Below, piece after piece: positions 1 through 44,306 of a stretch of 44,306 bases of DNA. Every line of letters begins with the position of its first letter. Within the stretch, counting starts at the first letter, position 1. The DNA is from a virus. Under the pieces are notes generated by a model that had not been told where the DNA came from, did no database searches, and saw only the letters and a list, made by a program, of their open reading frames with translations. The DNA is taken from IMG/VR virus record IMGVR_UViG_3300045118_000300, positions 1 to 44,306 of that record. One strand, written 5' to 3'. The position numbers were made by a program, and so were the translations under genes.

Positions 1-154
1 GGAAACTTCCCGCTATTGTTCAACTGTTGCCAGCCAACAGATGTATTCCAACCCCAATTCACTAGATACACTAAAATCGGTTTATGTTACAATTTCTAAC
101 ATTAAGTATATCCCCAGAGAATGCCCAGACCGGGACACTTGGAACAGGCTTAAC
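1..154. repeat. Terminal overlap, left copy
   Basis: Bases 1-154 match 44153-44306. The first 126 bases are identical and six mismatches follow at 127, 131, 133, 145, 149 and 151. All six are synonymous in the reading frame of the gene that spans the ends (P, R, R, N, L, L codons). The simplest reading is a circular or terminally redundant phage genome whose contig ends overlap and carry two strain variants. A true divergent duplication is the alternative. Confidence 0.9.
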
Positions 155-766
155 GAAAGCACCGCTACCACTTCGGATATTCCTGAATGGTATTACGAAA
201 CCGAAGGACAAATCGGCTTTTATCCCAAATTTTCTTCTTCGGGAAACACCATTACGATTGAATACGAGCTAAAAAGAAAGAATTTGAGCATATCCGATTA
301 CACTACGGGAACAATTACCTCTATCGCAAATGGGGCGACTACGGTTACAGGAAGCGGAACAACTTGGACTTCTAAGATGAACGGGTTTTGGATTTGCATT
401 ACTGACTCGGCTACCGCTAACACGGGAGACGGGGTATGGTATCAGATAGACACGGTCAATTCAACCACCGAACTTTCCCTGTTAAAGCCTTACGAAGGAC
501 TTTCAATTTCAGTGGGAACTGCCGCTTACACGATAGGACAATGTTCTTTATTACCAGAGGATTTTCAAATCCTGCCCATTTGGATGGCGTGTCAAATTTA
601 TTTCACTTCGGTTCACCCCGACTCGACCAAATCCCAACTTTACAAGAATTTGTATAATGAAGGAATTAAGCGTTTGGAAGACGCTTTCAGCGACAAGGGG
701 TCAAGCCCCGTGATTGAGGATAGGCAGGGAGTCCAGCCTAACCCGAATTTATTTTTGAGTTTATAA
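2..766 (+). CDS. Head-tail adaptor/neck-like protein, 3' part
   Basis: The reading frame is open from base 2. Its start lies at the other end of the contig (ATG 44016), so the full protein would be 300 residues across the circular junction. It is probably a portal-proximal neck or adaptor protein of a podovirus, judged by size, position before a tail-type gene and a C-terminal part (WMACQIYF, then a helical KRLEDAFSD stretch) like short-tail adaptor proteins. The middle holds a Gly/Thr/Ser-rich beta segment. It is followed after 1 base by the next virion gene. Homology is not strong by eye, so the function is inferred from context. Confidence 0.6.
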   Translation, partial: ETSRYCSTVASQQMYSNPNSLDTLKSVYVTISNIKYIPRECPDRDTWNRLNESTATTSDIPEWYYETEGQIGFYPKFSSSGNTITIEYELKRKNLSISDYTTGTITSIANGATTVTGSGTTWTSKMNGFWICITDSATANTGDGVWYQIDTVNSTTELSLLKPYEGLSISVGTAAYTIGQCSLLPEDFQILPIWMACQIYFTSVHPDSTKSQLYKNLYNEGIKRLEDAFSDKGSSPVIEDRQGVQPNPNLFLSL

Positions 767-767
767 G

Positions 768-2333
768 ATGAAATCGGACAATATCCAAGAAATTAACATC
801 AATTCAGCTTTAGGGGGGTTATCCGTATCCCAGTATTTCGGGACAGAGGATTCTTATAATTCAGCTATTGGGGTTGATTTGGATTTTCCCATTGGTTCTG
901 GTATTCGTACTTCGGGACAGCTAATCCCCACCGTCTATGAGAAGTTCAGCGGAGCAAATATAGCTAGTTCTCCTCTTTGGATTTCTAACAATCCTAAAAA
1001 TACCAATACTTATGTTCATTGCCTAGACGGAAAGTTTATAAGCTATGATTCTGGTTTGGCTAACGAAACTTTGATAGGAACTCCCACCAGCGGAGCGGGT
1101 AATGGAATGAACTACTACAATAATTATATCTATTTGATGACTCCCACCAATGTTTCCCGTTATGGTCCACTTAATGGTTCTCCTTCTCTTGCAAATTCTT
1201 GGTGGACTGGGTTGTCTCTTACTGCTCCTACCAATACCACTTATCCTTCATTAAGAGGTGTTACAATTCCTAATCACGCTGGATTTGTTCATCAGGACAA
1301 TTCCTTGTATTTTTGTGATTTTGTCAACGGGCAGGGAATAATCAATAAGATAAGGACGAAAAAGGTAACAGTTGAAGGGGACACCAATGATGTTTCTATT
1401 TACAATGCCCTTGACCTTCCCTTCGGATATTATCCGGTATCAATCAGCAACTACGGATTGGATTTGGCGATATTAGCTATTCAAGTTACCTCAAGTTCAA
1501 TCAATCAAGGGAAGGCGGCGGTTTTTTTCTGGGAAACTACTAACGTGGACACTTTTTACAAACAAGTAGATTTGGCCGACCCGATAGGGACTGCTTTATT
1601 TAATCATTTAGGAGAACTTTATGCCTTTACGGGCAACGGGGTGAACGGAGTCAGGTGTTCTAGGTTTAACGGGGATAAGTCTTTTGATGAGGAATTTTTT
1701 ATAGAGGAAGGAACTCCCCCGTTTCAGGGAGCGGTTGACTCAATGGGAAGTCGAATTTCCTTTGGGGGCTGGAATACCTATCCCGAAAGTTCCGCCTGCG
1801 TGTATTCCTACGGGAGCAAAATGAGCAACTTCTTAAAAGGTCTTCACGTTCCAGTAAGAAGCACCTCAACGGGAGCTAACCAGAATGTTACTTCTTTAAA
1901 ATATGTCCAGCAGTCTAGTTTTGTTAAGCCGCAGATAATCGCTGGCTGGGGAGATGACAGCGCAAAAGGACTGGACAAACTTTCAACTTCCGCCACCTAT
2001 AATTCCATTTGGCGGAGCAAGATGATAAACATAGGAAAGCAATTTACGATAAAAGAGATAAGGATACCTTTAGGAGTAACTTTAGCTTCTAATATGACAC
2101 TTACCGTAAAAATATACGTTGACGACCTGTCAAACTCTCAAACCTTAACTACGATAAATTCCACTAATTTTACGGGAAGAAAAGTGTTATTTAAGAATCC
2201 AGAGATTACTTTAGAAGGACATAATAATTTGATGATAGAGTTTAAATGGACGGGGACAGTCCAGTTACCAGTATTGTTTCCAATTACCATAACAGTTGAA
2301 CTTTATGAGTCAGAACAAACCACTAATGTATAA
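768..2333 (+). CDS. Probable tail structural protein (tail tube/accessory, beta-rich)
   Basis: This 521-residue protein is Ser/Thr/Gly/Asn-rich with many short repeated beta-type segments (YVHCLDGKFISYD, LYFCDFVNGQG, ELYAFTGNG), a pattern fitting a beta-propeller followed by a C-terminal beta-sandwich (about 400-521). It starts 1 base after the adaptor-like gene and ends 2 bases before the next virion gene, so they are co-translated. Its position matches the large tail tube/accessory gene of podoviruses (P22 gp10 or T7 gp12 role). That assignment rests on order and composition, not on a diagnostic motif. Confidence 0.5.
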   Translation: MKSDNIQEININSALGGLSVSQYFGTEDSYNSAIGVDLDFPIGSGIRTSGQLIPTVYEKFSGANIASSPLWISNNPKNTNTYVHCLDGKFISYDSGLANETLIGTPTSGAGNGMNYYNNYIYLMTPTNVSRYGPLNGSPSLANSWWTGLSLTAPTNTTYPSLRGVTIPNHAGFVHQDNSLYFCDFVNGQGIINKIRTKKVTVEGDTNDVSIYNALDLPFGYYPVSISNYGLDLAILAIQVTSSSINQGKAAVFFWETTNVDTFYKQVDLADPIGTALFNHLGELYAFTGNGVNGVRCSRFNGDKSFDEEFFIEEGTPPFQGAVDSMGSRISFGGWNTYPESSACVYSYGSKMSNFLKGLHVPVRSTSTGANQNVTSLKYVQQSSFVKPQIIAGWGDDSAKGLDKLSTSATYNSIWRSKMINIGKQFTIKEIRIPLGVTLASNMTLTVKIYVDDLSNSQTLTTINSTNFTGRKVLFKNPEITLEGHNNLMIEFKWTGTVQLPVLFPITITVELYESEQTTNV

Positions 2334-2335
2334 CA

Positions 2336-3727
2336 ATGGCAGAACTAGAACAATATAATTTACCTCAACCAGCGCCCGAATACATCACGAAGAACGACGC
2401 GATAAATATTATCAACTCGGTTCTTTCCAATTACGCGGGTCAATTGAGGTTGGTTAGCGGTAATATTGCCATAAAAGGAGATGACATTACCACTTCTTTC
2501 GGCGATAACGGTAATTTTATCAAGGATGTAATAAATGCAAAGCTAGACACCGACTCCAAAAAAATACTTTCCGACTTTGACTTTGGCACGACTAATTACG
2601 CCGGAGCGGTAAAGTCGGGTGATATAACTTGGAACACGACAACGGGAGCAATAACTGGCGGAAGCGGGGTTGTGGTTTATCGTAAAGGAATTGTAGGAGC
2701 TGCTAGCGGAGTAGCAACCTTTACGCTAGATGCGACTACGGGGAATGCCACTTTCGCGGGAACATTATCGGCTGCTTCGGGAACTTTAGGAGCTATTACA
2801 ATAGGAACAAATGCCTGGCACGTGGACTCTTCGGGAAATATGTGGTGGGGAAGTCATGCAAGTTATGCGGCTGCTTCTATCAAAATTTCCAGCGCTGGAA
2901 GCATAGATTTTACCACTGGTAATTTCTCTGGTAACTTGAGCGCCCCTTCGGGAACTTTAGGAGCTATTACCGCAGGTACCTTTACGGGAACAACTATACA
3001 AACAGCTTCAACTGGACGCAGATTAAAACTAGACGGTTCCACAACGAACTATCTTCAAATGCTAAACAATGATACTAGTTTGGCAACTATGGGAATAGAT
3101 ACTGATGATAACGTAAAACTATCCAGTGTTTCCAGTGACATAGAAATGAGAGTTCCTTCTTCCCGTTCCTGGGGTTTTTTCGTAAATGGCACAAGGGAAG
3201 TCCAAATGGACGGCGATGGAGACATTTTACCAAGAACCGATAATGTTAATAGGGTTGGGAATGCCACTACCCGCTGGGGAGATATTTATGTTACCACTCT
3301 TCACGAAGGTTGTTTATGGCTTGATGAATATGACGATTTGGCAATTCTTAACGCTTGCAAGCCTAGAAAAGACATAAAAGGAAATATAATAAGGAATGAA
3401 AAAGGACAGGCGAAACTAGACACTTATTCTTTGCCAGATTGGATACACGATGAGAAAAATATAAGGGATGAAATTGCCATAAAAAAACCTTTATTGGAAA
3501 AACAACTAGTCGAAATAGATGAAAAAATAAGCAACTCAAAGAGAAAAGATTTACCGGCTCTTAAAAATTATAAAAAAACATTGGAAGAAGAATATTCCAA
3601 TTATAATCTTACTGAAGAAGAGATTGTTGATAGGACTGGAAGAAACTTAGGGGCTTTTGTAGATGTAATAGCAGGAGCAGTAAGGCAATTGGATAAAAGG
3701 TTGACTTTAATTGAATCTAATGTTTAA
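2336..3727 (+). CDS. Tail fibre/tip protein with C-terminal helical chaperone-like domain
   Basis: This 463-residue protein is modular. Residues 1-90 are a helical head. Residues 90-240 are Gly/Thr/Ala-rich with two near-identical repeats (SGTLGAIT at about 150 and 205), typical of trimeric fibre shafts. Residues 300-330 hold a VGNATTRWGDIYV segment like those preceding fibre-tip chaperone domains. The charged helical C-terminus ends in a coiled coil (AVRQLDKRLTLIE), as in S74-type self-cleaving intramolecular chaperones, but I could not confirm catalytic residues. It overlaps the next gene by 8 bases. It is likely part of the host-recognition apparatus. Confidence 0.55.
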   Translation: MAELEQYNLPQPAPEYITKNDAINIINSVLSNYAGQLRLVSGNIAIKGDDITTSFGDNGNFIKDVINAKLDTDSKKILSDFDFGTTNYAGAVKSGDITWNTTTGAITGGSGVVVYRKGIVGAASGVATFTLDATTGNATFAGTLSAASGTLGAITIGTNAWHVDSSGNMWWGSHASYAAASIKISSAGSIDFTTGNFSGNLSAPSGTLGAITAGTFTGTTIQTASTGRRLKLDGSTTNYLQMLNNDTSLATMGIDTDDNVKLSSVSSDIEMRVPSSRSWGFFVNGTREVQMDGDGDILPRTDNVNRVGNATTRWGDIYVTTLHEGCLWLDEYDDLAILNACKPRKDIKGNIIRNEKGQAKLDTYSLPDWIHDEKNIRDEIAIKKPLLEKQLVEIDEKISNSKRKDLPALKNYKKTLEEEYSNYNLTEEEIVDRTGRNLGAFVDVIAGAVRQLDKRLTLIESNV

Positions 3728-3959
3728 CAAACAACAACTAGAAAATTTAGTGGTATTTTTAGACCGAGTCGAGATTAAAGGTCATTATGAGAGACAGGAA
3801 ATGAATAAAATCGTAGATATTATAATTCAACAAATTAATAATTTAACTAACAAAGATGCCGGTATCACAAGCACAAAGCAAACAGAACATACAAAACCTA
3901 GTGAACAAGGGAGTTCCACAGAATATGATAGCCAATTACGGGAATCGTCTCAATCCTAA
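3720..3959 (+). CDS. Small helical virion-associated protein
   Basis: This protein has 79 residues from ATG 3720; a longer TTG start at 3711 is possible. The N-terminal half is a predicted amphipathic helix with a LENLVVFLDRVEIKGHYERQEM motif region like small phage proteins encoded next to fibre and internal virion proteins. The C-terminal half is polar and disordered. It overlaps the preceding gene by 8 bases and the following gene by 104 bases in another frame, an unusually long overlap. The function is unknown. Confidence 0.55.
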   Translation: MFNKQQLENLVVFLDRVEIKGHYERQEMNKIVDIIIQQINNLTNKDAGITSTKQTEHTKPSEQGSSTEYDSQLRESSQS

Positions 3960-4641
3960 GGAGATGAATAAGATTTTAGGAATTTACCAAAGTGGAAGAA
4001 ATACCCAACAACCTCCCACTATGGCTCCCATAGACCCAGTAGCATCTGCCCAGAACTCCCTTTCTCAAGCAATGAGTAGGACGAGTGAGGAAACTTCGGC
4101 GGAGCAGGCACTAAGCGACTTGGCGTATAAGAAACAACTGGGACTAGATACGGAAGCGGGAAGAGCCGTCCCTATGGGGTTCGTCACGGGGGCGCAAGCC
4201 GCCATTGAAAGGTCAGCCGCAACAGCTACTATGCCACTTGAAGCCCAACTAAGAAGATTACAGGAGAAGAGACAGACCGCCACCGATATAGCCAAGAGTC
4301 AACTAGAGTCAGCCCAATGGGGAGCGGAACAAGCGAGAAGAAAGAGCGAGTTTGAACAAAGTTTAGCTGAACAGGTAAGAGCATCCAAAGCCCAGGAGAA
4401 AAATAATGCAATGTTGGCTAAATTACAGAAGAAAGAATTTAAGTTAAAGAAAGATTTGCAGAAATTTGAGAAGAAGATGAAAGTAAGAGAATTAAGTCAA
4501 CAAGAAAGACTACAATACGCACAGTTAGGGAATCAATACAAGATGAACCAAGATGATATTAAATCAGCTATGGATATAGTTCAAGAAGAAATAAAAGCGG
4601 GAAAATTTAGTGATAAGAAAAGGGGCTTAGGTGATTTGTAA
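3856..4641 (+). CDS. Probable internal virion/ejection protein (Ala/Gln-rich coiled coil)
   Basis: This 261-residue protein is rich in Ala, Gln, Glu and Lys. The N-terminus is polar (MPVSQAQSK), and from about residue 65 to 261 it is almost entirely helical and charged, with a predicted long coiled coil. That composition and the position just before a giant protein with a lytic transglycosylase-like end match podovirus internal core or ejection proteins (T7 gp14/gp15 or P22 gp7/gp20 type). The start overlaps the preceding gene by 104 bases. No enzymatic motif is seen. The role is inferred from context. Confidence 0.5.
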   Translation: MPVSQAQSKQNIQNLVNKGVPQNMIANYGNRLNPKEMNKILGIYQSGRNTQQPPTMAPIDPVASAQNSLSQAMSRTSEETSAEQALSDLAYKKQLGLDTEAGRAVPMGFVTGAQAAIERSAATATMPLEAQLRRLQEKRQTATDIAKSQLESAQWGAEQARRKSEFEQSLAEQVRASKAQEKNNAMLAKLQKKEFKLKKDLQKFEKKMKVRELSQQERLQYAQLGNQYKMNQDDIKSAMDIVQEEIKAGKFSDKKRGLGDL

Positions 4642-4657
4642 ATTAAATTCCAAGTAA

Positions 4658-7600
4658 ATGGATTACTTTTCACAAAAATTAAGGGAACTATCTAAAAAAA
4701 ATACTGAATTGCCAGGGGCTAGTAAAGTTAAAGCTGGAGTAAGTAGCCAAATTAAACCTTCAGTTACTAAACCAACCTACTATGGTGTGGCGAGGTCTTT
4801 TGCTGGCCCGACAGTTAATAGGTTGTCAGACAAGACAAATATTCCCTTTAAGATGAAAAGTTTTCAAGACCCTATTGTTAATAGGTTGTATGAATCTAGT
4901 AAGACTACTTACTCCCAGAGGGCTTCCGAATTCCAAAAGCCATTATTGCAACAGGCGAGAGAATTTCCAAGCGATGTTAAGAAATACGTTGCCCCTAAAA
5001 GTTTCGTTCGGGAAATACCAGAAGTAACCAAAACCGTATCCAGTAAAATTAAAGAATTTCTAATTCCAAAAAGAGGATATACCGAACAGCAACTAAAAGA
5101 GACGCAACCCACGATAAAAGAGTCGGCTGTCGGGGCGGCAAGGACAGCCAGTGAAATTTTAGGGGGAATGGGAAGATTGGGAATGATTATAGGGGAAAAA
5201 CTGAAAAGCCCAAGCAAAGAAGAAAAAGACAAAGCGGAAAAAATAGTAAGCTGGTTAGAAGAGAAGGGAAAACCAAAAACAGCAGGAGAAGCAAAAGCAA
5301 TGAGATTTGCTGATATTTTAGGAGTTGCTCCAATCGGGGCTGTTACTAAGGCAAGCAAACTTAAGATTGGAAAAATAAAAGACGCTCTAAAAATTGCAGA
5401 AACAACAGAAGATGTAGGAAAAATAGAGGGAAAGACCGGATTAAAATTTACACCAACAGAAAGAAAGATTTTATCTTTAACGAAAGAAGATAATATTATT
5501 AAAACAATAGTAGATGATAAAATTACAGATAAAAGTGTAGAAGGTATCAAACCACCAGTTTCAGAACAAACCCCTCTTAAAACGCAACCTCGTGCGAATG
5601 AGAGTGATTTAATTAAAGAAGTTCGTAATAAGAGTGAGGATAAGACAAAAATTTCCAAACCTAAAGTAATAAGTCAAGAAAGTACGGAAAAATTAAAGCA
5701 ATACTTATCTGCCAAACCAGAGGAAAGGTTACTTTTAGAAGAACACAAGCCAACATTTACTTCTGTTAAAGAAGCCAAACAATACTTCAAAAAGACTGGC
5801 GAAGTTCCGGAATTTACAAATGTTTTAAAAGAAGGAAAACCGATGCTTATGGCTGAAAAGGGTGGAGAAATGAAACGATTAAAAGTTAAATTTAAGGATA
5901 ATAACGAGGCAACTAAAATTTGGATTAAGGAAAATTTAGAAAATAAGGGATACGATTATTCAAGAAATACTTTTGGCAAAGTTAGAAAACTAATCACATC
6001 AGGACAAAAAATTTTACAGAAAAGTGGAGAAGGAGGACAAAGAATGGCAAATCTGATTGAGAAACAAAGAATAGATAAAGATAAAATGGTTGGGGCTTTT
6101 AATAAATCTGTTGATGACAGTTTAAGAGGACTCAATCGTAAGGAATTATTCAACCTAACCGATGTTTTAGAGGGAACAGGAAAATCTATTAGTGATAATG
6201 TTTCAAAGGCTTCTGAAAATGTCAGGAAGATACTTGACATAGTTGCTGAAAAGGCAAAAAAAGAGGGTTTTGAAATAAGACTTAAAAGTGGAAAGAGAGT
6301 TCCTTTTTCTAAAATGGAGCATTACTTTCCTAGAATTTATGATTTTAACAAACTCCAAAAGGCAAAACATAGGGAAAAAGCCATAGAACATTTAGTAAAT
6401 ACTGGGCAGTTTAGAAATAAGGCGGAAGCAGAAAACGCTTTGGAAAATTTTATCTTAGACAACGCTGAAAGACGGGCGGGAAACCTAGAAAACACAAGGT
6501 CATTAGACCTTCCAGGTTACGAGAAAGACCCACGTATAGCTATAAAGAAATACCTTGAAAGCGTTTCAGGAAGATTTACCGAAGCAGAAAATTTTGGTAA
6601 GAAAGACGAGGTAATTTCAGATTTGATAAATAAAATATCAAAAGATGGATTTGATTATAGAGAATCTCAAAGAATTTTTGACCTTCTTTACAGGGGAGAA
6701 CCAAAAAACAAAATAGTAGATGCGTATAACGCCTATCAGGTAGCGACTAAAATGTCTTTGTCTTTTATAATGAACACTTCACAAATTTTAAATACTATTG
6801 CCACTTACGGAACATACAACACCTTGAAAGCGGCAACCCTTCTTGGTGGTGAGAAAATGGCAAACATTATTAAAGTTAGCAAAAGCAGGAAATATCAAGA
6901 CATTGTTAAAATGTCAAATGTATTTGACGACCCGATAATGTTTAAAGAAGCTGGTATTAGGGGTGGTAAAATAGTAAGGGGAATTATGTTTCCTTTTAGA
7001 AAAGTTGAGGAAGGACTGCGTTCTGTTTCTTCCGTAGCGGGAACATTAAGAGCTAAAAGTCTTGAAGAAAGAATTGCAAAATACGGAACTGAAGGAATAA
7101 TTGGGAGGCACGCTTCAAGAAAATTAAAGGACTTAGGAATTGACCCAAATAAATTATTAAAAGGAAACCTGACACAAGATGATTTGATAACAGCGGCTAA
7201 TAGAGCGTCCGAAAAAACTCAATTTAAGGTTGACGCATTTAATCTTCCGCCTTCTTGGAGAACACCAACTGGAAGGGCAGTTACATTTTTAAAATCTTTT
7301 CTTTACTTAAACACAAAATTCGGAAGAGATGAAATTTTGAAAGAAATTAAACACGGTAACCTAGCTCCTTTTGCTAGATACATCATAGGCAGTGCTATTA
7401 TTTCTCCTTTTATTATGGATTTAGCCAACAAGATTAGAGGCAGGGAGAAAGAAGAAGAAAAAGGAGGAATAGACATAAGGGATTTGGATAAATACACCAA
7501 AGCTATTTCATCTTTCTTTACTGAACCGATTGTGCAGGGAGATTTCTTGAAAAAAACTTGGCAGAGCAATTATCTATCAACAACAGAAAAAGTTGGAAGA

Positions 7601-8908
7601 ACTGCTAGCACAGCATTGGTTGGTCTTTCAGACCCTGTAAATTTAGCGGCTTCTATCGAATACTACGATAAAATAAGGAGGGAAAACGAGGAAAGAAGGT
7701 CATCAATAGCAAAAGGAAAGGTTGAAGAAAAAGACCCACTATTAAAACTTAAAAGGCTTGCTTCAGAGAAGATACCTTTTGTTGGAAGCCAAATAAAAAA
7801 TAAGGCTTTTGGGTTTCCCAAATCCAACAAGTCAGAACCAGAAAAAGAACTTACAAGAAAGATGTATGAATTTGATAAGGAATTAAGGGAAAAATATGAA
7901 AGCGGCAGCAAAGAAGAAAAGCAAGCTATTCAAAAATATATTAACGAACTGCCTGTTGATAAAAGAGAATCTCATAAATATTCACTACAACAACTAGGCA
8001 TAGATGTTGAAGGGATAACTACATCAGAAGACATTATCAGAATGCAACCAGTGTATGATAAAATAATAAGGTTAAGAGATACTGGTATGAAAAATGAAGC
8101 AATAAAAGAAATTGAAGGACTTTCAGATGAAGATTATGATGCTTTGATAAAAGTTTCAAACCGAGAAAAAGAGTTAAAGGTTTTAGAAGGATTAAATGAA
8201 GAAGAAAAGGAACTTTATAAAAAATCAAATAAGGAAAAAGCCGAAGTTATCGGGGAAGAATTTTATAAAGTAATAAATGATAAGGAAAAGAAAAAAGAAC
8301 TTGTTAAGAAATATGATAAGTTTAATCTTTCACAAGACACTCTTGATAAGATTTTTGATTATATTGATATGAGAAAATCTGGAGATATAACCGATGAAGA
8401 GGTAAAAAAAGTTTCACTTGGAGACACAAAAACAGCGTTTGTTTCATTGTTATCTAAGGCGAAAAAGAAGAAAGAAAAAGAGCTTCTAAAACCGATAGAA
8501 TATAATTCTAAAAGTTTAAATAACATAGAAAACGGTATAGTTTCAGGGTATAACATCAAAAGTTATGCTACCGACCCGACACACGAAAGCAAAATAGGCT
8601 CAATTGTAGCAAAAATTCCTAAAATAAAAAACCATAAGCAGACACAACGATACATCAATTCAAAAGCTAAAGACAGTCCTGTAACTGGTAAAATGATAAT
8701 CAGAGCGGCGAATAAATACAAGGTTGACCCAAGAATGATTTTAGCAATTATACAGCAGGATAGCTCAATCGGAACGGTTGGGAGAGCGGTAAGGACGAAA
8801 AATCCAGGGAATGTGGGCAATACCGACTCTGGGGCTACAAGGTATTACGGGTCTTGGAAAGAAGGGGTGGAAGCAGTCGCTGAATGGCTTAAAAAACACG
8901 AGCTGTGA
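4658..8908 (+). CDS. Giant virion protein with C-terminal lytic transglycosylase/lysozyme-like domain
   Basis: This 1416-residue protein is by far the largest conventional gene. Residues 1-430 are Lys/Ser-rich, low-complexity and partly helical. Residues 440-1000 are helical with amphipathic and membrane-like stretches (about 715-745 and 905-925). Residues 1080-1300 are highly charged coiled coil. Residues about 1345-1416 resemble a lysozyme-like transglycosylase fold: MIIRAANKYKVDPRMILAI, then NPGNVG and a Tyr-Gly-Ser-Trp-Lys region before a final helix. In place of the usual catalytic Glu of the ExS motif I see QQDSSIG, so activity is uncertain. The architecture resembles T7 gp16-type ejection proteins that open the cell wall during DNA entry. 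Confidence 0.6.
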   Translation: MDYFSQKLRELSKKNTELPGASKVKAGVSSQIKPSVTKPTYYGVARSFAGPTVNRLSDKTNIPFKMKSFQDPIVNRLYESSKTTYSQRASEFQKPLLQQAREFPSDVKKYVAPKSFVREIPEVTKTVSSKIKEFLIPKRGYTEQQLKETQPTIKESAVGAARTASEILGGMGRLGMIIGEKLKSPSKEEKDKAEKIVSWLEEKGKPKTAGEAKAMRFADILGVAPIGAVTKASKLKIGKIKDALKIAETTEDVGKIEGKTGLKFTPTERKILSLTKEDNIIKTIVDDKITDKSVEGIKPPVSEQTPLKTQPRANESDLIKEVRNKSEDKTKISKPKVISQESTEKLKQYLSAKPEERLLLEEHKPTFTSVKEAKQYFKKTGEVPEFTNVLKEGKPMLMAEKGGEMKRLKVKFKDNNEATKIWIKENLENKGYDYSRNTFGKVRKLITSGQKILQKSGEGGQRMANLIEKQRIDKDKMVGAFNKSVDDSLRGLNRKELFNLTDVLEGTGKSISDNVSKASENVRKILDIVAEKAKKEGFEIRLKSGKRVPFSKMEHYFPRIYDFNKLQKAKHREKAIEHLVNTGQFRNKAEAENALENFILDNAERRAGNLENTRSLDLPGYEKDPRIAIKKYLESVSGRFTEAENFGKKDEVISDLINKISKDGFDYRESQRIFDLLYRGEPKNKIVDAYNAYQVATKMSLSFIMNTSQILNTIATYGTYNTLKAATLLGGEKMANIIKVSKSRKYQDIVKMSNVFDDPIMFKEAGIRGGKIVRGIMFPFRKVEEGLRSVSSVAGTLRAKSLEERIAKYGTEGIIGRHASRKLKDLGIDPNKLLKGNLTQDDLITAANRASEKTQFKVDAFNLPPSWRTPTGRAVTFLKSFLYLNTKFGRDEILKEIKHGNLAPFARYIIGSAIISPFIMDLANKIRGREKEEEKGGIDIRDLDKYTKAISSFFTEPIVQGDFLKKTWQSNYLSTTEKVGRTASTALVGLSDPVNLAASIEYYDKIRRENEERRSSIAKGKVEEKDPLLKLKRLASEKIPFVGSQIKNKAFGFPKSNKSEPEKELTRKMYEFDKELREKYESGSKEEKQAIQKYINELPVDKRESHKYSLQQLGIDVEGITTSEDIIRMQPVYDKIIRLRDTGMKNEAIKEIEGLSDEDYDALIKVSNREKELKVLEGLNEEEKELYKKSNKEKAEVIGEEFYKVINDKEKKKELVKKYDKFNLSQDTLDKIFDYIDMRKSGDITDEEVKKVSLGDTKTAFVSLLSKAKKKKEKELLKPIEYNSKSLNNIENGIVSGYNIKSYATDPTHESKIGSIVAKIPKIKNHKQTQRYINSKAKDSPVTGKMIIRAANKYKVDPRMILAIIQQDSSIGTVGRAVRTKNPGNVGNTDSGATRYYGSWKEGVEAVAEWLKKHEL

Positions 8909-8948
8909 GAAAATATATTCAGACATAAATTTGGAGTATAATTAACAA

Positions 8949-9188
8949 ATGGAAAAATCAATTACTAAACTAGAAATCAACGTGGCGGAAATCAAAACAG
9001 AACTTCGTAACCTCACAGAGGAAGTCAAGGAATTAAGAAAGGAAGTAAAACTCTTCGCCAGCAAAGATGAGGTGAATGCTGTTAAACTGGATGTAGAGAA
9101 GCTAAAAAATAAAATATTAATCGCTACGGGGGTGATAATGGCACTTGTATGGCTTCTTAACTATTATAAAATTAAAATCTTTATATGA
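8949..9188 (+). CDS. Coiled-coil protein with C-terminal membrane anchor (XhlA-like)
   Basis: This 79-residue protein has an N-terminal heptad-repeat coiled coil (about residues 4-55) followed by one hydrophobic segment (about 57-73, LIATGVIMALVWLLNYY type) and a short basic tail. The layout resembles XhlA-family haemolysin/holin-associated proteins. It overlaps the next small membrane gene through a shared ATGA and opens the lysis cassette. A lysis role is inferred from topology and from the peptidase encoded two genes later. Confidence 0.55.
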   Translation: MEKSITKLEINVAEIKTELRNLTEEVKELRKEVKLFASKDEVNAVKLDVEKLKNKILIATGVIMALVWLLNYYKIKIFI

Positions 9189-9307
9189 ATTACGATGAGG
9201 AAGAAATAGGATGCGGGATTTATTTTGTTATGTTAATGTTAATTCTAATGATGCTGTGGTTTGTTCTCTCTATACATGATAATATTAAAAATCTAATTTA
9301 TGGGTAA
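9185..9307 (+). CDS. Tiny single-span membrane protein (possible holin component)
   Basis: This 40-residue reading frame has an acidic N-terminus (NYDEEE), one transmembrane segment (about residues 10-30, FVMLMLILMMLWFVL) and a short C-terminus. Its ATG overlaps the preceding stop (ATGA) and its end overlaps the next start by 8 bases, strong signs of translational coupling. A holin or antiholin-like role is plausible; no family is recognised. Confidence 0.55.
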   Translation: MNYDEEEIGCGIYFVMLMLILMMLWFVLSIHDNIKNLIYG

Positions 9308-9752
9308 TATGATTACTATAAACCAACAGGACTATCCCAACATTAAACTAGGAAAATCGCCTTGCACTTGGGCTAGATACGGTTGTCTAAGTTCGGTTGT
9401 CCTTATGGGATATAATTGGCTTAATAATAAAGAAATGCTTCCGCCCGAAGGGGTCAAAAAGCTCTTATATTCATCTGAGGGACTTTTACAATGGGGTTCA
9501 CTTTGTAACCTCAACTTGGAACTTAAACAAAGCATACGGCACAATCCTGGAAGCGTGAGAGGGGTTGTAGATAAGTGGTGGAAGGATAAAAATGTATTTT
9601 GCGCCCTCGAAATTAAGAACGGGGTACACTTTGTCTGGCAGATAGGAAGATATTGGCCTGGATTAGGATATAGGATATTTGACCCTTGGACAGGAAAAAA
9701 AACTTGGCAGAAAAACGATATTACGGGTTGCAGGATTATAGGTAATAATTAA
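9300..9752 (+). CDS. C39-like cysteine peptidase, candidate endolysin
   Basis: This 150-residue protein resembles the C39/papain-like fold used for peptide cleavage or, in phages, for cell-wall cross-links. An N-terminal Cys sits in the helix start YGCLSSVVLMG (about residue 29). A His lies in the strand HFVWQIGR (about 109), and an Asp in FDPWTGKKTW (about 128), giving a Cys-His-Asp order. No signal peptide is visible. It lies between small membrane proteins, so an endolysin role is likely. A virion-associated or regulatory peptidase is the alternative. The start overlaps the upstream gene by 8 bases. Confidence 0.55.
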   Translation: MGNMITINQQDYPNIKLGKSPCTWARYGCLSSVVLMGYNWLNNKEMLPPEGVKKLLYSSEGLLQWGSLCNLNLELKQSIRHNPGSVRGVVDKWWKDKNVFCALEIKNGVHFVWQIGRYWPGLGYRIFDPWTGKKTWQKNDITGCRIIGNN

Positions 9753-9761
9753 ATTCCTAAA

Positions 9762-9968
9762 ATGCAAGGTTACAAAACCTACACGGGAATTATACTGATG
9801 TTGCTTGGTATGCTCGGCGTGTTCAAGTATATTGCCGAGGATCAGGCCGCAATCGTGCTTAATGCGATCCTGGACATAGTAGGGGTGGTAGTCGCCCTCT
9901 ACGGAAATAGGGACGCACATCGCCGCTTGAGCGAAGCAGAAAAAAAAGCGAGCGAGTTTGAAGATTAA
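9762..9968 (+). CDS. Small holin-like membrane protein
   Basis: This 68-residue protein has two hydrophobic segments (about 8-25 and 30-47, separated by AEDQAA) and a charged helical C-terminus (RRLSEAEKKASEFED), a common phage holin topology. It follows the peptidase gene by 9 bases. Its codons are richer in G and C than its neighbours, as in the next gene, suggesting a separate origin for 9762-10250. Confidence 0.55.
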   Translation: MQGYKTYTGIILMLLGMLGVFKYIAEDQAAIVLNAILDIVGVVVALYGNRDAHRRLSEAEKKASEFED

Positions 9969-9980
9969 TAATCAAATTAC

Positions 9981-10202
9981 TTGCGTAGCAACGAAGCATC
10001 TTTTGTTTTTCGCGCGTTATGCCTGATAGTGATTGTGATTATTCTCTGCATTATCCTGATGAGCTACCAAATAGCGCAGGCCGGGGTAAGGTTAAAACTG
10101 ATGATAAGAAGCGGCGAGATTTGGAAGCAATACAATCTGGAGCCGGAGCCAGGCCAAAAAGAGATTGAACGGCAAAAGCGGTTGCCCAATTCCTTTAGAT
10201 AA
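9981..10202 (+). CDS. Putative i-spanin-like or lysis-associated membrane protein
   Basis: This 73-residue frame starts with TTG at 9981. It has one strong N-terminal transmembrane segment (about residues 11-29) followed by a charged region, a layout compatible with a short inner-membrane spanin. No partner outer-membrane lipoprotein gene is visible. The start is uncertain: no ATG exists before an in-frame Met at about residue 27. It shares the raised GC content of the preceding gene. Confidence 0.4.
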   Translation: MRSNEASFVFRALCLIVIVIILCIILMSYQIAQAGVRLKLMIRSGEIWKQYNLEPEPGQKEIERQKRLPNSFR

Positions 10203-10220
10203 GGACTCGACAAAAAAGGA

Positions 10221-10245
10221 GCAGGTTTAAGTCCTGCCGGCGTCA
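10221..10245 (+). other. tRNA 3'-end-like fragment (T-arm and acceptor half)
   Basis: GCAGG-TTTAAGT-CCTGC forms a perfect 5-bp T-stem with a 7-base loop. It is followed by seven bases CGGCGTC and a discriminator-like A, exactly the layout of a tRNA 3' end. The matching 5' acceptor half and the D and anticodon arms are not found upstream. It may be a relic of recombination with a tRNA locus or an attachment-site core, although no integrase gene is seen. Confidence 0.4.
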
Positions 10246-10266
10246 TAAATTTACAAAATTAACAAA

Positions 10267-10461
10267 ATGATTAGAGTAAGAGCTTATAGCCAAAAGATTA
10301 TAAAGGAAGCCGTTGCTAATCAACCAATTGGCTCGCTAAAGAAAGTGTTAAAGTCGATAAATGGAAGAGTGGAAAAACCAGAAAATGAAACTTGGGTAGA
10401 ACACCAAAAGGAAATGGAGCGTCTTTTCGCTCTAAAACAGGCTTTTATGAGTAAGAATTGA
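10267..10461 (+). CDS. Small hypothetical protein
   Basis: This 64-residue basic, mostly helical protein of unknown function starts after an A-rich leader without SD. It is the last gene before the strong promoter at 10458, which overlaps its stop codon. No domain is recognised. Confidence 0.5.
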   Translation: MIRVRAYSQKIIKEAVANQPIGSLKKVLKSINGRVEKPENETWVEHQKEMERLFALKQAFMSKN

Positions 10462-10485
10462 CAAAAAAATATAAATCCGTATAAT
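10458..10485 (+). promoter_or_regulatory. Sigma70-type promoter for the early/replication operon
   Basis: TTGACA at 10458-10463 and TATAAT at 10480-10485 are separated by 16 bp, both consensus hexamers. Transcription should start near 10492, just upstream of the structured element at 10502-10591 and the gene at 10611. Confidence 0.75.
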
Positions 10486-10501
10486 ATAAATACAATTTAA
10501 T

Positions 10502-10591
10502 CTGTCGCGAGATTAAAAGGATTGTGGGTCGTTCTGCCCTCTTGCCGTTCTCGCGACAGGGCAGAGGCAGGCGACCCAGAGTCCTTTTTTT
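10502..10591 (+). ncRNA. Pseudoknotted leader RNA/attenuator with terminator
   Basis: Three helices interleave. The first is CTGTCGCGAGA (10502-10512) with TCTCGCGACAG (10549-10559), 11 bp. The second is 10516-10531 with 10572-10587 (AAAGGA...GGGTCG with CGACCC...TCCTTT; 14 of 16 Watson-Crick, one G-U). The third is TCTGCCC (10533-10539) with GGGCAGA (10559-10565). The second helix ends in a run of seven T, so it is an intrinsic terminator. The first helix crosses it, giving either alternative folds (attenuation) or a pseudoknot. It lies between a consensus promoter and the replication-type gene at 10611, so it probably tunes that operon or ends a short RNA of about 95 nt. Confidence 0.65.
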
Positions 10592-10610
10592 AATTTTTTA
10601 AACAAAAAAA

Positions 10611-11099
10611 ATGGGAAAAAGAAGAATGTTTAGTTTAAGAATTATAGATACGGCAAGATTCCTAAAAATGCCGATTGATTCTCAAGTTCTTTATTTCCAT
10701 CTGGGGTTGCGGGCTGATGATGATGGCGTGGTTGAAGCATATCCAGTTATGAAGATGGTAGGAAGCACAGAAGATAATATAAGAGTTCTAGTGGCTAAGG
10801 GATTTTGCACAATTTTAAATGAAGATTTTGTTACATATTTGAATGACTGGCAAGAACATAATTTAATTAGGGCGGACAGAAAAATTGATAGTATTTATAA
10901 GGAACTTTTAATCAAATTTAACATAGACACTGTAAGCCCAAAACCTAGAGCAGATACGAAAAAACTTACTGGACGTCCAATGTCCGTCAATGGACGGCGT
11001 AAGTTAAGTAAAGTTAATATAAGAAAAGATAAAAAAAATAAAGAATATATTTTAAATAATTTAAGAGAAGAATTAAAAGAAAAAATATCACTAAAATGA
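10611..11099 (+). CDS. Phage replisome-organiser-like protein
   Basis: This 162-residue protein begins with RMFSLRIIDTARFLKMPIDSQVLYFHLGLRADDDGVV, written here in overlapping parts: RMFSLRIIDTARFLKMP, then SQVLYFHLGLRADDDGVV. That signature is typical of the N-terminal winged-helix domain of phage replication-initiation/replisome organiser proteins. The C-terminal third is basic and low in complexity (KDKKNKEY). It is shorter than many family members, and an A8 run near 11031 could hide a frameshift or natural truncation. It is the first gene after the attenuated promoter and couples by overlap to the next gene. Confidence 0.6.
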   Translation: MGKRRMFSLRIIDTARFLKMPIDSQVLYFHLGLRADDDGVVEAYPVMKMVGSTEDNIRVLVAKGFCTILNEDFVTYLNDWQEHNLIRADRKIDSIYKELLIKFNIDTVSPKPRADTKKLTGRPMSVNGRRKLSKVNIRKDKKNKEYILNNLREELKEKISLK

Positions 11100-11284
11100 T
11101 AGTATTCATAGACGGATTACAACTAGAAAATAAAACCTTAGAAGAAAAATACAACAACAAGCAAGGTTTTAAATTTACTTACAAAGGAAAAGAATACACT
11201 CATAAAGATGTATTTGCCGTGGAACATCCTGACCAATTTGAAAAAATACGTGAGCAACTAAAATTAAAAGGAATAATAAAATGA
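11096..11284 (+). CDS. Small hypothetical protein
   Basis: This 62-residue protein of mixed alpha/beta character starts by overlapping the upstream stop (ATGATAG) and overlaps the methyltransferase start by 4 bases, so it is translationally coupled on both sides. There is a lysine-rich region near residue 33 (YKGKEYTHKD). No family is recognised. Confidence 0.5.
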   Translation: MIVFIDGLQLENKTLEEKYNNKQGFKFTYKGKEYTHKDVFAVEHPDQFEKIREQLKLKGIIK

Positions 11285-11991
11285 AATATCCAGAAGATTA
11301 TATTGGAAAAATAGTTTGTGGCGATTGTTTAGAGGTTATGAAAGGAATACCTGATAAAAGCGTGGATTTGGTTATAACTGACCCACCCTATGGATTGAAT
11401 TTTCGCTCACCTTGGCCGAGCGAAAAGAGAAAGAAAGATTTTATCACTAACGATAATCCAGATGACTTAGTGCCGTTAATTAAAAAAACAATTCCCGAAC
11501 TTGTAAGGGTGTTAAAAGACGACTCAGAGATATATTGGTTTTGTGGTGGTGGTGGTTCACCTATACTGGCTTGGGCTTGGCTTGCTTTTAAGGAATTAGA
11601 ACCAATGATTAGGGTAAAAAATGTTCTTGTTTGGGATAAAATGTGGCCAGGGTTGGGTTGGGATTGGCGTTTTCAATACGAAACAATTTTCCAGTTGGTT
11701 AAGGGCAAGGGAATAAAAAATAACGACCCCAACGCTGTTAATGTATTAAGGGCAAAAAAACTTATTCCGATGGAAGGAGAACACCCTACCCCCAAAAGCA
11801 CCGAGATAATTTATGAAATACTGAAACGCAAGACCAAAGAGGGGGATTTAGTCCTTGACCCTTTTAACGGTGGGGGTGCTACCAGTTTTACTTGTAAAAC
11901 CCATCAGCGCAGATTTATTGGAATAGAAATATCCCCCAAATACTGTGAAATAGCCAATAAAAGACTAGCCCAAGAAGTGTTGCCATTCTAA
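11281..11991 (+). CDS. Orphan DNA methyltransferase (N6-adenine or N4-cytosine type)
   Basis: This 236-residue protein transfers a methyl group from S-adenosylmethionine to an exocyclic amino group of a DNA base. The catalytic motif TDPPYGLNF lies at about residues 33-41 and the SAM-binding motif LDPFNGGGAT at about 195-204, followed by FIGIEISPKYCEIA. Catalytic motif before SAM motif is the beta-class order. There is no restriction endonuclease gene beside it, so it probably protects phage DNA from host restriction or marks it for replication or packaging. It starts by overlapping the preceding small gene. Confidence 0.85.
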   Translation: MKYPEDYIGKIVCGDCLEVMKGIPDKSVDLVITDPPYGLNFRSPWPSEKRKKDFITNDNPDDLVPLIKKTIPELVRVLKDDSEIYWFCGGGGSPILAWAWLAFKELEPMIRVKNVLVWDKMWPGLGWDWRFQYETIFQLVKGKGIKNNDPNAVNVLRAKKLIPMEGEHPTPKSTEIIYEILKRKTKEGDLVLDPFNGGGATSFTCKTHQRRFIGIEISPKYCEIANKRLAQEVLPF

Positions 11992-11995
11992 CCCC

Positions 11996-12024
11996 TTGAC
12001 AGATTTAATTAACCATATTATAAG
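11996..12024 (+). promoter_or_regulatory. Promoter candidate
   Basis: TTGACA (11996-12001) and TATAAG (12019-12024) are 17 bp apart, directly after the methyltransferase stop. It would drive the small gene at 12075 and the large structured RNA at 12291. Confidence 0.55.
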
Positions 12025-12074
12025 TAATTTAAGTTCTTTTACTTCACAAGATATTAACATAATATACGTGGGGA

Positions 12075-12284
12075 ATGTCTAGACATAACGGCTCTCTGGT
12101 GCTACTGGGGATACCGTCGGACATAGAACTTAAATTAACTAAACAAATGAATTTAAAAGAAGCCAAGGAGATTATTTTAGATAGAAACTATGAAATTAGA
12201 AGTTTAAAAGAAGAAATTAAAAGATTGGAAGACGAACTAAAGGAGAAAGAAGAGCAGATTGAAGACATTAAAAATAATTTATAG
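12075..12284 (+). CDS. Small coiled-coil protein
   Basis: This 69-residue protein's C-terminal two thirds form a strong heptad-repeat coiled coil (about residues 28-68, LKEEIKRLEDELKEKEEQIE). The first 24 residues are uncharged. An in-frame ATG at 12147 is an alternative start that gives only the coiled coil. The function is unknown. It is followed 6 bases later by the structured RNA element. Confidence 0.5.
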   Translation: MSRHNGSLVLLGIPSDIELKLTKQMNLKEAKEIILDRNYEIRSLKEEIKRLEDELKEKEEQIEDIKNNL

Positions 12285-12290
12285 TTCCTT

Positions 12291-12761
12291 AAAAATTGGG
12301 GTGGCGGAAAAGAAAAACGCAAACCTATATGGTTGTGGGCTACGCGAGGGAAACCAAAATGTCCACTTGTGAGGTGACTCTTTTCCATAGGGAATTAAAC
12401 GGCAAAAACATCTCGGTTATTCTCAAAAAGAATAACGCAGAGGTTGGGGTTAGTAGAGGCAAAAGTTATTCTAGGGGTGACTCCCTAGCGGAAGATATGC
12501 CAAAGCGAAGGCTCGCCTGAATACCTTGTAAGGAAATCTTTGAGCCGTCTAGCGTCCACAGGAAACAACTAAAGCGAAGTTGAAAATCTGCTAGTCAACC
12601 CTAGCTCGCAAGCTGGGAGGCAGAGGCGAAAGCCAGCTAGTAGTATATATGGCAATAAAAGCTTTCTATATATACTGTTAGTAGGAAAGTAGGCGAGTGT
12701 GAAATTGTTTCCTTAATTGGAAGAGTATGACAAAGTTCAACTCCTCACCCCCAATTTTTAG
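12291..12761 (+). ncRNA. Large structured RNA of unassigned class (about 470 nt)
   Basis: The segment is closed by AAAAATTGGGG (12291-12301) pairing with CCCCAATTTTT (12749-12759). Inside are many compact hairpins: an 8-bp GTTATTCT/AGAATAAC stem (12416-12436), CTAGGG/CCCTAG (12470-12487), GCGA/TCGC (12504-12515), CAACT/AGTTG, AGCT stems, a GGC-GAAA-GCC tetraloop (12625-12634) and AGTATATAT/ATATATACT (12641-12675). The order AATTAAACGGCAAAAAC, GTTAGTAGAGGCA, a hairpin, then AAGATATGCC is reminiscent of a group I intron core, but the P7 pairing is short. No exons or convincing protein are seen. It is transcribed within the early operon. The class is uncertain; RNA identity is likely. Confidence 0.55.
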
Positions 12762-12778
12762 TGAACTAACTAAATAAA

Positions 12779-13054
12779 ATGAAAAATCCAATTACCAACA
12801 AATGCTTACTAAGCGAACTGTGTAAAACCCGCAAAGACATCTCACAACTGAAACTCCTGCTTGAAACAGCAGTTGGCAATCAGCACAAGATTATGAGAAT
12901 AATTGACCCGCTAAGAAAAATAGAAGTGCAGGATAGAGAAAAAACTTTTGAGGAAATCTGGGGGCTAGAACCGAAAAAAGAAGAAGAACAAGCAAAACTG
13001 CTAATCAAAATGCACAACGAGATGCTTAATTCTATTTTAAAATCAATTAAATGA
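12779..13054 (+). CDS. Hypothetical helical protein
   Basis: This 91-residue charged protein is probably all alpha-helical, with a KTRKDISQLKLLLETAVG-type N-terminal helix. It starts after an ACTAACTAAATAAA leader without SD, 18 bases after the structured RNA. It couples to the next gene by a 4-base overlap (ATGA). No family is recognised. Confidence 0.5.
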   Translation: MKNPITNKCLLSELCKTRKDISQLKLLLETAVGNQHKIMRIIDPLRKIEVQDREKTFEEIWGLEPKKEEEQAKLLIKMHNEMLNSILKSIK

Positions 13055-13251
13055 GTATTGACTATCAGGCGGAAGTAGAAACCGCCCAAGAAGAAAGAAA
13101 ACAGCTATGTCACAAAGCCGAAGACAAAGAAGATTTTATGAGATTGGCTAATGAGTCCGGACTATTTGAAAAAGAAGAAGATGCAGAAAACTTTTGGGAT
13201 AACTATCTTAAATGGGATGCGGAACAGGACAATATCGGCGGAGGTAACTAA
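13051..13251 (+). CDS. Small acidic hypothetical protein
   Basis: This 66-residue acidic helical protein has a start that overlaps the upstream stop (ATGA). No motif is recognised. It is part of a run of small early genes between the RNA element and the recombination gene. Confidence 0.5.
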   Translation: MSIDYQAEVETAQEERKQLCHKAEDKEDFMRLANESGLFEKEEDAENFWDNYLKWDAEQDNIGGGN

Positions 13252-13260
13252 TTTAACAAT

Positions 13261-13533
13261 ATGCAATCAAAACTGGAAACGTGGGGAAACACTAAATACG
13301 AGAGATCATACAAAAAGGCGATTAAAGATATAGCCAATAACAAGTTCGTTTCACCATTAAAAGCTATCAGGTTGGCGTGCGCCGAGTATGTAGGTTTTCA
13401 GGAGCAGGAGATAAGATATTGTCCGGCCAAAGATTGTATTCTTTATGGTTACCGGTTCGGACGCAACCCTCACAAAAGAAAGCTAAGCGAGAAACAACTA
13501 AAGAATATTTCTAAACTGGCTCGGCGGAAATAG
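13261..13533 (+). CDS. Small phage protein with CP-x(3)-C and YRFG motifs
   Basis: This 90-residue protein contains RYCPAKDCILYGYRFGRNPH (about residues 57-76). The pattern Cys-Pro-x3-Cys-x-Leu-Tyr-x-Tyr-Arg-x-Gly-x-Asn-Pro is widespread in small uncharacterised phage proteins and probably binds a metal or nucleic acid. The N-terminus is basic and helical. It is located two genes before the Rad52-like protein. The function is unknown. Confidence 0.55.
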   Translation: MQSKLETWGNTKYERSYKKAIKDIANNKFVSPLKAIRLACAEYVGFQEQEIRYCPAKDCILYGYRFGRNPHKRKLSEKQLKNISKLARRK

Positions 13534-13609
13534 GGTTAGATTAAAATTTCAGAGGTTTTTAGTGGAGTTAGGTAAGTTTGTATCATTTTAAAAATTTAAA
13601 CGCTTAAAA

Positions 13610-14194
13610 ATGAAATTAACAGAAGCTCAACTGGAATTATTGAAAAAACCACTGCCAAAAGAAGCGGTAACACCCCACCCCACAAAATCATATCTCTCTA
13701 ACATAAAAGCAATTTACGTGGTGGAGCGATTAAATGATGTTTTCGGACTTGGTGGGTGGCAGATGAAAAATAAAGTGATTGAAGCGGGAACAGATATGAT
13801 AGTAGTAAAATCAATTTTTACCGCTCCCGAATACGAAATAACCATAGAAAGTTATGGCGGTAACGATAACAAGGATAGAGGTGACGCATATAAAGGGGCT
13901 TGCACAGATGCCCTAACAAAAATAGGAAGCTATTTGGGAATAGGAATGGACGTTTTCAAAGGATTAACAGAAAGAGGAAGTGTCCGTAAAGATTATGAAG
14001 CAGATAAGGAAACGGGAGAAATTAAGCCGCATTACTGCTCAATATGCGGACTCGAAATGATTTTAAGCAAAGCGGGAAAGTTTTACTGCAAGGAAGAATA
14101 TGGGGCACATAGGGGAACAAAAGGGGAACCACTGGATAAAAAACCGGAAGTTATAGAAGAAGAAATAAATATAGAAGAAGAACCCTTTAACTGA
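13610..14194 (+). CDS. Rad52/Rad22-family single-strand annealing protein
   Basis: This 194-residue recombination protein promotes annealing of complementary single strands during phage DNA replication and repair. Residues 5-125 carry the family hallmarks: LKKPLPKEAV at the N-terminus, ERLNDVFGLGGW (about 43-54) and GDAYKGACTDALTKIGSYLGIG (about 91-112; the family core). A C-terminal zinc-ribbon-like segment (CSICGLEM, then FYC) at about 143-163 and an acidic tail (EEEINIEEEPFN) follow. Acidic tails in such proteins usually contact an SSB. It is preceded by an A-rich leader. Confidence 0.8.
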   Translation: MKLTEAQLELLKKPLPKEAVTPHPTKSYLSNIKAIYVVERLNDVFGLGGWQMKNKVIEAGTDMIVVKSIFTAPEYEITIESYGGNDNKDRGDAYKGACTDALTKIGSYLGIGMDVFKGLTERGSVRKDYEADKETGEIKPHYCSICGLEMILSKAGKFYCKEEYGAHRGTKGEPLDKKPEVIEEEINIEEEPFN

Positions 14195-14200
14195 AAAAAA

Positions 14201-14493
14201 ATGATTAAAAGATTTTGCGACAAATGCGGACGGGAAATAAAACTGTATCTAAGGATTATAACTATTTCTGAAATTATTGATGACAGGAAATTTGAAAAAC
14301 CAGAAACGGAAAAAGTACTAGAGTTATGCAAAGAATGTTCAGAAAAAATTTTAAAATTAAAAAAAAGGGGGGTGGCAATTTGCCCCCTACCCAGCCAAAA
14401 CCCGCTACGGGCAATTATGTAGAACCAATCAGAACAGAATTGGAAACACAATTTAATCAGCTAGCGGGGAAGGATGGAGGAATCGGAAGATAA
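14201..14493 (+). CDS. Zinc-ribbon protein with probable -1 frameshift extension
   Basis: The zero frame (14201-14422, 73 residues) starts with FCDKCGRE and later CKECSE, a four-Cys zinc ribbon. At 14359-14372 lies a run of eight A then six G. In the zero frame the run reads A AAA AAA, a canonical -1 slip heptamer. After a -1 shift the frame stays open to TAA 14491-14493 and adds a Gly/Pro-rich linker and a helix (PTQPKPATGNYVEP, then TELETQFNQLAG). Without the shift it ends in 18 residues of unlikely sequence. The shift may be programmed or a homopolymer sequencing error. Confidence 0.5.
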
Positions 14494-14520
14494 TTTTTAT
14501 AATAATTAACTAATAACACG

Positions 14521-14820
14521 ATGAAAATCGCACAAGCGTTGCTTCTCCGAAAGCAACTGGAAAAAAAAGTAGCCCAGCTTGAGCCAATCAAGCAAATGGG
14601 TGATGGAGGACTCTTTGAGACCAAAGTTAAAAGAGTCAATGTCACTGAGCAAATGGATGAGGTAACAATTCAAGCTCCCAGAATAACTCTAGCGGAAGCT
14701 ACAAAAGAATACGACAAATATGCCTCCGCTCTTCGGAAGTTGGATGCCTCTATTCAGAAAGCAAATTGGGAATTCGATGTGGACTTTAAAGAAAAAGAGA
14801 ATCCTTTTGAAGGAAAATAG
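14521..14820 (+). CDS. DIP1984/septicolysin-like small helical protein
   Basis: This 99-residue protein has an N-terminus (MKIAQALLLRKQLEKKVAQL) matching the start of DIP1984-family proteins, small helical-bundle proteins of unclear function found in bacteria and phages. A second helix (EATKEYDKYASALRKLDASI) follows a short beta segment. The leader is A-rich without SD. The stop lies directly against a strong hairpin at 14821. Confidence 0.6.
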   Translation: MKIAQALLLRKQLEKKVAQLEPIKQMGDGGLFETKVKRVNVTEQMDEVTIQAPRITLAEATKEYDKYASALRKLDASIQKANWEFDVDFKEKENPFEGK

Positions 14821-14849
14821 CCATAAGCGCCCATTTAGGGCGTTTATGG
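14821..14849 (+). terminator. Strong hairpin after the DIP1984-like gene
   Basis: CCATAAGCGCCC and GGGCGTTTATGG form a 12-bp stem (one G-U) with loop ATTTA. No T-run follows, so it may act as an mRNA 3'-end protection or processing hairpin rather than a classical intrinsic terminator. Confidence 0.45.
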
Positions 14850-14903
14850 GACAATATGTAGCGAGTGGGAAGGCTTTGGACGTTGAGCCTTAATCAATGT
14901 GTA

Positions 14904-15007
14904 AATTGCAATTTACGAAACCATTTTAGCTCTTGATTGAGCAACGCTATGATAAAGCGTAATGTAAGCTCGAAACTTACGTATACTCTAAATGCTAAAT
15001 TGTAATT
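14904..15007 (+). ncRNA. tRNA-like cloverleaf candidate in an unusual outer stem
   Basis: This lies in a 290-base gap without genes. Three adjacent hairpins have tRNA spacing: GCTC-TTGATT-GAGC (14929-14942), one base, ACGCT-ATGATAA-AGCGT (14944-14960; loop with T33 and anticodon position GAT, Ile), three bases, GTAAG-CTCGAAA-CTTAC (14964-14980; T-arm-like). The acceptor is wrong: ACCATTT at 14920 finds only AAATGCT at 14990, offset by 9 bases. An outer 12-bp stem (14904-14915 with 14996-15007) closes the structure. It may be a degenerate tRNA, a tRNA mimic or an unrelated RNA. Confidence 0.35.
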
Positions 15008-15114
15008 TAATAACCATTACTTTAATAACACCAGAACAGTGAAAATCAGAACGGTTAAATACTAATCACCAACTCACTGGACATATTGTCCAATAAATTT
15101 CCTAAACAATACTT

Positions 15115-15468
15115 ATGACCCCAGAGCAACTAGAAGAAATAAAACTTGAAACAGAACGTCTAGTAGGGCAAAACCTAGTTGATAATCCAAAGCCCCCTAC
15201 CGACTACTTACAGGATGCCGACAAAATAAACGCCCTTTTGTATAATCTAGGGGAAATGCTGCTAATCCTGGAGAACGCTTACAGGCGGGACGTCCAAATG
15301 AACATAATGGGAGGAGATAAAAACGCCGTAGCCGAGAGTAAAGCCAAAGCAGGGAATAATTATAAGAGGTATCGGGCGTGCGAACTTCTATATAAACGAG
15401 GCGAGGAACGGATAAGATTGTTAAAAAAAACCGCCACAATCGCTCAAGAAGAATTTAATCGAACATAA
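15115..15468 (+). CDS. Hypothetical helical protein
   Basis: This 117-residue protein is all-helical by appearance, with a central YNLGEMLLILENAYRRDVQ segment followed by a basic helix. It overlaps the next gene by one base (TAATG). It lies after the tRNA-like element and opens a run of small early genes. No family is recognised. Confidence 0.5.
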   Translation: MTPEQLEEIKLETERLVGQNLVDNPKPPTDYLQDADKINALLYNLGEMLLILENAYRRDVQMNIMGGDKNAVAESKAKAGNNYKRYRACELLYKRGEERIRLLKKTATIAQEEFNRT

Positions 15469-15656
15469 TGAAAACATCTCTAGAAAAATTTATCACAGAG
15501 TTTAACGGCTCAACTTTTTCCTCCAGTGAAGATGTCAATATGTTTTTGCGGGTGAGAATATCTCGATTAGTGGAGGAAATTTACAAAGAAGAGTTAAAAA
15601 TAGCCGATGATAGGTGGAAACGAGCCGAAGAAAAACTACGTAATTATGAACAATAA
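15468..15656 (+). CDS. Hypothetical helical protein
   Basis: This 62-residue charged helical protein starts within TAATG, sharing a base with the upstream stop, and is translationally coupled. No motif is recognised. Confidence 0.45.
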   Translation: MKTSLEKFITEFNGSTFSSSEDVNMFLRVRISRLVEEIYKEELKIADDRWKRAEEKLRNYEQ

Positions 15657-15671
15657 TTTAATTTATCATCA

Positions 15672-15911
15672 ATGAGTAAAGAAAAACTAGAAGCAAGAGC
15701 TAAAGAAATAGAGTCAATACTTACTCAAGAGGAACTAGATATTCTAAACCTCAAGGGGTGGGATTTCAAGGACAGCTACGCTCCAATACTCAAAGAAAGA
15801 AGAATTATAATCAGGGATTTGGTTGATAAAGGATACAAGCCAGCCGAAATAAGTTACCTCTTAGGAGTGAGCTATGTGGCAATTTATGAGCAACTTAAAA
15901 AACCAATATAG
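15672..15911 (+). CDS. Small helix-turn-helix protein
   Basis: This 79-residue protein has a C-terminal helix-turn-helix (YKPAEISYLLGVSYVAIYEQL, split here as YKPAEISYLLGV and SYVAIYEQL; about residues 56-76), of the type seen in resolvase and sigma-like DNA binders. The N-terminal helices may dimerise. It is a candidate transcriptional regulator of the phage. Confidence 0.55.
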   Translation: MSKEKLEARAKEIESILTQEELDILNLKGWDFKDSYAPILKERRIIIRDLVDKGYKPAEISYLLGVSYVAIYEQLKKPI

Positions 15912-15930
15912 TTAAATTTATTAAAGTAAA

Positions 15931-16275
15931 ATGTGGTATCAGCAACGTGGAAATAAATATGGGGCAAAAACAACTGAGTATGGCAGGGTATTATATCATT
16001 CCAAAAAGGAAGCCGGATTTGCACGAGATTGCGATTTAAGAGTAAAAGCAGGCGAGCTTATAGGTTGGGACAGGCAAGTAAAGATTTCGCTAGATATAGG
16101 AGAATTTCACATCTGCAATTATTACTGCGATTTCTTTCTCCATTATGCCAACGGGAAAAAACAATTAGTGGAAATTAAAGGTTATATGACCGAGATTTAC
16201 CGCTTAAAGCGCAAGATATTAGAAGCTACCTACTTGAAACAGCACCCCGAGATTGAATATTTAGTCATAACTTGA
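15931..16275 (+). CDS. DUF1064-type nuclease-like protein
   Basis: This 114-residue protein has N-terminal NKYGAKTTEYGRVLYHSKKEAGFA and a core YYCDFFLHYANGKKQLVEIKG (about 68-88), the pattern of DUF1064 phage proteins with a PD-(D/E)XK-like fold: a catalytic Asp followed by Glu-x-Lys. Relatives are suspected Holliday-junction resolvase-like or recombination nucleases. It sits in the early operon after the HTH gene. Confidence 0.65.
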   Translation: MWYQQRGNKYGAKTTEYGRVLYHSKKEAGFARDCDLRVKAGELIGWDRQVKISLDIGEFHICNYYCDFFLHYANGKKQLVEIKGYMTEIYRLKRKILEATYLKQHPEIEYLVIT

Positions 16276-16285
16276 ATGAACCAAT

Positions 16286-16462
16286 ATGGGAAACAATAAA
16301 AGAAGAATGACCGAGCCAAAGAAAACCGCTCAGCGAAAAAGAACAAATGAAAACTATCAAAAAAAATACGAGAAACTTATCAAGAAATATCCCAACCATA
16401 AAGACATAGGAATTTGGAAAGATAAGTTAGACCAGTTAAGAGTGGGCAAGGACATTAAATAA
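16286..16462 (+). CDS. Small very basic protein
   Basis: This 58-residue Lys/Arg/Asn-rich protein (MGNNKRRMTEPKKTAQRKR start) ends in a helix (IGIWKDKLDQLRVG). It fills the gap between the DUF1064 and 16486 genes and starts 11 bases after the former. It is perhaps nucleic-acid binding; the function is unknown. Confidence 0.45.
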   Translation: MGNNKRRMTEPKKTAQRKRTNENYQKKYEKLIKKYPNHKDIGIWKDKLDQLRVGKDIK

Positions 16463-16485
16463 CACTTTTTTAACTTTTTAATGCG

Positions 16486-16980
16486 ATGAAACAAGACCTA
16501 AAAAAAGAACTTCAAGATAGAAAAGACTATCTAAAAGCAATCAAAAAGGCAAGACAAGAATGGTCTGATAGTATTCAGAATCAACAACAAAAATATAATA
16601 AAGCACTTGAAGAATATGCTGAGTTTGAGAAAAAACTAAAAGAGAAAGCGGAGAGCGAGGAAGTGAAATATTACAGGTGTATAACTTCAAATTTAGCGGG
16701 ATATAGTTTAGGTTTAATTTATAAACGAGAAGATGATTATATTGTTGATGAAGAGGGTGAAGATAGTGTTGAATATGATGAAGAATTTAACGATTTTGAA
16801 CTAGTAAAAAAACCTAAAGAGGGGGAGAAATATTGGTATATTTCAGAAGGCGGTATTGTTGACGATAATATTTGGGAGGAACACAAAGTTGACAATTTTC
16901 GTTGGAAACAAGGAAATGTATTCAATACAGAAGAATCTTGCCAAACAATGATAGATATAATAAATAAAAGAAATATATGA
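16486..16980 (+). CDS. Hypothetical coiled-coil plus acidic domain protein
   Basis: Of 164 residues, the first 60 form a basic then acidic coiled coil. The remainder is acidic and beta-rich with Tyr/Trp clusters (YWYISEGGIVDDNIW). The C-terminal region resembles the small SH3-like barrels common in phage accessory proteins, but no family can be named. It overlaps the next gene by 4 bases. Confidence 0.5.
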   Translation: MKQDLKKELQDRKDYLKAIKKARQEWSDSIQNQQQKYNKALEEYAEFEKKLKEKAESEEVKYYRCITSNLAGYSLGLIYKREDDYIVDEEGEDSVEYDEEFNDFELVKKPKEGEKYWYISEGGIVDDNIWEEHKVDNFRWKQGNVFNTEESCQTMIDIINKRNI

Positions 16981-17150
16981 AAAACGAAGAATTTTCGGCA
17001 GAAATAATAACAATAGTGATAATTTTGTTTATATTCTTAATTTTACTTGCATTAATAGAGTGTATTTTTGGACAAATAGTGGCAGTTTTTATTGGATGTT
17101 TTGTAGCGTTAGGTATCATAATATATTTAGCAAAAAAAATATCTAATTAA
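16977..17150 (+). CDS. Small membrane protein
   Basis: This 57-residue frame, coupled to the upstream stop by ATGA, has two adjacent hydrophobic segments (about 10-28 and 31-52) and a basic C-terminus (KKISN). This topology suits a small phage membrane protein of unknown role such as superinfection exclusion. Confidence 0.5.
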   Translation: MKNEEFSAEIITIVIILFIFLILLALIECIFGQIVAVFIGCFVALGIIIYLAKKISN

Positions 17151-17156
17151 ACTAAG

Positions 17157-17315
17157 ATGACGTTAAAACTTTTCGTTGATTTGTTAATGCTAATAGGAAT
17201 TATTATTGTCGGATTTGCTCCCACGAAAAAACAAATTGATTTTGGAATAGTAATTACTTATATTGGAGCAATTCTTTTTTTAATAAATTGGATATTATCC
17301 TTTTTCCTTCCTTAA
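17157..17315 (+). CDS. Small membrane protein
   Basis: This 52-residue protein has two hydrophobic segments (about 5-20 and 30-51) separated by PTKKQID. It lies 6 bases downstream of another small membrane protein, and the pair may act together. Its stop borders the hairpin-rich element at 17316. Confidence 0.5.
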   Translation: MTLKLFVDLLMLIGIIIVGFAPTKKQIDFGIVITYIGAILFLINWILSFFLP

Positions 17316-17422
17316 TGGGTATATGGGGATTGTGGCGGAATTTAAAGCAAGCTCTGGTTATTCGCAAAATTGCTTTCATAATACCCAGCAGTTGCCAACC
17401 ATATAATGCAACCGCATACCCA
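17316..17422 (+). promoter_or_regulatory. Leader with competing hairpins
   Basis: TGGGTAT (17316-17322) can pair with either of two ATACCCA copies (17381-17387 or 17416-17422). AAAGCAA (17344-17350) pairs with TTGCTTT (17370-17376), and GTTGC (17391-17395) with GCAAC (17408-17412). The two closings are mutually exclusive, as expected for a switchable leader or attenuator before the gene at 17459. A defective tRNA-like fold was considered but no anticodon arm is convincing. Confidence 0.45.
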
Positions 17423-17458
17423 CTAAAGAAGGATTAATTAAAAGTTTATAGAAAAAAT

Positions 17459-18052
17459 ATGGCTCTTAATCGCACCAAAATAGATTGGCCGTGGAAACCA
17501 CTTTACACATGGAACCCCGTAACCGGTTGCCTTAATGGTTGTCCCTATTGCTACGCTCGGAAAATTGCTATGCATTTTGAGGGGAGCTTTAAGCCAAAAT
17601 TCCACAAGAAAAGATTGCTGGATAAATTCCCTAAAAAACCAGCGAATATTTTTGTCTGCTCAATGGCTGATTTATTTGGTGATTGGATTAATCAGTTTGT
17701 GATTAATGATATAATTGCGGTTGCAAGAAATAATCCGAAACACCAGTTTATTTTCCTTACCAAAAATCCCGCGAGAATGAATAAATTTGCCTTTCCAGAA
17801 AACGCTTGGGTGGGCGTAACAGTTGAAACCAAAGATAGGTTGTGGAGAATAGAAGGACTGCAGAAAGTTGATGCCAGATACCGCTTCATTTCCTTTGAAC
17901 CGCTTTTAGGCGAGATAGACACAACGCTTGACGGTTGTGGAATAGATTTGGTAATTATCGGTGGGTTAACAGGCGAAAAGGAAAAAACTAAGCGGGAGTG
18001 GGACAAAATAAGACATCACAACAAGTTCTATAAAGCCAATTTTAGGGATTAA
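17459..18052 (+). CDS. Phage Gp37/Gp68-type (DUF5131) protein with CxxCxYC motif
   Basis: This 197-residue protein carries WNPVTGCLNGCPYCYARKIA (about 19-38), the conserved Cys-x3-Cys-x2-Cys cluster typical of radical-SAM-like Fe-S binding in the Gp37/Gp68 family. Further family segments follow: FVCSMADLFGDW, FLTKNP and WVGVTVET. The family is widespread in phages and its substrate is unknown. It is shorter than many members (often about 250 residues), with a C-terminus that seems clipped. It is preceded by the competing-hairpin leader. Confidence 0.75.
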   Translation: MALNRTKIDWPWKPLYTWNPVTGCLNGCPYCYARKIAMHFEGSFKPKFHKKRLLDKFPKKPANIFVCSMADLFGDWINQFVINDIIAVARNNPKHQFIFLTKNPARMNKFAFPENAWVGVTVETKDRLWRIEGLQKVDARYRFISFEPLLGEIDTTLDGCGIDLVIIGGLTGEKEKTKREWDKIRHHNKFYKANFRD

Positions 18053-18068
18053 TAATTAAATTAAATAA

Positions 18069-18338
18069 ATGAAGAAACAATTGACGACCAAAAAAATATT
18101 AGAAGCAAATCCAGAGGATGTTTTTACTCAGAGAGAGTTTTCTAAAGACAAGAAAAATTTTAAATATAAAATCAATCTTTATTATGCGACTGTGAGAAAA
18201 AAGGCAGCCGTATTTTTCTTCGATGATTATGATACTGTCGCCGTGTATGGGGAAGATGGGGAATTATTGTGGAAAGATTGGTATTCTAAATATCAAGCGT
18301 GGAAAAGAAACGGGGAATTTGTTGAACTTAATTCCTAA
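18069..18338 (+). CDS. Hypothetical protein
   Basis: This 89-residue basic N-terminus is followed by an aromatic beta-rich domain (KAAVFFFDDYDTVAVYGEDGELLW). No family is recognised. It is 16 bases after the Gp37-type gene and probably in the same operon. Confidence 0.45.
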   Translation: MKKQLTTKKILEANPEDVFTQREFSKDKKNFKYKINLYYATVRKKAAVFFFDDYDTVAVYGEDGELLWKDWYSKYQAWKRNGEFVELNS

Positions 18339-18355
18339 ACTAACTAAACCTAACT

Positions 18356-18691
18356 ATGAAAAACATTAAAAAAGAAGTAGAAGAGATAATTAATGAGTTT
18401 GAGAGCGAGTTTTGCAATAATCATCAAAAGCCAATACGTTTTTTAAGAAGTATTTTTTATGATGAGCAAGACGGAGCTGAGCAAATAGAACTATTTATTA
18501 AAAAATCCCTTACTAGAATATTAAAAGATTTTGCCAAACTCCTTGAAAGTTTGAAGGCAAAGAAATTTGAAAATGGATATTGGAGAGATATTAGCGCTAA
18601 AAACGAAACAATCGCCGAACATAACGCTAGAATTGATAAACTTATAATGGAGTTAAAAGAAGTAACGAAAAAGGAGAAAAACACCCACTAG
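18356..18691 (+). CDS. Hypothetical helical protein
   Basis: This 111-residue charged protein is predicted all-helical with coiled-coil tendency at the C-terminus (IAEHNARIDKLIMELKEVTK). It follows an AACTAACTAAACCTAACT leader without SD. The function is unknown. Confidence 0.45.
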   Translation: MKNIKKEVEEIINEFESEFCNNHQKPIRFLRSIFYDEQDGAEQIELFIKKSLTRILKDFAKLLESLKAKKFENGYWRDISAKNETIAEHNARIDKLIMELKEVTKKEKNTH

Positions 18692-18696
18692 CAAGA

Positions 18697-18795
18697 TTGA
18701 AAGAAAAAGATATTTTAGAGATAAGAGCTAATTGCCGAGCCAAAATGCTTATTTTTTTACTGGAAAACCAACTTATATCTAATTTAAAAAAATGA
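18697..18795 (+). CDS. Possible small helical peptide (TTG start)
   Basis: This is a 32-33 residue frame from TTG 18697 whose stop overlaps the next start (ATGA at 18792). No ATG start exists except one giving 16 residues. Coupling to the next gene is the main argument, so it may serve as a leader cistron. Confidence 0.25.
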   Translation: MKEKDILEIRANCRAKMLIFLLENQLISNLKK

Positions 18796-19142
18796 CTATA
18801 CAAGAATTAAAAGAAAAAGTTATTGAATCAGGTATAGCTAGCGTGAAAAAATATGAAAAAGGCGAGCAAAGAGAGGGAGCGATTGAAGGATTTGAGTTAT
18901 GCCGAGAACTTAACACTCCACAGGAATGTGAAAAAGAATTAAAAGAAAGAAGAAAGAAAGAAATTTTTGACGAAGATTTACGAAGCGACACAAAAAAATA
19001 CTGGCGTTACCGATATGCTACACTCCAAATAGAATATTGGTATGAAATATTAAAGATAGCTTTTTGTTATCCCACTATTAGTGCAAGGGCTGGAATACGA
19101 TATTCACAAATTGTAGGGGTGAAGAAAAGTGAAAAAAAATAA
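18792..19142 (+). CDS. Hypothetical charged helical protein
   Basis: This 116-residue protein is strongly charged and helical in the first 75 residues, then has a Tyr/Trp-rich stretch (YWRYRYATLQIEYWYEIL) and a basic end. It is the last gene of the rightward early operon, followed by a 300-base gap and a terminator. No family is recognised. Confidence 0.45.
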   Translation: MTIQELKEKVIESGIASVKKYEKGEQREGAIEGFELCRELNTPQECEKELKERRKKEIFDEDLRSDTKKYWRYRYATLQIEYWYEILKIAFCYPTISARAGIRYSQIVGVKKSEKK

Positions 19143-19216
19143 TAACTAAACCCCCAAGATTACAAATGGTGCTTAGATAAATTTAATCTGTAGAGGGATT
19201 TTAAATTTAAAAGCAC

Positions 19217-19245
19217 TTGACAGGGAAATCGTAATTGTAATAATT
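19217..19245 (+). promoter_or_regulatory. Promoter candidate in the 19143-19458 gap
   Basis: TTGACA at 19217-19222 is followed after 15-17 bp by TAATAAT/ATAATT (19238-19245). Nothing coding follows on this strand before the terminator at 19429, so it could make a short non-coding RNA of about 200 nt that includes several AT-rich weak hairpins. The rest of this 316-base gap shows no gene. Confidence 0.4.
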
Positions 19246-19428
19246 TACAAAGTTAAAGTCCGAAAGTTTGGTATAAAGCCATTATTTTGTAAAATATAAT
19301 ACCAAAATGGCGCACAATATAAATATTATCAATTCCAAAAACAACCTTGTTTGTTTAACAAATTTGTCCAGTTCTTTGATATTTTTTGTTATTAGTTCTT
19401 GTATCATCTTATAATTTTGAATAAGGGG

Positions 19429-19460
19429 AGTTTTAGACAGACTCCCTAAAACTGTTTTTT
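19429..19460 (+). terminator. Intrinsic terminator between converging operons
   Basis: AGTTTTAG (19429-19436) and CTAAAACT (19446-19453) form an 8-bp stem followed by G and six T. An alternative GGGAGT/ACTCCC stem overlaps it. It separates the rightward early genes from the leftward cassette. Confidence 0.65.
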
Positions 19461-19644
19461 AGTCTCCTTCAGCCTCTTTTTTTCTAGCTCTTGTCCTTCT
19501 CGGACGTTTTGGGTCTTTGACCTCATCATCCTTTTCGAAAAACTTGCAAGGAAAGGAAGAGGAATACTGTTGCACAATGCAGTCTCCATCTGCAATGCAC
19601 AACGAGCAATTCCTTCCCAAACAATCATCGCAGCAATGACTCAT
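19459..19644 (-). CDS. Small Cys-rich protein (paralogue set)
   Basis: The start is at 19644 (ATG preceded by GGAAGG), giving 61 residues; a TTG start at 19662 adds six. The N-terminal half is Cys-rich: SHCCDDCLGRNCSLC, then DC and PCKFF, probably a metal-binding knot. The C-terminus is very basic (KRPRRTRARKK). The Cys spacing and CKFF end resemble the neighbouring small proteins at 20405 and 20230. It is the last gene of the leftward cassette. Confidence 0.55.
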   Translation of the reverse strand: MSHCCDDCLGRNCSLCIADGDCIVQQYSSSFPCKFFEKDDEVKDPKRPRRTRARKKEAEGD

Positions 19645-19858
19645 TTTGCACCTTCCACTCAACGGAGTTCCGAATGTAGATTAGGATAAGTACCACACTC
19701 GAAAGCATCACATCCCACATTTCTGTGTGAATTACCCAAGCAATCCAACAAAGCTGGGCTACTATATTGGGTAACCACGCCCACGGTATCTTTTTGCCCG
19801 CTGCCCACATTCCGAGGAATGTAAGAAATGTCGCCGTGTAAGCCCAAAAGGTATCCAT
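19625..19858 (-). CDS. Three-helix small membrane protein
   Basis: The start at 19858 is chosen because AAAGGGGG lies 5 bases upstream. The protein has 77 residues with hydrophobic segments at about 3-18, 25-43 and 47-62, so it spans the membrane two or three times. It overlaps the downstream Cys-rich gene. The function is unknown. Confidence 0.55.
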   Translation of the reverse strand: MDTFWAYTATFLTFLGMWAAGKKIPWAWLPNIVAQLCWIAWVIHTEMWDVMLSSVVLILIYIRNSVEWKVQNESLLR

Positions 19859-19859
19859 T

Positions 19860-19901
19860 TTATCCCCCTTTCTCTGTTTCAGAGACAATCACAGAAATCA
19901 T
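19860..19901 (-). CDS. 13-residue leader-like reading frame inside the repeat
   Basis: ATG at 19901 has the same AAGGAG site as the gene at 20590, because both lie in the duplicated block. It encodes MISVIVSETEKGG and stops one base before the next start. It is probably a by-product of the duplication, possibly a coupling leader. Confidence 0.25.
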   Translation of the reverse strand: MISVIVSETEKGG

Positions 19902-19970
19902 TTTCTTCTCCTTCCATACAGCTTCTACAGAAGCGGCGAATTCCCCCATCCCTGCAACCATCGCTTCTTT
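19871..19970. repeat. 100-bp repeat, copy 1 (block order X-Y)
   Basis: Block X (19871-19913, 43 bp) followed by block Y (19914-19970, 57 bp). Both blocks occur without mismatch at 20503-20602 in the reverse order Y-X and the same orientation, so the two 100-bp units are circular permutations of each other. Confidence 0.9.
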
Positions 19971-20196
19971 CTTGGTCGAGCCAAATACTTGCCAACTCTT
20001 CTTCAACTTCTTGACAGAAAGGACAGGGTATTCCAAGGGTATCTTTGGGAATAATCACGCGCGGGTCGGCAATGATGAACTGGTAGGCGCACTTCTCAGG
20101 ACATACGGAGCAAAATTGATAGGTTCTTCCGTCGTAACAACCCCAGACGCGCTGGTCGTTAGGGCATACCGCATAGACAATCCTTCCTTTTGACAT
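19879..20196 (-). CDS. Cys-rich protein with repeat-encoded C-terminus
   Basis: This 105-residue protein has ATG 20196 preceded by AGGAGG. The pattern is AVCPNDQRVWGCYDGRTYQFC, abbreviated as C-x6-... C-x-D-x6-C-x2-C-x4-C, followed by PCPFC. The C-terminal GCRDGGIRRFCRSCM is encoded by block Y and is shared exactly with the gene at 20405. The last 12 residues (EGEENDFCDCL) are block X read in another frame. It probably binds metal. The function is unknown. Confidence 0.55.
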   Translation of the reverse strand: MSKGRIVYAVCPNDQRVWGCYDGRTYQFCSVCPEKCAYQFIIADPRVIIPKDTLGIPCPFCQEVEEELASIWLDQERSDGCRDGGIRRFCRSCMEGEENDFCDCL

Positions 20197-20229
20197 TTTT
20201 GCCTCCTGTTTTTGAGAATAATGATAGGG

Positions 20230-20427
20230 TTAACCCCTTATCCTATTTTCCCAATCGTCTTTTGTCCATCTCTTGAGAGGGTCTTCCTCTCGGGGAATGA
20301 CCGTAATGAACCTTGCTTTTGTCGCAAGGCACTTATCGGAATTCTCACACCAATTACAGTCGTGAAAGTTGCTATTATCAGTGCAGCCAACCGCTCGCCC
20401 ATCCTTAACAAGCACACTTATGCTCAT
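20230..20427 (-). CDS. Small Cys-rich protein
   Basis: The start at 20427 follows AGGAGG by 6 bases; a longer frame to 20469 lacks an SD. The protein has 65 residues with GCTDNSNFHDCNWCENSDKC, matching the C-x-D-x6-C-x2-C-x5-C spacing of its neighbours, then a charged WTKDDW end. It is a likely paralogue of the 19879 and 20405 products. Confidence 0.55.
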   Translation of the reverse strand: MSISVLVKDGRAVGCTDNSNFHDCNWCENSDKCLATKARFITVIPREEDPLKRWTKDDWENRIRG

Positions 20428-20590
20428 CGCCTGCCTCCTTTTTAGGACACATTTCTTTTTTGATTTCAAAGTTCACCTTGAAGAACGGACAAGGAATTCT
20501 TACCATACAGCTTCTACAGAAGCGGCGAATTCCCCCATCCCTGCAACCATCGCTTCTTTTCTCTGTTTCAGAGACAATCACAGAAATCAT
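20405..20590 (-). CDS. Small Cys-rich protein encoded across the permuted repeat
   Basis: This 61-residue protein has ATG 20590 with AAGGAG 7 bases upstream. Residues 1-10 come from block X and about 11-29 (KRSDGCRDGGIRRFCRSCM) from block Y of the 100-bp repeat. The unique C-terminus adds PCPFF and a final CAC. It is the first gene of the leftward cassette and overlaps the next by 23 bases. It is metal-binding by appearance; no function is known. Confidence 0.55.
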   Translation of the reverse strand: MISVIVSETEKRSDGCRDGGIRRFCRSCMVRIPCPFFKVNFEIKKEMCPKKEAGDEHKCAC

Positions 20591-20602
20591 TTTCTTCTCC
20601 TT
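20503..20602. repeat. 100-bp repeat, copy 2 (block order Y-X)
   Basis: Block Y (20503-20559) then block X (20560-20602), identical to copy 1 at 19871-19970 but with the block order exchanged. Confidence 0.9.
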
Positions 20603-20622
20603 TTTTCGCTAGTCCTTTTTTT

Positions 20623-20651
20623 ACTTTAGCACAATAAAAATGAAAAAACAA
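20623..20651 (-). promoter_or_regulatory. Leftward promoter of the Cys-rich cassette
   Basis: On the minus strand TTGTTT (20651-20646) and TAAAGT (20628-20623) are 17 bp apart. The -10 is extended (TGC before it). It lies 33 bases upstream of the first SD-bearing gene. Confidence 0.5.
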
Positions 20652-20764
20652 AAAACCCGCTTTTTTTAAATTTGAAAATTCTGTTCGCCGCTTATCCGTT
20701 TTGAAAAATTTGCTATTTGCCCGTTAAGATATTTTTTAATGTGCCATAATTCTATCCACGTTGC

Positions 20765-20871
20765 ATTCTAAGGTAGTTTTAATATCGAAACAGTATGTAA
20801 CTACCACCTCTAAATTAAAACCGCCTTAGAATACAAAAAAGCACCATAAATAAAATTTTATATGGTGCTTT
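20765..20871 (+). ncRNA. Structured element with competing stems
   Basis: ATTCTAAGG (20765-20773) pairs with CCTTAGAAT (20824-20832). Inside, GGTAGTT can pair with AACTACC, or the overlapping GTTTTAAT with ATTAAAAC, but not both. A TGCCATAAT extended -10-like site lies just upstream at 20741. The segment ends in the hairpin at 20838-20871. It may be a short RNA or an attenuator, and it occupies most of the 300-base gap 20603-20903. Confidence 0.4.
20835..20871 (-). terminator. Intrinsic terminator for leftward genes
   Basis: AAAGCACCATA (20838-20848) and TATGGTGCTTT (20861-20871) form an 11-bp stem. On the minus strand it is followed by six T (20840-20835). It ends transcription of 20904-22552. 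Confidence 0.65.
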
Positions 20872-20903
20872 AATGTTGCCCCGTTGTTAGCGAGGGTAGC
20901 TGA

Positions 20904-21188
20904 TTAAAGCTGTTTTTTTCTCAACTTTTTTAACTTCTTTTCTAAATAACTTTCAATTGCTCGCAAATTCCTATAAAGCTGGTATTGGGTGTCTTCTGAT
21001 AAGTCCTGTTTGAAAAGATTAAACTTGGTCAGCTCTTTCTGGACTTGCATTTTTTCCTCTGGCTCATAAGTGATAAAATCTCCCCTAGCAGTTCTTTTGC
21101 AATTGTCTGAGCAATACATTGCATATGGCTTATTTTTGGGAATATCACCACCGCACCAAATGCAACAAAGATATTTTGGTTTTATCAT
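20904..21188 (-). CDS. Small zinc-finger protein
   Basis: This 94-residue protein has an N-terminal CCIWCGGDIPKNKPYAMYCSDNC region with paired CxxC and CxxxC, a treble-clef-like zinc site, followed by a long basic helix ending KKLKKLRKKQL. This zinc-finger type is common in phage and bacterial nucleic-acid binders. It overlaps the upstream gene by 4 bases. Confidence 0.55.
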   Translation of the reverse strand: MIKPKYLCCIWCGGDIPKNKPYAMYCSDNCKRTARGDFITYEPEEKMQVQKELTKFNLFKQDLSEDTQYQLYRNLRAIESYLEKKLKKLRKKQL

Positions 21189-21703
21189 TTTAAATTGCCT
21201 CCCTTCTTAATCAACCTTACGGCTTTAATTATTAAGGCCTCCTCATTTTGTTTGGATATTTTTGGTAGTTTTGGGCTTTTTTTCTTCAGGTGGTATTTAT
21301 CCCAAATCCTGTTTAACTTGTCAAAGATATTTCGGGGGATAAAATAATGTTCCAGTCTCTTTTCTCGATGCTGACCACAACTTCCACTCTCAAAAACATA
21401 AGTATTCCCGTCAATCTCTATTTTTTCAGGATAAAGAGACAAATCAAGCGTTGAAAGTTCTCCATCAGTATTTAAAACATGCCGATTCCATTCATTCTTC
21501 CCCAATTTAGTTGTTCCGTCTTCAACTGCCATTTTCCATAGTTCCCCGTCTTCCAGTTGTTGTTGTGCAATGTCTTTGGCTTTCTCATACTCAATCGGGA
21601 TAACGGTAAAACCAGTCATAGAAAAATATCCTTTATCATCTTCTATCGTCATGAAGTATATCTCATTATTAGGTGTGATGCCCGCTAATAGTCTTTTTTC
21701 CAT
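21185..21703 (-). CDS. Hypothetical protein
   Basis: This 172-residue mixed alpha/beta protein opens with MEKRLLAGITPNNEIYFM. The middle holds SGSCGQHREK and the C-terminal 40 residues are basic helical. The leader is A-rich without SD. No family is recognised. It is coupled to the zinc-finger gene downstream. Confidence 0.5.
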   Translation of the reverse strand: MEKRLLAGITPNNEIYFMTIEDDKGYFSMTGFTVIPIEYEKAKDIAQQQLEDGELWKMAVEDGTTKLGKNEWNRHVLNTDGELSTLDLSLYPEKIEIDGNTYVFESGSCGQHREKRLEHYFIPRNIFDKLNRIWDKYHLKKKSPKLPKISKQNEEALIIKAVRLIKKGGNLK

Positions 21704-21891
21704 TTTTTTGAATTATTTTAATTAAAGAAAACCTGCCGTTAAAATAATTGGCTATACAAGTTTAATCACTTGCAACTAGCGTAAAACACGGCCAAATTAT
21801 TAAAGTACTGTTCAATTTTTCTTGAAATTCCCGCAATAAAAGCGGGAAAATCAACAAAAATTAAAAATAATTCTCGTCTCTTTTCTTTGAA

Positions 21892-22089
21892 TTATAAAAA
21901 TTCACTAATTAAAACCTCACTGTCTCCGTCTAAGTCGTCAAAAGTTTCCCCGTTGCGTGTTTCGTTCTCCCAGACTTTTTTAAATTCCTCTTTTTTGTGT
22001 TTTGGGCAATAAAAATGCCAGTTACCAGCAACGACTGTTTTGTTTTGGGTTTTGCAAAAATCACATTTGTAATAATTGTCTTTGTTCAT
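21892..22089 (-). CDS. Small zinc-ribbon protein
   Basis: This 65-residue protein has YKCDFCKTQNK at the start and HFYCPKHK at about 30, a Cys/Cys/Cys/His zinc site, then an acidic tail. It is preceded by a 4-base gap after the tiny gene at 22094. The 190 bases between it and 21703 hold only AT-rich sequence and a weak GCGGGAA-type inverted repeat (21830-21850). Confidence 0.5.
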   Translation of the reverse strand: MNKDNYYKCDFCKTQNKTVVAGNWHFYCPKHKKEEFKKVWENETRNGETFDDLDGDSEVLISEFL

Positions 22090-22093
22090 TTGT

Positions 22094-22201
22094 TTAAATA
22101 AAATATAATTTATGGTTTTTATCTATCAATTCAACATCAAAATACTTGCCAGCTCGATTGTATATTTTAGCCGGAAAATATACCTTGCCTGCTCTTATCA
22201 T
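22094..22201 (-). CDS. Very small hypothetical protein
   Basis: This 35-residue frame (MIRAGKVYFPAKIYN start) fills the space between neighbours with close spacing on both sides. It is beta-rich and basic. It is real by spacing and fit only. Confidence 0.35.
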   Translation of the reverse strand: MIRAGKVYFPAKIYNRAGKYFDVELIDKNHKLYFI

Positions 22202-22207
22202 TACCGA

Positions 22208-22285
22208 TTATCCAATTTGCGGCTTATCTGTTTTTATTAAAGCATATCCTCGTTTATAAAACAGCTCTTCTTTTTTTACTCTCAT
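22208..22285 (-). CDS. Very small hypothetical peptide
   Basis: This 25-residue frame (MRVKKEELFYKRGYALIKT start) ends 6 bases before the next tiny frame. It could be a short gene or the broken 5' part of a longer one joined to 22094-22201. Confidence 0.3.
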   Translation of the reverse strand: MRVKKEELFYKRGYALIKTDKPQIG

Positions 22286-22351
22286 TTGTTTAGTTTAATT
22301 ATTTAGCTCTTATTTCCGCCTTGATAGCTAGTAGGCAAGGCGGAATAATAG

Positions 22352-22552
22352 CTAATAACAAGACCAGCTTACTTTTTCGCCGTTTTTGTATTCCTCGAAC
22401 CAACCATTTTCTCCTTCTAAGGTGTAATGTTTTTCACCAAGCAACTTGCCAATTTTTCTTATTTCAACAATATTATATAATCCATCAGCAACATAAAAAC
22501 CGGTATTTCTCGAGTCCCACTTAAAAATTTTGTAAAAACTTTTCTTCAACAT
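22352..22552 (-). CDS. Hypothetical small protein
   Basis: This 66-residue protein of mixed alpha/beta character has many aromatic residues (GWFEEYKNGEKVSWSCY end). It is the first gene of the leftward group 20904-22552. No family is recognised. Confidence 0.45.
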   Translation of the reverse strand: MLKKSFYKIFKWDSRNTGFYVADGLYNIVEIRKIGKLLGEKHYTLEGENGWFEEYKNGEKVSWSCY

Positions 22553-22577
22553 TTTTGGTCACCTTCCCTTCTATAAT

Positions 22578-22605
22578 TTGTTAAAATTAAAAAAACTGTT
22601 ATAAT
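22578..22605 (+). promoter_or_regulatory. Promoter of the 22.6-kb RNA element
   Basis: TTGTTA (22578-22583) and TATAAT (22600-22605) are separated by 16 bp. The predicted start near 22612 begins the hairpin-rich segment. Confidence 0.55.
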
Positions 22606-22611
22606 AATAAT

Positions 22612-22870
22612 GTTGCGGATAGGGAGGAGAAGAACAAGCGGAAGCATTGAAGGGCTATATTATAATTGTATCCCTTGCCCGCAGGTCTTCCCCTATGTAT
22701 CCCTAATCCTACAGGTAGAAGGAGAATAGAGTCGTTGCTATTCTCCGCCTGTTGTAGGATTGTCATCCTCGCAATATGCTGATGAAAGCATAGAGGTAGA
22801 GACTGAGGACTATGGGGGTATAGATTGCAAGGTACATTTGGGTTCTCCTTCCCACGTGGCTTAATCTTCA
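22612..22870 (+). ncRNA. Structured non-coding RNA candidate (about 260 nt)
   Basis: This gap of 450 bases has no convincing gene. It contains AATCCTACA (22705-22713) pairing with TGTAGGATT (22753-22761), enclosing a perfect 9-bp hairpin GGAGAATAG/CTATTCTCC (22721-22746) and CAGG/CCTG. It also has ATGCT/AGCAT (22776-22791), AGGG/CCCT around 22652-22676, and a long-range GGGAGGAGAA (22624-22633) with TTCTCC-T-TCCC near 22844-22854 that closes the whole. The base composition is more GC-rich than nearby intergenic DNA. A promoter is directly upstream. The class is not recognised. Confidence 0.55.
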
Positions 22871-23006
22871 ACCATATTATAACTGGATTTAACAAATAGG
22901 CAACAGAGGGAACAGGCAACCCAAAAAAACCGCATAAACACTGCAAAAAAAGCCCAAAAAAGAATTCCCCAAGTTTTCAACAGGCAGTTTAAATAAGAAA
23001 AAAAAG

Positions 23007-23147
23007 ATGCCAAAAGAACTAGAAGATAAATTAAGGAAATTGAGCGAAAAAAAACGCCTTAAGGGAAAAAGAAGAAATGCGTACATCTACGGAACGATGA
23101 GGAAAACAGGATGGAGACCAAAAGGAGAGAGAGAAAAAAGGGTGTAA
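23007..23147 (+). CDS. Small basic protein with YGTMRKTGWRP motif
   Basis: This 46-residue, very basic protein ends in a conserved-looking YIYGTMRKTGWRPKGER. Similar short basic proteins occur near phage terminase genes. It is probably nucleic-acid binding. It is located 117 bases before the small terminase and the leader lacks an SD. Confidence 0.45.
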   Translation: MPKELEDKLRKLSEKKRLKGKRRNAYIYGTMRKTGWRPKGEREKRV

Positions 23148-23263
23148 TGGTAACATACCACTCAAAAAATAAAACCCTCTTAAAACGCAACGTCGTGAGC
23201 CATTTTAAGATAAAAAAGGTAAAAAAGCGTAAAAATTATCTAATATGCTAACAAAAGCATAAA

Positions 23264-23647
23264 ATGCAACAACCCACACTCAAGCAAAAGAGATTCGCGG
23301 AGGCATACAAAGTTAGTGGCAACGCAACGCAAGCAGCCAAAATAGCATACGAAACAGAAAACACAAACACCGCAGCTTGCCAAGGCTATCAAAACCTAAA
23401 AAAAGACGTTGTAAGGCAACTAATACAGGACTACGCCCCTAAAGCACTAACTAATTATATTGGACTAGCAGAAAGAGCAAAAAAGGAAGAGGTGAGGGAG
23501 AGAACAAATTACAGATTGCTACAATTGAGCGGTTATTCGCCAATTGAAAGAAAATTGACAATGAAAATTAATCTTTTTTCAAAAAATAAAAAAACCAATA
23601 AATTAAAAACTGAATACGAGCATAAACTCAAGCAATTACTCTCATAA
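23264..23647 (+). CDS. terS: Terminase small subunit
   Basis: This 127-residue protein recognises the packaging site and loads the large terminase. Its N-terminus reads LKQKRFAEAYKVSGNATQAAKIAY, the classical TerS helix-turn-helix signature, given here in parts LKQKRFAEAY and SGNATQAAKIAY. A second helix ends with VRQLIQDY, and the rest is charged helix for oligomerisation. A small ATGCT/AGCAT hairpin lies just before the start. It is about 1.1 kb upstream of the large subunit, with an unusual long gap between. Confidence 0.75.
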   Translation: MQQPTLKQKRFAEAYKVSGNATQAAKIAYETENTNTAACQGYQNLKKDVVRQLIQDYAPKALTNYIGLAERAKKEEVRERTNYRLLQLSGYSPIERKLTMKINLFSKNKKTNKLKTEYEHKLKQLLS

Positions 23648-24250
23648 AGACAAACATAATACGACACTATATACAAATACAAAGAAAATACTGTCTTCGG
23701 AGTAGCCTGTCCGCTCCACCCCACAGTATAATAACAATAACAAATCTTGTCAAGAGCACATAGCTAGTAACTCAATACTAATGCACATATACACTTATAT
23801 GTATTATTTATGTATTGAATAATAACAACAACAAATACAAATACAAATACAAGAGAGCATAGAACAATGAAGGAGATTGAAAAAAAGCATGCTTTTCTTA
23901 TAAAACCCCATACCAGAATTTTTCTTCTTAACTTCTGGATAAAAAATAGATACTAGAAAAGGTATAAACTAAAAAATTAGAAAGGTATAAGTTACAAAAA
24001 AGATATAAATTATAAAATTAGAAATTTTTTTTTATTTTTTTTTCAGAACTTGCTAACAACAACGGGGGAAAACGGCCAGTTTGCGGGTTAGACCGCACTG
24101 GCCTACCCCCTTAGAAGCCGTATTTCGTATTTCTTGCTAAATAAAAAAAAGCAAGTAAAATTATACTTGCTAGTCCAAATTAAATTTTATTTCTAAAAAA
24201 GAAAGGAAAGAAAAAATGCTACCTATCCTCACCACCCCACATCCTACTGG
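23648..24250. other. AT-rich non-coding region with short repeats (candidate origin or packaging region)
   Basis: There is no convincing gene. It has tandem ACAAAT x3 (23831-23853); AAAGGTATAA at 23958 and 23981 with AAAGATATAA at 23999; AAAATTAGAAA twice; and long A and T runs to 24044. Then comes a strong GC hairpin GGGGG...GGCCAGT/ACTGGCC...CCCCC (24064-24110). Such AT-rich iteron-like DNA next to the terminase genes could be a replication origin or pac site. This is inference only. Confidence 0.35.
24143..24170 (-). terminator. Leftward intrinsic terminator
   Basis: GCAAGTA (24151-24157) and TACTTGC (24164-24170) form a 7-bp stem. On the minus strand eight T follow (24150-24143). No leftward gene lies to its right, so it may end an antisense transcript from the terminase region. 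Confidence 0.5.
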
Positions 24251-24256
24251 AATTTT

Positions 24257-24290
24257 AAAAAGCCCGCAAGTTTTTAATTTGGGGCTTTTT
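24257..24290. terminator. Bidirectional intrinsic terminator
   Basis: AAAAAGCCC (24257-24265) and GGGCTTTTT (24282-24290) form a 9-bp stem with A and T flanks on both sides, isolating the packaging operon from upstream transcription. Confidence 0.6.
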
Positions 24291-24456
24291 AATTTTTCAC
24301 TCGGACAAATCGAGAAAGAAGCTCGTAGTAAAGCGTAAAATAACGCTTAAGACTATGACTTACTCGTTGCCCTTGTGAACTGGAATGCAAAAATGCAGAC
24401 CTAACCGTCAATATGCTAAGTCTCTTTTTAATTTATGTCAAGTATTTCCTTTCCTT

Positions 24457-24484
24457 TTGACTTATTTTTTATTTATGTTATACT
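24457..24484 (+). promoter_or_regulatory. Promoter of the packaging operon
   Basis: TTGACT (24457-24462) and TATACT (24479-24484) are 16 bp apart. A second TGTTATACT follows at 24488-24496. It drives the small gene at 24508 and the large terminase. Confidence 0.55.
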
Positions 24485-24507
24485 TCTGTTATACTTTAAA
24501 ACCAAAA

Positions 24508-24792
24508 ATGTATAAAGATAAACGAAAATGGAACGAGTATATGAGTAAATACAGGAAAAAAAATAAAGTTTTATTTATCCCGAAAGATGACTTTACACTT
24601 TATGAGTTAAGGGTGTGGATTTACAAATACACTTTGTTTAATGGGGTTCTTCCCGATTATATTCATATGAATGAAAAAGGAGTCCAAAACTTTAAAAGTC
24701 TCTTAAAGGATAAACATACCGTAAAAGAAAATTTGGAAATTAGTGGAGTGAAAATTAAAAACATTGATAGATGCCAAAAGAAGAAGAAATAA
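24508..24792 (+). CDS. Small basic protein upstream of large terminase
   Basis: This has 94 residues from ATG 24508; an upstream start at 24385 would run through the promoter and is unlikely. The N-terminus is basic (MYKDKRKWNEYMSKYRKKNK) and is followed by an alpha/beta domain. It overlaps the large terminase by 22 bases. A DNA-binding partner of packaging is possible; no family is recognised. Confidence 0.5.
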   Translation: MYKDKRKWNEYMSKYRKKNKVLFIPKDDFTLYELRVWIYKYTLFNGVLPDYIHMNEKGVQNFKSLLKDKHTVKENLEISGVKIKNIDRCQKKKK

Positions 24793-27700
24793 GTTTGGCC
24801 AGCATAAGCATACACGCCTGGATTAACGAGAACAATATCGTGAACGAAAAGGGCGACCCCATTGAATTTAGGGAGCATCTTTTTTTATTTGACATCTATT
24901 CTGACGAAAGTAAAAATCTCGTTGTTATGAAACCTGCCCAGGTTGGTCTTTCAACTTTGCAAGTATTTAAAACAATCTGGGACTCTTATAGGAGAAAAAT
25001 AGACTCCATCTACTGCGTTGATGAAGAAACTGAAATTCTTACTAAAAGGGGATTTTTAAAACAGGAAGAGCTTTTAGATGATGATACTATACTTACCCTA
25101 GATACCGAAGGAGTTTCCATGTGGACAAAACTGGAAGAAATTTTCAGGAAGGAATATAGTGGTGAGATGATAAATTTTGAAGCGAGGAACTTCTCTGCCT
25201 GTGTTACCCCAGGACACAGATGGCTAGTAAGGCAGTATTATGTCCCTAAAACAAAGAAACAGGAATATTTCTTTGTTAAAACTGATGACTTTGGAAAGAA
25301 GAATTTGTTTATCCCCAAAAGATTATTAAATCCTCTTGTTTGTTCCGAATATAATGATGATTTTATTAAGTTGTTGTCTTGGGTATTTTCTGAAGGATAT
25401 TATTGTAAAATAAAGCATAAACACGACTGGTCTATTATAATTACCCAATCGTTCAAGAAAAACAAAAAGTATTGTAATGAGATAGAAAATATATTCAAAA
25501 AGTTGAAATTAGTATATAAAAGAATGGTTAATTATAGGGGTGACTGTTATGAATATAGGTTTGCTTTTGAAATGGGAAAATTTATAAAGGAAAGTTTCCC
25601 TGAAAAAATACCTACTCCAGAATTTATTTCTTCTTTATCTACAAGACAGGCAAAGATTTTTATAGACGAGTTTGTAAAAGGGGACGGATGGACAGATAGG
25701 ACTAATACCAAAGCAATAATACAAAAGTCAAAGAAATGTATTGATGTTCTCTGTATGGCGGCTGCGATAGCTGGTTATTCACCGAGTATTGTAAAGCCAA
25801 GTAAAAATGGTTGTTGGACACTGAGGCTTACTCAATTCGAACATATATATACCAGTGGCCTTAAATCAATAAAAAAACAATACAAAGGGATTGTGTGGTG
25901 TCCTAGAACTAAATATGGAACGTTCTACGCAAGAAGAATGGGAAGATGTTACTGGACTGGAAACACTTTGCCGACATACAACGATGTAAATGTGTTCGTT
26001 AGCGGGAAAGTCAACCGTTTAATTAAAAACAATCCTATCTTATTGGAACTCACCAAAGACAAGGACACTATTGAGCAGAAACAAATTGGTGACTCTATGA
26101 TTTATTATAGGGGGACATTCAATGAGAGAGCCGCTATTATGATACCAGCTGACGTTATTATCCACGATGAATTGGATAGTTCCGACCAGAAAAACGCCTC
26201 TTTTTATGTGTCCCGTATGCAGCACTCCAAAATCAAGGAAATGAGAGTTTTTTCCCACCCGTCAGTTGAGGGATTCGGGGTTTCCCACTACTACAACAAA
26301 TCCGATAAAAAAGAATGGTTCATAAAATGCCCTCACTGCAAGGAAGGACAATTCCTTAAATGGCCAGATAACGTTGATAAAGTTAGGAAGATATTTATTT
26401 GCCAATTTTGCAAAGGAGAATTGGGAAGAAACGACAGGAGAGTCGGGGAATGGAAGCCCACCGCCAAAGGGAAAAAATGGTCTGGCTACCACATTTCCCT
26501 CCTTATGTGTCCCTGGGTAACCGCCAAAGAAATTATTGAAAAGAGTGAAGACGAACAGACCGGCGTCCAGTTCTTCTACAACAAGGTTTTGGGACTTCCC
26601 TACACTGGAAGCGAATGCCTAATTACTTCCGAAGATATTTACCAGAATATCCAAACCCAAGGCACTAATTTACAGGAAGAACCGGTCGTAATTGGGGTGG
26701 ATACGGGACTGGCTCTACGCTACGTAATCGGCAATCAACGGGGTATTTTCCATTACGGGGAATGCGCCAAATATGAGGACTTGGAAGCGTTCCTTACCCG
26801 CTGGAAACGCTCTGTTATGGTAATAGACGCCGGCGGAGACATTGTAGGGAGTAGGGCTTTACGAGAAAAATATCCTGGCCGTGTGTTCCTTTGCTATTTT
26901 GCCAAAGACCGCAAAACCTACCAATTACTCCGCTGGGGGAAAAATGACGACGAAGGAGCGGTAGTCGCCGACCGCAATAGAATAATTCAATTAGTGGTTG
27001 ATGAGTTTAAGGACAAACGCCTTGCTTTATGGGGGACAAGGGAAGAATATGCCAATTTGGTAAAACACTTTTTAAACATTTATCGGGTGGAAGAAGAAAA
27101 CAAAATTGGGATTAAGGAATTCAAATGGAAGAGGAAAGGACGAGATGATTGGTGTTTAGACGGAAATTCCATTATTCTAACAAAGAACGGTAATAAGAAG
27201 TTAAAAGATGTAACAGAAGGAGAGTATGTTCTTACCAGAAAAGGTTGGAATAAGGTTTTGAAATCGGGAATTACAAGGAGAAACACCGAAGTTTTAGAAG
27301 TTTTGTTTTCAAACGGAAGTAAATTAATAGCTACTCCAAATCATAAAGTGTGGGTGGTAGGAAAAGAGTGGACTAGACTTGACACATTAGATTATAATGA
27401 TATAATACTTGCAATTAAACCAAATAAATGCAAGTCGAAACAATTGTGTTCAACGGAATTAAATTTAGAAGGTATCCAGAGTCAAAACACAGGACGCATA
27501 GATGCTACTTCTCTCCAGGAGGAAACCATAGGAAAAGAGGAATTGGACACTTACACCAAGAAATTTATCGATATTATTTTGGAAAAATTCCTAAAGGGTA
27601 TTGTATCCACCATAAGGACGAAAATCCGCTTAATAATACGTTGGATAACCTTGAAATACAAAAGAGGGGAACACACCAATCATTTCATAATAGAAAATGG

Positions 27701-28355
27701 TTGTCGGTTCCAGAAAATAAGGAAAAAATGCTTAAACATATTAGAGAAATACATAAACTTCCACAAACCCACGCTTGGAAAAAAACAAAAAAAGGAAAAG
27801 AACAAATGCGAAGAAACGCAATTAAGGCATTTTCTATACCGCCTAAAAAATTTATTTGTATTGAATGTAAAAATGAATCAGAAACGAGAAGAAATAATGG
27901 CGGTAAATTCTGCTCAAGAAAATGTACTTCAAGGTGGGCATCAAGAAAAAGAAGAAAAGAAAAAAAGGACTTTATATGGAAAATTTGTGTCATTTGTGGA
28001 AACAAATTCTTTACTAATAAATATTTTAAAGTCAAAACCTGCTCCTTACTATGTGCGGGTAAAAAGATTAGTAAAACTAAAAAAGAAAAGGGATGTTTAT
28101 AATTTGTCAGTTGAAAATTGCCACGAATATTTTGCCAATGGAATATTGGTTTCGAATTGTTTATCAACTTGCTACTTCAGGATTGGAATGAGCCGGTATG
28201 GAAGTGGTGGTAGTATAGTTGGTGGTGATAGTAGTGGTATAGTGATGGAAGGGATAAAAGAAGGAATAAGAATGAACCATTCGGAGTGTAGCAGTTTTGA
28301 CACTTCAAAACTCATTATGCCTGACCCAAATCAGGACGATTGGCGTAATTTTTGA
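24771..28355 (+). CDS. terL: Terminase large subunit interrupted by two inteins
   Basis: The 1194-residue precursor gives a 542-residue extein after removal of residues 82-398 and 795-1129. The extein is the packaging motor and nuclease: Walker A-like KPAQVGLST (54-62), Walker B VIIHDELD (462-469), a Cys-rich CPHC...CQFC site (about 510-545) typical of the GpA-type family, and nuclease Asp residues in GVDTGLA and VIDAGGD. A third acidic site, RDDW, sits exactly at intein 2. Intein 1 interrupts the segment SIY/TLPTYND after Walker A. Both lie at conserved catalytic sites, the usual homing targets. The reading frame is uninterrupted through both inteins. Confidence 0.9.
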   Translation: MPKEEEISLASISIHAWINENNIVNEKGDPIEFREHLFLFDIYSDESKNLVVMKPAQVGLSTLQVFKTIWDSYRRKIDSIYCVDEETEILTKRGFLKQEELLDDDTILTLDTEGVSMWTKLEEIFRKEYSGEMINFEARNFSACVTPGHRWLVRQYYVPKTKKQEYFFVKTDDFGKKNLFIPKRLLNPLVCSEYNDDFIKLLSWVFSEGYYCKIKHKHDWSIIITQSFKKNKKYCNEIENIFKKLKLVYKRMVNYRGDCYEYRFAFEMGKFIKESFPEKIPTPEFISSLSTRQAKIFIDEFVKGDGWTDRTNTKAIIQKSKKCIDVLCMAAAIAGYSPSIVKPSKNGCWTLRLTQFEHIYTSGLKSIKKQYKGIVWCPRTKYGTFYARRMGRCYWTGNTLPTYNDVNVFVSGKVNRLIKNNPILLELTKDKDTIEQKQIGDSMIYYRGTFNERAAIMIPADVIIHDELDSSDQKNASFYVSRMQHSKIKEMRVFSHPSVEGFGVSHYYNKSDKKEWFIKCPHCKEGQFLKWPDNVDKVRKIFICQFCKGELGRNDRRVGEWKPTAKGKKWSGYHISLLMCPWVTAKEIIEKSEDEQTGVQFFYNKVLGLPYTGSECLITSEDIYQNIQTQGTNLQEEPVVIGVDTGLALRYVIGNQRGIFHYGECAKYEDLEAFLTRWKRSVMVIDAGGDIVGSRALREKYPGRVFLCYFAKDRKTYQLLRWGKNDDEGAVVADRNRIIQLVVDEFKDKRLALWGTREEYANLVKHFLNIYRVEEENKIGIKEFKWKRKGRDDWCLDGNSIILTKNGNKKLKDVTEGEYVLTRKGWNKVLKSGITRRNTEVLEVLFSNGSKLIATPNHKVWVVGKEWTRLDTLDYNDIILAIKPNKCKSKQLCSTELNLEGIQSQNTGRIDATSLQEETIGKEELDTYTKKFIDIILEKFLKGIVSTIRTKIRLIIRWITLKYKRGEHTNHFIIENGCRFQKIRKKCLNILEKYINFHKPTLGKKQKKEKNKCEETQLRHFLYRLKNLFVLNVKMNQKREEIMAVNSAQENVLQGGHQEKEEKKKRTLYGKFVSFVETNSLLINILKSKPAPYYVRVKRLVKLKKKRDVYNLSVENCHEYFANGILVSNCLSTCYFRIGMSRYGSGGSIVGGDSSGIVMEGIKEGIRMNHSECSSFDTSKLIMPDPNQDDWRNF
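25014..25964 (+). mobile_element. Intein 1 with LAGLIDADG homing endonuclease
   Basis: It covers TerL residues 82-398 (317 residues). It starts with Cys in CVDEETEILTKRGF (block A). Block B holds CVTPGHRWLVR with the TxxH motif. The endonuclease domain has two LAGLIDADG-like helices, LLSWVFSEGYY and FIDEFVKGDGW. The C-terminal end GTFYARRMGRCYWTGN is followed by Thr+1. The penultimate residue is Gly rather than His, a variant seen in phage inteins. Splicing should yield SIY-TLPTYND. Confidence 0.85.
27379..27406 (+). promoter_or_regulatory. Consensus promoter inside intein 2
   Basis: TTGACA (27379-27384) and TATAAT (27401-27406) are separated by 16 bp; a second TATAAT is at 27393. The predicted start near 27413 leaves a leader of about 15 nt before the HNH ATG at 27428. 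The same bases encode the intein residues LDTLDYNDII. Confidence 0.7.
27428..28102 (+). CDS. HNH homing endonuclease encoded out of frame within intein 2
   Basis: This 224-residue protein probably cuts intein-less terL alleles. The N-terminal part has FNGIKFRRYPESK, then a domain with LHQEIYRYYFGKIPKGYCIHHKDENPLNN (shown in parts: LHQEIYRYYFGKIPKGY and CIHHKDENPLNNTLDNLE), the classical HNH nuclease core at about residues 42-75. Two Cys clusters follow (CIECKNE...FCSRKC and CVICGNK...CSLLC, about 140-215), likely zinc-binding DNA contacts. An in-frame TAA directly precedes the ATG, so it cannot be reached by frameshift from upstream in the same frame. It overlaps intein coding sequence over its full length in the +2 frame. 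Confidence 0.85.
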   Translation: MQVETIVFNGIKFRRYPESKHRTHRCYFSPGGNHRKRGIGHLHQEIYRYYFGKIPKGYCIHHKDENPLNNTLDNLEIQKRGTHQSFHNRKWLSVPENKEKMLKHIREIHKLPQTHAWKKTKKGKEQMRRNAIKAFSIPPKKFICIECKNESETRRNNGGKFCSRKCTSRWASRKRRKEKKDFIWKICVICGNKFFTNKYFKVKTCSLLCAGKKISKTKKEKGCL

Positions 28356-28420
28356 CATTTGAAATTTTGTGGTAATATACACTCATTATGAAAACAAACA
28401 AATTTATAAAATTGACTTTT

Positions 28421-28458
28421 TGCTATAATAAGGGAACGGTTTTTTCGTTTCCTTTTTT
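28421..28458 (+). promoter_or_regulatory. Extended -10 site followed at once by terminator-like hairpin
   Basis: TGCTATAAT (28421-28429) is an extended -10. GGGAACG (28432-28438) and CGTTTCC (28446-28452) form a 7-bp stem (one G-U) followed by six T. The hairpin more likely ends terL transcription; whether the -10 is active is uncertain. The following 28459-28744 has no gene. Confidence 0.45.
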
Positions 28459-28561
28459 ATTTTACAATTTTGGCAAAACCTGTTTTTCTTAAAATCTTTT
28501 CAGTAAAAAAAGACCGTTCAGAAGTAATCTTTGCGGGGGATAAATGGTAGATGGCGAAATT

Positions 28562-28685
28562 CTGGGCAACGCTCACCCCTTGCGCCCCAGTCCGTAGTAT
28601 TCTTGTCCTTAAATGGCAAGAAGCCAGTAGTTACCTACTAGCTTCTCTAACGGGATAAGTAAGAAATAAATCTTACTTACTGCCA
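28562..28685 (+). ncRNA. Hairpin cluster upstream of the portal gene
   Basis: TGGGC...GCGCCCCA-type stem (28562-28590); AGAAGC-C-AGTAG with CTACT-A-GCTTCT (28619-28646, loop TTAC); AAGTAAGA with TCTTACTT (28657-28678); the last two are closed by TGGCA (28614-28618) with TGCCA (28681-28685). A CCGTA-TTATAT-TACGG palindrome at 28706-28721 may be an operator. It occupies most of the 460-base gap before the portal gene. Confidence 0.4.
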
Positions 28686-28744
28686 AATACATAAAATTGT
28701 ATCAACCGTATTATATTACGGGAAAAGGGGTAATGTCAAGTTTT

Positions 28745-28771
28745 TTGAAAATTGTTTATTTGTGCTATAAT
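28745..28771 (+). promoter_or_regulatory. Promoter of the portal gene
   Basis: TTGAAA (28745-28750) and an extended -10 TGCTATAAT (28763-28771), 15 bp spacing. The start region contains AAAGAGCTACC, shared with the capsid-operon leader at 30875. Confidence 0.5.
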
Positions 28772-28815
28772 ATGATTTGATAAAAAGAGCTACCGTTTAA
28801 TCGTAAAAAAAAACC

Positions 28816-30696
28816 TTGAGTGAAACAGGAGACTTACGTGAAGGCTTCTATTCGTTAGAAGCTGAAGACAACAAAGTAAAAACGGAAAACGAAGAACAAC
28901 GTGAGGGATTAGAAGACAAAGTTCCCGAACTTTCTTTAGAAATGTCTAATGAAGCCCTTTTGGATTTGGAAAAGAAATGGATTAAAAAATGGAGTGCCTA
29001 TTATCCAAAGATAAAAAGTCTCCAGGAAAAGAATGAAAAATATTGGCTTGGAAAATTCTACGATTTAAAAAAGATGGAAGACGGAAATTCCATTATGGAT
29101 AACATTATTTTTGAGTCATTAGAGACATTTCTTCCGATAGCCGGCAAAAATTCTCCCGACCCAGTAGTTACCGCGGACAATTCCGAAGAAGGAAATTCCC
29201 TTAGTAAAAAAGTCCAGCAAATGCTTGTCTATCTTGCCGATAATTTGCGAATGAAACTTAGGATTAAAAGAGTAATTCGTTATTGGGCCTTGTATCTCTT
29301 AGGAGTTGTAAAAGTTGGTTGGAGTTTAAAAAACAACGAGATAACATTAACTATAATTCGACCACAGAAGTTAATTCTTGACTCTGATGGAACTGTGAAT
29401 GATGATATGGAATATGACGGTGAATTTGTTGGAGAGTATAAAGAAGAAAAAGCCTCAATTCTTGTCCAGCGTTTTCCTGAAAGCAAAGAGATGATTTCTG
29501 AAAAAGTAGAAGGCAATATGGGAACTAAAATAAAATACAAAGAATGGACTACCGATGAATACACTTTTTGGACTTACAATAAAAAGGTCTTAGGAAAAAT
29601 AAAGAACCCCCATTGGAATTATCCTCAAGAGTCAACTGAAATAGACGAAAACGGTAATGAGGTTCCTGTTACCATTCCCGCTAAAAACCACTTTAATACT
29701 CCAAAAAAGCCCTATGTGTTCCTTTCGATATTCAACCTGGGAAAACATCCCTTTGATGAAACGAGTTTAATCGGCCAAAACCTGAGTAACCAGGACATAA
29801 TCAACAAAAGAAATAGGCAAATTGACCGCAATGTTGATATGATGAATGGTTCGATAGCAATTTCAGGAGAAAAAACCGGACTTACGAAAGAACAGGCTTC
29901 CCAAGCCGTTGATGGCTTTAGAAAAGGAAAGGGGATATTTATGCCTTCTGGAGACCCCAACCAGGGTGTTTTAAGGGTTACTTCACCCAATCTCCCAAGC
30001 GACGTATACAACAATTTGATTGACGTAAGAAATGAACTTCGCAACATCTTTGGCACTAGAGGCTCTTCACCACAGGGAATAATAAATGAAAGGTCGGTAA
30101 GGGGAAAATTGACTATTGCGCAGAGTGACCAGAGTAGAATAGGTGGAGGTATAGTGGAATATGTTGAGCAGTTCTCTGATAAAGTGTTCAACTGGTTTGT
30201 CCAAATGATGTATGTGTATTATGATGAGAGTCATATAGGGGCAGTAATCGGAAGGGATAAAGCTCAGGAATATGTTGCTCTTTCTAATCAGGACTTTACT
30301 AGAAAATTAACTGTTTCTGTTAAGGAAGGTTCGCTTATTCCTAAGGACTCCGTAAGCAAGGCAGAACAGGCAATCCAACTTGCTCAGTTGCAAATGATAG
30401 ATCCTATTACTCTTTTTGACCGACTGGAGTTCCCTAATCCTCGTGAAACCGCCAAACGGCTTTGGATATGGAACAATAATCCTACTTACTTGTTTAGTGG
30501 AGACCAAGATATTGCCGCTATACAACAGGCGCAGAAAGAACAGGAAGATGAACAGGAATTAAAAGCCGCTTCCTATAAAGACCAGGAACACGTTGACGAA
30601 GTTGATTTAGCAGTTAAAAAAGAACAAGCTAGAGCAATATATAATCCTAAACCTAAAAGCAATGAAACTAAGAAGACCAACACCTCAAATGCCTAA
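28816..30696 (+). CDS. Portal protein (podovirus, P22-like)
   Basis: This 626-residue protein is the dodecameric DNA gate at the capsid vertex. It starts with TTG at 28816; an ATG start at 28942 (MSNEALLDLEKKW) is a plausible alternative. Features are an N-terminal helix-rich wing (45-120), a central region with YWALYLLGVVKVGW and DPRQKL-like IIRPQKLILD (about 155-195), DVMNGSIAISG, a conserved SSPQGIINERSVRGKLTIAQ segment (split: SSPQGIINERSVRG and KLTIAQSDQ, about 417-440) and a long C-terminal helical region. Position after terL and before the scaffold supports the call. Confidence 0.75.
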   Translation: MSETGDLREGFYSLEAEDNKVKTENEEQREGLEDKVPELSLEMSNEALLDLEKKWIKKWSAYYPKIKSLQEKNEKYWLGKFYDLKKMEDGNSIMDNIIFESLETFLPIAGKNSPDPVVTADNSEEGNSLSKKVQQMLVYLADNLRMKLRIKRVIRYWALYLLGVVKVGWSLKNNEITLTIIRPQKLILDSDGTVNDDMEYDGEFVGEYKEEKASILVQRFPESKEMISEKVEGNMGTKIKYKEWTTDEYTFWTYNKKVLGKIKNPHWNYPQESTEIDENGNEVPVTIPAKNHFNTPKKPYVFLSIFNLGKHPFDETSLIGQNLSNQDIINKRNRQIDRNVDMMNGSIAISGEKTGLTKEQASQAVDGFRKGKGIFMPSGDPNQGVLRVTSPNLPSDVYNNLIDVRNELRNIFGTRGSSPQGIINERSVRGKLTIAQSDQSRIGGGIVEYVEQFSDKVFNWFVQMMYVYYDESHIGAVIGRDKAQEYVALSNQDFTRKLTVSVKEGSLIPKDSVSKAEQAIQLAQLQMIDPITLFDRLEFPNPRETAKRLWIWNNNPTYLFSGDQDIAAIQQAQKEQEDEQELKAASYKDQEHVDEVDLAVKKEQARAIYNPKPKSNETKKTNTSNA

Positions 30697-30835
30697 GATA
30701 GGACGGGATAAGTTAAGGCAATTTATTAACGTAAAGAAAAAACGAACATCGATTGGTCAAGGTATGATGATGAACCGAAAAATCTCCGAGAAAAAGAGAC
30801 AAGCATTAAATGCTGTTAAAAGAGCAATGAAATAG
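30689..30835 (+). CDS. Small basic protein between portal and scaffold
   Basis: This 48-residue Lys/Arg-rich helical protein has a start that overlaps the portal stop by 8 bases (translational coupling). It may be a minor virion or DNA-binding protein; no family is recognised. Confidence 0.45.
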   Translation: MPKIGRDKLRQFINVKKKRTSIGQGMMMNRKISEKKRQALNAVKRAMK

Positions 30836-30836
30836 C

Positions 30837-30866
30837 TTGATTTATTTTTATATGATATAGTATATT
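30837..30866 (+). promoter_or_regulatory. Promoter of the scaffold-capsid operon
   Basis: TTGATT (30837-30842) and TATATT (30861-30866) with 18-bp spacing. The predicted transcript starts near 30873, just before the structured leader at 30877. Confidence 0.5.
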
Positions 30867-30876
30867 AAATTTATAA

Positions 30877-30967
30877 AGAGCTACCAGTTGACGGCTTGAG
30901 AAAGTTGTCGGGCTTGGTAGCTCTCCCGACTTCTTTCCCAGACCGTCAACTAGACGGTCTCTTTCTT
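30877..30967 (+). ncRNA. Interleaved-stem leader/attenuator before scaffold and capsid genes
   Basis: AGAGCTACCA (30877-30886) pairs with TGGTAGCTCT (30915-30924). AGTTGACGG (30886-30894) pairs with CCGTCAACT (30943-30951), and GTCGGG (30907-30912) with CCCGAC (30925-30930). The first helix crosses the other two. In addition AGACCGTC (30940-30947) and GACGGTCT (30953-30960) form an 8-bp terminator-like hairpin followed by CTTTCTTT, exclusive with the second helix. The stem order is the same as in the element at 10502. Confidence 0.65.
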
Positions 30968-30997
30968 TGATGCAAATAATTAGCTTCATCAACTAAT

Positions 30998-31783
30998 ATG
31001 GAAAACATCTTTGACGGTATTCAGAACGAAGGTGAACAGGAAAGTCCAATCGCGGAAACATTAAAAGAAATGAAAAGTTCTGAAAAAGAGGGGAAGGAAA
31101 CCCCCGCCTCAGCCGAAGAGGAAAAAAAACCGGTGGAAGAAGAGACTCCTGCGGAGGAGGATAAAGAAACCGAAGAACAAACTCCATTCCACAAGCACCC
31201 TCGTTGGCAGAAAGTCTATCGTAGAAGCAAGGAATTGGAAAAATCCAATGCCGAGCTTACAGAACGATTGGCTATTCTGGAGGGTAAAATGGGTGAGGTC
31301 TCGGTGAAATCCGAAGATGAACCCATACCCCAATGGTTTATTTCCGCTTATGGTGAAGACAATGAATTGTGGGCTAAGTTCCAAGCGCACGAAAGACAGA
31401 AAGAAGAAAAGATTAGAAATGAAATGTATGAATTATTCGAGCAAAAAGAAATCCAGAATAAGCAGGCAGAAGAACACTGGAATAATTACCTTGAAGAAAA
31501 CCTTGAACAATTAAGAGAGGAAGGTTTTAAGTTCGATAGAAATAAATTCTTAATGTGTTTAAGGGATAACGAGAACAAGGTTTTTGACAAGGATGGAAGT
31601 ATTGACTTTAAGGCAGGAATGGAGATTTATCTGTGGCAGGAGGAAAAATCAAAAAAGGATATGTCCGCCCGCAAGGAACTTGCTTCCGACATAAGCAAGG
31701 AAGACAAATCAGAGGGGAAAACTCCCACTACCACCGAAAACTGGGAAACGACCAGGCAAAGGGGTTGGGGAGGAATTAACTAA
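30998..31783 (+). CDS. Scaffolding protein
   Basis: This 261-residue, highly charged protein has Glu-rich low complexity at 25-65 (KPVEEETPAEEDKETEE), a coiled coil (about 78-98), charged helices (130-175) and a disordered Ser/Thr-rich tail. Composition, lack of Cys except one, and position directly before the capsid gene are typical of P22-type scaffold proteins that direct procapsid assembly and then exit. Confidence 0.7.
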   Translation: MENIFDGIQNEGEQESPIAETLKEMKSSEKEGKETPASAEEEKKPVEEETPAEEDKETEEQTPFHKHPRWQKVYRRSKELEKSNAELTERLAILEGKMGEVSVKSEDEPIPQWFISAYGEDNELWAKFQAHERQKEEKIRNEMYELFEQKEIQNKQAEEHWNNYLEENLEQLREEGFKFDRNKFLMCLRDNENKVFDKDGSIDFKAGMEIYLWQEEKSKKDMSARKELASDISKEDKSEGKTPTTTENWETTRQRGWGGIN

Positions 31784-31799
31784 CTAACACATCAAAAAT

Positions 31800-32822
31800 A
31801 TGGCGTGGGGTAATAGAGTCCTGACTACGACTCAAGAAAAAATTAAAAATCAAGTAGTCGATACTGTTTTAGCGGACAATGTTTTTGCTACTAGAATGTT
31901 AAGCAAGGCCGAGAAGTGGTCGGGGGAACACATCAAATATCCGGTAAAATACCAAAAGGGAAATTCTGGTAGTTCATTTAGCGGATATGATACATTTTCA
32001 ACCGCTGCTTCCGATACGAGGGTAAATATGTTGTTCTATCCTAAGTTCTACGAGATTAACATTTCCCTTCCCTTAGACGAAGTTTCTATAAACGAAATTT
32101 CCGAAACTCAAATCATCAACCTAATGAAAGTTGAATGCGCTTCGCGTTCCCAAGATATGGCTGATGAAATCGGAACTATGTTTATGGGAGATGGAACGGG
32201 AAATGGCAGCAAAGATACTGAAGGGTTGGCTTCGTTGGTAGATGACGGAACAACTACTTCCATTATCGGCAGTCTTTCCAGAACAACTTACACAACCCTT
32301 AATTCTACCGTCACGGCTTCTGGTGGAACTCTAACGCTGGCTAAGCTAGATACACTTTACAATGCTGTAACTAGCGGTATTCACAAGCCAACCGTCGGGA
32401 TTACCACCGAAGCGATTTTCGCTTGGTATGGTCAGCTCTTGCAACCACAGGAAAGAATTGCCAAAGACGTTTCAATGATGAAGGGCGGTCTTACCGGAGG
32501 CACTGGATTTACGGGGCTTTACTTTAAGGGATTCCCTATCCTAGCGGACGAGAAATGCACCAGTGGAGTATTATTCTTCCTTAATGAGGATTTCCTACAC
32601 TGGATAGCTCTTCCTAAGATGGCTATGACAGAACCGGTCAATTTCAAAGCCGAAATCAAGGGAAATAACTACTCGGACGTGAAGGGACTTGGATTTCACT
32701 GGAGCGATTGGGTTAAGCCGATTAACAGCTACTCGATTGTAAGCCACGTGTATCTCGGAGGTAACTTGACTTGCGACCACCCAAATAAACAGGGGAAGCT
32801 AACAGGGATTTTAGGGGTGTGA
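31800..32822 (+). CDS. Major capsid protein (HK97 fold)
   Basis: This 340-residue main shell protein has an N-terminal arm (LTTTQEKIKNQVVDTVLADN), a beta region with HIKYPVKYQKG, a spine-helix-like QIINLMKVECASRSQDMADEIG (about 103-125), GDGTGNGSKDTEGL, and a C-terminal A-domain with FKGFPILADEKC and FFLNEDFLHW. These features fit capsid proteins of podoviruses with an N4-gp56 or P22-like HK97 fold. Gene order (portal, scaffold, capsid) supports it. The leader CTAACTAACACATCAAAAAT lacks an SD despite certain high expression. Confidence 0.8.
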   Translation: MAWGNRVLTTTQEKIKNQVVDTVLADNVFATRMLSKAEKWSGEHIKYPVKYQKGNSGSSFSGYDTFSTAASDTRVNMLFYPKFYEINISLPLDEVSINEISETQIINLMKVECASRSQDMADEIGTMFMGDGTGNGSKDTEGLASLVDDGTTTSIIGSLSRTTYTTLNSTVTASGGTLTLAKLDTLYNAVTSGIHKPTVGITTEAIFAWYGQLLQPQERIAKDVSMMKGGLTGGTGFTGLYFKGFPILADEKCTSGVLFFLNEDFLHWIALPKMAMTEPVNFKAEIKGNNYSDVKGLGFHWSDWVKPINSYSIVSHVYLGGNLTCDHPNKQGKLTGILGV

Positions 32823-32851
32823 GTAGATTTTATCAGTGTTATCACTCTTGA

Positions 32852-32881
32852 CCCAACGGGGAAGTTACTAACCCGATTGGG
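32852..32881 (+). terminator. Hairpin after the capsid gene
   Basis: CCCAACGGG (32852-32860) pairs with CCCGATTGGG (32872-32881), 9 bp with one bulged A, followed by GAGAGCTTTT. It is a partial terminator or mRNA-stabilising structure. Confidence 0.45.
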
Positions 32882-32918
32882 GAGAGCTTTTAAAAAGATA
32901 ATCAATTAACAAACAACA

Positions 32919-33905
32919 ATGGGAAAATTCAAAGACTACAATCCGGCTCTGCGCTACGGGCACAAGATTTACCCCGAAGACTTGGCCGGTATGGTTGGAC
33001 TTCCGGCAGTGGGAAATGTGTTCTACGTTGACCCTTACGCCGGTAATGACAACAACGACGGCACGACTCAAGCTAGCGCTGTAAAGACGGTAGCTACTGC
33101 TTACGGGTTCTGTACTAGCGGACAGCACGACGTGGTGATAATCTCTCCTACAGGAGGTTCGGGAAGAACTGCGGAAGTAACAGCGATTACTTGGGCGAAG
33201 AGATTTACCCACTTAATTGGAAACGCCGCTCCGACAGCCCAAGACGCGCGGGCGGGAATGAATTTTGCGGGAACGACTGGGACTTCAACAGGTTCACTGT
33301 CCATTACCGAGAACGGGTGTCTATTCAAAGACCTGACTTTAACGACCACCGATGACAACAATTCGTTCGTGACTGTGTCGGGGGATTATAACTCGTTTCT
33401 TGGCTGTGACTTCAAGGGAGCATTGAACGCTACCACAGGCGATGATACTTCTATGCGATGTCTGGTTTTAAGTGGAGCGCAAGAAAATTACTTCGGTGGT
33501 TGCACTTTCGGCGCGGATACGATGATGAGGTCGGCGGCTAACTACACGATAGAGTTCGCTTCGGCGGCTTCCAGAAACGTGTTTGATGATTGTAGATTGA
33601 TGATGGCGGTTGATGCGGCTACTCCGGTTCACGTTCTATTTACCGGAACTTCTGCGATTGACCGTTGGGTCGAGTTTAAGAACACTTCGTTTTATTCATT
33701 CTCGGCCAATAATGCCACTCCCGCTACGGCTTGTATGAACTTATCAGCCCAGACAGCGACGGGGCATGTCTTGATTACAGGAAACAGTTGCATTATGGGA
33801 GGCATTACCGATTGGGAAGCGACCGCTACTGGAAGGATTTATATGCAGCCCTTCACAGCCACAGCCAACGCTATCGGGCTAGCAATTAACCCGACAGTAA
33901 GCTAA
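32919..33905 (+). CDS. Right-handed beta-helix protein beside the capsid gene
   Basis: This 328-residue protein contains FYVDPYAGNDNNDGTT at about 34-49, the usual start of parallel beta-helix (pectate-lyase-like) domains, followed by repeated short strand turns (NSFLGCDFKGAL, NYFGGCTFGAD, NVFDDCRLMM) with aligned Cys/Phe ladders. Its position between the capsid and small head genes suggests a capsid-surface decoration or a head fibre. A tailspike is less likely here. The leader is A-rich. Confidence 0.65.
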   Translation: MGKFKDYNPALRYGHKIYPEDLAGMVGLPAVGNVFYVDPYAGNDNNDGTTQASAVKTVATAYGFCTSGQHDVVIISPTGGSGRTAEVTAITWAKRFTHLIGNAAPTAQDARAGMNFAGTTGTSTGSLSITENGCLFKDLTLTTTDDNNSFVTVSGDYNSFLGCDFKGALNATTGDDTSMRCLVLSGAQENYFGGCTFGADTMMRSAANYTIEFASAASRNVFDDCRLMMAVDAATPVHVLFTGTSAIDRWVEFKNTSFYSFSANNATPATACMNLSAQTATGHVLITGNSCIMGGITDWEATATGRIYMQPFTATANAIGLAINPTVS

Positions 33906-33921
33906 TAAGTAACTAACACAC

Positions 33922-34083
33922 ATGAAACTTAGAAACGTAACCGACGAGGATTATACGGAGATTGGGCTGAGACCCTATCGGGTAATCGAGGTTGATGTCA
34001 AAATGGGTAAGGAAATCCTCAAGAATTACGAAGGCAATGTGGTAGAGGAAAAGGATGTCCCTGTTAAAAAGGGAAAGAAATAA
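33922..34083 (+). CDS. Small acidic/basic hypothetical head-region protein
   Basis: This 53-residue protein has a beta-type N-terminus (MKLRNVTDEDYTEIGLRPYRV) and a Lys-rich tail. It sits between head genes with short spacing. Its role is unknown; a head completion or cement peptide is possible. Confidence 0.45.
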   Translation: MKLRNVTDEDYTEIGLRPYRVIEVDVKMGKEILKNYEGNVVEEKDVPVKKGKK

Positions 34084-34101
34084 TTAACTAACTTAACTAA
34101 A

Positions 34102-34821
34102 ATGAGCAAACTAACAGCAAACACGCAGGCCATACCTCAAGACCTGTTCACTGAAAGCTCTACCCAGCAACTGGATTTGGGAGCTGAGGTAACAGCGGGG
34201 GACGGCCGAAGATACCGATATGTTCTGGTTGGGGGAACAGCTCTTGTACCAGGCAGCTTATACCAGTCACCAGCGGAAACTACTAGCTGGCAGGCACTAG
34301 CTATAGCTTCTGCTTCAGCGGGAGCTACTACCATAACAACCACATCAACTGTGACCGTTACGGCCAACCAGTTGGTAGGCGGGTATGTAGCAATAAGCAC
34401 TGGGGCAACCGCTAAGGGATACCTGTACAAGATTAAGAGTCATCCAGCTGCTACGGCGGCAGTAGTAACCATCACTCTGGAAGACCCATTGAAAACCGTC
34501 TTGACTGCTGGAACCCACACGATTGACTTGATTGCGTCTCCGTATAGCAAAGTGGAGTTATGGGATTACACCAACCACGATGGAATGCCAGTAGGAGTAG
34601 CAGTTTATCCGGTTACGGCCGCTTATTACGGATGGATTCAGGTAGGAGGCCCAGCAGCCCTTCTCATTGACAGCGGGAACGTCGGGGTTGGAGTGAACGT
34701 ATATGCCTCGGCTGCGGTTGATGGTTGTGGTGATGCCACCGCAACTTATGGGTTTATCGGTACTGCAGTTACAGCGGGTTCAAGTACAGAGAACGCAATA
34801 GTGAATTTGAATATCAATTAG
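34102..34821 (+). CDS. Probable head decoration/cement protein
   Basis: This 239-residue Ala/Thr/Val/Gly-rich beta protein has N-terminal TANTQAIPQDLFTESSTQQLDLGAEV and GRRYRYVLVGGTALVPG typical of phage decoration-like proteins. Few charged residues and many short strands suggest a beta-sandwich on the capsid surface. It is followed by the hairpin at 34836. Confidence 0.5.
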   Translation: MSKLTANTQAIPQDLFTESSTQQLDLGAEVTAGDGRRYRYVLVGGTALVPGSLYQSPAETTSWQALAIASASAGATTITTTSTVTVTANQLVGGYVAISTGATAKGYLYKIKSHPAATAAVVTITLEDPLKTVLTAGTHTIDLIASPYSKVELWDYTNHDGMPVGVAVYPVTAAYYGWIQVGGPAALLIDSGNVGVGVNVYASAAVDGCGDATATYGFIGTAVTAGSSTENAIVNLNIN

Positions 34822-34835
34822 ATTGGAAGAGGTTT

Positions 34836-34859
34836 CGGGGCTTCCCAGCAAAAGCCCCG
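34836..34859 (+). terminator. GC-rich hairpin after the decoration gene
   Basis: CGGGGCTT and AAGCCCCG form a perfect 8-bp stem (loop CCCAGCAA) followed only by TTT. It is a weak terminator or processing hairpin. Confidence 0.5.
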
Positions 34860-34896
34860 TTTGGGATGCCAAATCGTTATAATTCATCAAATAACA

Positions 34897-35367
34897 ATGA
34901 GAGAAAATCCAAAACCACCCGCTCCTAAAGCGGTAACGTTCATTAACCACACAGACCAAGACTTCACCCACGAATGGGACGGAGTCCCTTACACAGTCCC
35001 CGCTAGAAGCCAGATGCTTATGCAGGACTACTTGGCGAACCACCTTGCGAAACACCTTACCGACAAAGTGATGAACGAAATGGGGATACCGACTGACTCT
35101 TCAGAAAGAGCTTCTTTACTGGCTAAATGCTTTAAACCAGAAGAACATCCACAAGTATTTGAAACGGAAGAGAAACTTGAGCAGGCAAAAATAAACGAAC
35201 CTACTTTGGAAATCCCGCAAGTCCAACCAGCAGTAACAGCGGAAGCGAAAATAGAAGACAAGAAAACTCCTGATGCAAACGGAGTATATTGCCAAGAATG
35301 TGGTTCTCGTAGCCCTTATTTCCACCGTAAGGATTGCAGTAAATATGAGATTACTCGAAAAAAATGA
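34897..35367 (+). CDS. Head-region protein with C-terminal zinc knot
   Basis: The start at ATG 34897 follows an A-rich leader; a TTG 12 codons upstream is an alternative. It has 156 residues. The N-terminal domain reads FINHTDQDFTHEWDGVPYTV, followed by helices. The C-terminus has YCQECGSRSPYFHRKDCS, a CxxC...H..C zinc site. It overlaps the following coiled-coil gene by 23 bases. The function is unknown. Confidence 0.5.
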   Translation: MRENPKPPAPKAVTFINHTDQDFTHEWDGVPYTVPARSQMLMQDYLANHLAKHLTDKVMNEMGIPTDSSERASLLAKCFKPEEHPQVFETEEKLEQAKINEPTLEIPQVQPAVTAEAKIEDKKTPDANGVYCQECGSRSPYFHRKDCSKYEITRKK

Positions 35368-36058
35368 ACAAAAACTAGCGGAAGTTAAGAAAGAAACATT
35401 CTTGAAAAGCGAGGCGGAGATGTTAAGGGAAGACGTGCGGTCTTCTCTTTTGACTTTGAACAGGAATAGGGACGAAGCGGATAGGATTAAACGGGATGCC
35501 CTAAAACTCTGGGAAGAAAAGATGAGTGAGATAGATAGTGGCAAGAAAGAACTCCAAAGGTTGAGAAACGGGTTGGTGGAATTAGCCAGAAAGAGAAAGC
35601 TGAAATTAGGGAAACTAGACGAGGAAATCGTATTTTCCGACCTTTTAACCGACTCCCAGAAGTCCATAATGGCGAAAAGAAAAGAACTGGACGAGCGGAA
35701 CGCCAAATTAGCTGAAAGGGAGAACGAGGTCAAGGATTTAGTCGCCTCAGTTACCCGAAAGCACCTGAAAGTTATGGGTCAAGTCGAATACGCCGCTATG
35801 CAACTAAGGTATCTCAAAGAGAGACAGGAAGAAATAAACTTGAGAGATAGGCGTAGTAAAGAAGCCGATGAGATACGCAAGAATGAACTGGATATGGAGA
35901 GAAAAGAATTAGGAAAGGAGCGGACAGGAATTGAAATCAAACTGGAAGAAATATCCGACAAAGAGAAAGAACTTGAGAGAAGAGAGGAACTTATAGAAAG
36001 TCGCAACGCCACATTGAGAGCGGCATTCCAAGAAGCTAAACTAAAAGGTATAATTTAA
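35345..36058 (+). CDS. Long coiled-coil protein
   Basis: This has 237 residues from ATG 35345 (a longer frame begins at 35273 but would overlap more). It is almost continuous charged heptad repeat (Lys/Glu/Arg/Leu), e.g. KEKELERREELIE, a strong dimeric or trimeric coiled coil. It may be a virion structural rod or an assembly factor. No domain is recognised. Confidence 0.5.
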   Translation: MRLLEKNEQKLAEVKKETFLKSEAEMLREDVRSSLLTLNRNRDEADRIKRDALKLWEEKMSEIDSGKKELQRLRNGLVELARKRKLKLGKLDEEIVFSDLLTDSQKSIMAKRKELDERNAKLAERENEVKDLVASVTRKHLKVMGQVEYAAMQLRYLKERQEEINLRDRRSKEADEIRKNELDMERKELGKERTGIEIKLEEISDKEKELERREELIESRNATLRAAFQEAKLKGII

Positions 36059-36063
36059 AATTT

Positions 36064-36333
36064 ATGGGATTTTCACTTGGGGTAATAACAGGCATACTTA
36101 TTTCTATTTTGGTTTTTTTAATTGAGATTTCACTCCAAAAGAATGGAGTATCTATTATTAAGTCAATTAAAAAACTAAGAAAACCAAAGAAAGAAATTAA
36201 ATTAAAAAAGGATAAACCAAAGGAAACAGGAGCAATTATTGGAATGGATGAGGAAGAAGAAGCGCGGGCGGAAATCTTCGAGAGGAACGCCCGTGAGGGA
36301 AAAGATACTAATATGAAAGAAATATGGTCTTAA
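36064..36333 (+). CDS. Small N-terminal membrane-anchored protein
   Basis: This 89-residue protein has one transmembrane segment (about 4-22, VITGILISILVFLIEISL) and a very basic cytoplasmic-type tail (KKLRKPKKEIKLKKDKPKE), then an acidic end. It overlaps the next gene by 10 bases. The role is unknown. Confidence 0.45.
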   Translation: MGFSLGVITGILISILVFLIEISLQKNGVSIIKSIKKLRKPKKEIKLKKDKPKETGAIIGMDEEEEARAEIFERNAREGKDTNMKEIWS

Positions 36334-36578
36334 TACGCATCGCCCACAACAATTACAAACCGAACTGCAAATATGGTTTCCACGATTTCCAGACCGTAAA
36401 AGAGAATGACGATTACAAGCGAGAAAGATGCTTAAAGTGTGGAAAAGAAATAACTACCAAGAAGGATTTGAAAAAAAGTCGAAAAGATTACGACGATTAT
36501 ATGGAAGCACATCAGCGGGATTTTCTTCAACCAGTCAATCCTTATTATAAAGGAGAGTATGGCGAACCTAAAGAATAA
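36324..36578 (+). CDS. Small zinc-binding protein
   Basis: This 84-residue protein has CKYGFHDFQ and CLKCGKEIT, a Cys/His/Cys/Cys zinc site, followed by a charged helix. It starts inside the upstream gene (coupled). No family is recognised. Confidence 0.45.
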   Translation: MVLIRIAHNNYKPNCKYGFHDFQTVKENDDYKRERCLKCGKEITTKKDLKKSRKDYDDYMEAHQRDFLQPVNPYYKGEYGEPKE

Positions 36579-36600
36579 ATAATAATTAAATCATAAAGAT

Positions 36601-37089
36601 ATGTGTGCAACAATCACGAGTTCTCTTCGTAGAGACGCAAACGCAGTTCCACTTCAAGATGTTAATGGGATAACCGTTATAAAATCAATGACTTTCGCAG
36701 GTGGAACGACTAACGACCCTGGAGATTATGACGGTACAGGAAACCCCGCTACCCTATTTACTGTTACAGGGGACGTAATTCTTCGGGTATTTGGAATTTG
36801 CAAAGTTGATTTAGCTGGAGCTACTGCTACATTAGAGGTGGGAGTTACTGGAACGACTAATAAATTTATTGCTCAGACAACCGCTACTGGCATAGATGCT
36901 AACAAAATTTGGCACGACAACTCACCAGACGCTTCAATAGAACTTGATTCGGTTTCTACTCCTTGGATAGTTTCTAATGGCCAGGATGTAATCCAAACAG
37001 TAGGAACGGCTAATATTACGGCTGGAAGAATTGATTATTATTGCCAATTTCGTCCCTTGTCTAGTGATGGGGATGTTACGGCTACCTAA
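36601..37089 (+). CDS. Beta-rich virion protein with LRRDxNxVP N-terminus
   Basis: This 162-residue protein has N-terminal SSLRRDANAVPLQDVNG, resembling the KRDxNRVTV segment in the next two genes. The rest is a Thr/Gly/Ala-rich beta fold (VTGDVILRVFGICKVDL). It is probably a head-surface or tail-attachment protein located before the giant fibre. Confidence 0.45.
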   Translation: MCATITSSLRRDANAVPLQDVNGITVIKSMTFAGGTTNDPGDYDGTGNPATLFTVTGDVILRVFGICKVDLAGATATLEVGVTGTTNKFIAQTTATGIDANKIWHDNSPDASIELDSVSTPWIVSNGQDVIQTVGTANITAGRIDYYCQFRPLSSDGDVTAT

Positions 37090-37091
37090 AT

Positions 37092-37370
37092 ATGAATTCA
37101 ATCAAAAGGGATGAAAATCGAGTAACAGTTGGAGCGGGCTGGAACGGGTCAGATGTTGAAATGTTACGTTGCGATTCAGTTACTGGAAGATTGTTGTTAG
37201 ACGCAGAATTTGAAACAGCTTCAACGCCAACATTAAGGGAATCAGCTTACAGAGATGAAAATCACAAAGGAACAAGTTTGGGAGTAACAGATGATATTAA
37301 CCAAACAATAAGTCCCTTATTGGTTAAAACTTCCAATGGGAGATTACTAGTAGATTTCATTTTTGAATAA
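37092..37370 (+). CDS. Small adaptor-like protein with repeated KRDxNRVTV module
   Basis: This 92-residue protein consists of two copies of a motif: KRDENRVTVGAG...TGRLLLD and YRDENHKGTSLGVTDD...NGRLLVD. The same module opens the fibre protein that starts at its stop codon (one-base overlap). It may be an attachment domain that links the fibre to the virion. Confidence 0.5.
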   Translation: MNSIKRDENRVTVGAGWNGSDVEMLRCDSVTGRLLLDAEFETASTPTLRESAYRDENHKGTSLGVTDDINQTISPLLVKTSNGRLLVDFIFE

Positions 37371-40300
37371 TGGTTGCAAATTTAAAAAGAGATGATAACA
37401 GAGTAACAGTATTGGGAGCAGTAACTGATGATAGTAACCAAACTGTCTCTAATTTACTTGTCGACCCTACAACAAAGCGACTTAAGGTTTCAATGACTCA
37501 GGGAAGTATTGTTACTGGTCCAAGTTCATCTATCAACGAAAATATCTCCGTATTTGATGGAACAGGAGGAAACAAAATAAAGGACGGTGGAAAAAAAATA
37601 TCCGATTTATTATATTTAGACCAGACAACACCACAGACAATATCAAACGGAGTGCCTTTGATGACTACTGCAGTTGATGGAGCTGGGTCACAAAATCAGT
37701 TGGTCAATAAAGAGTATGTTGATTTGGCAGTTGCTTCTTTGGAATTGAGTGAATTTTTTCACGATGATGCTTCTGATATAGGGGGAATTTACTATTTAAT
37801 GGACGAAACAGAAGATACGGCTGGGACTGTTGTTTCTGCGGCTGTGCCAACTGGGACTGCAAACATTTTCAACTTCGCGACTGCGGCTAATAAACCGCAC
37901 TTAAATAGGTTAGTAGTAGGGGTATATAACTCTCACTTCCATATTTATCGCTCGGTAAGTGCTACACGCACCGTATCTATTTATTTTGAACTATATAAAA
38001 GAACATCTGGCGGGTCTGAAACATTACTTTCAACTTCAGAGACGCAGCAAATTACCACAACCTCAACAAGTTATGAAATACACTGCGTTTTGGCAACTGA
38101 AGAAACTTTAGATGTAACAGACAGATTAGTCATTAAATGGTATGCTACTGTAACCGGAGCTGGAGGGGCAGACCCAACTGTTACTATGGACGTAGGTGGA
38201 ACGAAGAATAGCCATTTTTCGGTGAATGTTAATGCTACTGAACTTAAGTCCATATTTGTTCCTTACACAGGAGCGGAAGACAATGTTGTCCTTGGAGCAA
38301 AGACACTATCTACTACTGCGGGACTAATCACTCCCAAAATTTATCCTTCCGCTGACTCTACTACGGCTATTCAAATTACTAAGGCGGACGGAACAACTAA
38401 TATTCTCAGTGTTGATTCTACCAATAGTAGAATAGGGATAGGGAACGCCGCCCCAAATGAAGCCCTAGAAGTAACGGGAAACATTAGAACTAGCGGAGTA
38501 TATAAAATTGGTACTCAACAAGTACTTACACTAGGTGCTGGCTCGCTTACGGGTAATCTGATTGTGGGAGACGGGGGCGGAAGTTTGACACACGCGAGCG
38601 GAAGTGAGGGATATTACAATACAACTATCGGCTTGGGAGCGGGAAATGGATTGACGACCGGATACAGCAATTTCTTCGGCGGGTATCAGGCGGGGTATGG
38701 TAATCAGACGGGGGCAGGAATTGTGGCGATTGGGTATCAGGCGGGATATAGTAATACTGTTAGTAACGGCACTTTTATTGGGACTTCTGCGGGAAACGCT
38801 AATACCACCGGCGCAGTGAATACGTTTGTAGGAAGTGCAGCTGGTCTTCTAAACCAGAGCGGCAGTTATAACGCCTTCTTCGGCTATGCGGCGGGAAGAG
38901 CCAATGTTTCTGCGGAAAGAAATACAATGGTCGGACATTATGCTGGATACAGCAACACGGGCTCGTATAATACTTTTATCGGCCAACAAGCGGGAACCAG
39001 TAATACTTCCGGCGCGGAAAATGTTTTTATTGGCCAAAACGCTGCCTATTACAACCAAACCGGCTCTAATAATGTGGTGGTTGGAAAACAGTCCGGCGGA
39101 ATAGGATCAGGAGCGGTGAATTCTTTTAGTAACAACACCTTCATCGGATACGCGTCTGGTTACTCCACCACCACCGGCGGCAACAATTTCTTCGGCGGGT
39201 ATCAGGCGGGGTATACGAATGCAACAGGAGCTGGCAATGTGTTCCTCGGTTATCAGGCGGGGTATAACAATACAGTAGGCTATAACACTTTTATTGGCTA
39301 CCGAACGGGACTGAACAATACTTCTGGTGTAGGAAACTTCTATGGGGGGTCGCAGGCGGGAATTTATAACCAGACTGGTAGTTATAATGTTTTGATCGGA
39401 CTTGAATCGGGCTACGGCGCTGCTTCCAACTCTTACTCTTACAACACTTTCATTGGTTATCAGACAGGATACAGTATTACTACTGGCGGGAACAACTTTT
39501 TTGGCGGCACTCAGGCAGGTTATTTTAATCAAACTGGTTCTAATAATGTTTTAATTGGTCTCCAATCGGGAATTGGCGTCGCCTCCAACTCCTACTCCAA
39601 CAACACCTTCATTGGCTACCAAACGGGCTACTCCACCACCACCGGCGGGAATAACTTTTTCGGCGGGTACAAGGCGGGGTATGCAAACTCTAGTGGAGCA
39701 GAAAATACATTTTTGGGTTACGACTCTGGTAAAGCTAGCACAACGGGTTTACAAAACGTATTTACTGGAACGTCAGCGGGACAATCTAATACAACAGGGA
39801 GTTACAATATTTATTTGGGAGTGTATTCGGGCAATTTTAACCAGACAGGCGCTTATAATACAGTTATTGGTTATCAGTCTGGGCGTGGCGTCGCCACTAA
39901 CTCCTACTCTAACAACACCTTTATCGGCTATCAGACGGGGTATTCCACCACCACCGGCGGCAATAACTTCTTCGGGGGGTACCGGGCGGGGTATAGTAAT
40001 CAGACGGGAACAGGATTAACTTTTTTGGGTTACCAGGCGGGGTATAGCAATACCGCAAGCGAAAACACTTTTATCGGAAATGAAGCGGGATATTCAAACA
40101 ATACGGGAATAGAAGGTGTTATGATGGGTTACAGGGCAGGTTATGCTAACACTTCAGGCAATTATAATACTTTCATAGGAAGAGCAGCGGGAAGATACAC
40201 TCAAACAGGCGGATACAATACTGTTGTTGGTAGTTACGCCGGTTTTGGCGTTTCCACTAATTCATATTCTTACAATACTTATCTTGGCTACGAAAGCGGA

Positions 40301-40762
40301 CAAGGAACAACGACTGGTGGTAACAATCTATACGGCGGCTACCGCGCTGGCTACACCGGCACAACCGCCGCCAACTCGGTCGCTCTTGGCTATCAAGCCG
40401 GTTACACCAATGCCACGGGAACAGGCAATGTCTTTCTGGGCTACCAAGCTGGCTATTACGAAACCGGCAGTAATAAATTATTCATTGACAACCAACAAAG
40501 AGCCAGCGAAGCGGACGCGAGGACGAAAGCGTTGATTTATGGTATATTTGATGCAGCCACGGCCAATCAGGAACTTACCTTCAACGCAGGCAAAATGGGT
40601 TTCCACGGAACGGCGGCAGTTGCGCAGACAACGGGGTGGTTAGTAAGCAACAAAACAGTAGATAAGATTCTCGACTGCGATGCAACTACCCTAGACGAAG
40701 TGGCAGATGTTCAGGGAACTTTAATAGATATATTAAAAGCCAACGGGCTATTAGGAGCATAA
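37370..40762 (+). CDS. Giant repetitive tail-fibre protein
   Basis: Of 1130 residues, 1-45 hold the KRDDNRVTV attachment module. Residues 45-400 are a beta-rich head/shaft including GIGNAAPNEALEVTGNIRT (fibre-shaft signature). About 36 repeats of a roughly 16-residue unit, consensus NTFIGYQAGYSNTTG, follow (about 420-1035). A C-terminal region (1040-1130: QRASEADARTKALIYGIF, then LDEVADVQGTLIDILKANG) forms a trimerising tip common to phage fibre proteins. It is likely a long trimeric receptor-binding fibre. Confidence 0.75.
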   Translation: MVANLKRDDNRVTVLGAVTDDSNQTVSNLLVDPTTKRLKVSMTQGSIVTGPSSSINENISVFDGTGGNKIKDGGKKISDLLYLDQTTPQTISNGVPLMTTAVDGAGSQNQLVNKEYVDLAVASLELSEFFHDDASDIGGIYYLMDETEDTAGTVVSAAVPTGTANIFNFATAANKPHLNRLVVGVYNSHFHIYRSVSATRTVSIYFELYKRTSGGSETLLSTSETQQITTTSTSYEIHCVLATEETLDVTDRLVIKWYATVTGAGGADPTVTMDVGGTKNSHFSVNVNATELKSIFVPYTGAEDNVVLGAKTLSTTAGLITPKIYPSADSTTAIQITKADGTTNILSVDSTNSRIGIGNAAPNEALEVTGNIRTSGVYKIGTQQVLTLGAGSLTGNLIVGDGGGSLTHASGSEGYYNTTIGLGAGNGLTTGYSNFFGGYQAGYGNQTGAGIVAIGYQAGYSNTVSNGTFIGTSAGNANTTGAVNTFVGSAAGLLNQSGSYNAFFGYAAGRANVSAERNTMVGHYAGYSNTGSYNTFIGQQAGTSNTSGAENVFIGQNAAYYNQTGSNNVVVGKQSGGIGSGAVNSFSNNTFIGYASGYSTTTGGNNFFGGYQAGYTNATGAGNVFLGYQAGYNNTVGYNTFIGYRTGLNNTSGVGNFYGGSQAGIYNQTGSYNVLIGLESGYGAASNSYSYNTFIGYQTGYSITTGGNNFFGGTQAGYFNQTGSNNVLIGLQSGIGVASNSYSNNTFIGYQTGYSTTTGGNNFFGGYKAGYANSSGAENTFLGYDSGKASTTGLQNVFTGTSAGQSNTTGSYNIYLGVYSGNFNQTGAYNTVIGYQSGRGVATNSYSNNTFIGYQTGYSTTTGGNNFFGGYRAGYSNQTGTGLTFLGYQAGYSNTASENTFIGNEAGYSNNTGIEGVMMGYRAGYANTSGNYNTFIGRAAGRYTQTGGYNTVVGSYAGFGVSTNSYSYNTYLGYESGQGTTTGGNNLYGGYRAGYTGTTAANSVALGYQAGYTNATGTGNVFLGYQAGYYETGSNKLFIDNQQRASEADARTKALIYGIFDAATANQELTFNAGKMGFHGTAAVAQTTGWLVSNKTVDKILDCDATTLDEVADVQGTLIDILKANGLLGA
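38630..40470 (+). repeat. About 36 tandem 45-50 bp coding repeats in the fibre gene
   Basis: The units encode G-Y-Q-A-G-Y-x-N-x-T-G with 3-6 residue links. A higher-order block (NSYSNNTFIGYQTGYSTTTGG in parts NSYSNNTFIG and YQTGYSTTTGG) recurs about five times. DNA copies such as GGCGGGTATCAGGCGGGGTAT are locally near-identical, favouring copy-number change by recombination. Confidence 0.85.
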
Positions 40763-40798
40763 TTTTTAAGTTAAAAAAAATGAAAGGGGGTAAATAAA

Positions 40799-40858
40799 AT
40801 GATTTTTACAAAAGAAGGAAGAATAACTCTTGAGGGTTCTAATACATATATTAACTAA
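40799..40858 (+). CDS. Possible 19-residue peptide with SD site
   Basis: ATG 40799 lies 9 bases after AAAGGGGG, a rare SD-like site on this strand. The frame encodes MIFTKEGRITLEGSNTYIN. It ends 9 bases before the next gene. Weakly supported. Confidence 0.2.
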   Translation: MIFTKEGRITLEGSNTYIN

Positions 40859-40867
40859 TTAAAAACA

Positions 40868-41104
40868 ATGGCAAACTACAAAACAGTGGAACAAGGAGAC
40901 AGGGTTTTAGTAGAAAAAAGTGAAAGCAAAACTATTAAGACGGTTATCGATGTAGAACAAAAAAAACTGGAATGCGAGCAAATCGACAATGAAATTGCAA
41001 ACTTGATTGCAAAAAAAAATGAGATAATTGCAGAGTTAGAAGCGATAAATGCAAGTGGAGTGGTAACAGTTGATGCAATTCCCGCGCCAGTAGAAATTAA
41101 ATAA
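40868..41104 (+). CDS. Small coiled-coil protein after the fibre gene
   Basis: This 78-residue protein has a beta start (YKTVEQGDRVLVEK), then one long coiled coil (about 25-65). It could be a fibre chaperone or attachment factor given its position; this is inferred only. Confidence 0.45.
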   Translation: MANYKTVEQGDRVLVEKSESKTIKTVIDVEQKKLECEQIDNEIANLIAKKNEIIAELEAINASGVVTVDAIPAPVEIK

Positions 41105-41117
41105 TTAAATAAATTTT

Positions 41118-41489
41118 ATGAAATTTAACCTGAGAATTATTCTAAAAGACCTTGAAGGCAAAGACCTTATTCATGAAGACAATAAAACACCACTAACTGC
41201 TGGACTTACAGCTGTTTCGGCTCTTTTAAATCCAGAGATGGAAGAAAGGGGAGAGCCAAAAAAGTTAGACGCTACCGAAATAATTAAGCGATATGAGTTG
41301 GCTAAAAAGATAACCGAACACTTAAAAGGAGAAGAAGATATTGAATTGGAAGTCGAAGAAGTTACAAAAATAAAGGAACTAGTTGCAAAGCGATACCTTC
41401 CTTTAGCAACAGGGCGGTTTTATGATTTACTTAAAGAGCAAGAAAAAAACATTCAAAAAACTGAAAAAGTTGAAGAAAAAAGTGAATAG
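41118..41489 (+). CDS. Small phage virion-region protein
   Basis: This 123-residue protein opens with MKFNLRIILKDLEGK and has helical segments (IIKRYELAKKITEHL, then LYLPLATGRFYDLL-like RYLPLATGRFYDLL at about 92-105). The pattern resembles small tail-region proteins found beside tape-measure or fibre genes. The function is unknown. Confidence 0.45.
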   Translation: MKFNLRIILKDLEGKDLIHEDNKTPLTAGLTAVSALLNPEMEERGEPKKLDATEIIKRYELAKKITEHLKGEEDIELEVEEVTKIKELVAKRYLPLATGRFYDLLKEQEKNIQKTEKVEEKSE

Positions 41490-41534
41490 TTAGATTCCGC
41501 AGGAGGGTGGAAACGTAACTATTAAACTAAAACG

Positions 41535-42356
41535 ATGCCGGACTCTCGCAGTGGAGCTATACCAAGTAATATAACAATGTCAGCTTCCCAGTCAATAAGA
41601 AGGAATGCTGCTAATGACGGGTTTGAATCTTGGACAACCCCCACTGAAATTGCCGCTCCTACTGGCGCGATAGTAGAATGGGCGGCGAGAGTCGCTCCCA
41701 CCAGTTGGCTTCTCTGTGATGGGAGTGCCGTTTCCCGTTCAACTTATTCCGCCCTATTTAATGTTCTTGTTCCAAGTCGTGGAGAGGCTACTATGACAAT
41801 CGCGACCCCTTGTGTTGTTACCTTATCCGCTCACGGTTTAATCACTGGAGACGCTATTTATTTTACTACCACTGGAGCTTTGCCGACAGGTCTTGCGGCT
41901 GATACCCTTTATTACGTGGTTTATATCAACTCGTCCACATTTAATCTTGCTACTTCTCGAGCTAATGCGTTCGCGGGGACTAAAATAAACACTTCTGGAA
42001 CTCAATCAGGTAATCATACTCTTTATGAGTGCCCGTGGGGGCTAGGAAATGGTTCTACTACCTTTAATGTTCCAAATAGAGTGGGAAACGTTGGTGTTGG
42101 ACTAAATACTGTGGATACCACTGATTTTACAAATATAGGAAAAACTGGAGGAGAAAAGACCCATACTTTAGTGGTGGCGGAAATGCCCGCTCACAATCAC
42201 ACTTATTATCGTGCTCCAGTTAATTCAGGTTCATTGGACTTTACTACGGGGTCTTACAATACCAATCAAGTTCAAAATACTGGCTCGACTGGAGGAGATG
42301 GAGCGCACAACAACATCCAACCTTATATGGTATTTAATTACATAATCAAAACATAA
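41535..42356 (+). CDS. Tail-collar-domain protein with inserted beta module
   Basis: This 273-residue protein carries a phage tail collar domain: PTGAIVEWAARVAPTSWLLCDGSAVSRSTYSALF, shown in parts PTGAIVEWAARVAPTSWLLC and DGSAVSRSTYSALF, at about 42-76. The domain resumes at GNGSTTFNVPNRVG (about 170) after an inserted module (about 85-165: VVTLSAHGLITGDAIYFTT). It ends EKTHTLVVAEMPAHNHTYY and IQPYMVFNYIIKT, typical of receptor-binding tips with His-rich metal sites. It is translationally coupled to the next gene (TAATG). Confidence 0.8.
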   Translation: MPDSRSGAIPSNITMSASQSIRRNAANDGFESWTTPTEIAAPTGAIVEWAARVAPTSWLLCDGSAVSRSTYSALFNVLVPSRGEATMTIATPCVVTLSAHGLITGDAIYFTTTGALPTGLAADTLYYVVYINSSTFNLATSRANAFAGTKINTSGTQSGNHTLYECPWGLGNGSTTFNVPNRVGNVGVGLNTVDTTDFTNIGKTGGEKTHTLVVAEMPAHNHTYYRAPVNSGSLDFTTGSYNTNQVQNTGSTGGDGAHNNIQPYMVFNYIIKT

Positions 42357-42619
42357 TGACAGTTTGGAATAAACCATTAACAAACAAGACAAGTTGGACA
42401 AAGCCATCAGATGTAAAAAGCGTTTGGAGTAAATCTTCTAAAAGTAAGGATGGCTGGAACAAATCGGCAACCACTCCGCAAACGGTTGAGACGGGTTTTT
42501 TGATTCAGGAAAATGGAAAGAAATTGCTTCAGGAAAACGGATATGATATTCTTTATGAAAGATTGTCGGCTTTTAGAAAAGTAGCAAATTTAATTAAAAC
42601 GATATGGCAGAAGATTTAA
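42356..42619 (+). CDS. Small Trp/Lys repeat protein
   Basis: In this 87-residue protein the first 40 residues repeat the pattern W-x-K-P/S (VWNKPLTNKTSWTKPSD, VWSKSSKSKDGWNKS). The remainder is a helix-rich tail with LLQENGYDILYER. It overlaps the tailspike start by 16 bases. It may be an adaptor between collar protein and tailspike. Confidence 0.45.
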   Translation: MTVWNKPLTNKTSWTKPSDVKSVWSKSSKSKDGWNKSATTPQTVETGFLIQENGKKLLQENGYDILYERLSAFRKVANLIKTIWQKI

Positions 42620-44004
42620 AAATATCAGAACTACCAGAAACAGTTTCGGCAACCCAAACAGACCCGCTTCCAGTTGTCAACGGGGGGGTTACTTCACGTA
42701 TTACTAAAGCTAATTATCTTAATCTGGATACTGACGGAACTCTGGCAGGAAACTCCGATACGAGAATACCTAGCCAGAAGGCTATAAAAACTTATTCCGA
42801 CACCAAAATAGCTTCTACATATCTGGATACTGATGTTACTCTGGCTGCCAATTCAGACAGCAAGATTGCCACCCAAAAAGCCACAAAAACTTACGCTAAC
42901 ACAAAATATCCTGTTTTCAATGTTGTAAGTTACGGAGCGACGGGGGACGGTTCTACCGATGATTCAACCGCAATTCAGAGTTGTATTACTGCGGTTTCTA
43001 CGGCTGGGGGTGGTGTAATTGTTTTTCCCAAAGGAGTTTATAAAGTAGGCACTACCATTACAATGCCCAATAACTGTTTAGTGTTGGGACTTGGCGGATT
43101 ATCTAATGGTTCTAATGACGGAGGTGTATATAACGGAGCGGTGGAAATAATTGCCAAATCAACTTTATCTGGTGATTTAATAGATATAAGTGATAAGATA
43201 AGTATAACTTTCCAAGATATACGTTTTGACGGCGATAAAGATTATACCAGTTTTACGGGCAGTTTAATCAAGGGAATTTACACATCGGCGGGAAATAAGA
43301 ATATAACCTTTGAGCGGTGCTCTTTCCAGAACTCTCCCAATTCTGGAAATTATGCTATTAGGACACAAACAAGCACGGGAACTATGAGCGGAATAACTTT
43401 TAAAGATTGTCGTTTTACTAATAATCAGCAGGGAGTGTATAACGCTTTGGGAAAAGTAGTATGGACTAAATTTATCAACTGTGTAATTAGCGACAATGTA
43501 CGGTCAGACAATGCTGGAGTACTAAGATTTATAAATTCCAACTGTCTTGTTGATAATTGCGATATGGAAGGAAATACAGGCACGTTTATTAAAGCGGTGG
43601 GGGGTGCGGATGTCGCTTCGGTGATTTCAATTCACGATAACGACTTAGAAGCGTATGGGGCGTATAACCTTATTGATATTGATTCTTTTTCGGGAGGTAT
43701 TGTGCACGATAACGAAGGTGTTACGATGGGAGGTTCAGCGATAAGAATGGTCGCTTGTAATAATTACAATGTTCACGATAATAATTTTACTGGAACTACT
43801 AATAACGGATACGGATGTTATGTAGTGGGAAATTCGGACAGATTTAATGTGCAAGATAATACATTTTACGGCGATTTCTTTAGTGGAATAACGCTAGAAA
43901 CTGGTTACACAATGAATAATTATATTGTAACTGGAAATAATACTACGGATGGTGTCGTCGATAATGGCGGCGGCAGTACTAAGTCGGTAGCCCATAATTT
44001 ATAA
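42604..44004 (+). CDS. Tailspike with pectate-lyase-like beta-helix
   Basis: Of 466 residues, the N-terminal attachment region (1-105) holds a duplicated unit (DTDGTLAGNSDTRIPSQKA and DTDVTLAANSDSKIATQKA). From about 108 a pectate-lyase-3 type domain begins: FNVVSYGATGDGSTDDSTAIQ, in parts FNVVSYGATGDGS and TDDSTAIQ. It is followed by GGGVIVFPKGVYKVG and many beta-helix turns (NITFERCSFQNSP, FKDCRFTNN). It is likely a polysaccharide-binding or depolymerising receptor-binding protein. It is the last complete gene before the circular junction. Confidence 0.75.
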   Translation: MAEDLKISELPETVSATQTDPLPVVNGGVTSRITKANYLNLDTDGTLAGNSDTRIPSQKAIKTYSDTKIASTYLDTDVTLAANSDSKIATQKATKTYANTKYPVFNVVSYGATGDGSTDDSTAIQSCITAVSTAGGGVIVFPKGVYKVGTTITMPNNCLVLGLGGLSNGSNDGGVYNGAVEIIAKSTLSGDLIDISDKISITFQDIRFDGDKDYTSFTGSLIKGIYTSAGNKNITFERCSFQNSPNSGNYAIRTQTSTGTMSGITFKDCRFTNNQQGVYNALGKVVWTKFINCVISDNVRSDNAGVLRFINSNCLVDNCDMEGNTGTFIKAVGGADVASVISIHDNDLEAYGAYNLIDIDSFSGGIVHDNEGVTMGGSAIRMVACNNYNVHDNNFTGTTNNGYGCYVVGNSDRFNVQDNTFYGDFFSGITLETGYTMNNYIVTGNNTTDGVVDNGGGSTKSVAHNL

Positions 44005-44015
44005 TTTACAAAAAA

Positions 44016-44306
44016 ATGTTTACATATACCACTTCTAGAAATTTGTTTGGAACTCTTACGGGTAATAATAGTTCTTCTAATCTTACTTTAGGAGATACTC
44101 TAATTAACAGTTCTGATGCCGATATAATAAATTACAAGCGGTGGGATTTCTTGGAAACTTCCCGCTATTGTTCAACTGTTGCCAGCCAACAGATGTATTC
44201 CAACCCCAATTCACTAGATACACTAAAATCGGTTTATGTTACAATTTCTAACATTAAGTATATCCCCAGAGAATGCCCCGACAGAGACACTTGGAATAGG
44301 TTGAAC
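44016..44306 (+). CDS. Head-tail adaptor/neck-like protein, 5' part
   Basis: The ATG at 44016 follows an A-rich leader. The frame is open to the contig end (97 codons) and joins in frame with 2-766 after the 154-base overlap, giving 300 residues in total. The N-terminus is MFTYTTSRNLFGTLTGNN. See the partner entry at 2-766. Confidence 0.65.
   Translation, partial: MFTYTTSRNLFGTLTGNNSSSNLTLGDTLINSSDADIINYKRWDFLETSRYCSTVASQQMYSNPNSLDTLKSVYVTISNIKYIPRECPDRDTWNRLN
44153..44306. repeat. Terminal overlap, right copy
   Basis: Repeat of 1-154 with six synonymous differences within its last 28 bases (matching 127-151). Evidence for a circular or terminally redundant genome of about 44,152 bp. Confidence 0.9.

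Follow-up and report, generated by a model that had tools for sequence, protein, structure and literature searches.

The stretch of DNA analyzed here (the window) is a 44,306-base virus record with a G+C content of 38%, and its tailed-phage genes include those encoding a terminase small subunit, a major head protein, and tail spikes. The terminase small subunit, a packaging gene (23264..23647, PF03592, 1e-7), is positioned upstream of the TerL gene (24771..28355), which encodes a GpA-type terminase large subunit in a single continuous ORF of 1194 amino acids; both genes and the features of this ORF lie on the plus strand. Profile matches in the TerL ORF and the window were obtained for GpA_ATPase (3.3e-13), Intein_splicing (7.7e-13), and HNH_3 (6.1e-11). 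The TerL ORF begins with an N-extein (24771..25013, residues 1–81) containing a Walker A-like segment, MKPAQVGLST, at residues 53–62, and this is followed by intein 1 (25014..25964), which comprises the 317 residues from C82 to N398, ends in WTGN/T (a slash marks the junction) before T399, and has its endonuclease region in frame. The middle extein (25965..27152, residues 399–794), delimited by alignment, ends in RDDW, which is probably the third acidic nuclease motif of TerL. Intein 2 (27153..28157) comprises the 335 residues from C795 to N1129, ends in VSN/C before C1130, matches PF14890 (8.9e-15) as well as TIGR01445 and TIGR01443 above their cut-offs, and adopts a Hint fold in a structural model. 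The C-extein (28158..28355), also delimited by alignment, consists of residues 1130–1194 plus the stop codon. The class 1 splicing blocks are present in both inserts, as C1, TPGH, and TGN/T in intein 1 and as C1, TPNH, and VSN/C in intein 2, confirming that TerL harbors two class 1 inteins, which are predicted from these motifs to splice.

Intein 1 was not matched in a Pfam search, and its score against TIGR01445 was 24.1 bits, just below the cut-off of 24.5, but a tblastn search matched it over its full length (1–317) to inteins that phages carry in TerL, portal, and other genes. Its LAGLIDADG label comes from motifs read by eye. Two PDB entries retrieved for intein 1 were rejected as chance matches (E 0.36 and 0.47).

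Removal of both inteins leaves an extein of 542 residues, as the preliminary description of the locus had calculated, and when this extein was aligned with 33 TerL relatives from viral contigs (L002–L007 being near-copies of each other), no residues were missing at either joint. Joint 1 is not covered in L025 and joint 2 is not covered in L021, L031, and L033, while L029 is cut soon after joint 2. At joint 1, the sequence DSIY/TLPT corresponds to IIYTLPT in the relatives, and at joint 2, RDDW/CLSTCY corresponds to RDDWVHATLYW or DHFCHALLY. Homologs with an intact extein lack an insert at these sites: intein 1 is missing from every other TerL relative whose alignment spans joint 1, and intein 2 occurs in only three (L009, L011, and L036). 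The same description had placed both inteins at catalytic sites; intein 1 is indeed located downstream of Walker A, but joint 1 lies 19 residues past residue 62, at the next strand, and not in a catalytic motif.

It had further been proposed that TerL would be inactive until both inteins splice and that splicing might time packaging, so that the pair would act as a control device. The first part is a fair inference, as both inserts break the ATPase or the nuclease domain, neither of which would be whole before splicing. The timing of packaging is unsupported, and the control device as a whole is considered very unlikely. The patchy distribution of the inteins among the TerL relatives, with intein 1 absent wherever joint 1 is covered and intein 2 in three relatives only, indicates that neither is a conserved control device; the five TerL inteins tested in PMC5050341 spliced readily, mainly to ligated product; and homing alone predicts the conservation of the sites. 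Both insertion sites are conserved sequences, which is what a homing element requires, and further TerL proteins carry double inteins in other combinations (L061, L089, L101, L109, L149, and L050), which fits repeated invasion.

The HNH gene in intein 2

The two inteins differ in their endonuclease arrangement, as had been noted, and the HNH sequence nested in intein 2 was likewise found again; what the preliminary description lacked is that this sequence is out of frame and has its own start and stop codons. The HNH gene (27428..28102) encodes 224 amino acids in the −1 frame of the intein, matches PF13392 (6.1e-11) and phrog_15471 (7e-28), and is directly preceded by TAA at its ATG. It is therefore not a domain of the intein, the frame of which stays open through the HNH gene as a filler of about 205 residues. 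In the model of the host-frame product, only the ends are confident (residues 1–90 and 300–335, pLDDT about 97) and the middle is weak. The N-terminal splicing half (27153..27422, residues 1–90) has a pLDDT of about 93–98, and the filler (27423..28049), which is the stop-free host-frame reading of the HNH gene, reaches only 36–79 in blocks of ten. The C-terminal splicing half (28050..28157, residues 300–335) follows, its first 53 bases serving also as the 3′ end of the HNH gene. The nearest solved fold to the Hint ends is the gp41-1 intein (6.4e-7), and NrdJ-1 appears at rank 6.

The model of the HNH protein itself has a pLDDT of 94.5, and the HNH and zinc-finger residues are conserved in 13 aligned copies; the motif and the profile match thus identify the ORF as a predicted HNH homing endonuclease. 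Among solved structures, I-HmuI (PDB 1u3e) was the sole sequence match (E = 3e-4), but a fold search with the HNH model returned nothing at E 0.001 or better, with I-HmuI matching weakly over the whole chain (E 0.17). I-HmuI is intron-borne, and HNH endonucleases of this kind reside in group I introns. With such a nearest solved relative, the stretch might be regarded as a group I or II RNA intron with an ORF and no intein. This reading is scarcely credible: no Rfam family was matched at the gathering score in the window, nor up to E = 1 over 24700–28500, and the Intein_splicing match, the Hint fold, and the preserved frame all oppose it.

The frame relation and the open host frame

Relatives of the HNH gene were gathered from named phages (26 records matched, 13 regions fetched), from viral contigs (at least 600 stretches scanned, giving at least 187 relatives, of which the best 80 were taken), and from one genome per species (61 of 62 loci passed the HNH score cut, L190 falling below it), and the N- and C-halves of Hint were sought in all three forward frames, blind to the frame of the HNH gene. 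Since the loci came from HNH-driven searches and the viral scan supplied its best 80 of at least 187 relatives, the following proportions describe the collection and are not prevalences. A continuous intein with the host frame at +1 to the HNH frame was found in 100 of the 159 loci collected (72 viral and 28 genomic), one in the +2 frame in a single locus (L128), and one in frame in none; both Hint halves with a broken host frame were found in 22 loci, 21 of which are read as split inteins, one Hint half in four, and no Hint halves in 32. The HNH frame is thus −1 to the host frame in 100 of the 101 continuous inteins collected. Continuous examples include Acinetobacter phage Highwayman, Tetrasphaera phage TJE1, and Rhodobacteraceae phage LS06-2018-MD07 among named phages, and contigs of Frankia sp. 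AgB32 and Glycomyces amatae among genomes.

The host ORFs (61 scanned of 98) matched Terminase_6N (27), Terminase_3 (18), GpA_ATPase (3), and Intein_splicing (51), and the insertion site is alike in most loci, with an acidic or His motif, then C, and CxDAxRY or a similar sequence behind. Intein ends were assigned in 98 of the 101 continuous inteins (L114, L157, and L172 failed the pattern), and in these 98 the splicing motifs are intact: block B TxxH is present in 97, C1 in 93, and the last N and a +1 C, S, or T in all 98, these two residues having belonged to the pattern that set the ends. Five continuous inteins begin at a residue other than C, and their ends are most likely mis-set.

The HNH gene is predicted to be translated from its own start, as judged from its sequence context. 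In the 72 nested viral copies, ATG is found near the start of the profile match in 66 and GTG in five, although their presence there is partly by construction because start codons were picked near the profile start. A Shine-Dalgarno match of at least five bases precedes 28 of 71 against 4.7 expected in shuffles; the HNH start in the window has no clear Shine-Dalgarno sequence. From the HNH stop to the end of the intein the median distance is 49 bases, and it does not exceed 75 bases in 93 of 97 copies. Production of the nuclease by programmed −1 ribosomal frameshifting off TerL, as an intein-HNH fusion with no start of its own, would account for the −1 position in 100 of the 101 continuous cases, and −1 is the usual direction of bacterial frameshifting. 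Yet this is a very unlikely route, as the upstream stop, which directly precedes the ATG in the window and lies at a median of 4 codons before the HNH start in the 72 nested viral copies, is so near that almost no room is left for frameshifting. The Shine-Dalgarno enrichment, the other frame of L128, and the occurrence of split forms in all frames relative to the N-half also oppose it, and visual inspection of the junction in the window revealed no classical slippery heptamer.

The openness of the host frame was assessed by shuffling synonymous codons with the HNH protein kept and comparing the host-frame stops with this expectation. In the window, no host-frame stop occurs over the HNH ORF, against 4.5 expected (P of zero = 0.001). 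In a class-wise test restricted to copies of 130 or more codons, with L128 and L140 set aside, nested copies (n = 97) have a mean of 0 host-frame stops against 1.96 expected, split copies (n = 21) 7.6 against 6.9, and stand-alone copies (n = 21) 5.7 against 5.7. Because nested copies are stop-free by definition, the weight of this test rests on the agreement of the split and stand-alone copies with expectation and on how improbable zero stops are throughout the nested set: when each of 47 clusters at 50% identity is represented by its most permissive member, log10 P sums to −54. L128 likewise has 0 stops in its own host frame against 13.1 expected. Stops in the +2 frame remain close to expectation in nested (16.5 against 17.5) and stand-alone (19.6 against 20.2) copies, and are somewhat fewer than expected in split copies (17.3 against 20.4), the N-half lying in the +2 frame in 13 of the 22 broken-frame loci. 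In individual GC-rich copies the open frame does not reach significance, with a P of zero of 0.59 in phage TJE1 (L040) and 0.94 in L204. Across the nested copies, the host frame is kept open by selection.

The HNH frame, on the other hand, is conserved as protein. In 12 author-chosen, non-random pairs, HNH identity was 0.44–0.76 against a host-frame identity of 0.22–0.59, and in all 12 the changes in the HNH frame are fewest at second and most frequent at third codon positions. Distant pairs agree in the host frame about as much as synonymous shuffling predicts, and some close pairs (L009/L011, z 7.2; L075/L106, z 3.9) agree more. The excess in close pairs is read as codons shared by descent; some constraint on the host frame is possible. 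A reversal of these roles, with the HNH frame as a relic or chance ORF and the filler as the functional part of the intein, is highly improbable. AT-rich DNA can hold overlapping ORFs by chance, and the HNH ORF does not span the profile match in 3 of the 101 continuous copies, but the HNH motif is present in 101 of 101 (the viral scan itself having selected on this motif), and the conserved HNH and zinc-finger residues, the confident HNH fold, the codon-position bias, the poorly modeled filler, and the stop tests all speak for a protein-coding HNH frame.

Split and stand-alone copies

In the 21 split loci, an ORF encoding TerL and the N-half is followed by the HNH gene in any frame and then by an ORF encoding the C-half and the TerL tail, and these loci occupy the same TerL site as the nested inteins. 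Examples are found in Lactobacillus phage CL2, Vibrio phage 1.238.A, and contigs of Staphylococcus borealis and Leuconostoc falkenbergense; the remaining broken-frame locus, L140, looks like a nested copy with a frameshift. TerL in the window is one ORF, and the fractured arrangement is a property of these 21 relatives. Acinetobacter phage BP10 has an uninterrupted TerL, and its HNH gene precedes terS. The HNH family is patchy at a single TerL site, and 20 of the 32 copies without Hint halves adjoin a TerL-like gene. These observations are consistent with homing, in which the HNH endonuclease would cleave terL at the empty site and thereby drive copying of the element. A tree of 145 of the 159 HNH copies, built by a quick method, weakly supported, and giving no direction, mixes nested, split, and stand-alone states with 23 label changes. 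Split forms may have arisen from nested ones.

Overlapping genes in inteins and related systems

The best explanation, which as a whole we regard as very probable, is that the two TerL inteins are independent homing inteins, intein 1 being a conventional one whose endonuclease region is in frame, and intein 2 consisting of two overlapping genes with one fate. The host frame of intein 2 would encode a complete splicing domain, formed by the two Hint halves, with a middle filler that has no function beyond lacking stops, and the −1 frame of the same DNA would encode an independent HNH endonuclease that has start and stop codons of its own. A ribosome translating the host gene would read through, and the precursor would splice the intein out, while a second initiation would give the nuclease; this would cleave terL genes that lack the intein, and their repair would copy in the element as a whole. 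A stop-codon sieve would determine which frame the hidden gene occupies. Because a complete endonuclease gene includes a stop codon of its own, an in-frame position would cut TerL in two; and, as the +1 shadow of stand-alone copies has about 6 stops against about 20 in the +2 shadow, almost all survivors would be in one frame. Where the frame closes, TerL would be produced as two fragments that a split intein would have to join again. Alternatively, a single ancestral insertion in the HNH family could have fixed the frame for all its descendants; evidence for repeated events comes only from L128, endonuclease VII, and the ShiLan domain.

A second nuclease family is hidden in the same way. Endonuclease VII frames with the same −1 relation were found in TerL of the Gordonia phages Nordenberg and Keitabear and the mycobacteriophages Phlyer and Vincenzo, which together with Chandler were the phages examined among 1681 records matched. 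In these four phages the copies are GC-rich and the P of zero is 0.07–0.94, so that the open frame is weak evidence singly. Among TerL genes with two inteins, L101 carries one at Walker B and another at the nuclease motif, and in both of them an HNH gene is hidden in the same frame relation. An endonuclease VII is hidden in the upstream intein of L149, and it was a search with this protein that led to the phages named above. Over the intein, Chandler gp6 and its Phlyer counterpart are 99.9% identical, and Chandler has the same hidden endonuclease frame. The TerL6-f intein of Chandler spliced readily in a reporter (Kelley et al., 2016; PMC5050341), and in the accessible text of that paper only the BAKA and Bethlehem inteins are said to have endonuclease domains. 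An intein of this build has thus been shown to splice, its nuclease apparently unnoticed in that text. TerL6-f of Chandler and Phlyer resembles intein 2 in being a TerL intein that splices and has a nuclease frame in the −1 relation, but differs in its site, the C-motif of the ATPase (PMC5050341), and in its nuclease family.

The ShiLan domain, a hidden out-of-frame HNH in the insert of a mycobacteriophage DNA methylase, is also similar in that a complete zinc-finger HNH gene, in the frame relation seen here, is read in the third frame of an insert that is itself in frame and free of stops, and the insert ends at the HNH stop (PMC11855218). That paper, however, reports no splicing domain and takes the insert to remain in the methylase, whereas intein 2, which shares the out-of-frame HNH in a stop-free insert, has a splicing domain and is a complete intein.

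Natural split inteins and “fractured genes” in which an endonuclease separates the two halves are known, having reportedly been described by Dassa in 2009, and that work is cited in a review (PMC11766414). The 21 split loci share this arrangement, and intein 2 folds nearest to gp41-1, with NrdJ-1 also among the matches; the difference is that most of the copies collected here are still continuous and overlapping. AceL-TerL and GOS-TerL are likewise naturally split inteins in terminase, but their N-halves are of 25 and 37 residues (PMC11766414), whereas the N-halves here end near the usual endonuclease point. Beyond PMC11855218 and PMC12613952, no paper on an out-of-frame endonuclease in a complete intein was found among the texts accessible to the search, and a 2025 preprint may overlap. 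Complete inteins with out-of-frame nucleases, as a large class that bridges the ShiLan domain and split inteins, were not found in print, although that preprint may contain part of this.

It is somewhat probable that out-of-frame endonucleases in complete inteins form a general, overlooked class, with at least two nuclease families that occupy several sites in TerL and occur both in phages and in contigs from many hosts, that this class is held by selection for an open shadow frame, and that it is a main route to natural split inteins, since once the frame closes only lineages with halves that work in trans survive. Many phage inteins listed without an endonuclease may carry a hidden one in the −1 frame. 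Inteins are classed by their in-frame endonuclease, and if the hidden ones are real, protein searches miss them and degenerate-looking inteins may be mobile. The published splicing construct of Chandler gp6 (PMC5050341) already contains a hidden nuclease frame. The filler offers a rare natural test of overlapping genes, with one frame kept as protein and the other merely open, for which the stand-alone and split copies are built-in controls. The split copies are candidates for new protein-joining tools, and, with nested, split, and stand-alone copies all represented at one TerL site, the origin of natural split inteins can be tested directly.

Terminase genes with more than one intein

A single large terminase (TerL) gene at a surveyed locus outside the window (L101:1-2832) carries two inteins, located at the Walker B and nuclease motifs, and both conceal separate HNH genes, which lie in the same shifted frame in each. 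In the TerL gene of Vibrio phage 1.238.A (L050:1-900), a further intein is positioned at the P-loop and is in-frame, with LAGLIDADG-like motifs identified by eye; this intein comes in addition to the split one described below, so double inteins of two kinds recur.

Concealed endonuclease VII genes and split inteins

The TerL inteins of other loci (L149:3-3332 and L201-L205), from mycobacteriophages, Gordonia phages and one Berkelbacteria contig, conceal out-of-frame endonuclease VII genes. Split TerL inteins were identified at four loci (L044, L050, L156 and L159), which belong to two phages, Lactobacillus phage CL2 and Vibrio phage 1.238.A, and to contigs of Staphylococcus borealis and Leuconostoc; the C-half is unannotated in the CL2 record and is annotated as a hedgehog/hint domain protein in the 1.238.A record.

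Other genes in the window

A DNA methylase gene is located at 11281-11991 (N6_N4_Mtase profile, 1.5e-31), and no obvious insert was found in it, as judged from coverage of this profile. Downstream of TerL, a 626-aa ORF (28816-30696) occupies the position usual for a portal gene; it had no match in Pfam or PHROG profile searches.

A protein family matching the intein filler

The PHROG family of unknown function phrog_35162 matches residues 141-335 of intein 2 in the window TerL (27153-28157), a region comprising the C-half and the filler, which is the host-frame, stop-free reading of the HNH gene. This match suggests that at least one protein family is based on the filler.

Follow-up and report, generated by a model that had tools for sequence, protein, structure and literature searches.

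Inteins described so far carry their endonuclease either as an in-frame domain or as a separate gene lying in the gap of a split intein. The locus studied here, in the large terminase (TerL) gene of IMG/VR record IMGVR_UViG_3300045118_000300 (analysed over its whole stretch of 44,306 nucleotides, hereafter the window), raises the question of whether a third arrangement exists, in which a complete HNH endonuclease gene is overprinted out of frame on a continuous intein (table 1). We favour, with a probability of roughly 85%, the reading that this locus is a mobile mini-intein of TerL, inside which an overprinted gene independently encodes an HNH homing endonuclease; splicing, translation of the HNH gene and cleavage of terL are inferred.

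Table 1. Features of the terminase locus, in positions of the window.
Feature	Position	Strand	Remarks
TerL gene, gpA-type, with two inteins	24771..28355	+	PHROG terminase large subunit E 7e-83; Pfam GpA_ATPase E 3e-13
Intein 2, 335 aa, in the C-terminal (nuclease) part of TerL	27153..28157	+	Intein motifs, Pfam/NCBIfam matches
Intein 2, N-terminal splicing part	27153..27425	+	Cys1; block B ATPNH at 27330
Block N4, within the N-terminal splicing part	27372-27407	+	TRLDTLDYNDII
Promoter-like TTGACA-N16-TATAAT, inside the intein coding region	27379..27406	+	12/12 matches; ends 21 nt before HNH ATG
HNH endonuclease gene of 224 codons, overprinted on intein 2 in another frame	27428..28102	+	ATG start, own TAA stop
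HNH core HHKDENPLNN	27608..27637	+	HNH residues 61-70
Two Cys-rich, zinc-ribbon-like stretches	27857..28075	+	C144/C147/C162/C166; C187/C190 and later cysteines
Intein 2, C-terminal splicing part, blocks F and G	28092..28157	+	DVYNLSVENCHEYFANGILVSN

Both ends of intein 2 bear the marks of a splicing element. The Pfam Intein_splicing profile was matched at E = 9e-15, together with the NCBIfam N- and C-terminal splicing regions. Cys1 and the TxxH motif (T61/H64) are present, Cys1 and H64 being invariant among 44 aligned inteins, and the element ends on N335, also invariant in the alignment, followed by a +1 cysteine; the residue preceding N335 is a serine, where a histidine is usual. The insertion point reads RDDW / CLSTCYFR, and intein-less relatives have RDDWVHATLYW at this place. 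AlphaFold models residues 1–90 and 301–335 with high confidence (pLDDT 93–98 and about 98, respectively), and a Foldseek search with this folded part retrieved the gp41-1 intein (E = 2.6e-6) as well as hedgehog Hint structures, so that the predicted structure meets the description of a Hint fold. For intein 1, a phmmer search against PDB gave no match. Intein 2 is one continuous ORF and does not satisfy the definition of a split (fractured) intein, which calls for two ORFs; nor does it satisfy that of an intein with an in-frame endonuclease, since the HNH gene lies in a different frame and has its own stop. The intein-frame translation of the HNH stretch matched no Pfam family above the curated cut-off, no PHROG and no NCBIfam model.

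The original prediction, made from the sequence alone, placed the 224-codon HNH gene wholly within intein 2 in the +2 frame, with a TAA directly before its ATG and the intein frame open across its whole length. On each of these points it was correct: ORF reading, Pfam and PHROG agree on the gene, the TAA stands immediately 5' of the ATG, and the TerL ORF is open throughout. It had also located the HNH stop inside the region encoding the C-terminal splicing domain, which is right in position, but the part read in two frames extends over only approximately 8 nt, block F starting from approximately 28095. As for naming, the intein frame begins one base after the HNH frame and is termed HNH+1; seen from the intein, the HNH gene is in frame +2.

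The product of this gene matched Pfam HNH_3 (E = 6e-11) and, over residues 23–221, the HNH endonuclease family phrog_15471 (E = 7e-28). In an alignment of 48 sequences, H61, H62, D64, N69, N70, N74, H83 and H87 are invariant, as are C144, C147, C162 and C166, and the second ribbon is present in most. Its AlphaFold model has a mean pLDDT of 95.4 and gave no significant match when compared with PDB by Foldseek; by sequence, the nearest solved structure is an HNH homing endonuclease, I-HmuI (PDB 1u3e), encoded in a phage group I intron. The window gene shares with it the HNH motif and carriage by a phage, but is hosted here by an intein and not by an intron. HNH ORFs are frequent in phage group I introns, and the insert might be imagined to be such an intron, removed as RNA, with incidental intein motifs. 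We regard this as scarcely tenable: no Rfam match was obtained at E ≤ 0.5 in 26900–28500, nor any in four relatives, strong intein motifs and the Hint fold occupy both ends, and the entire insert is open in the TerL frame.

Could this open frame have arisen by chance? When the HNH residues were fixed and their synonymous codons shuffled, 4.8 stops were expected in the intein frame of the window and none is observed (P = 2.5e-4). For 57 embedded HNH genes with mutual similarity below 50%, the expectation was 147 intein-frame stops, and again none was found. Expectation was closely followed in the corresponding frame of 13 free-standing HNH relatives (86 stops versus 86.7) and in eight other HNH loci, namely split or presumed split forms and L082 (83 versus 77.7). 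The ‘embedded’ class of the 63-locus survey presented below, and the stop counts with it, are partly defined by the open ORF. When HNH loci were selected on an upstream intein N-terminal motif without any open-ORF condition, 72 out of 80 were open through the HNH gene, and the remaining eight, closed, loci were all split inteins with the HNH gene between their halves, including that of Lactobacillus phage CL2. A chance ORF, already deemed very unlikely in the original prediction, is rejected by the shuffled expectation and by its recurrence.

The out-of-frame HNH-in-intein layout is found in over a hundred phage sequences, in both alternative frames. When phage records were searched by tblastn, the HNH turned up within genes that carry a terminase large subunit annotation. 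Acinetobacter phage Highwayman, Tetrasphaera phage TJE1 and Rhodobacteraceae phage LS06, whose annotations show no HNH gene, have the identical relative frame and a stop-free intein, and the same frame, again without stop, occurs in an unannotated gut phage contig and in IMG/VR locus L002. Profile searches across IMG/VR and phage loci, with both splicing ends required in one ORF, yielded 63 distinct loci with this layout, window included, and in none of them (0/63) was the HNH in frame. With seven further loci confirmed by reading (six with a weaker C-terminal motif, and L072) and three more overprinted loci among TerL relatives, the +1 type amounts to about 70 diverse related loci in total. 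It also occurs in bacterial and archaeal assemblies (L150, L151, L153 and L162), presumably as prophages. The survey query was an embedded form, hence the embedded share is not a natural frequency. All of the structurally varied hosts scanned (10/10) are terminases, and many C-exteins display a D-A-x-R-Y type nuclease motif. The free-standing HNH relatives contain 1–14 stops in the frame concerned, and most of them adjoin terminase genes.

A second group comprises 44 loci (among L165–L210; L082 and its relatives) with intein and HNH in one ORF, overprinted in +2; a few of these are copies of one contig or near-copies. Here, no stop is present in +2, versus 8–11 expected, and 8–14 stops are present in +1. 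L157, from a Planctomycetota assembly, is likewise of the +2 type. Homologues in which the overlapping frame was not conserved open would have refuted the original prediction; it stays open in about 70 +1-type relatives and in 44 loci of the +2 type, and this recurrence supports the view that the endonuclease of the intein is encoded by an overlapping gene of its own and not by an in-frame domain.

These loci also decide on an assembly or sequencing artefact, in which two indels would mask a normal in-frame HNH domain. The source is metagenomic, and in-frame HNH domains do exist in other inteins, such as that of L161, where the HNH is in frame within the intein, or that of the phage CL131 dCTP deaminase (PMC6293099). 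Nevertheless, about 70 independent loci, as well as Highwayman, TJE1 and LS06, share the out-of-frame layout, the HNH stop precedes the intein end in these loci, and the second group is overprinted in the other frame. As the layout recurs in independently sequenced phages, an indel artefact is excluded.

The original prediction considered both frames to be under selection, which holds for the HNH as a protein; the intein frame is mainly kept free of stops, with N/S values of approximately 0.7–0.9 in the second group. Close pairs of the +2 group, from which stop-making changes are depleted by construction, give an N/S of 0.13 for the HNH frame; for the intein frame the value is 0.73 where the change is silent in HNH, which rests on few sites, and 0.90 where the HNH residue changes too. 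Pairs of the +1 group vary most at the third positions of HNH codons, as free-standing genes do, although these are second positions of the intein. Fourfold sites were changed somewhat less often in HNH than in terL of the same +1 pairs (181/371 versus 674/1060), a sign of a weak extra constraint. We looked for strong constraint at the protein level on the linker in the intein frame and found none. Judging from substitution patterns, selection on the protein is strong in the HNH frame of the second group, where the linker is nearly neutral but kept open. In the AlphaFold model of intein 2, the ends of which score 97–98, the overprinted part (residues 92–295) mostly has pLDDT values of 38–70, and is thereby predicted to be an unfolded linker.

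Expression signals were sought before the HNH gene. Its start codon is ATG in 66 out of 71 cases and is placed near intein residue 89 (interquartile 86–92), the usual endonuclease slot. Shine–Dalgarno sequences of at least five bases precede 32% of the genes, versus 19% in synonymous shuffles (maximum 31%), with a small upward bias because the start with the best Shine–Dalgarno sequence was picked where several were possible. Promoter-like sites with at least 9/12 matches are similarly enriched (58% versus 31% in shuffles, maximum 42%). In the window, perfect sigma-70-like sites number three in 44 kb, versus 0.07 expected. The one preceding the HNH gene was rejected as decisive evidence, its probability being 0.065 given the encoded amino acids and its signal consisting mostly of conserved block N4 residues; the promoter-like signal is retained only as an enrichment at the family level.

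The window HNH has no Shine–Dalgarno sequence, and the HNH core is altered in a few relatives, both of which would fit a remnant, that is, an ordinary mini-intein with an old insertion no longer expressed. Yet every invariant residue is present in the window HNH, the N/S of 0.13 in the second group indicates a maintained protein, substitutions between embedded +1 pairs fall on HNH third positions like those of free-standing genes, and the element has moved recently in Highwayman. A remnant thus seems quite unlikely.

This recent movement is apparent from the comparison of Highwayman with the intein-less Acba_21, the terL flanks of which (57% of the query) are 99.5% identical. Over 1302 nt of terL there are 15 mismatches, every one of them between −163 and +12 nt around the insert, and the two genes differ only by the insert and this 175-bp mismatch patch, within which a leucine of Acba_21 is replaced in Highwayman by the cysteine needed at +1. 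A patch of this kind is what homing repair should leave behind. It is clear in one close pair only, the pair L242/L246 having no mismatches near the insert. The HNH DNA of Highwayman had no match in other phage records. Within the +2 group's terL family (among L216–L295), the intein is borne by 34 alleles and lacking from 38, with flanks up to 99.6% identical, and the tree (from which two of the 38 intein-less alleles were omitted) forces at least 12 gains or losses; no HHxD..NN motif was found in the locus of the intein-less alleles. In the TerL group of the window, 50 out of 53 relatives lack both intein and HNH in the available sequence, and the three inteins present are all overprinted. 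What defines a mobile element (presence/absence alleles and flank conversion) is therefore met in relatives; the window itself has intein-less relatives only at about 54% TerL identity. Intein and HNH move as one unit.

Packaging HNH proteins are known, for example in HK97-like phages, and terminase-adjacent free-standing relatives occur in BP10, EauM-23, PAE1, SN1, Shemara and FBPa53. The HNH could accordingly be a DNA-packaging partner of the terminase with a regulatory place in terL, and not a homing endonuclease. This is difficult to reconcile with a protein that most TerL relatives of the window do without and that accompanies the intein in all three carriers, with intein-less second-group alleles devoid of its motif, with the conversion patch and the repeated gain and loss, with a core altered in three copies (L268, L269 and L276), and with a homing enzyme as the nearest solved relative. 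We hold the packaging role to be unlikely.

Under our preferred reading of a mobile mini-intein with an overprinted homing endonuclease, the intein frame would be translated as part of a TerL precursor, the intein ends folding into a splicing (Hint) domain and the middle, of approximately 204 residues, serving as a filler linker that need only stay stop-free. An internal ATG in the other frame would yield a 224-residue HNH endonuclease with zinc ribbons, which probably cuts intein-less terL at or near the insertion site, and repair would then copy intein and HNH gene jointly into the cut allele. Since the HNH keeps its own start and stop, only an out-of-frame position is possible inside an intein.

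How such elements arose is partly visible in the HNH tree, where embedded, split and free forms are intermixed and well supported branches force at least five changes of the embedded label; overprinting thus arose, or interconverted with other forms, more than once. Free-standing relatives have about eight stops in the frame that must be open for embedding. Two possible routes of entry can be inferred: a split-intein intermediate, in which stops are harmless until fusion, or a GC-rich phage, where free copies may have as few as one or two stops (L013, L015 and L071). We consider it probable that these loci represent a widespread third building plan of mobile inteins, in which the intein is continuous and the endonuclease is overprinted on it; that this plan originated two or more times, in different frames; that the inner gene has translation signals of its own; and that it shares ancestry with the free-standing and split-intein forms of this HNH family.

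Compared with known systems, the locus resembles large inteins with in-frame endonucleases by its splicing blocks at both ends, the slot between N4 and F and its mobility; it differs in that the endonuclease has a frame, a start and a stop to itself, so that the excised intein does not include it. In fractured genes, reportedly described by Dassa and colleagues in 2009, the intein is split and a free-standing endonuclease gene occupies the gap between its halves; phage MIJ3 polB has such a split intein, with an HNH in the gap (PMC6892783). A separate endonuclease gene between intein parts is common to both, and eight loci of the window HNH family are so arranged, but here the intein chain is continuous and the HNH is overprinted on it. 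Terminase is a favoured intein host, and the TerL inteins of mycobacteriophages all lie in the ATPase domain (PMC5050341), whereas intein 2 of the window lies in the C-terminal nuclease part.

The closest precedent is the ShiLan domain of phage DNA methylases (Arsenault, Gosselin and Gogarten 2025, PMC11855218), an insert in a mycobacteriophage methylase that contains an out-of-frame HNH. Its scattered distribution suggests homing, and a free-standing relative of the ShiLan-like insert of phage Pacc40 adjoins the host gene; no intein motifs or self-splicing element were found (PMC11855218). The likeness resides in an HNH out of frame inside a host-gene insert without in-frame stops; the difference, in a real intein with the Hint fold at both ends, in terminase hosts and in two frame types. 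In the open-access literature searched, which leaves out most subscription papers and preprints, nothing describes an HNH gene overprinted within an intein. The original statement that no intein was known with its endonuclease as an overlapping gene therefore stands for the combination with an intein, but an out-of-frame HNH as such was already present in ShiLan. What is new here is this combination with a real intein, together with its breadth.

In essential packaging genes of many phages, a selfish gene and a splicing element thus share the same bases in different frames, and standard annotation overlooks the overprinted endonuclease. These loci provide a large natural set of long overlapping genes in which one frame is constrained as a protein and the other need only stay open. 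They also raise testable questions about the translation of the inner gene and about the way in which an essential gene can undergo such an insertion without acquiring fatal stop codons.

The reading frame of intein 1 of the window's terminase large subunit (TerL) is unbroken, and a phrog_85 match also covers TerL residues 79-266. LAGLIDADG-like motifs were spotted within it by eye only, a reading for which Pfam and PDB searches gave no confirmation. Besides the site inside intein 2, the window holds two additional perfect TTGACA/TATAAT sites, where approximately 0.07 would be expected over its full length.

Features of the window and of compared loci (L)
Feature	Position	Strand	Remarks
Perfect TTGACA/TATAAT promoter-like site	window 10458	+	
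Perfect TTGACA/TATAAT promoter-like site	window 28739	-	
Intein 1 of TerL	window 25014-25964		ATPase part; SIY / TLPTY on either side
Single terminase with two inteins	L065:1-2832		one overprinted HNH gene per intein
Split-intein terL and HNH gene	L012:393-2709		Lactobacillus phage CL2, KR905067
Deoxyhypusine synthase intein	L161:1606-3885		Woesearchaeota; in-frame HNH_3 domain

The woesearchaeotal intein, with HNH_3 in frame, represents a conventional counterpart. In the overprinted copies of three loci (L268, L269 and L276), the HNH core is changed (HHKN, HIDH) while both frames are still open; these copies are possibly endonucleases in decay.

In Lactobacillus phage CL2, the intein N half forms the end of the annotated terL, and a small ORF 3' of the HNH gene encodes the C half plus the TerL tail, an arrangement similarly found in Vibrio phage 1.238 and several IMG/VR contigs. 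The CL2 terL is a split-intein terminase, apparently unrecognised.
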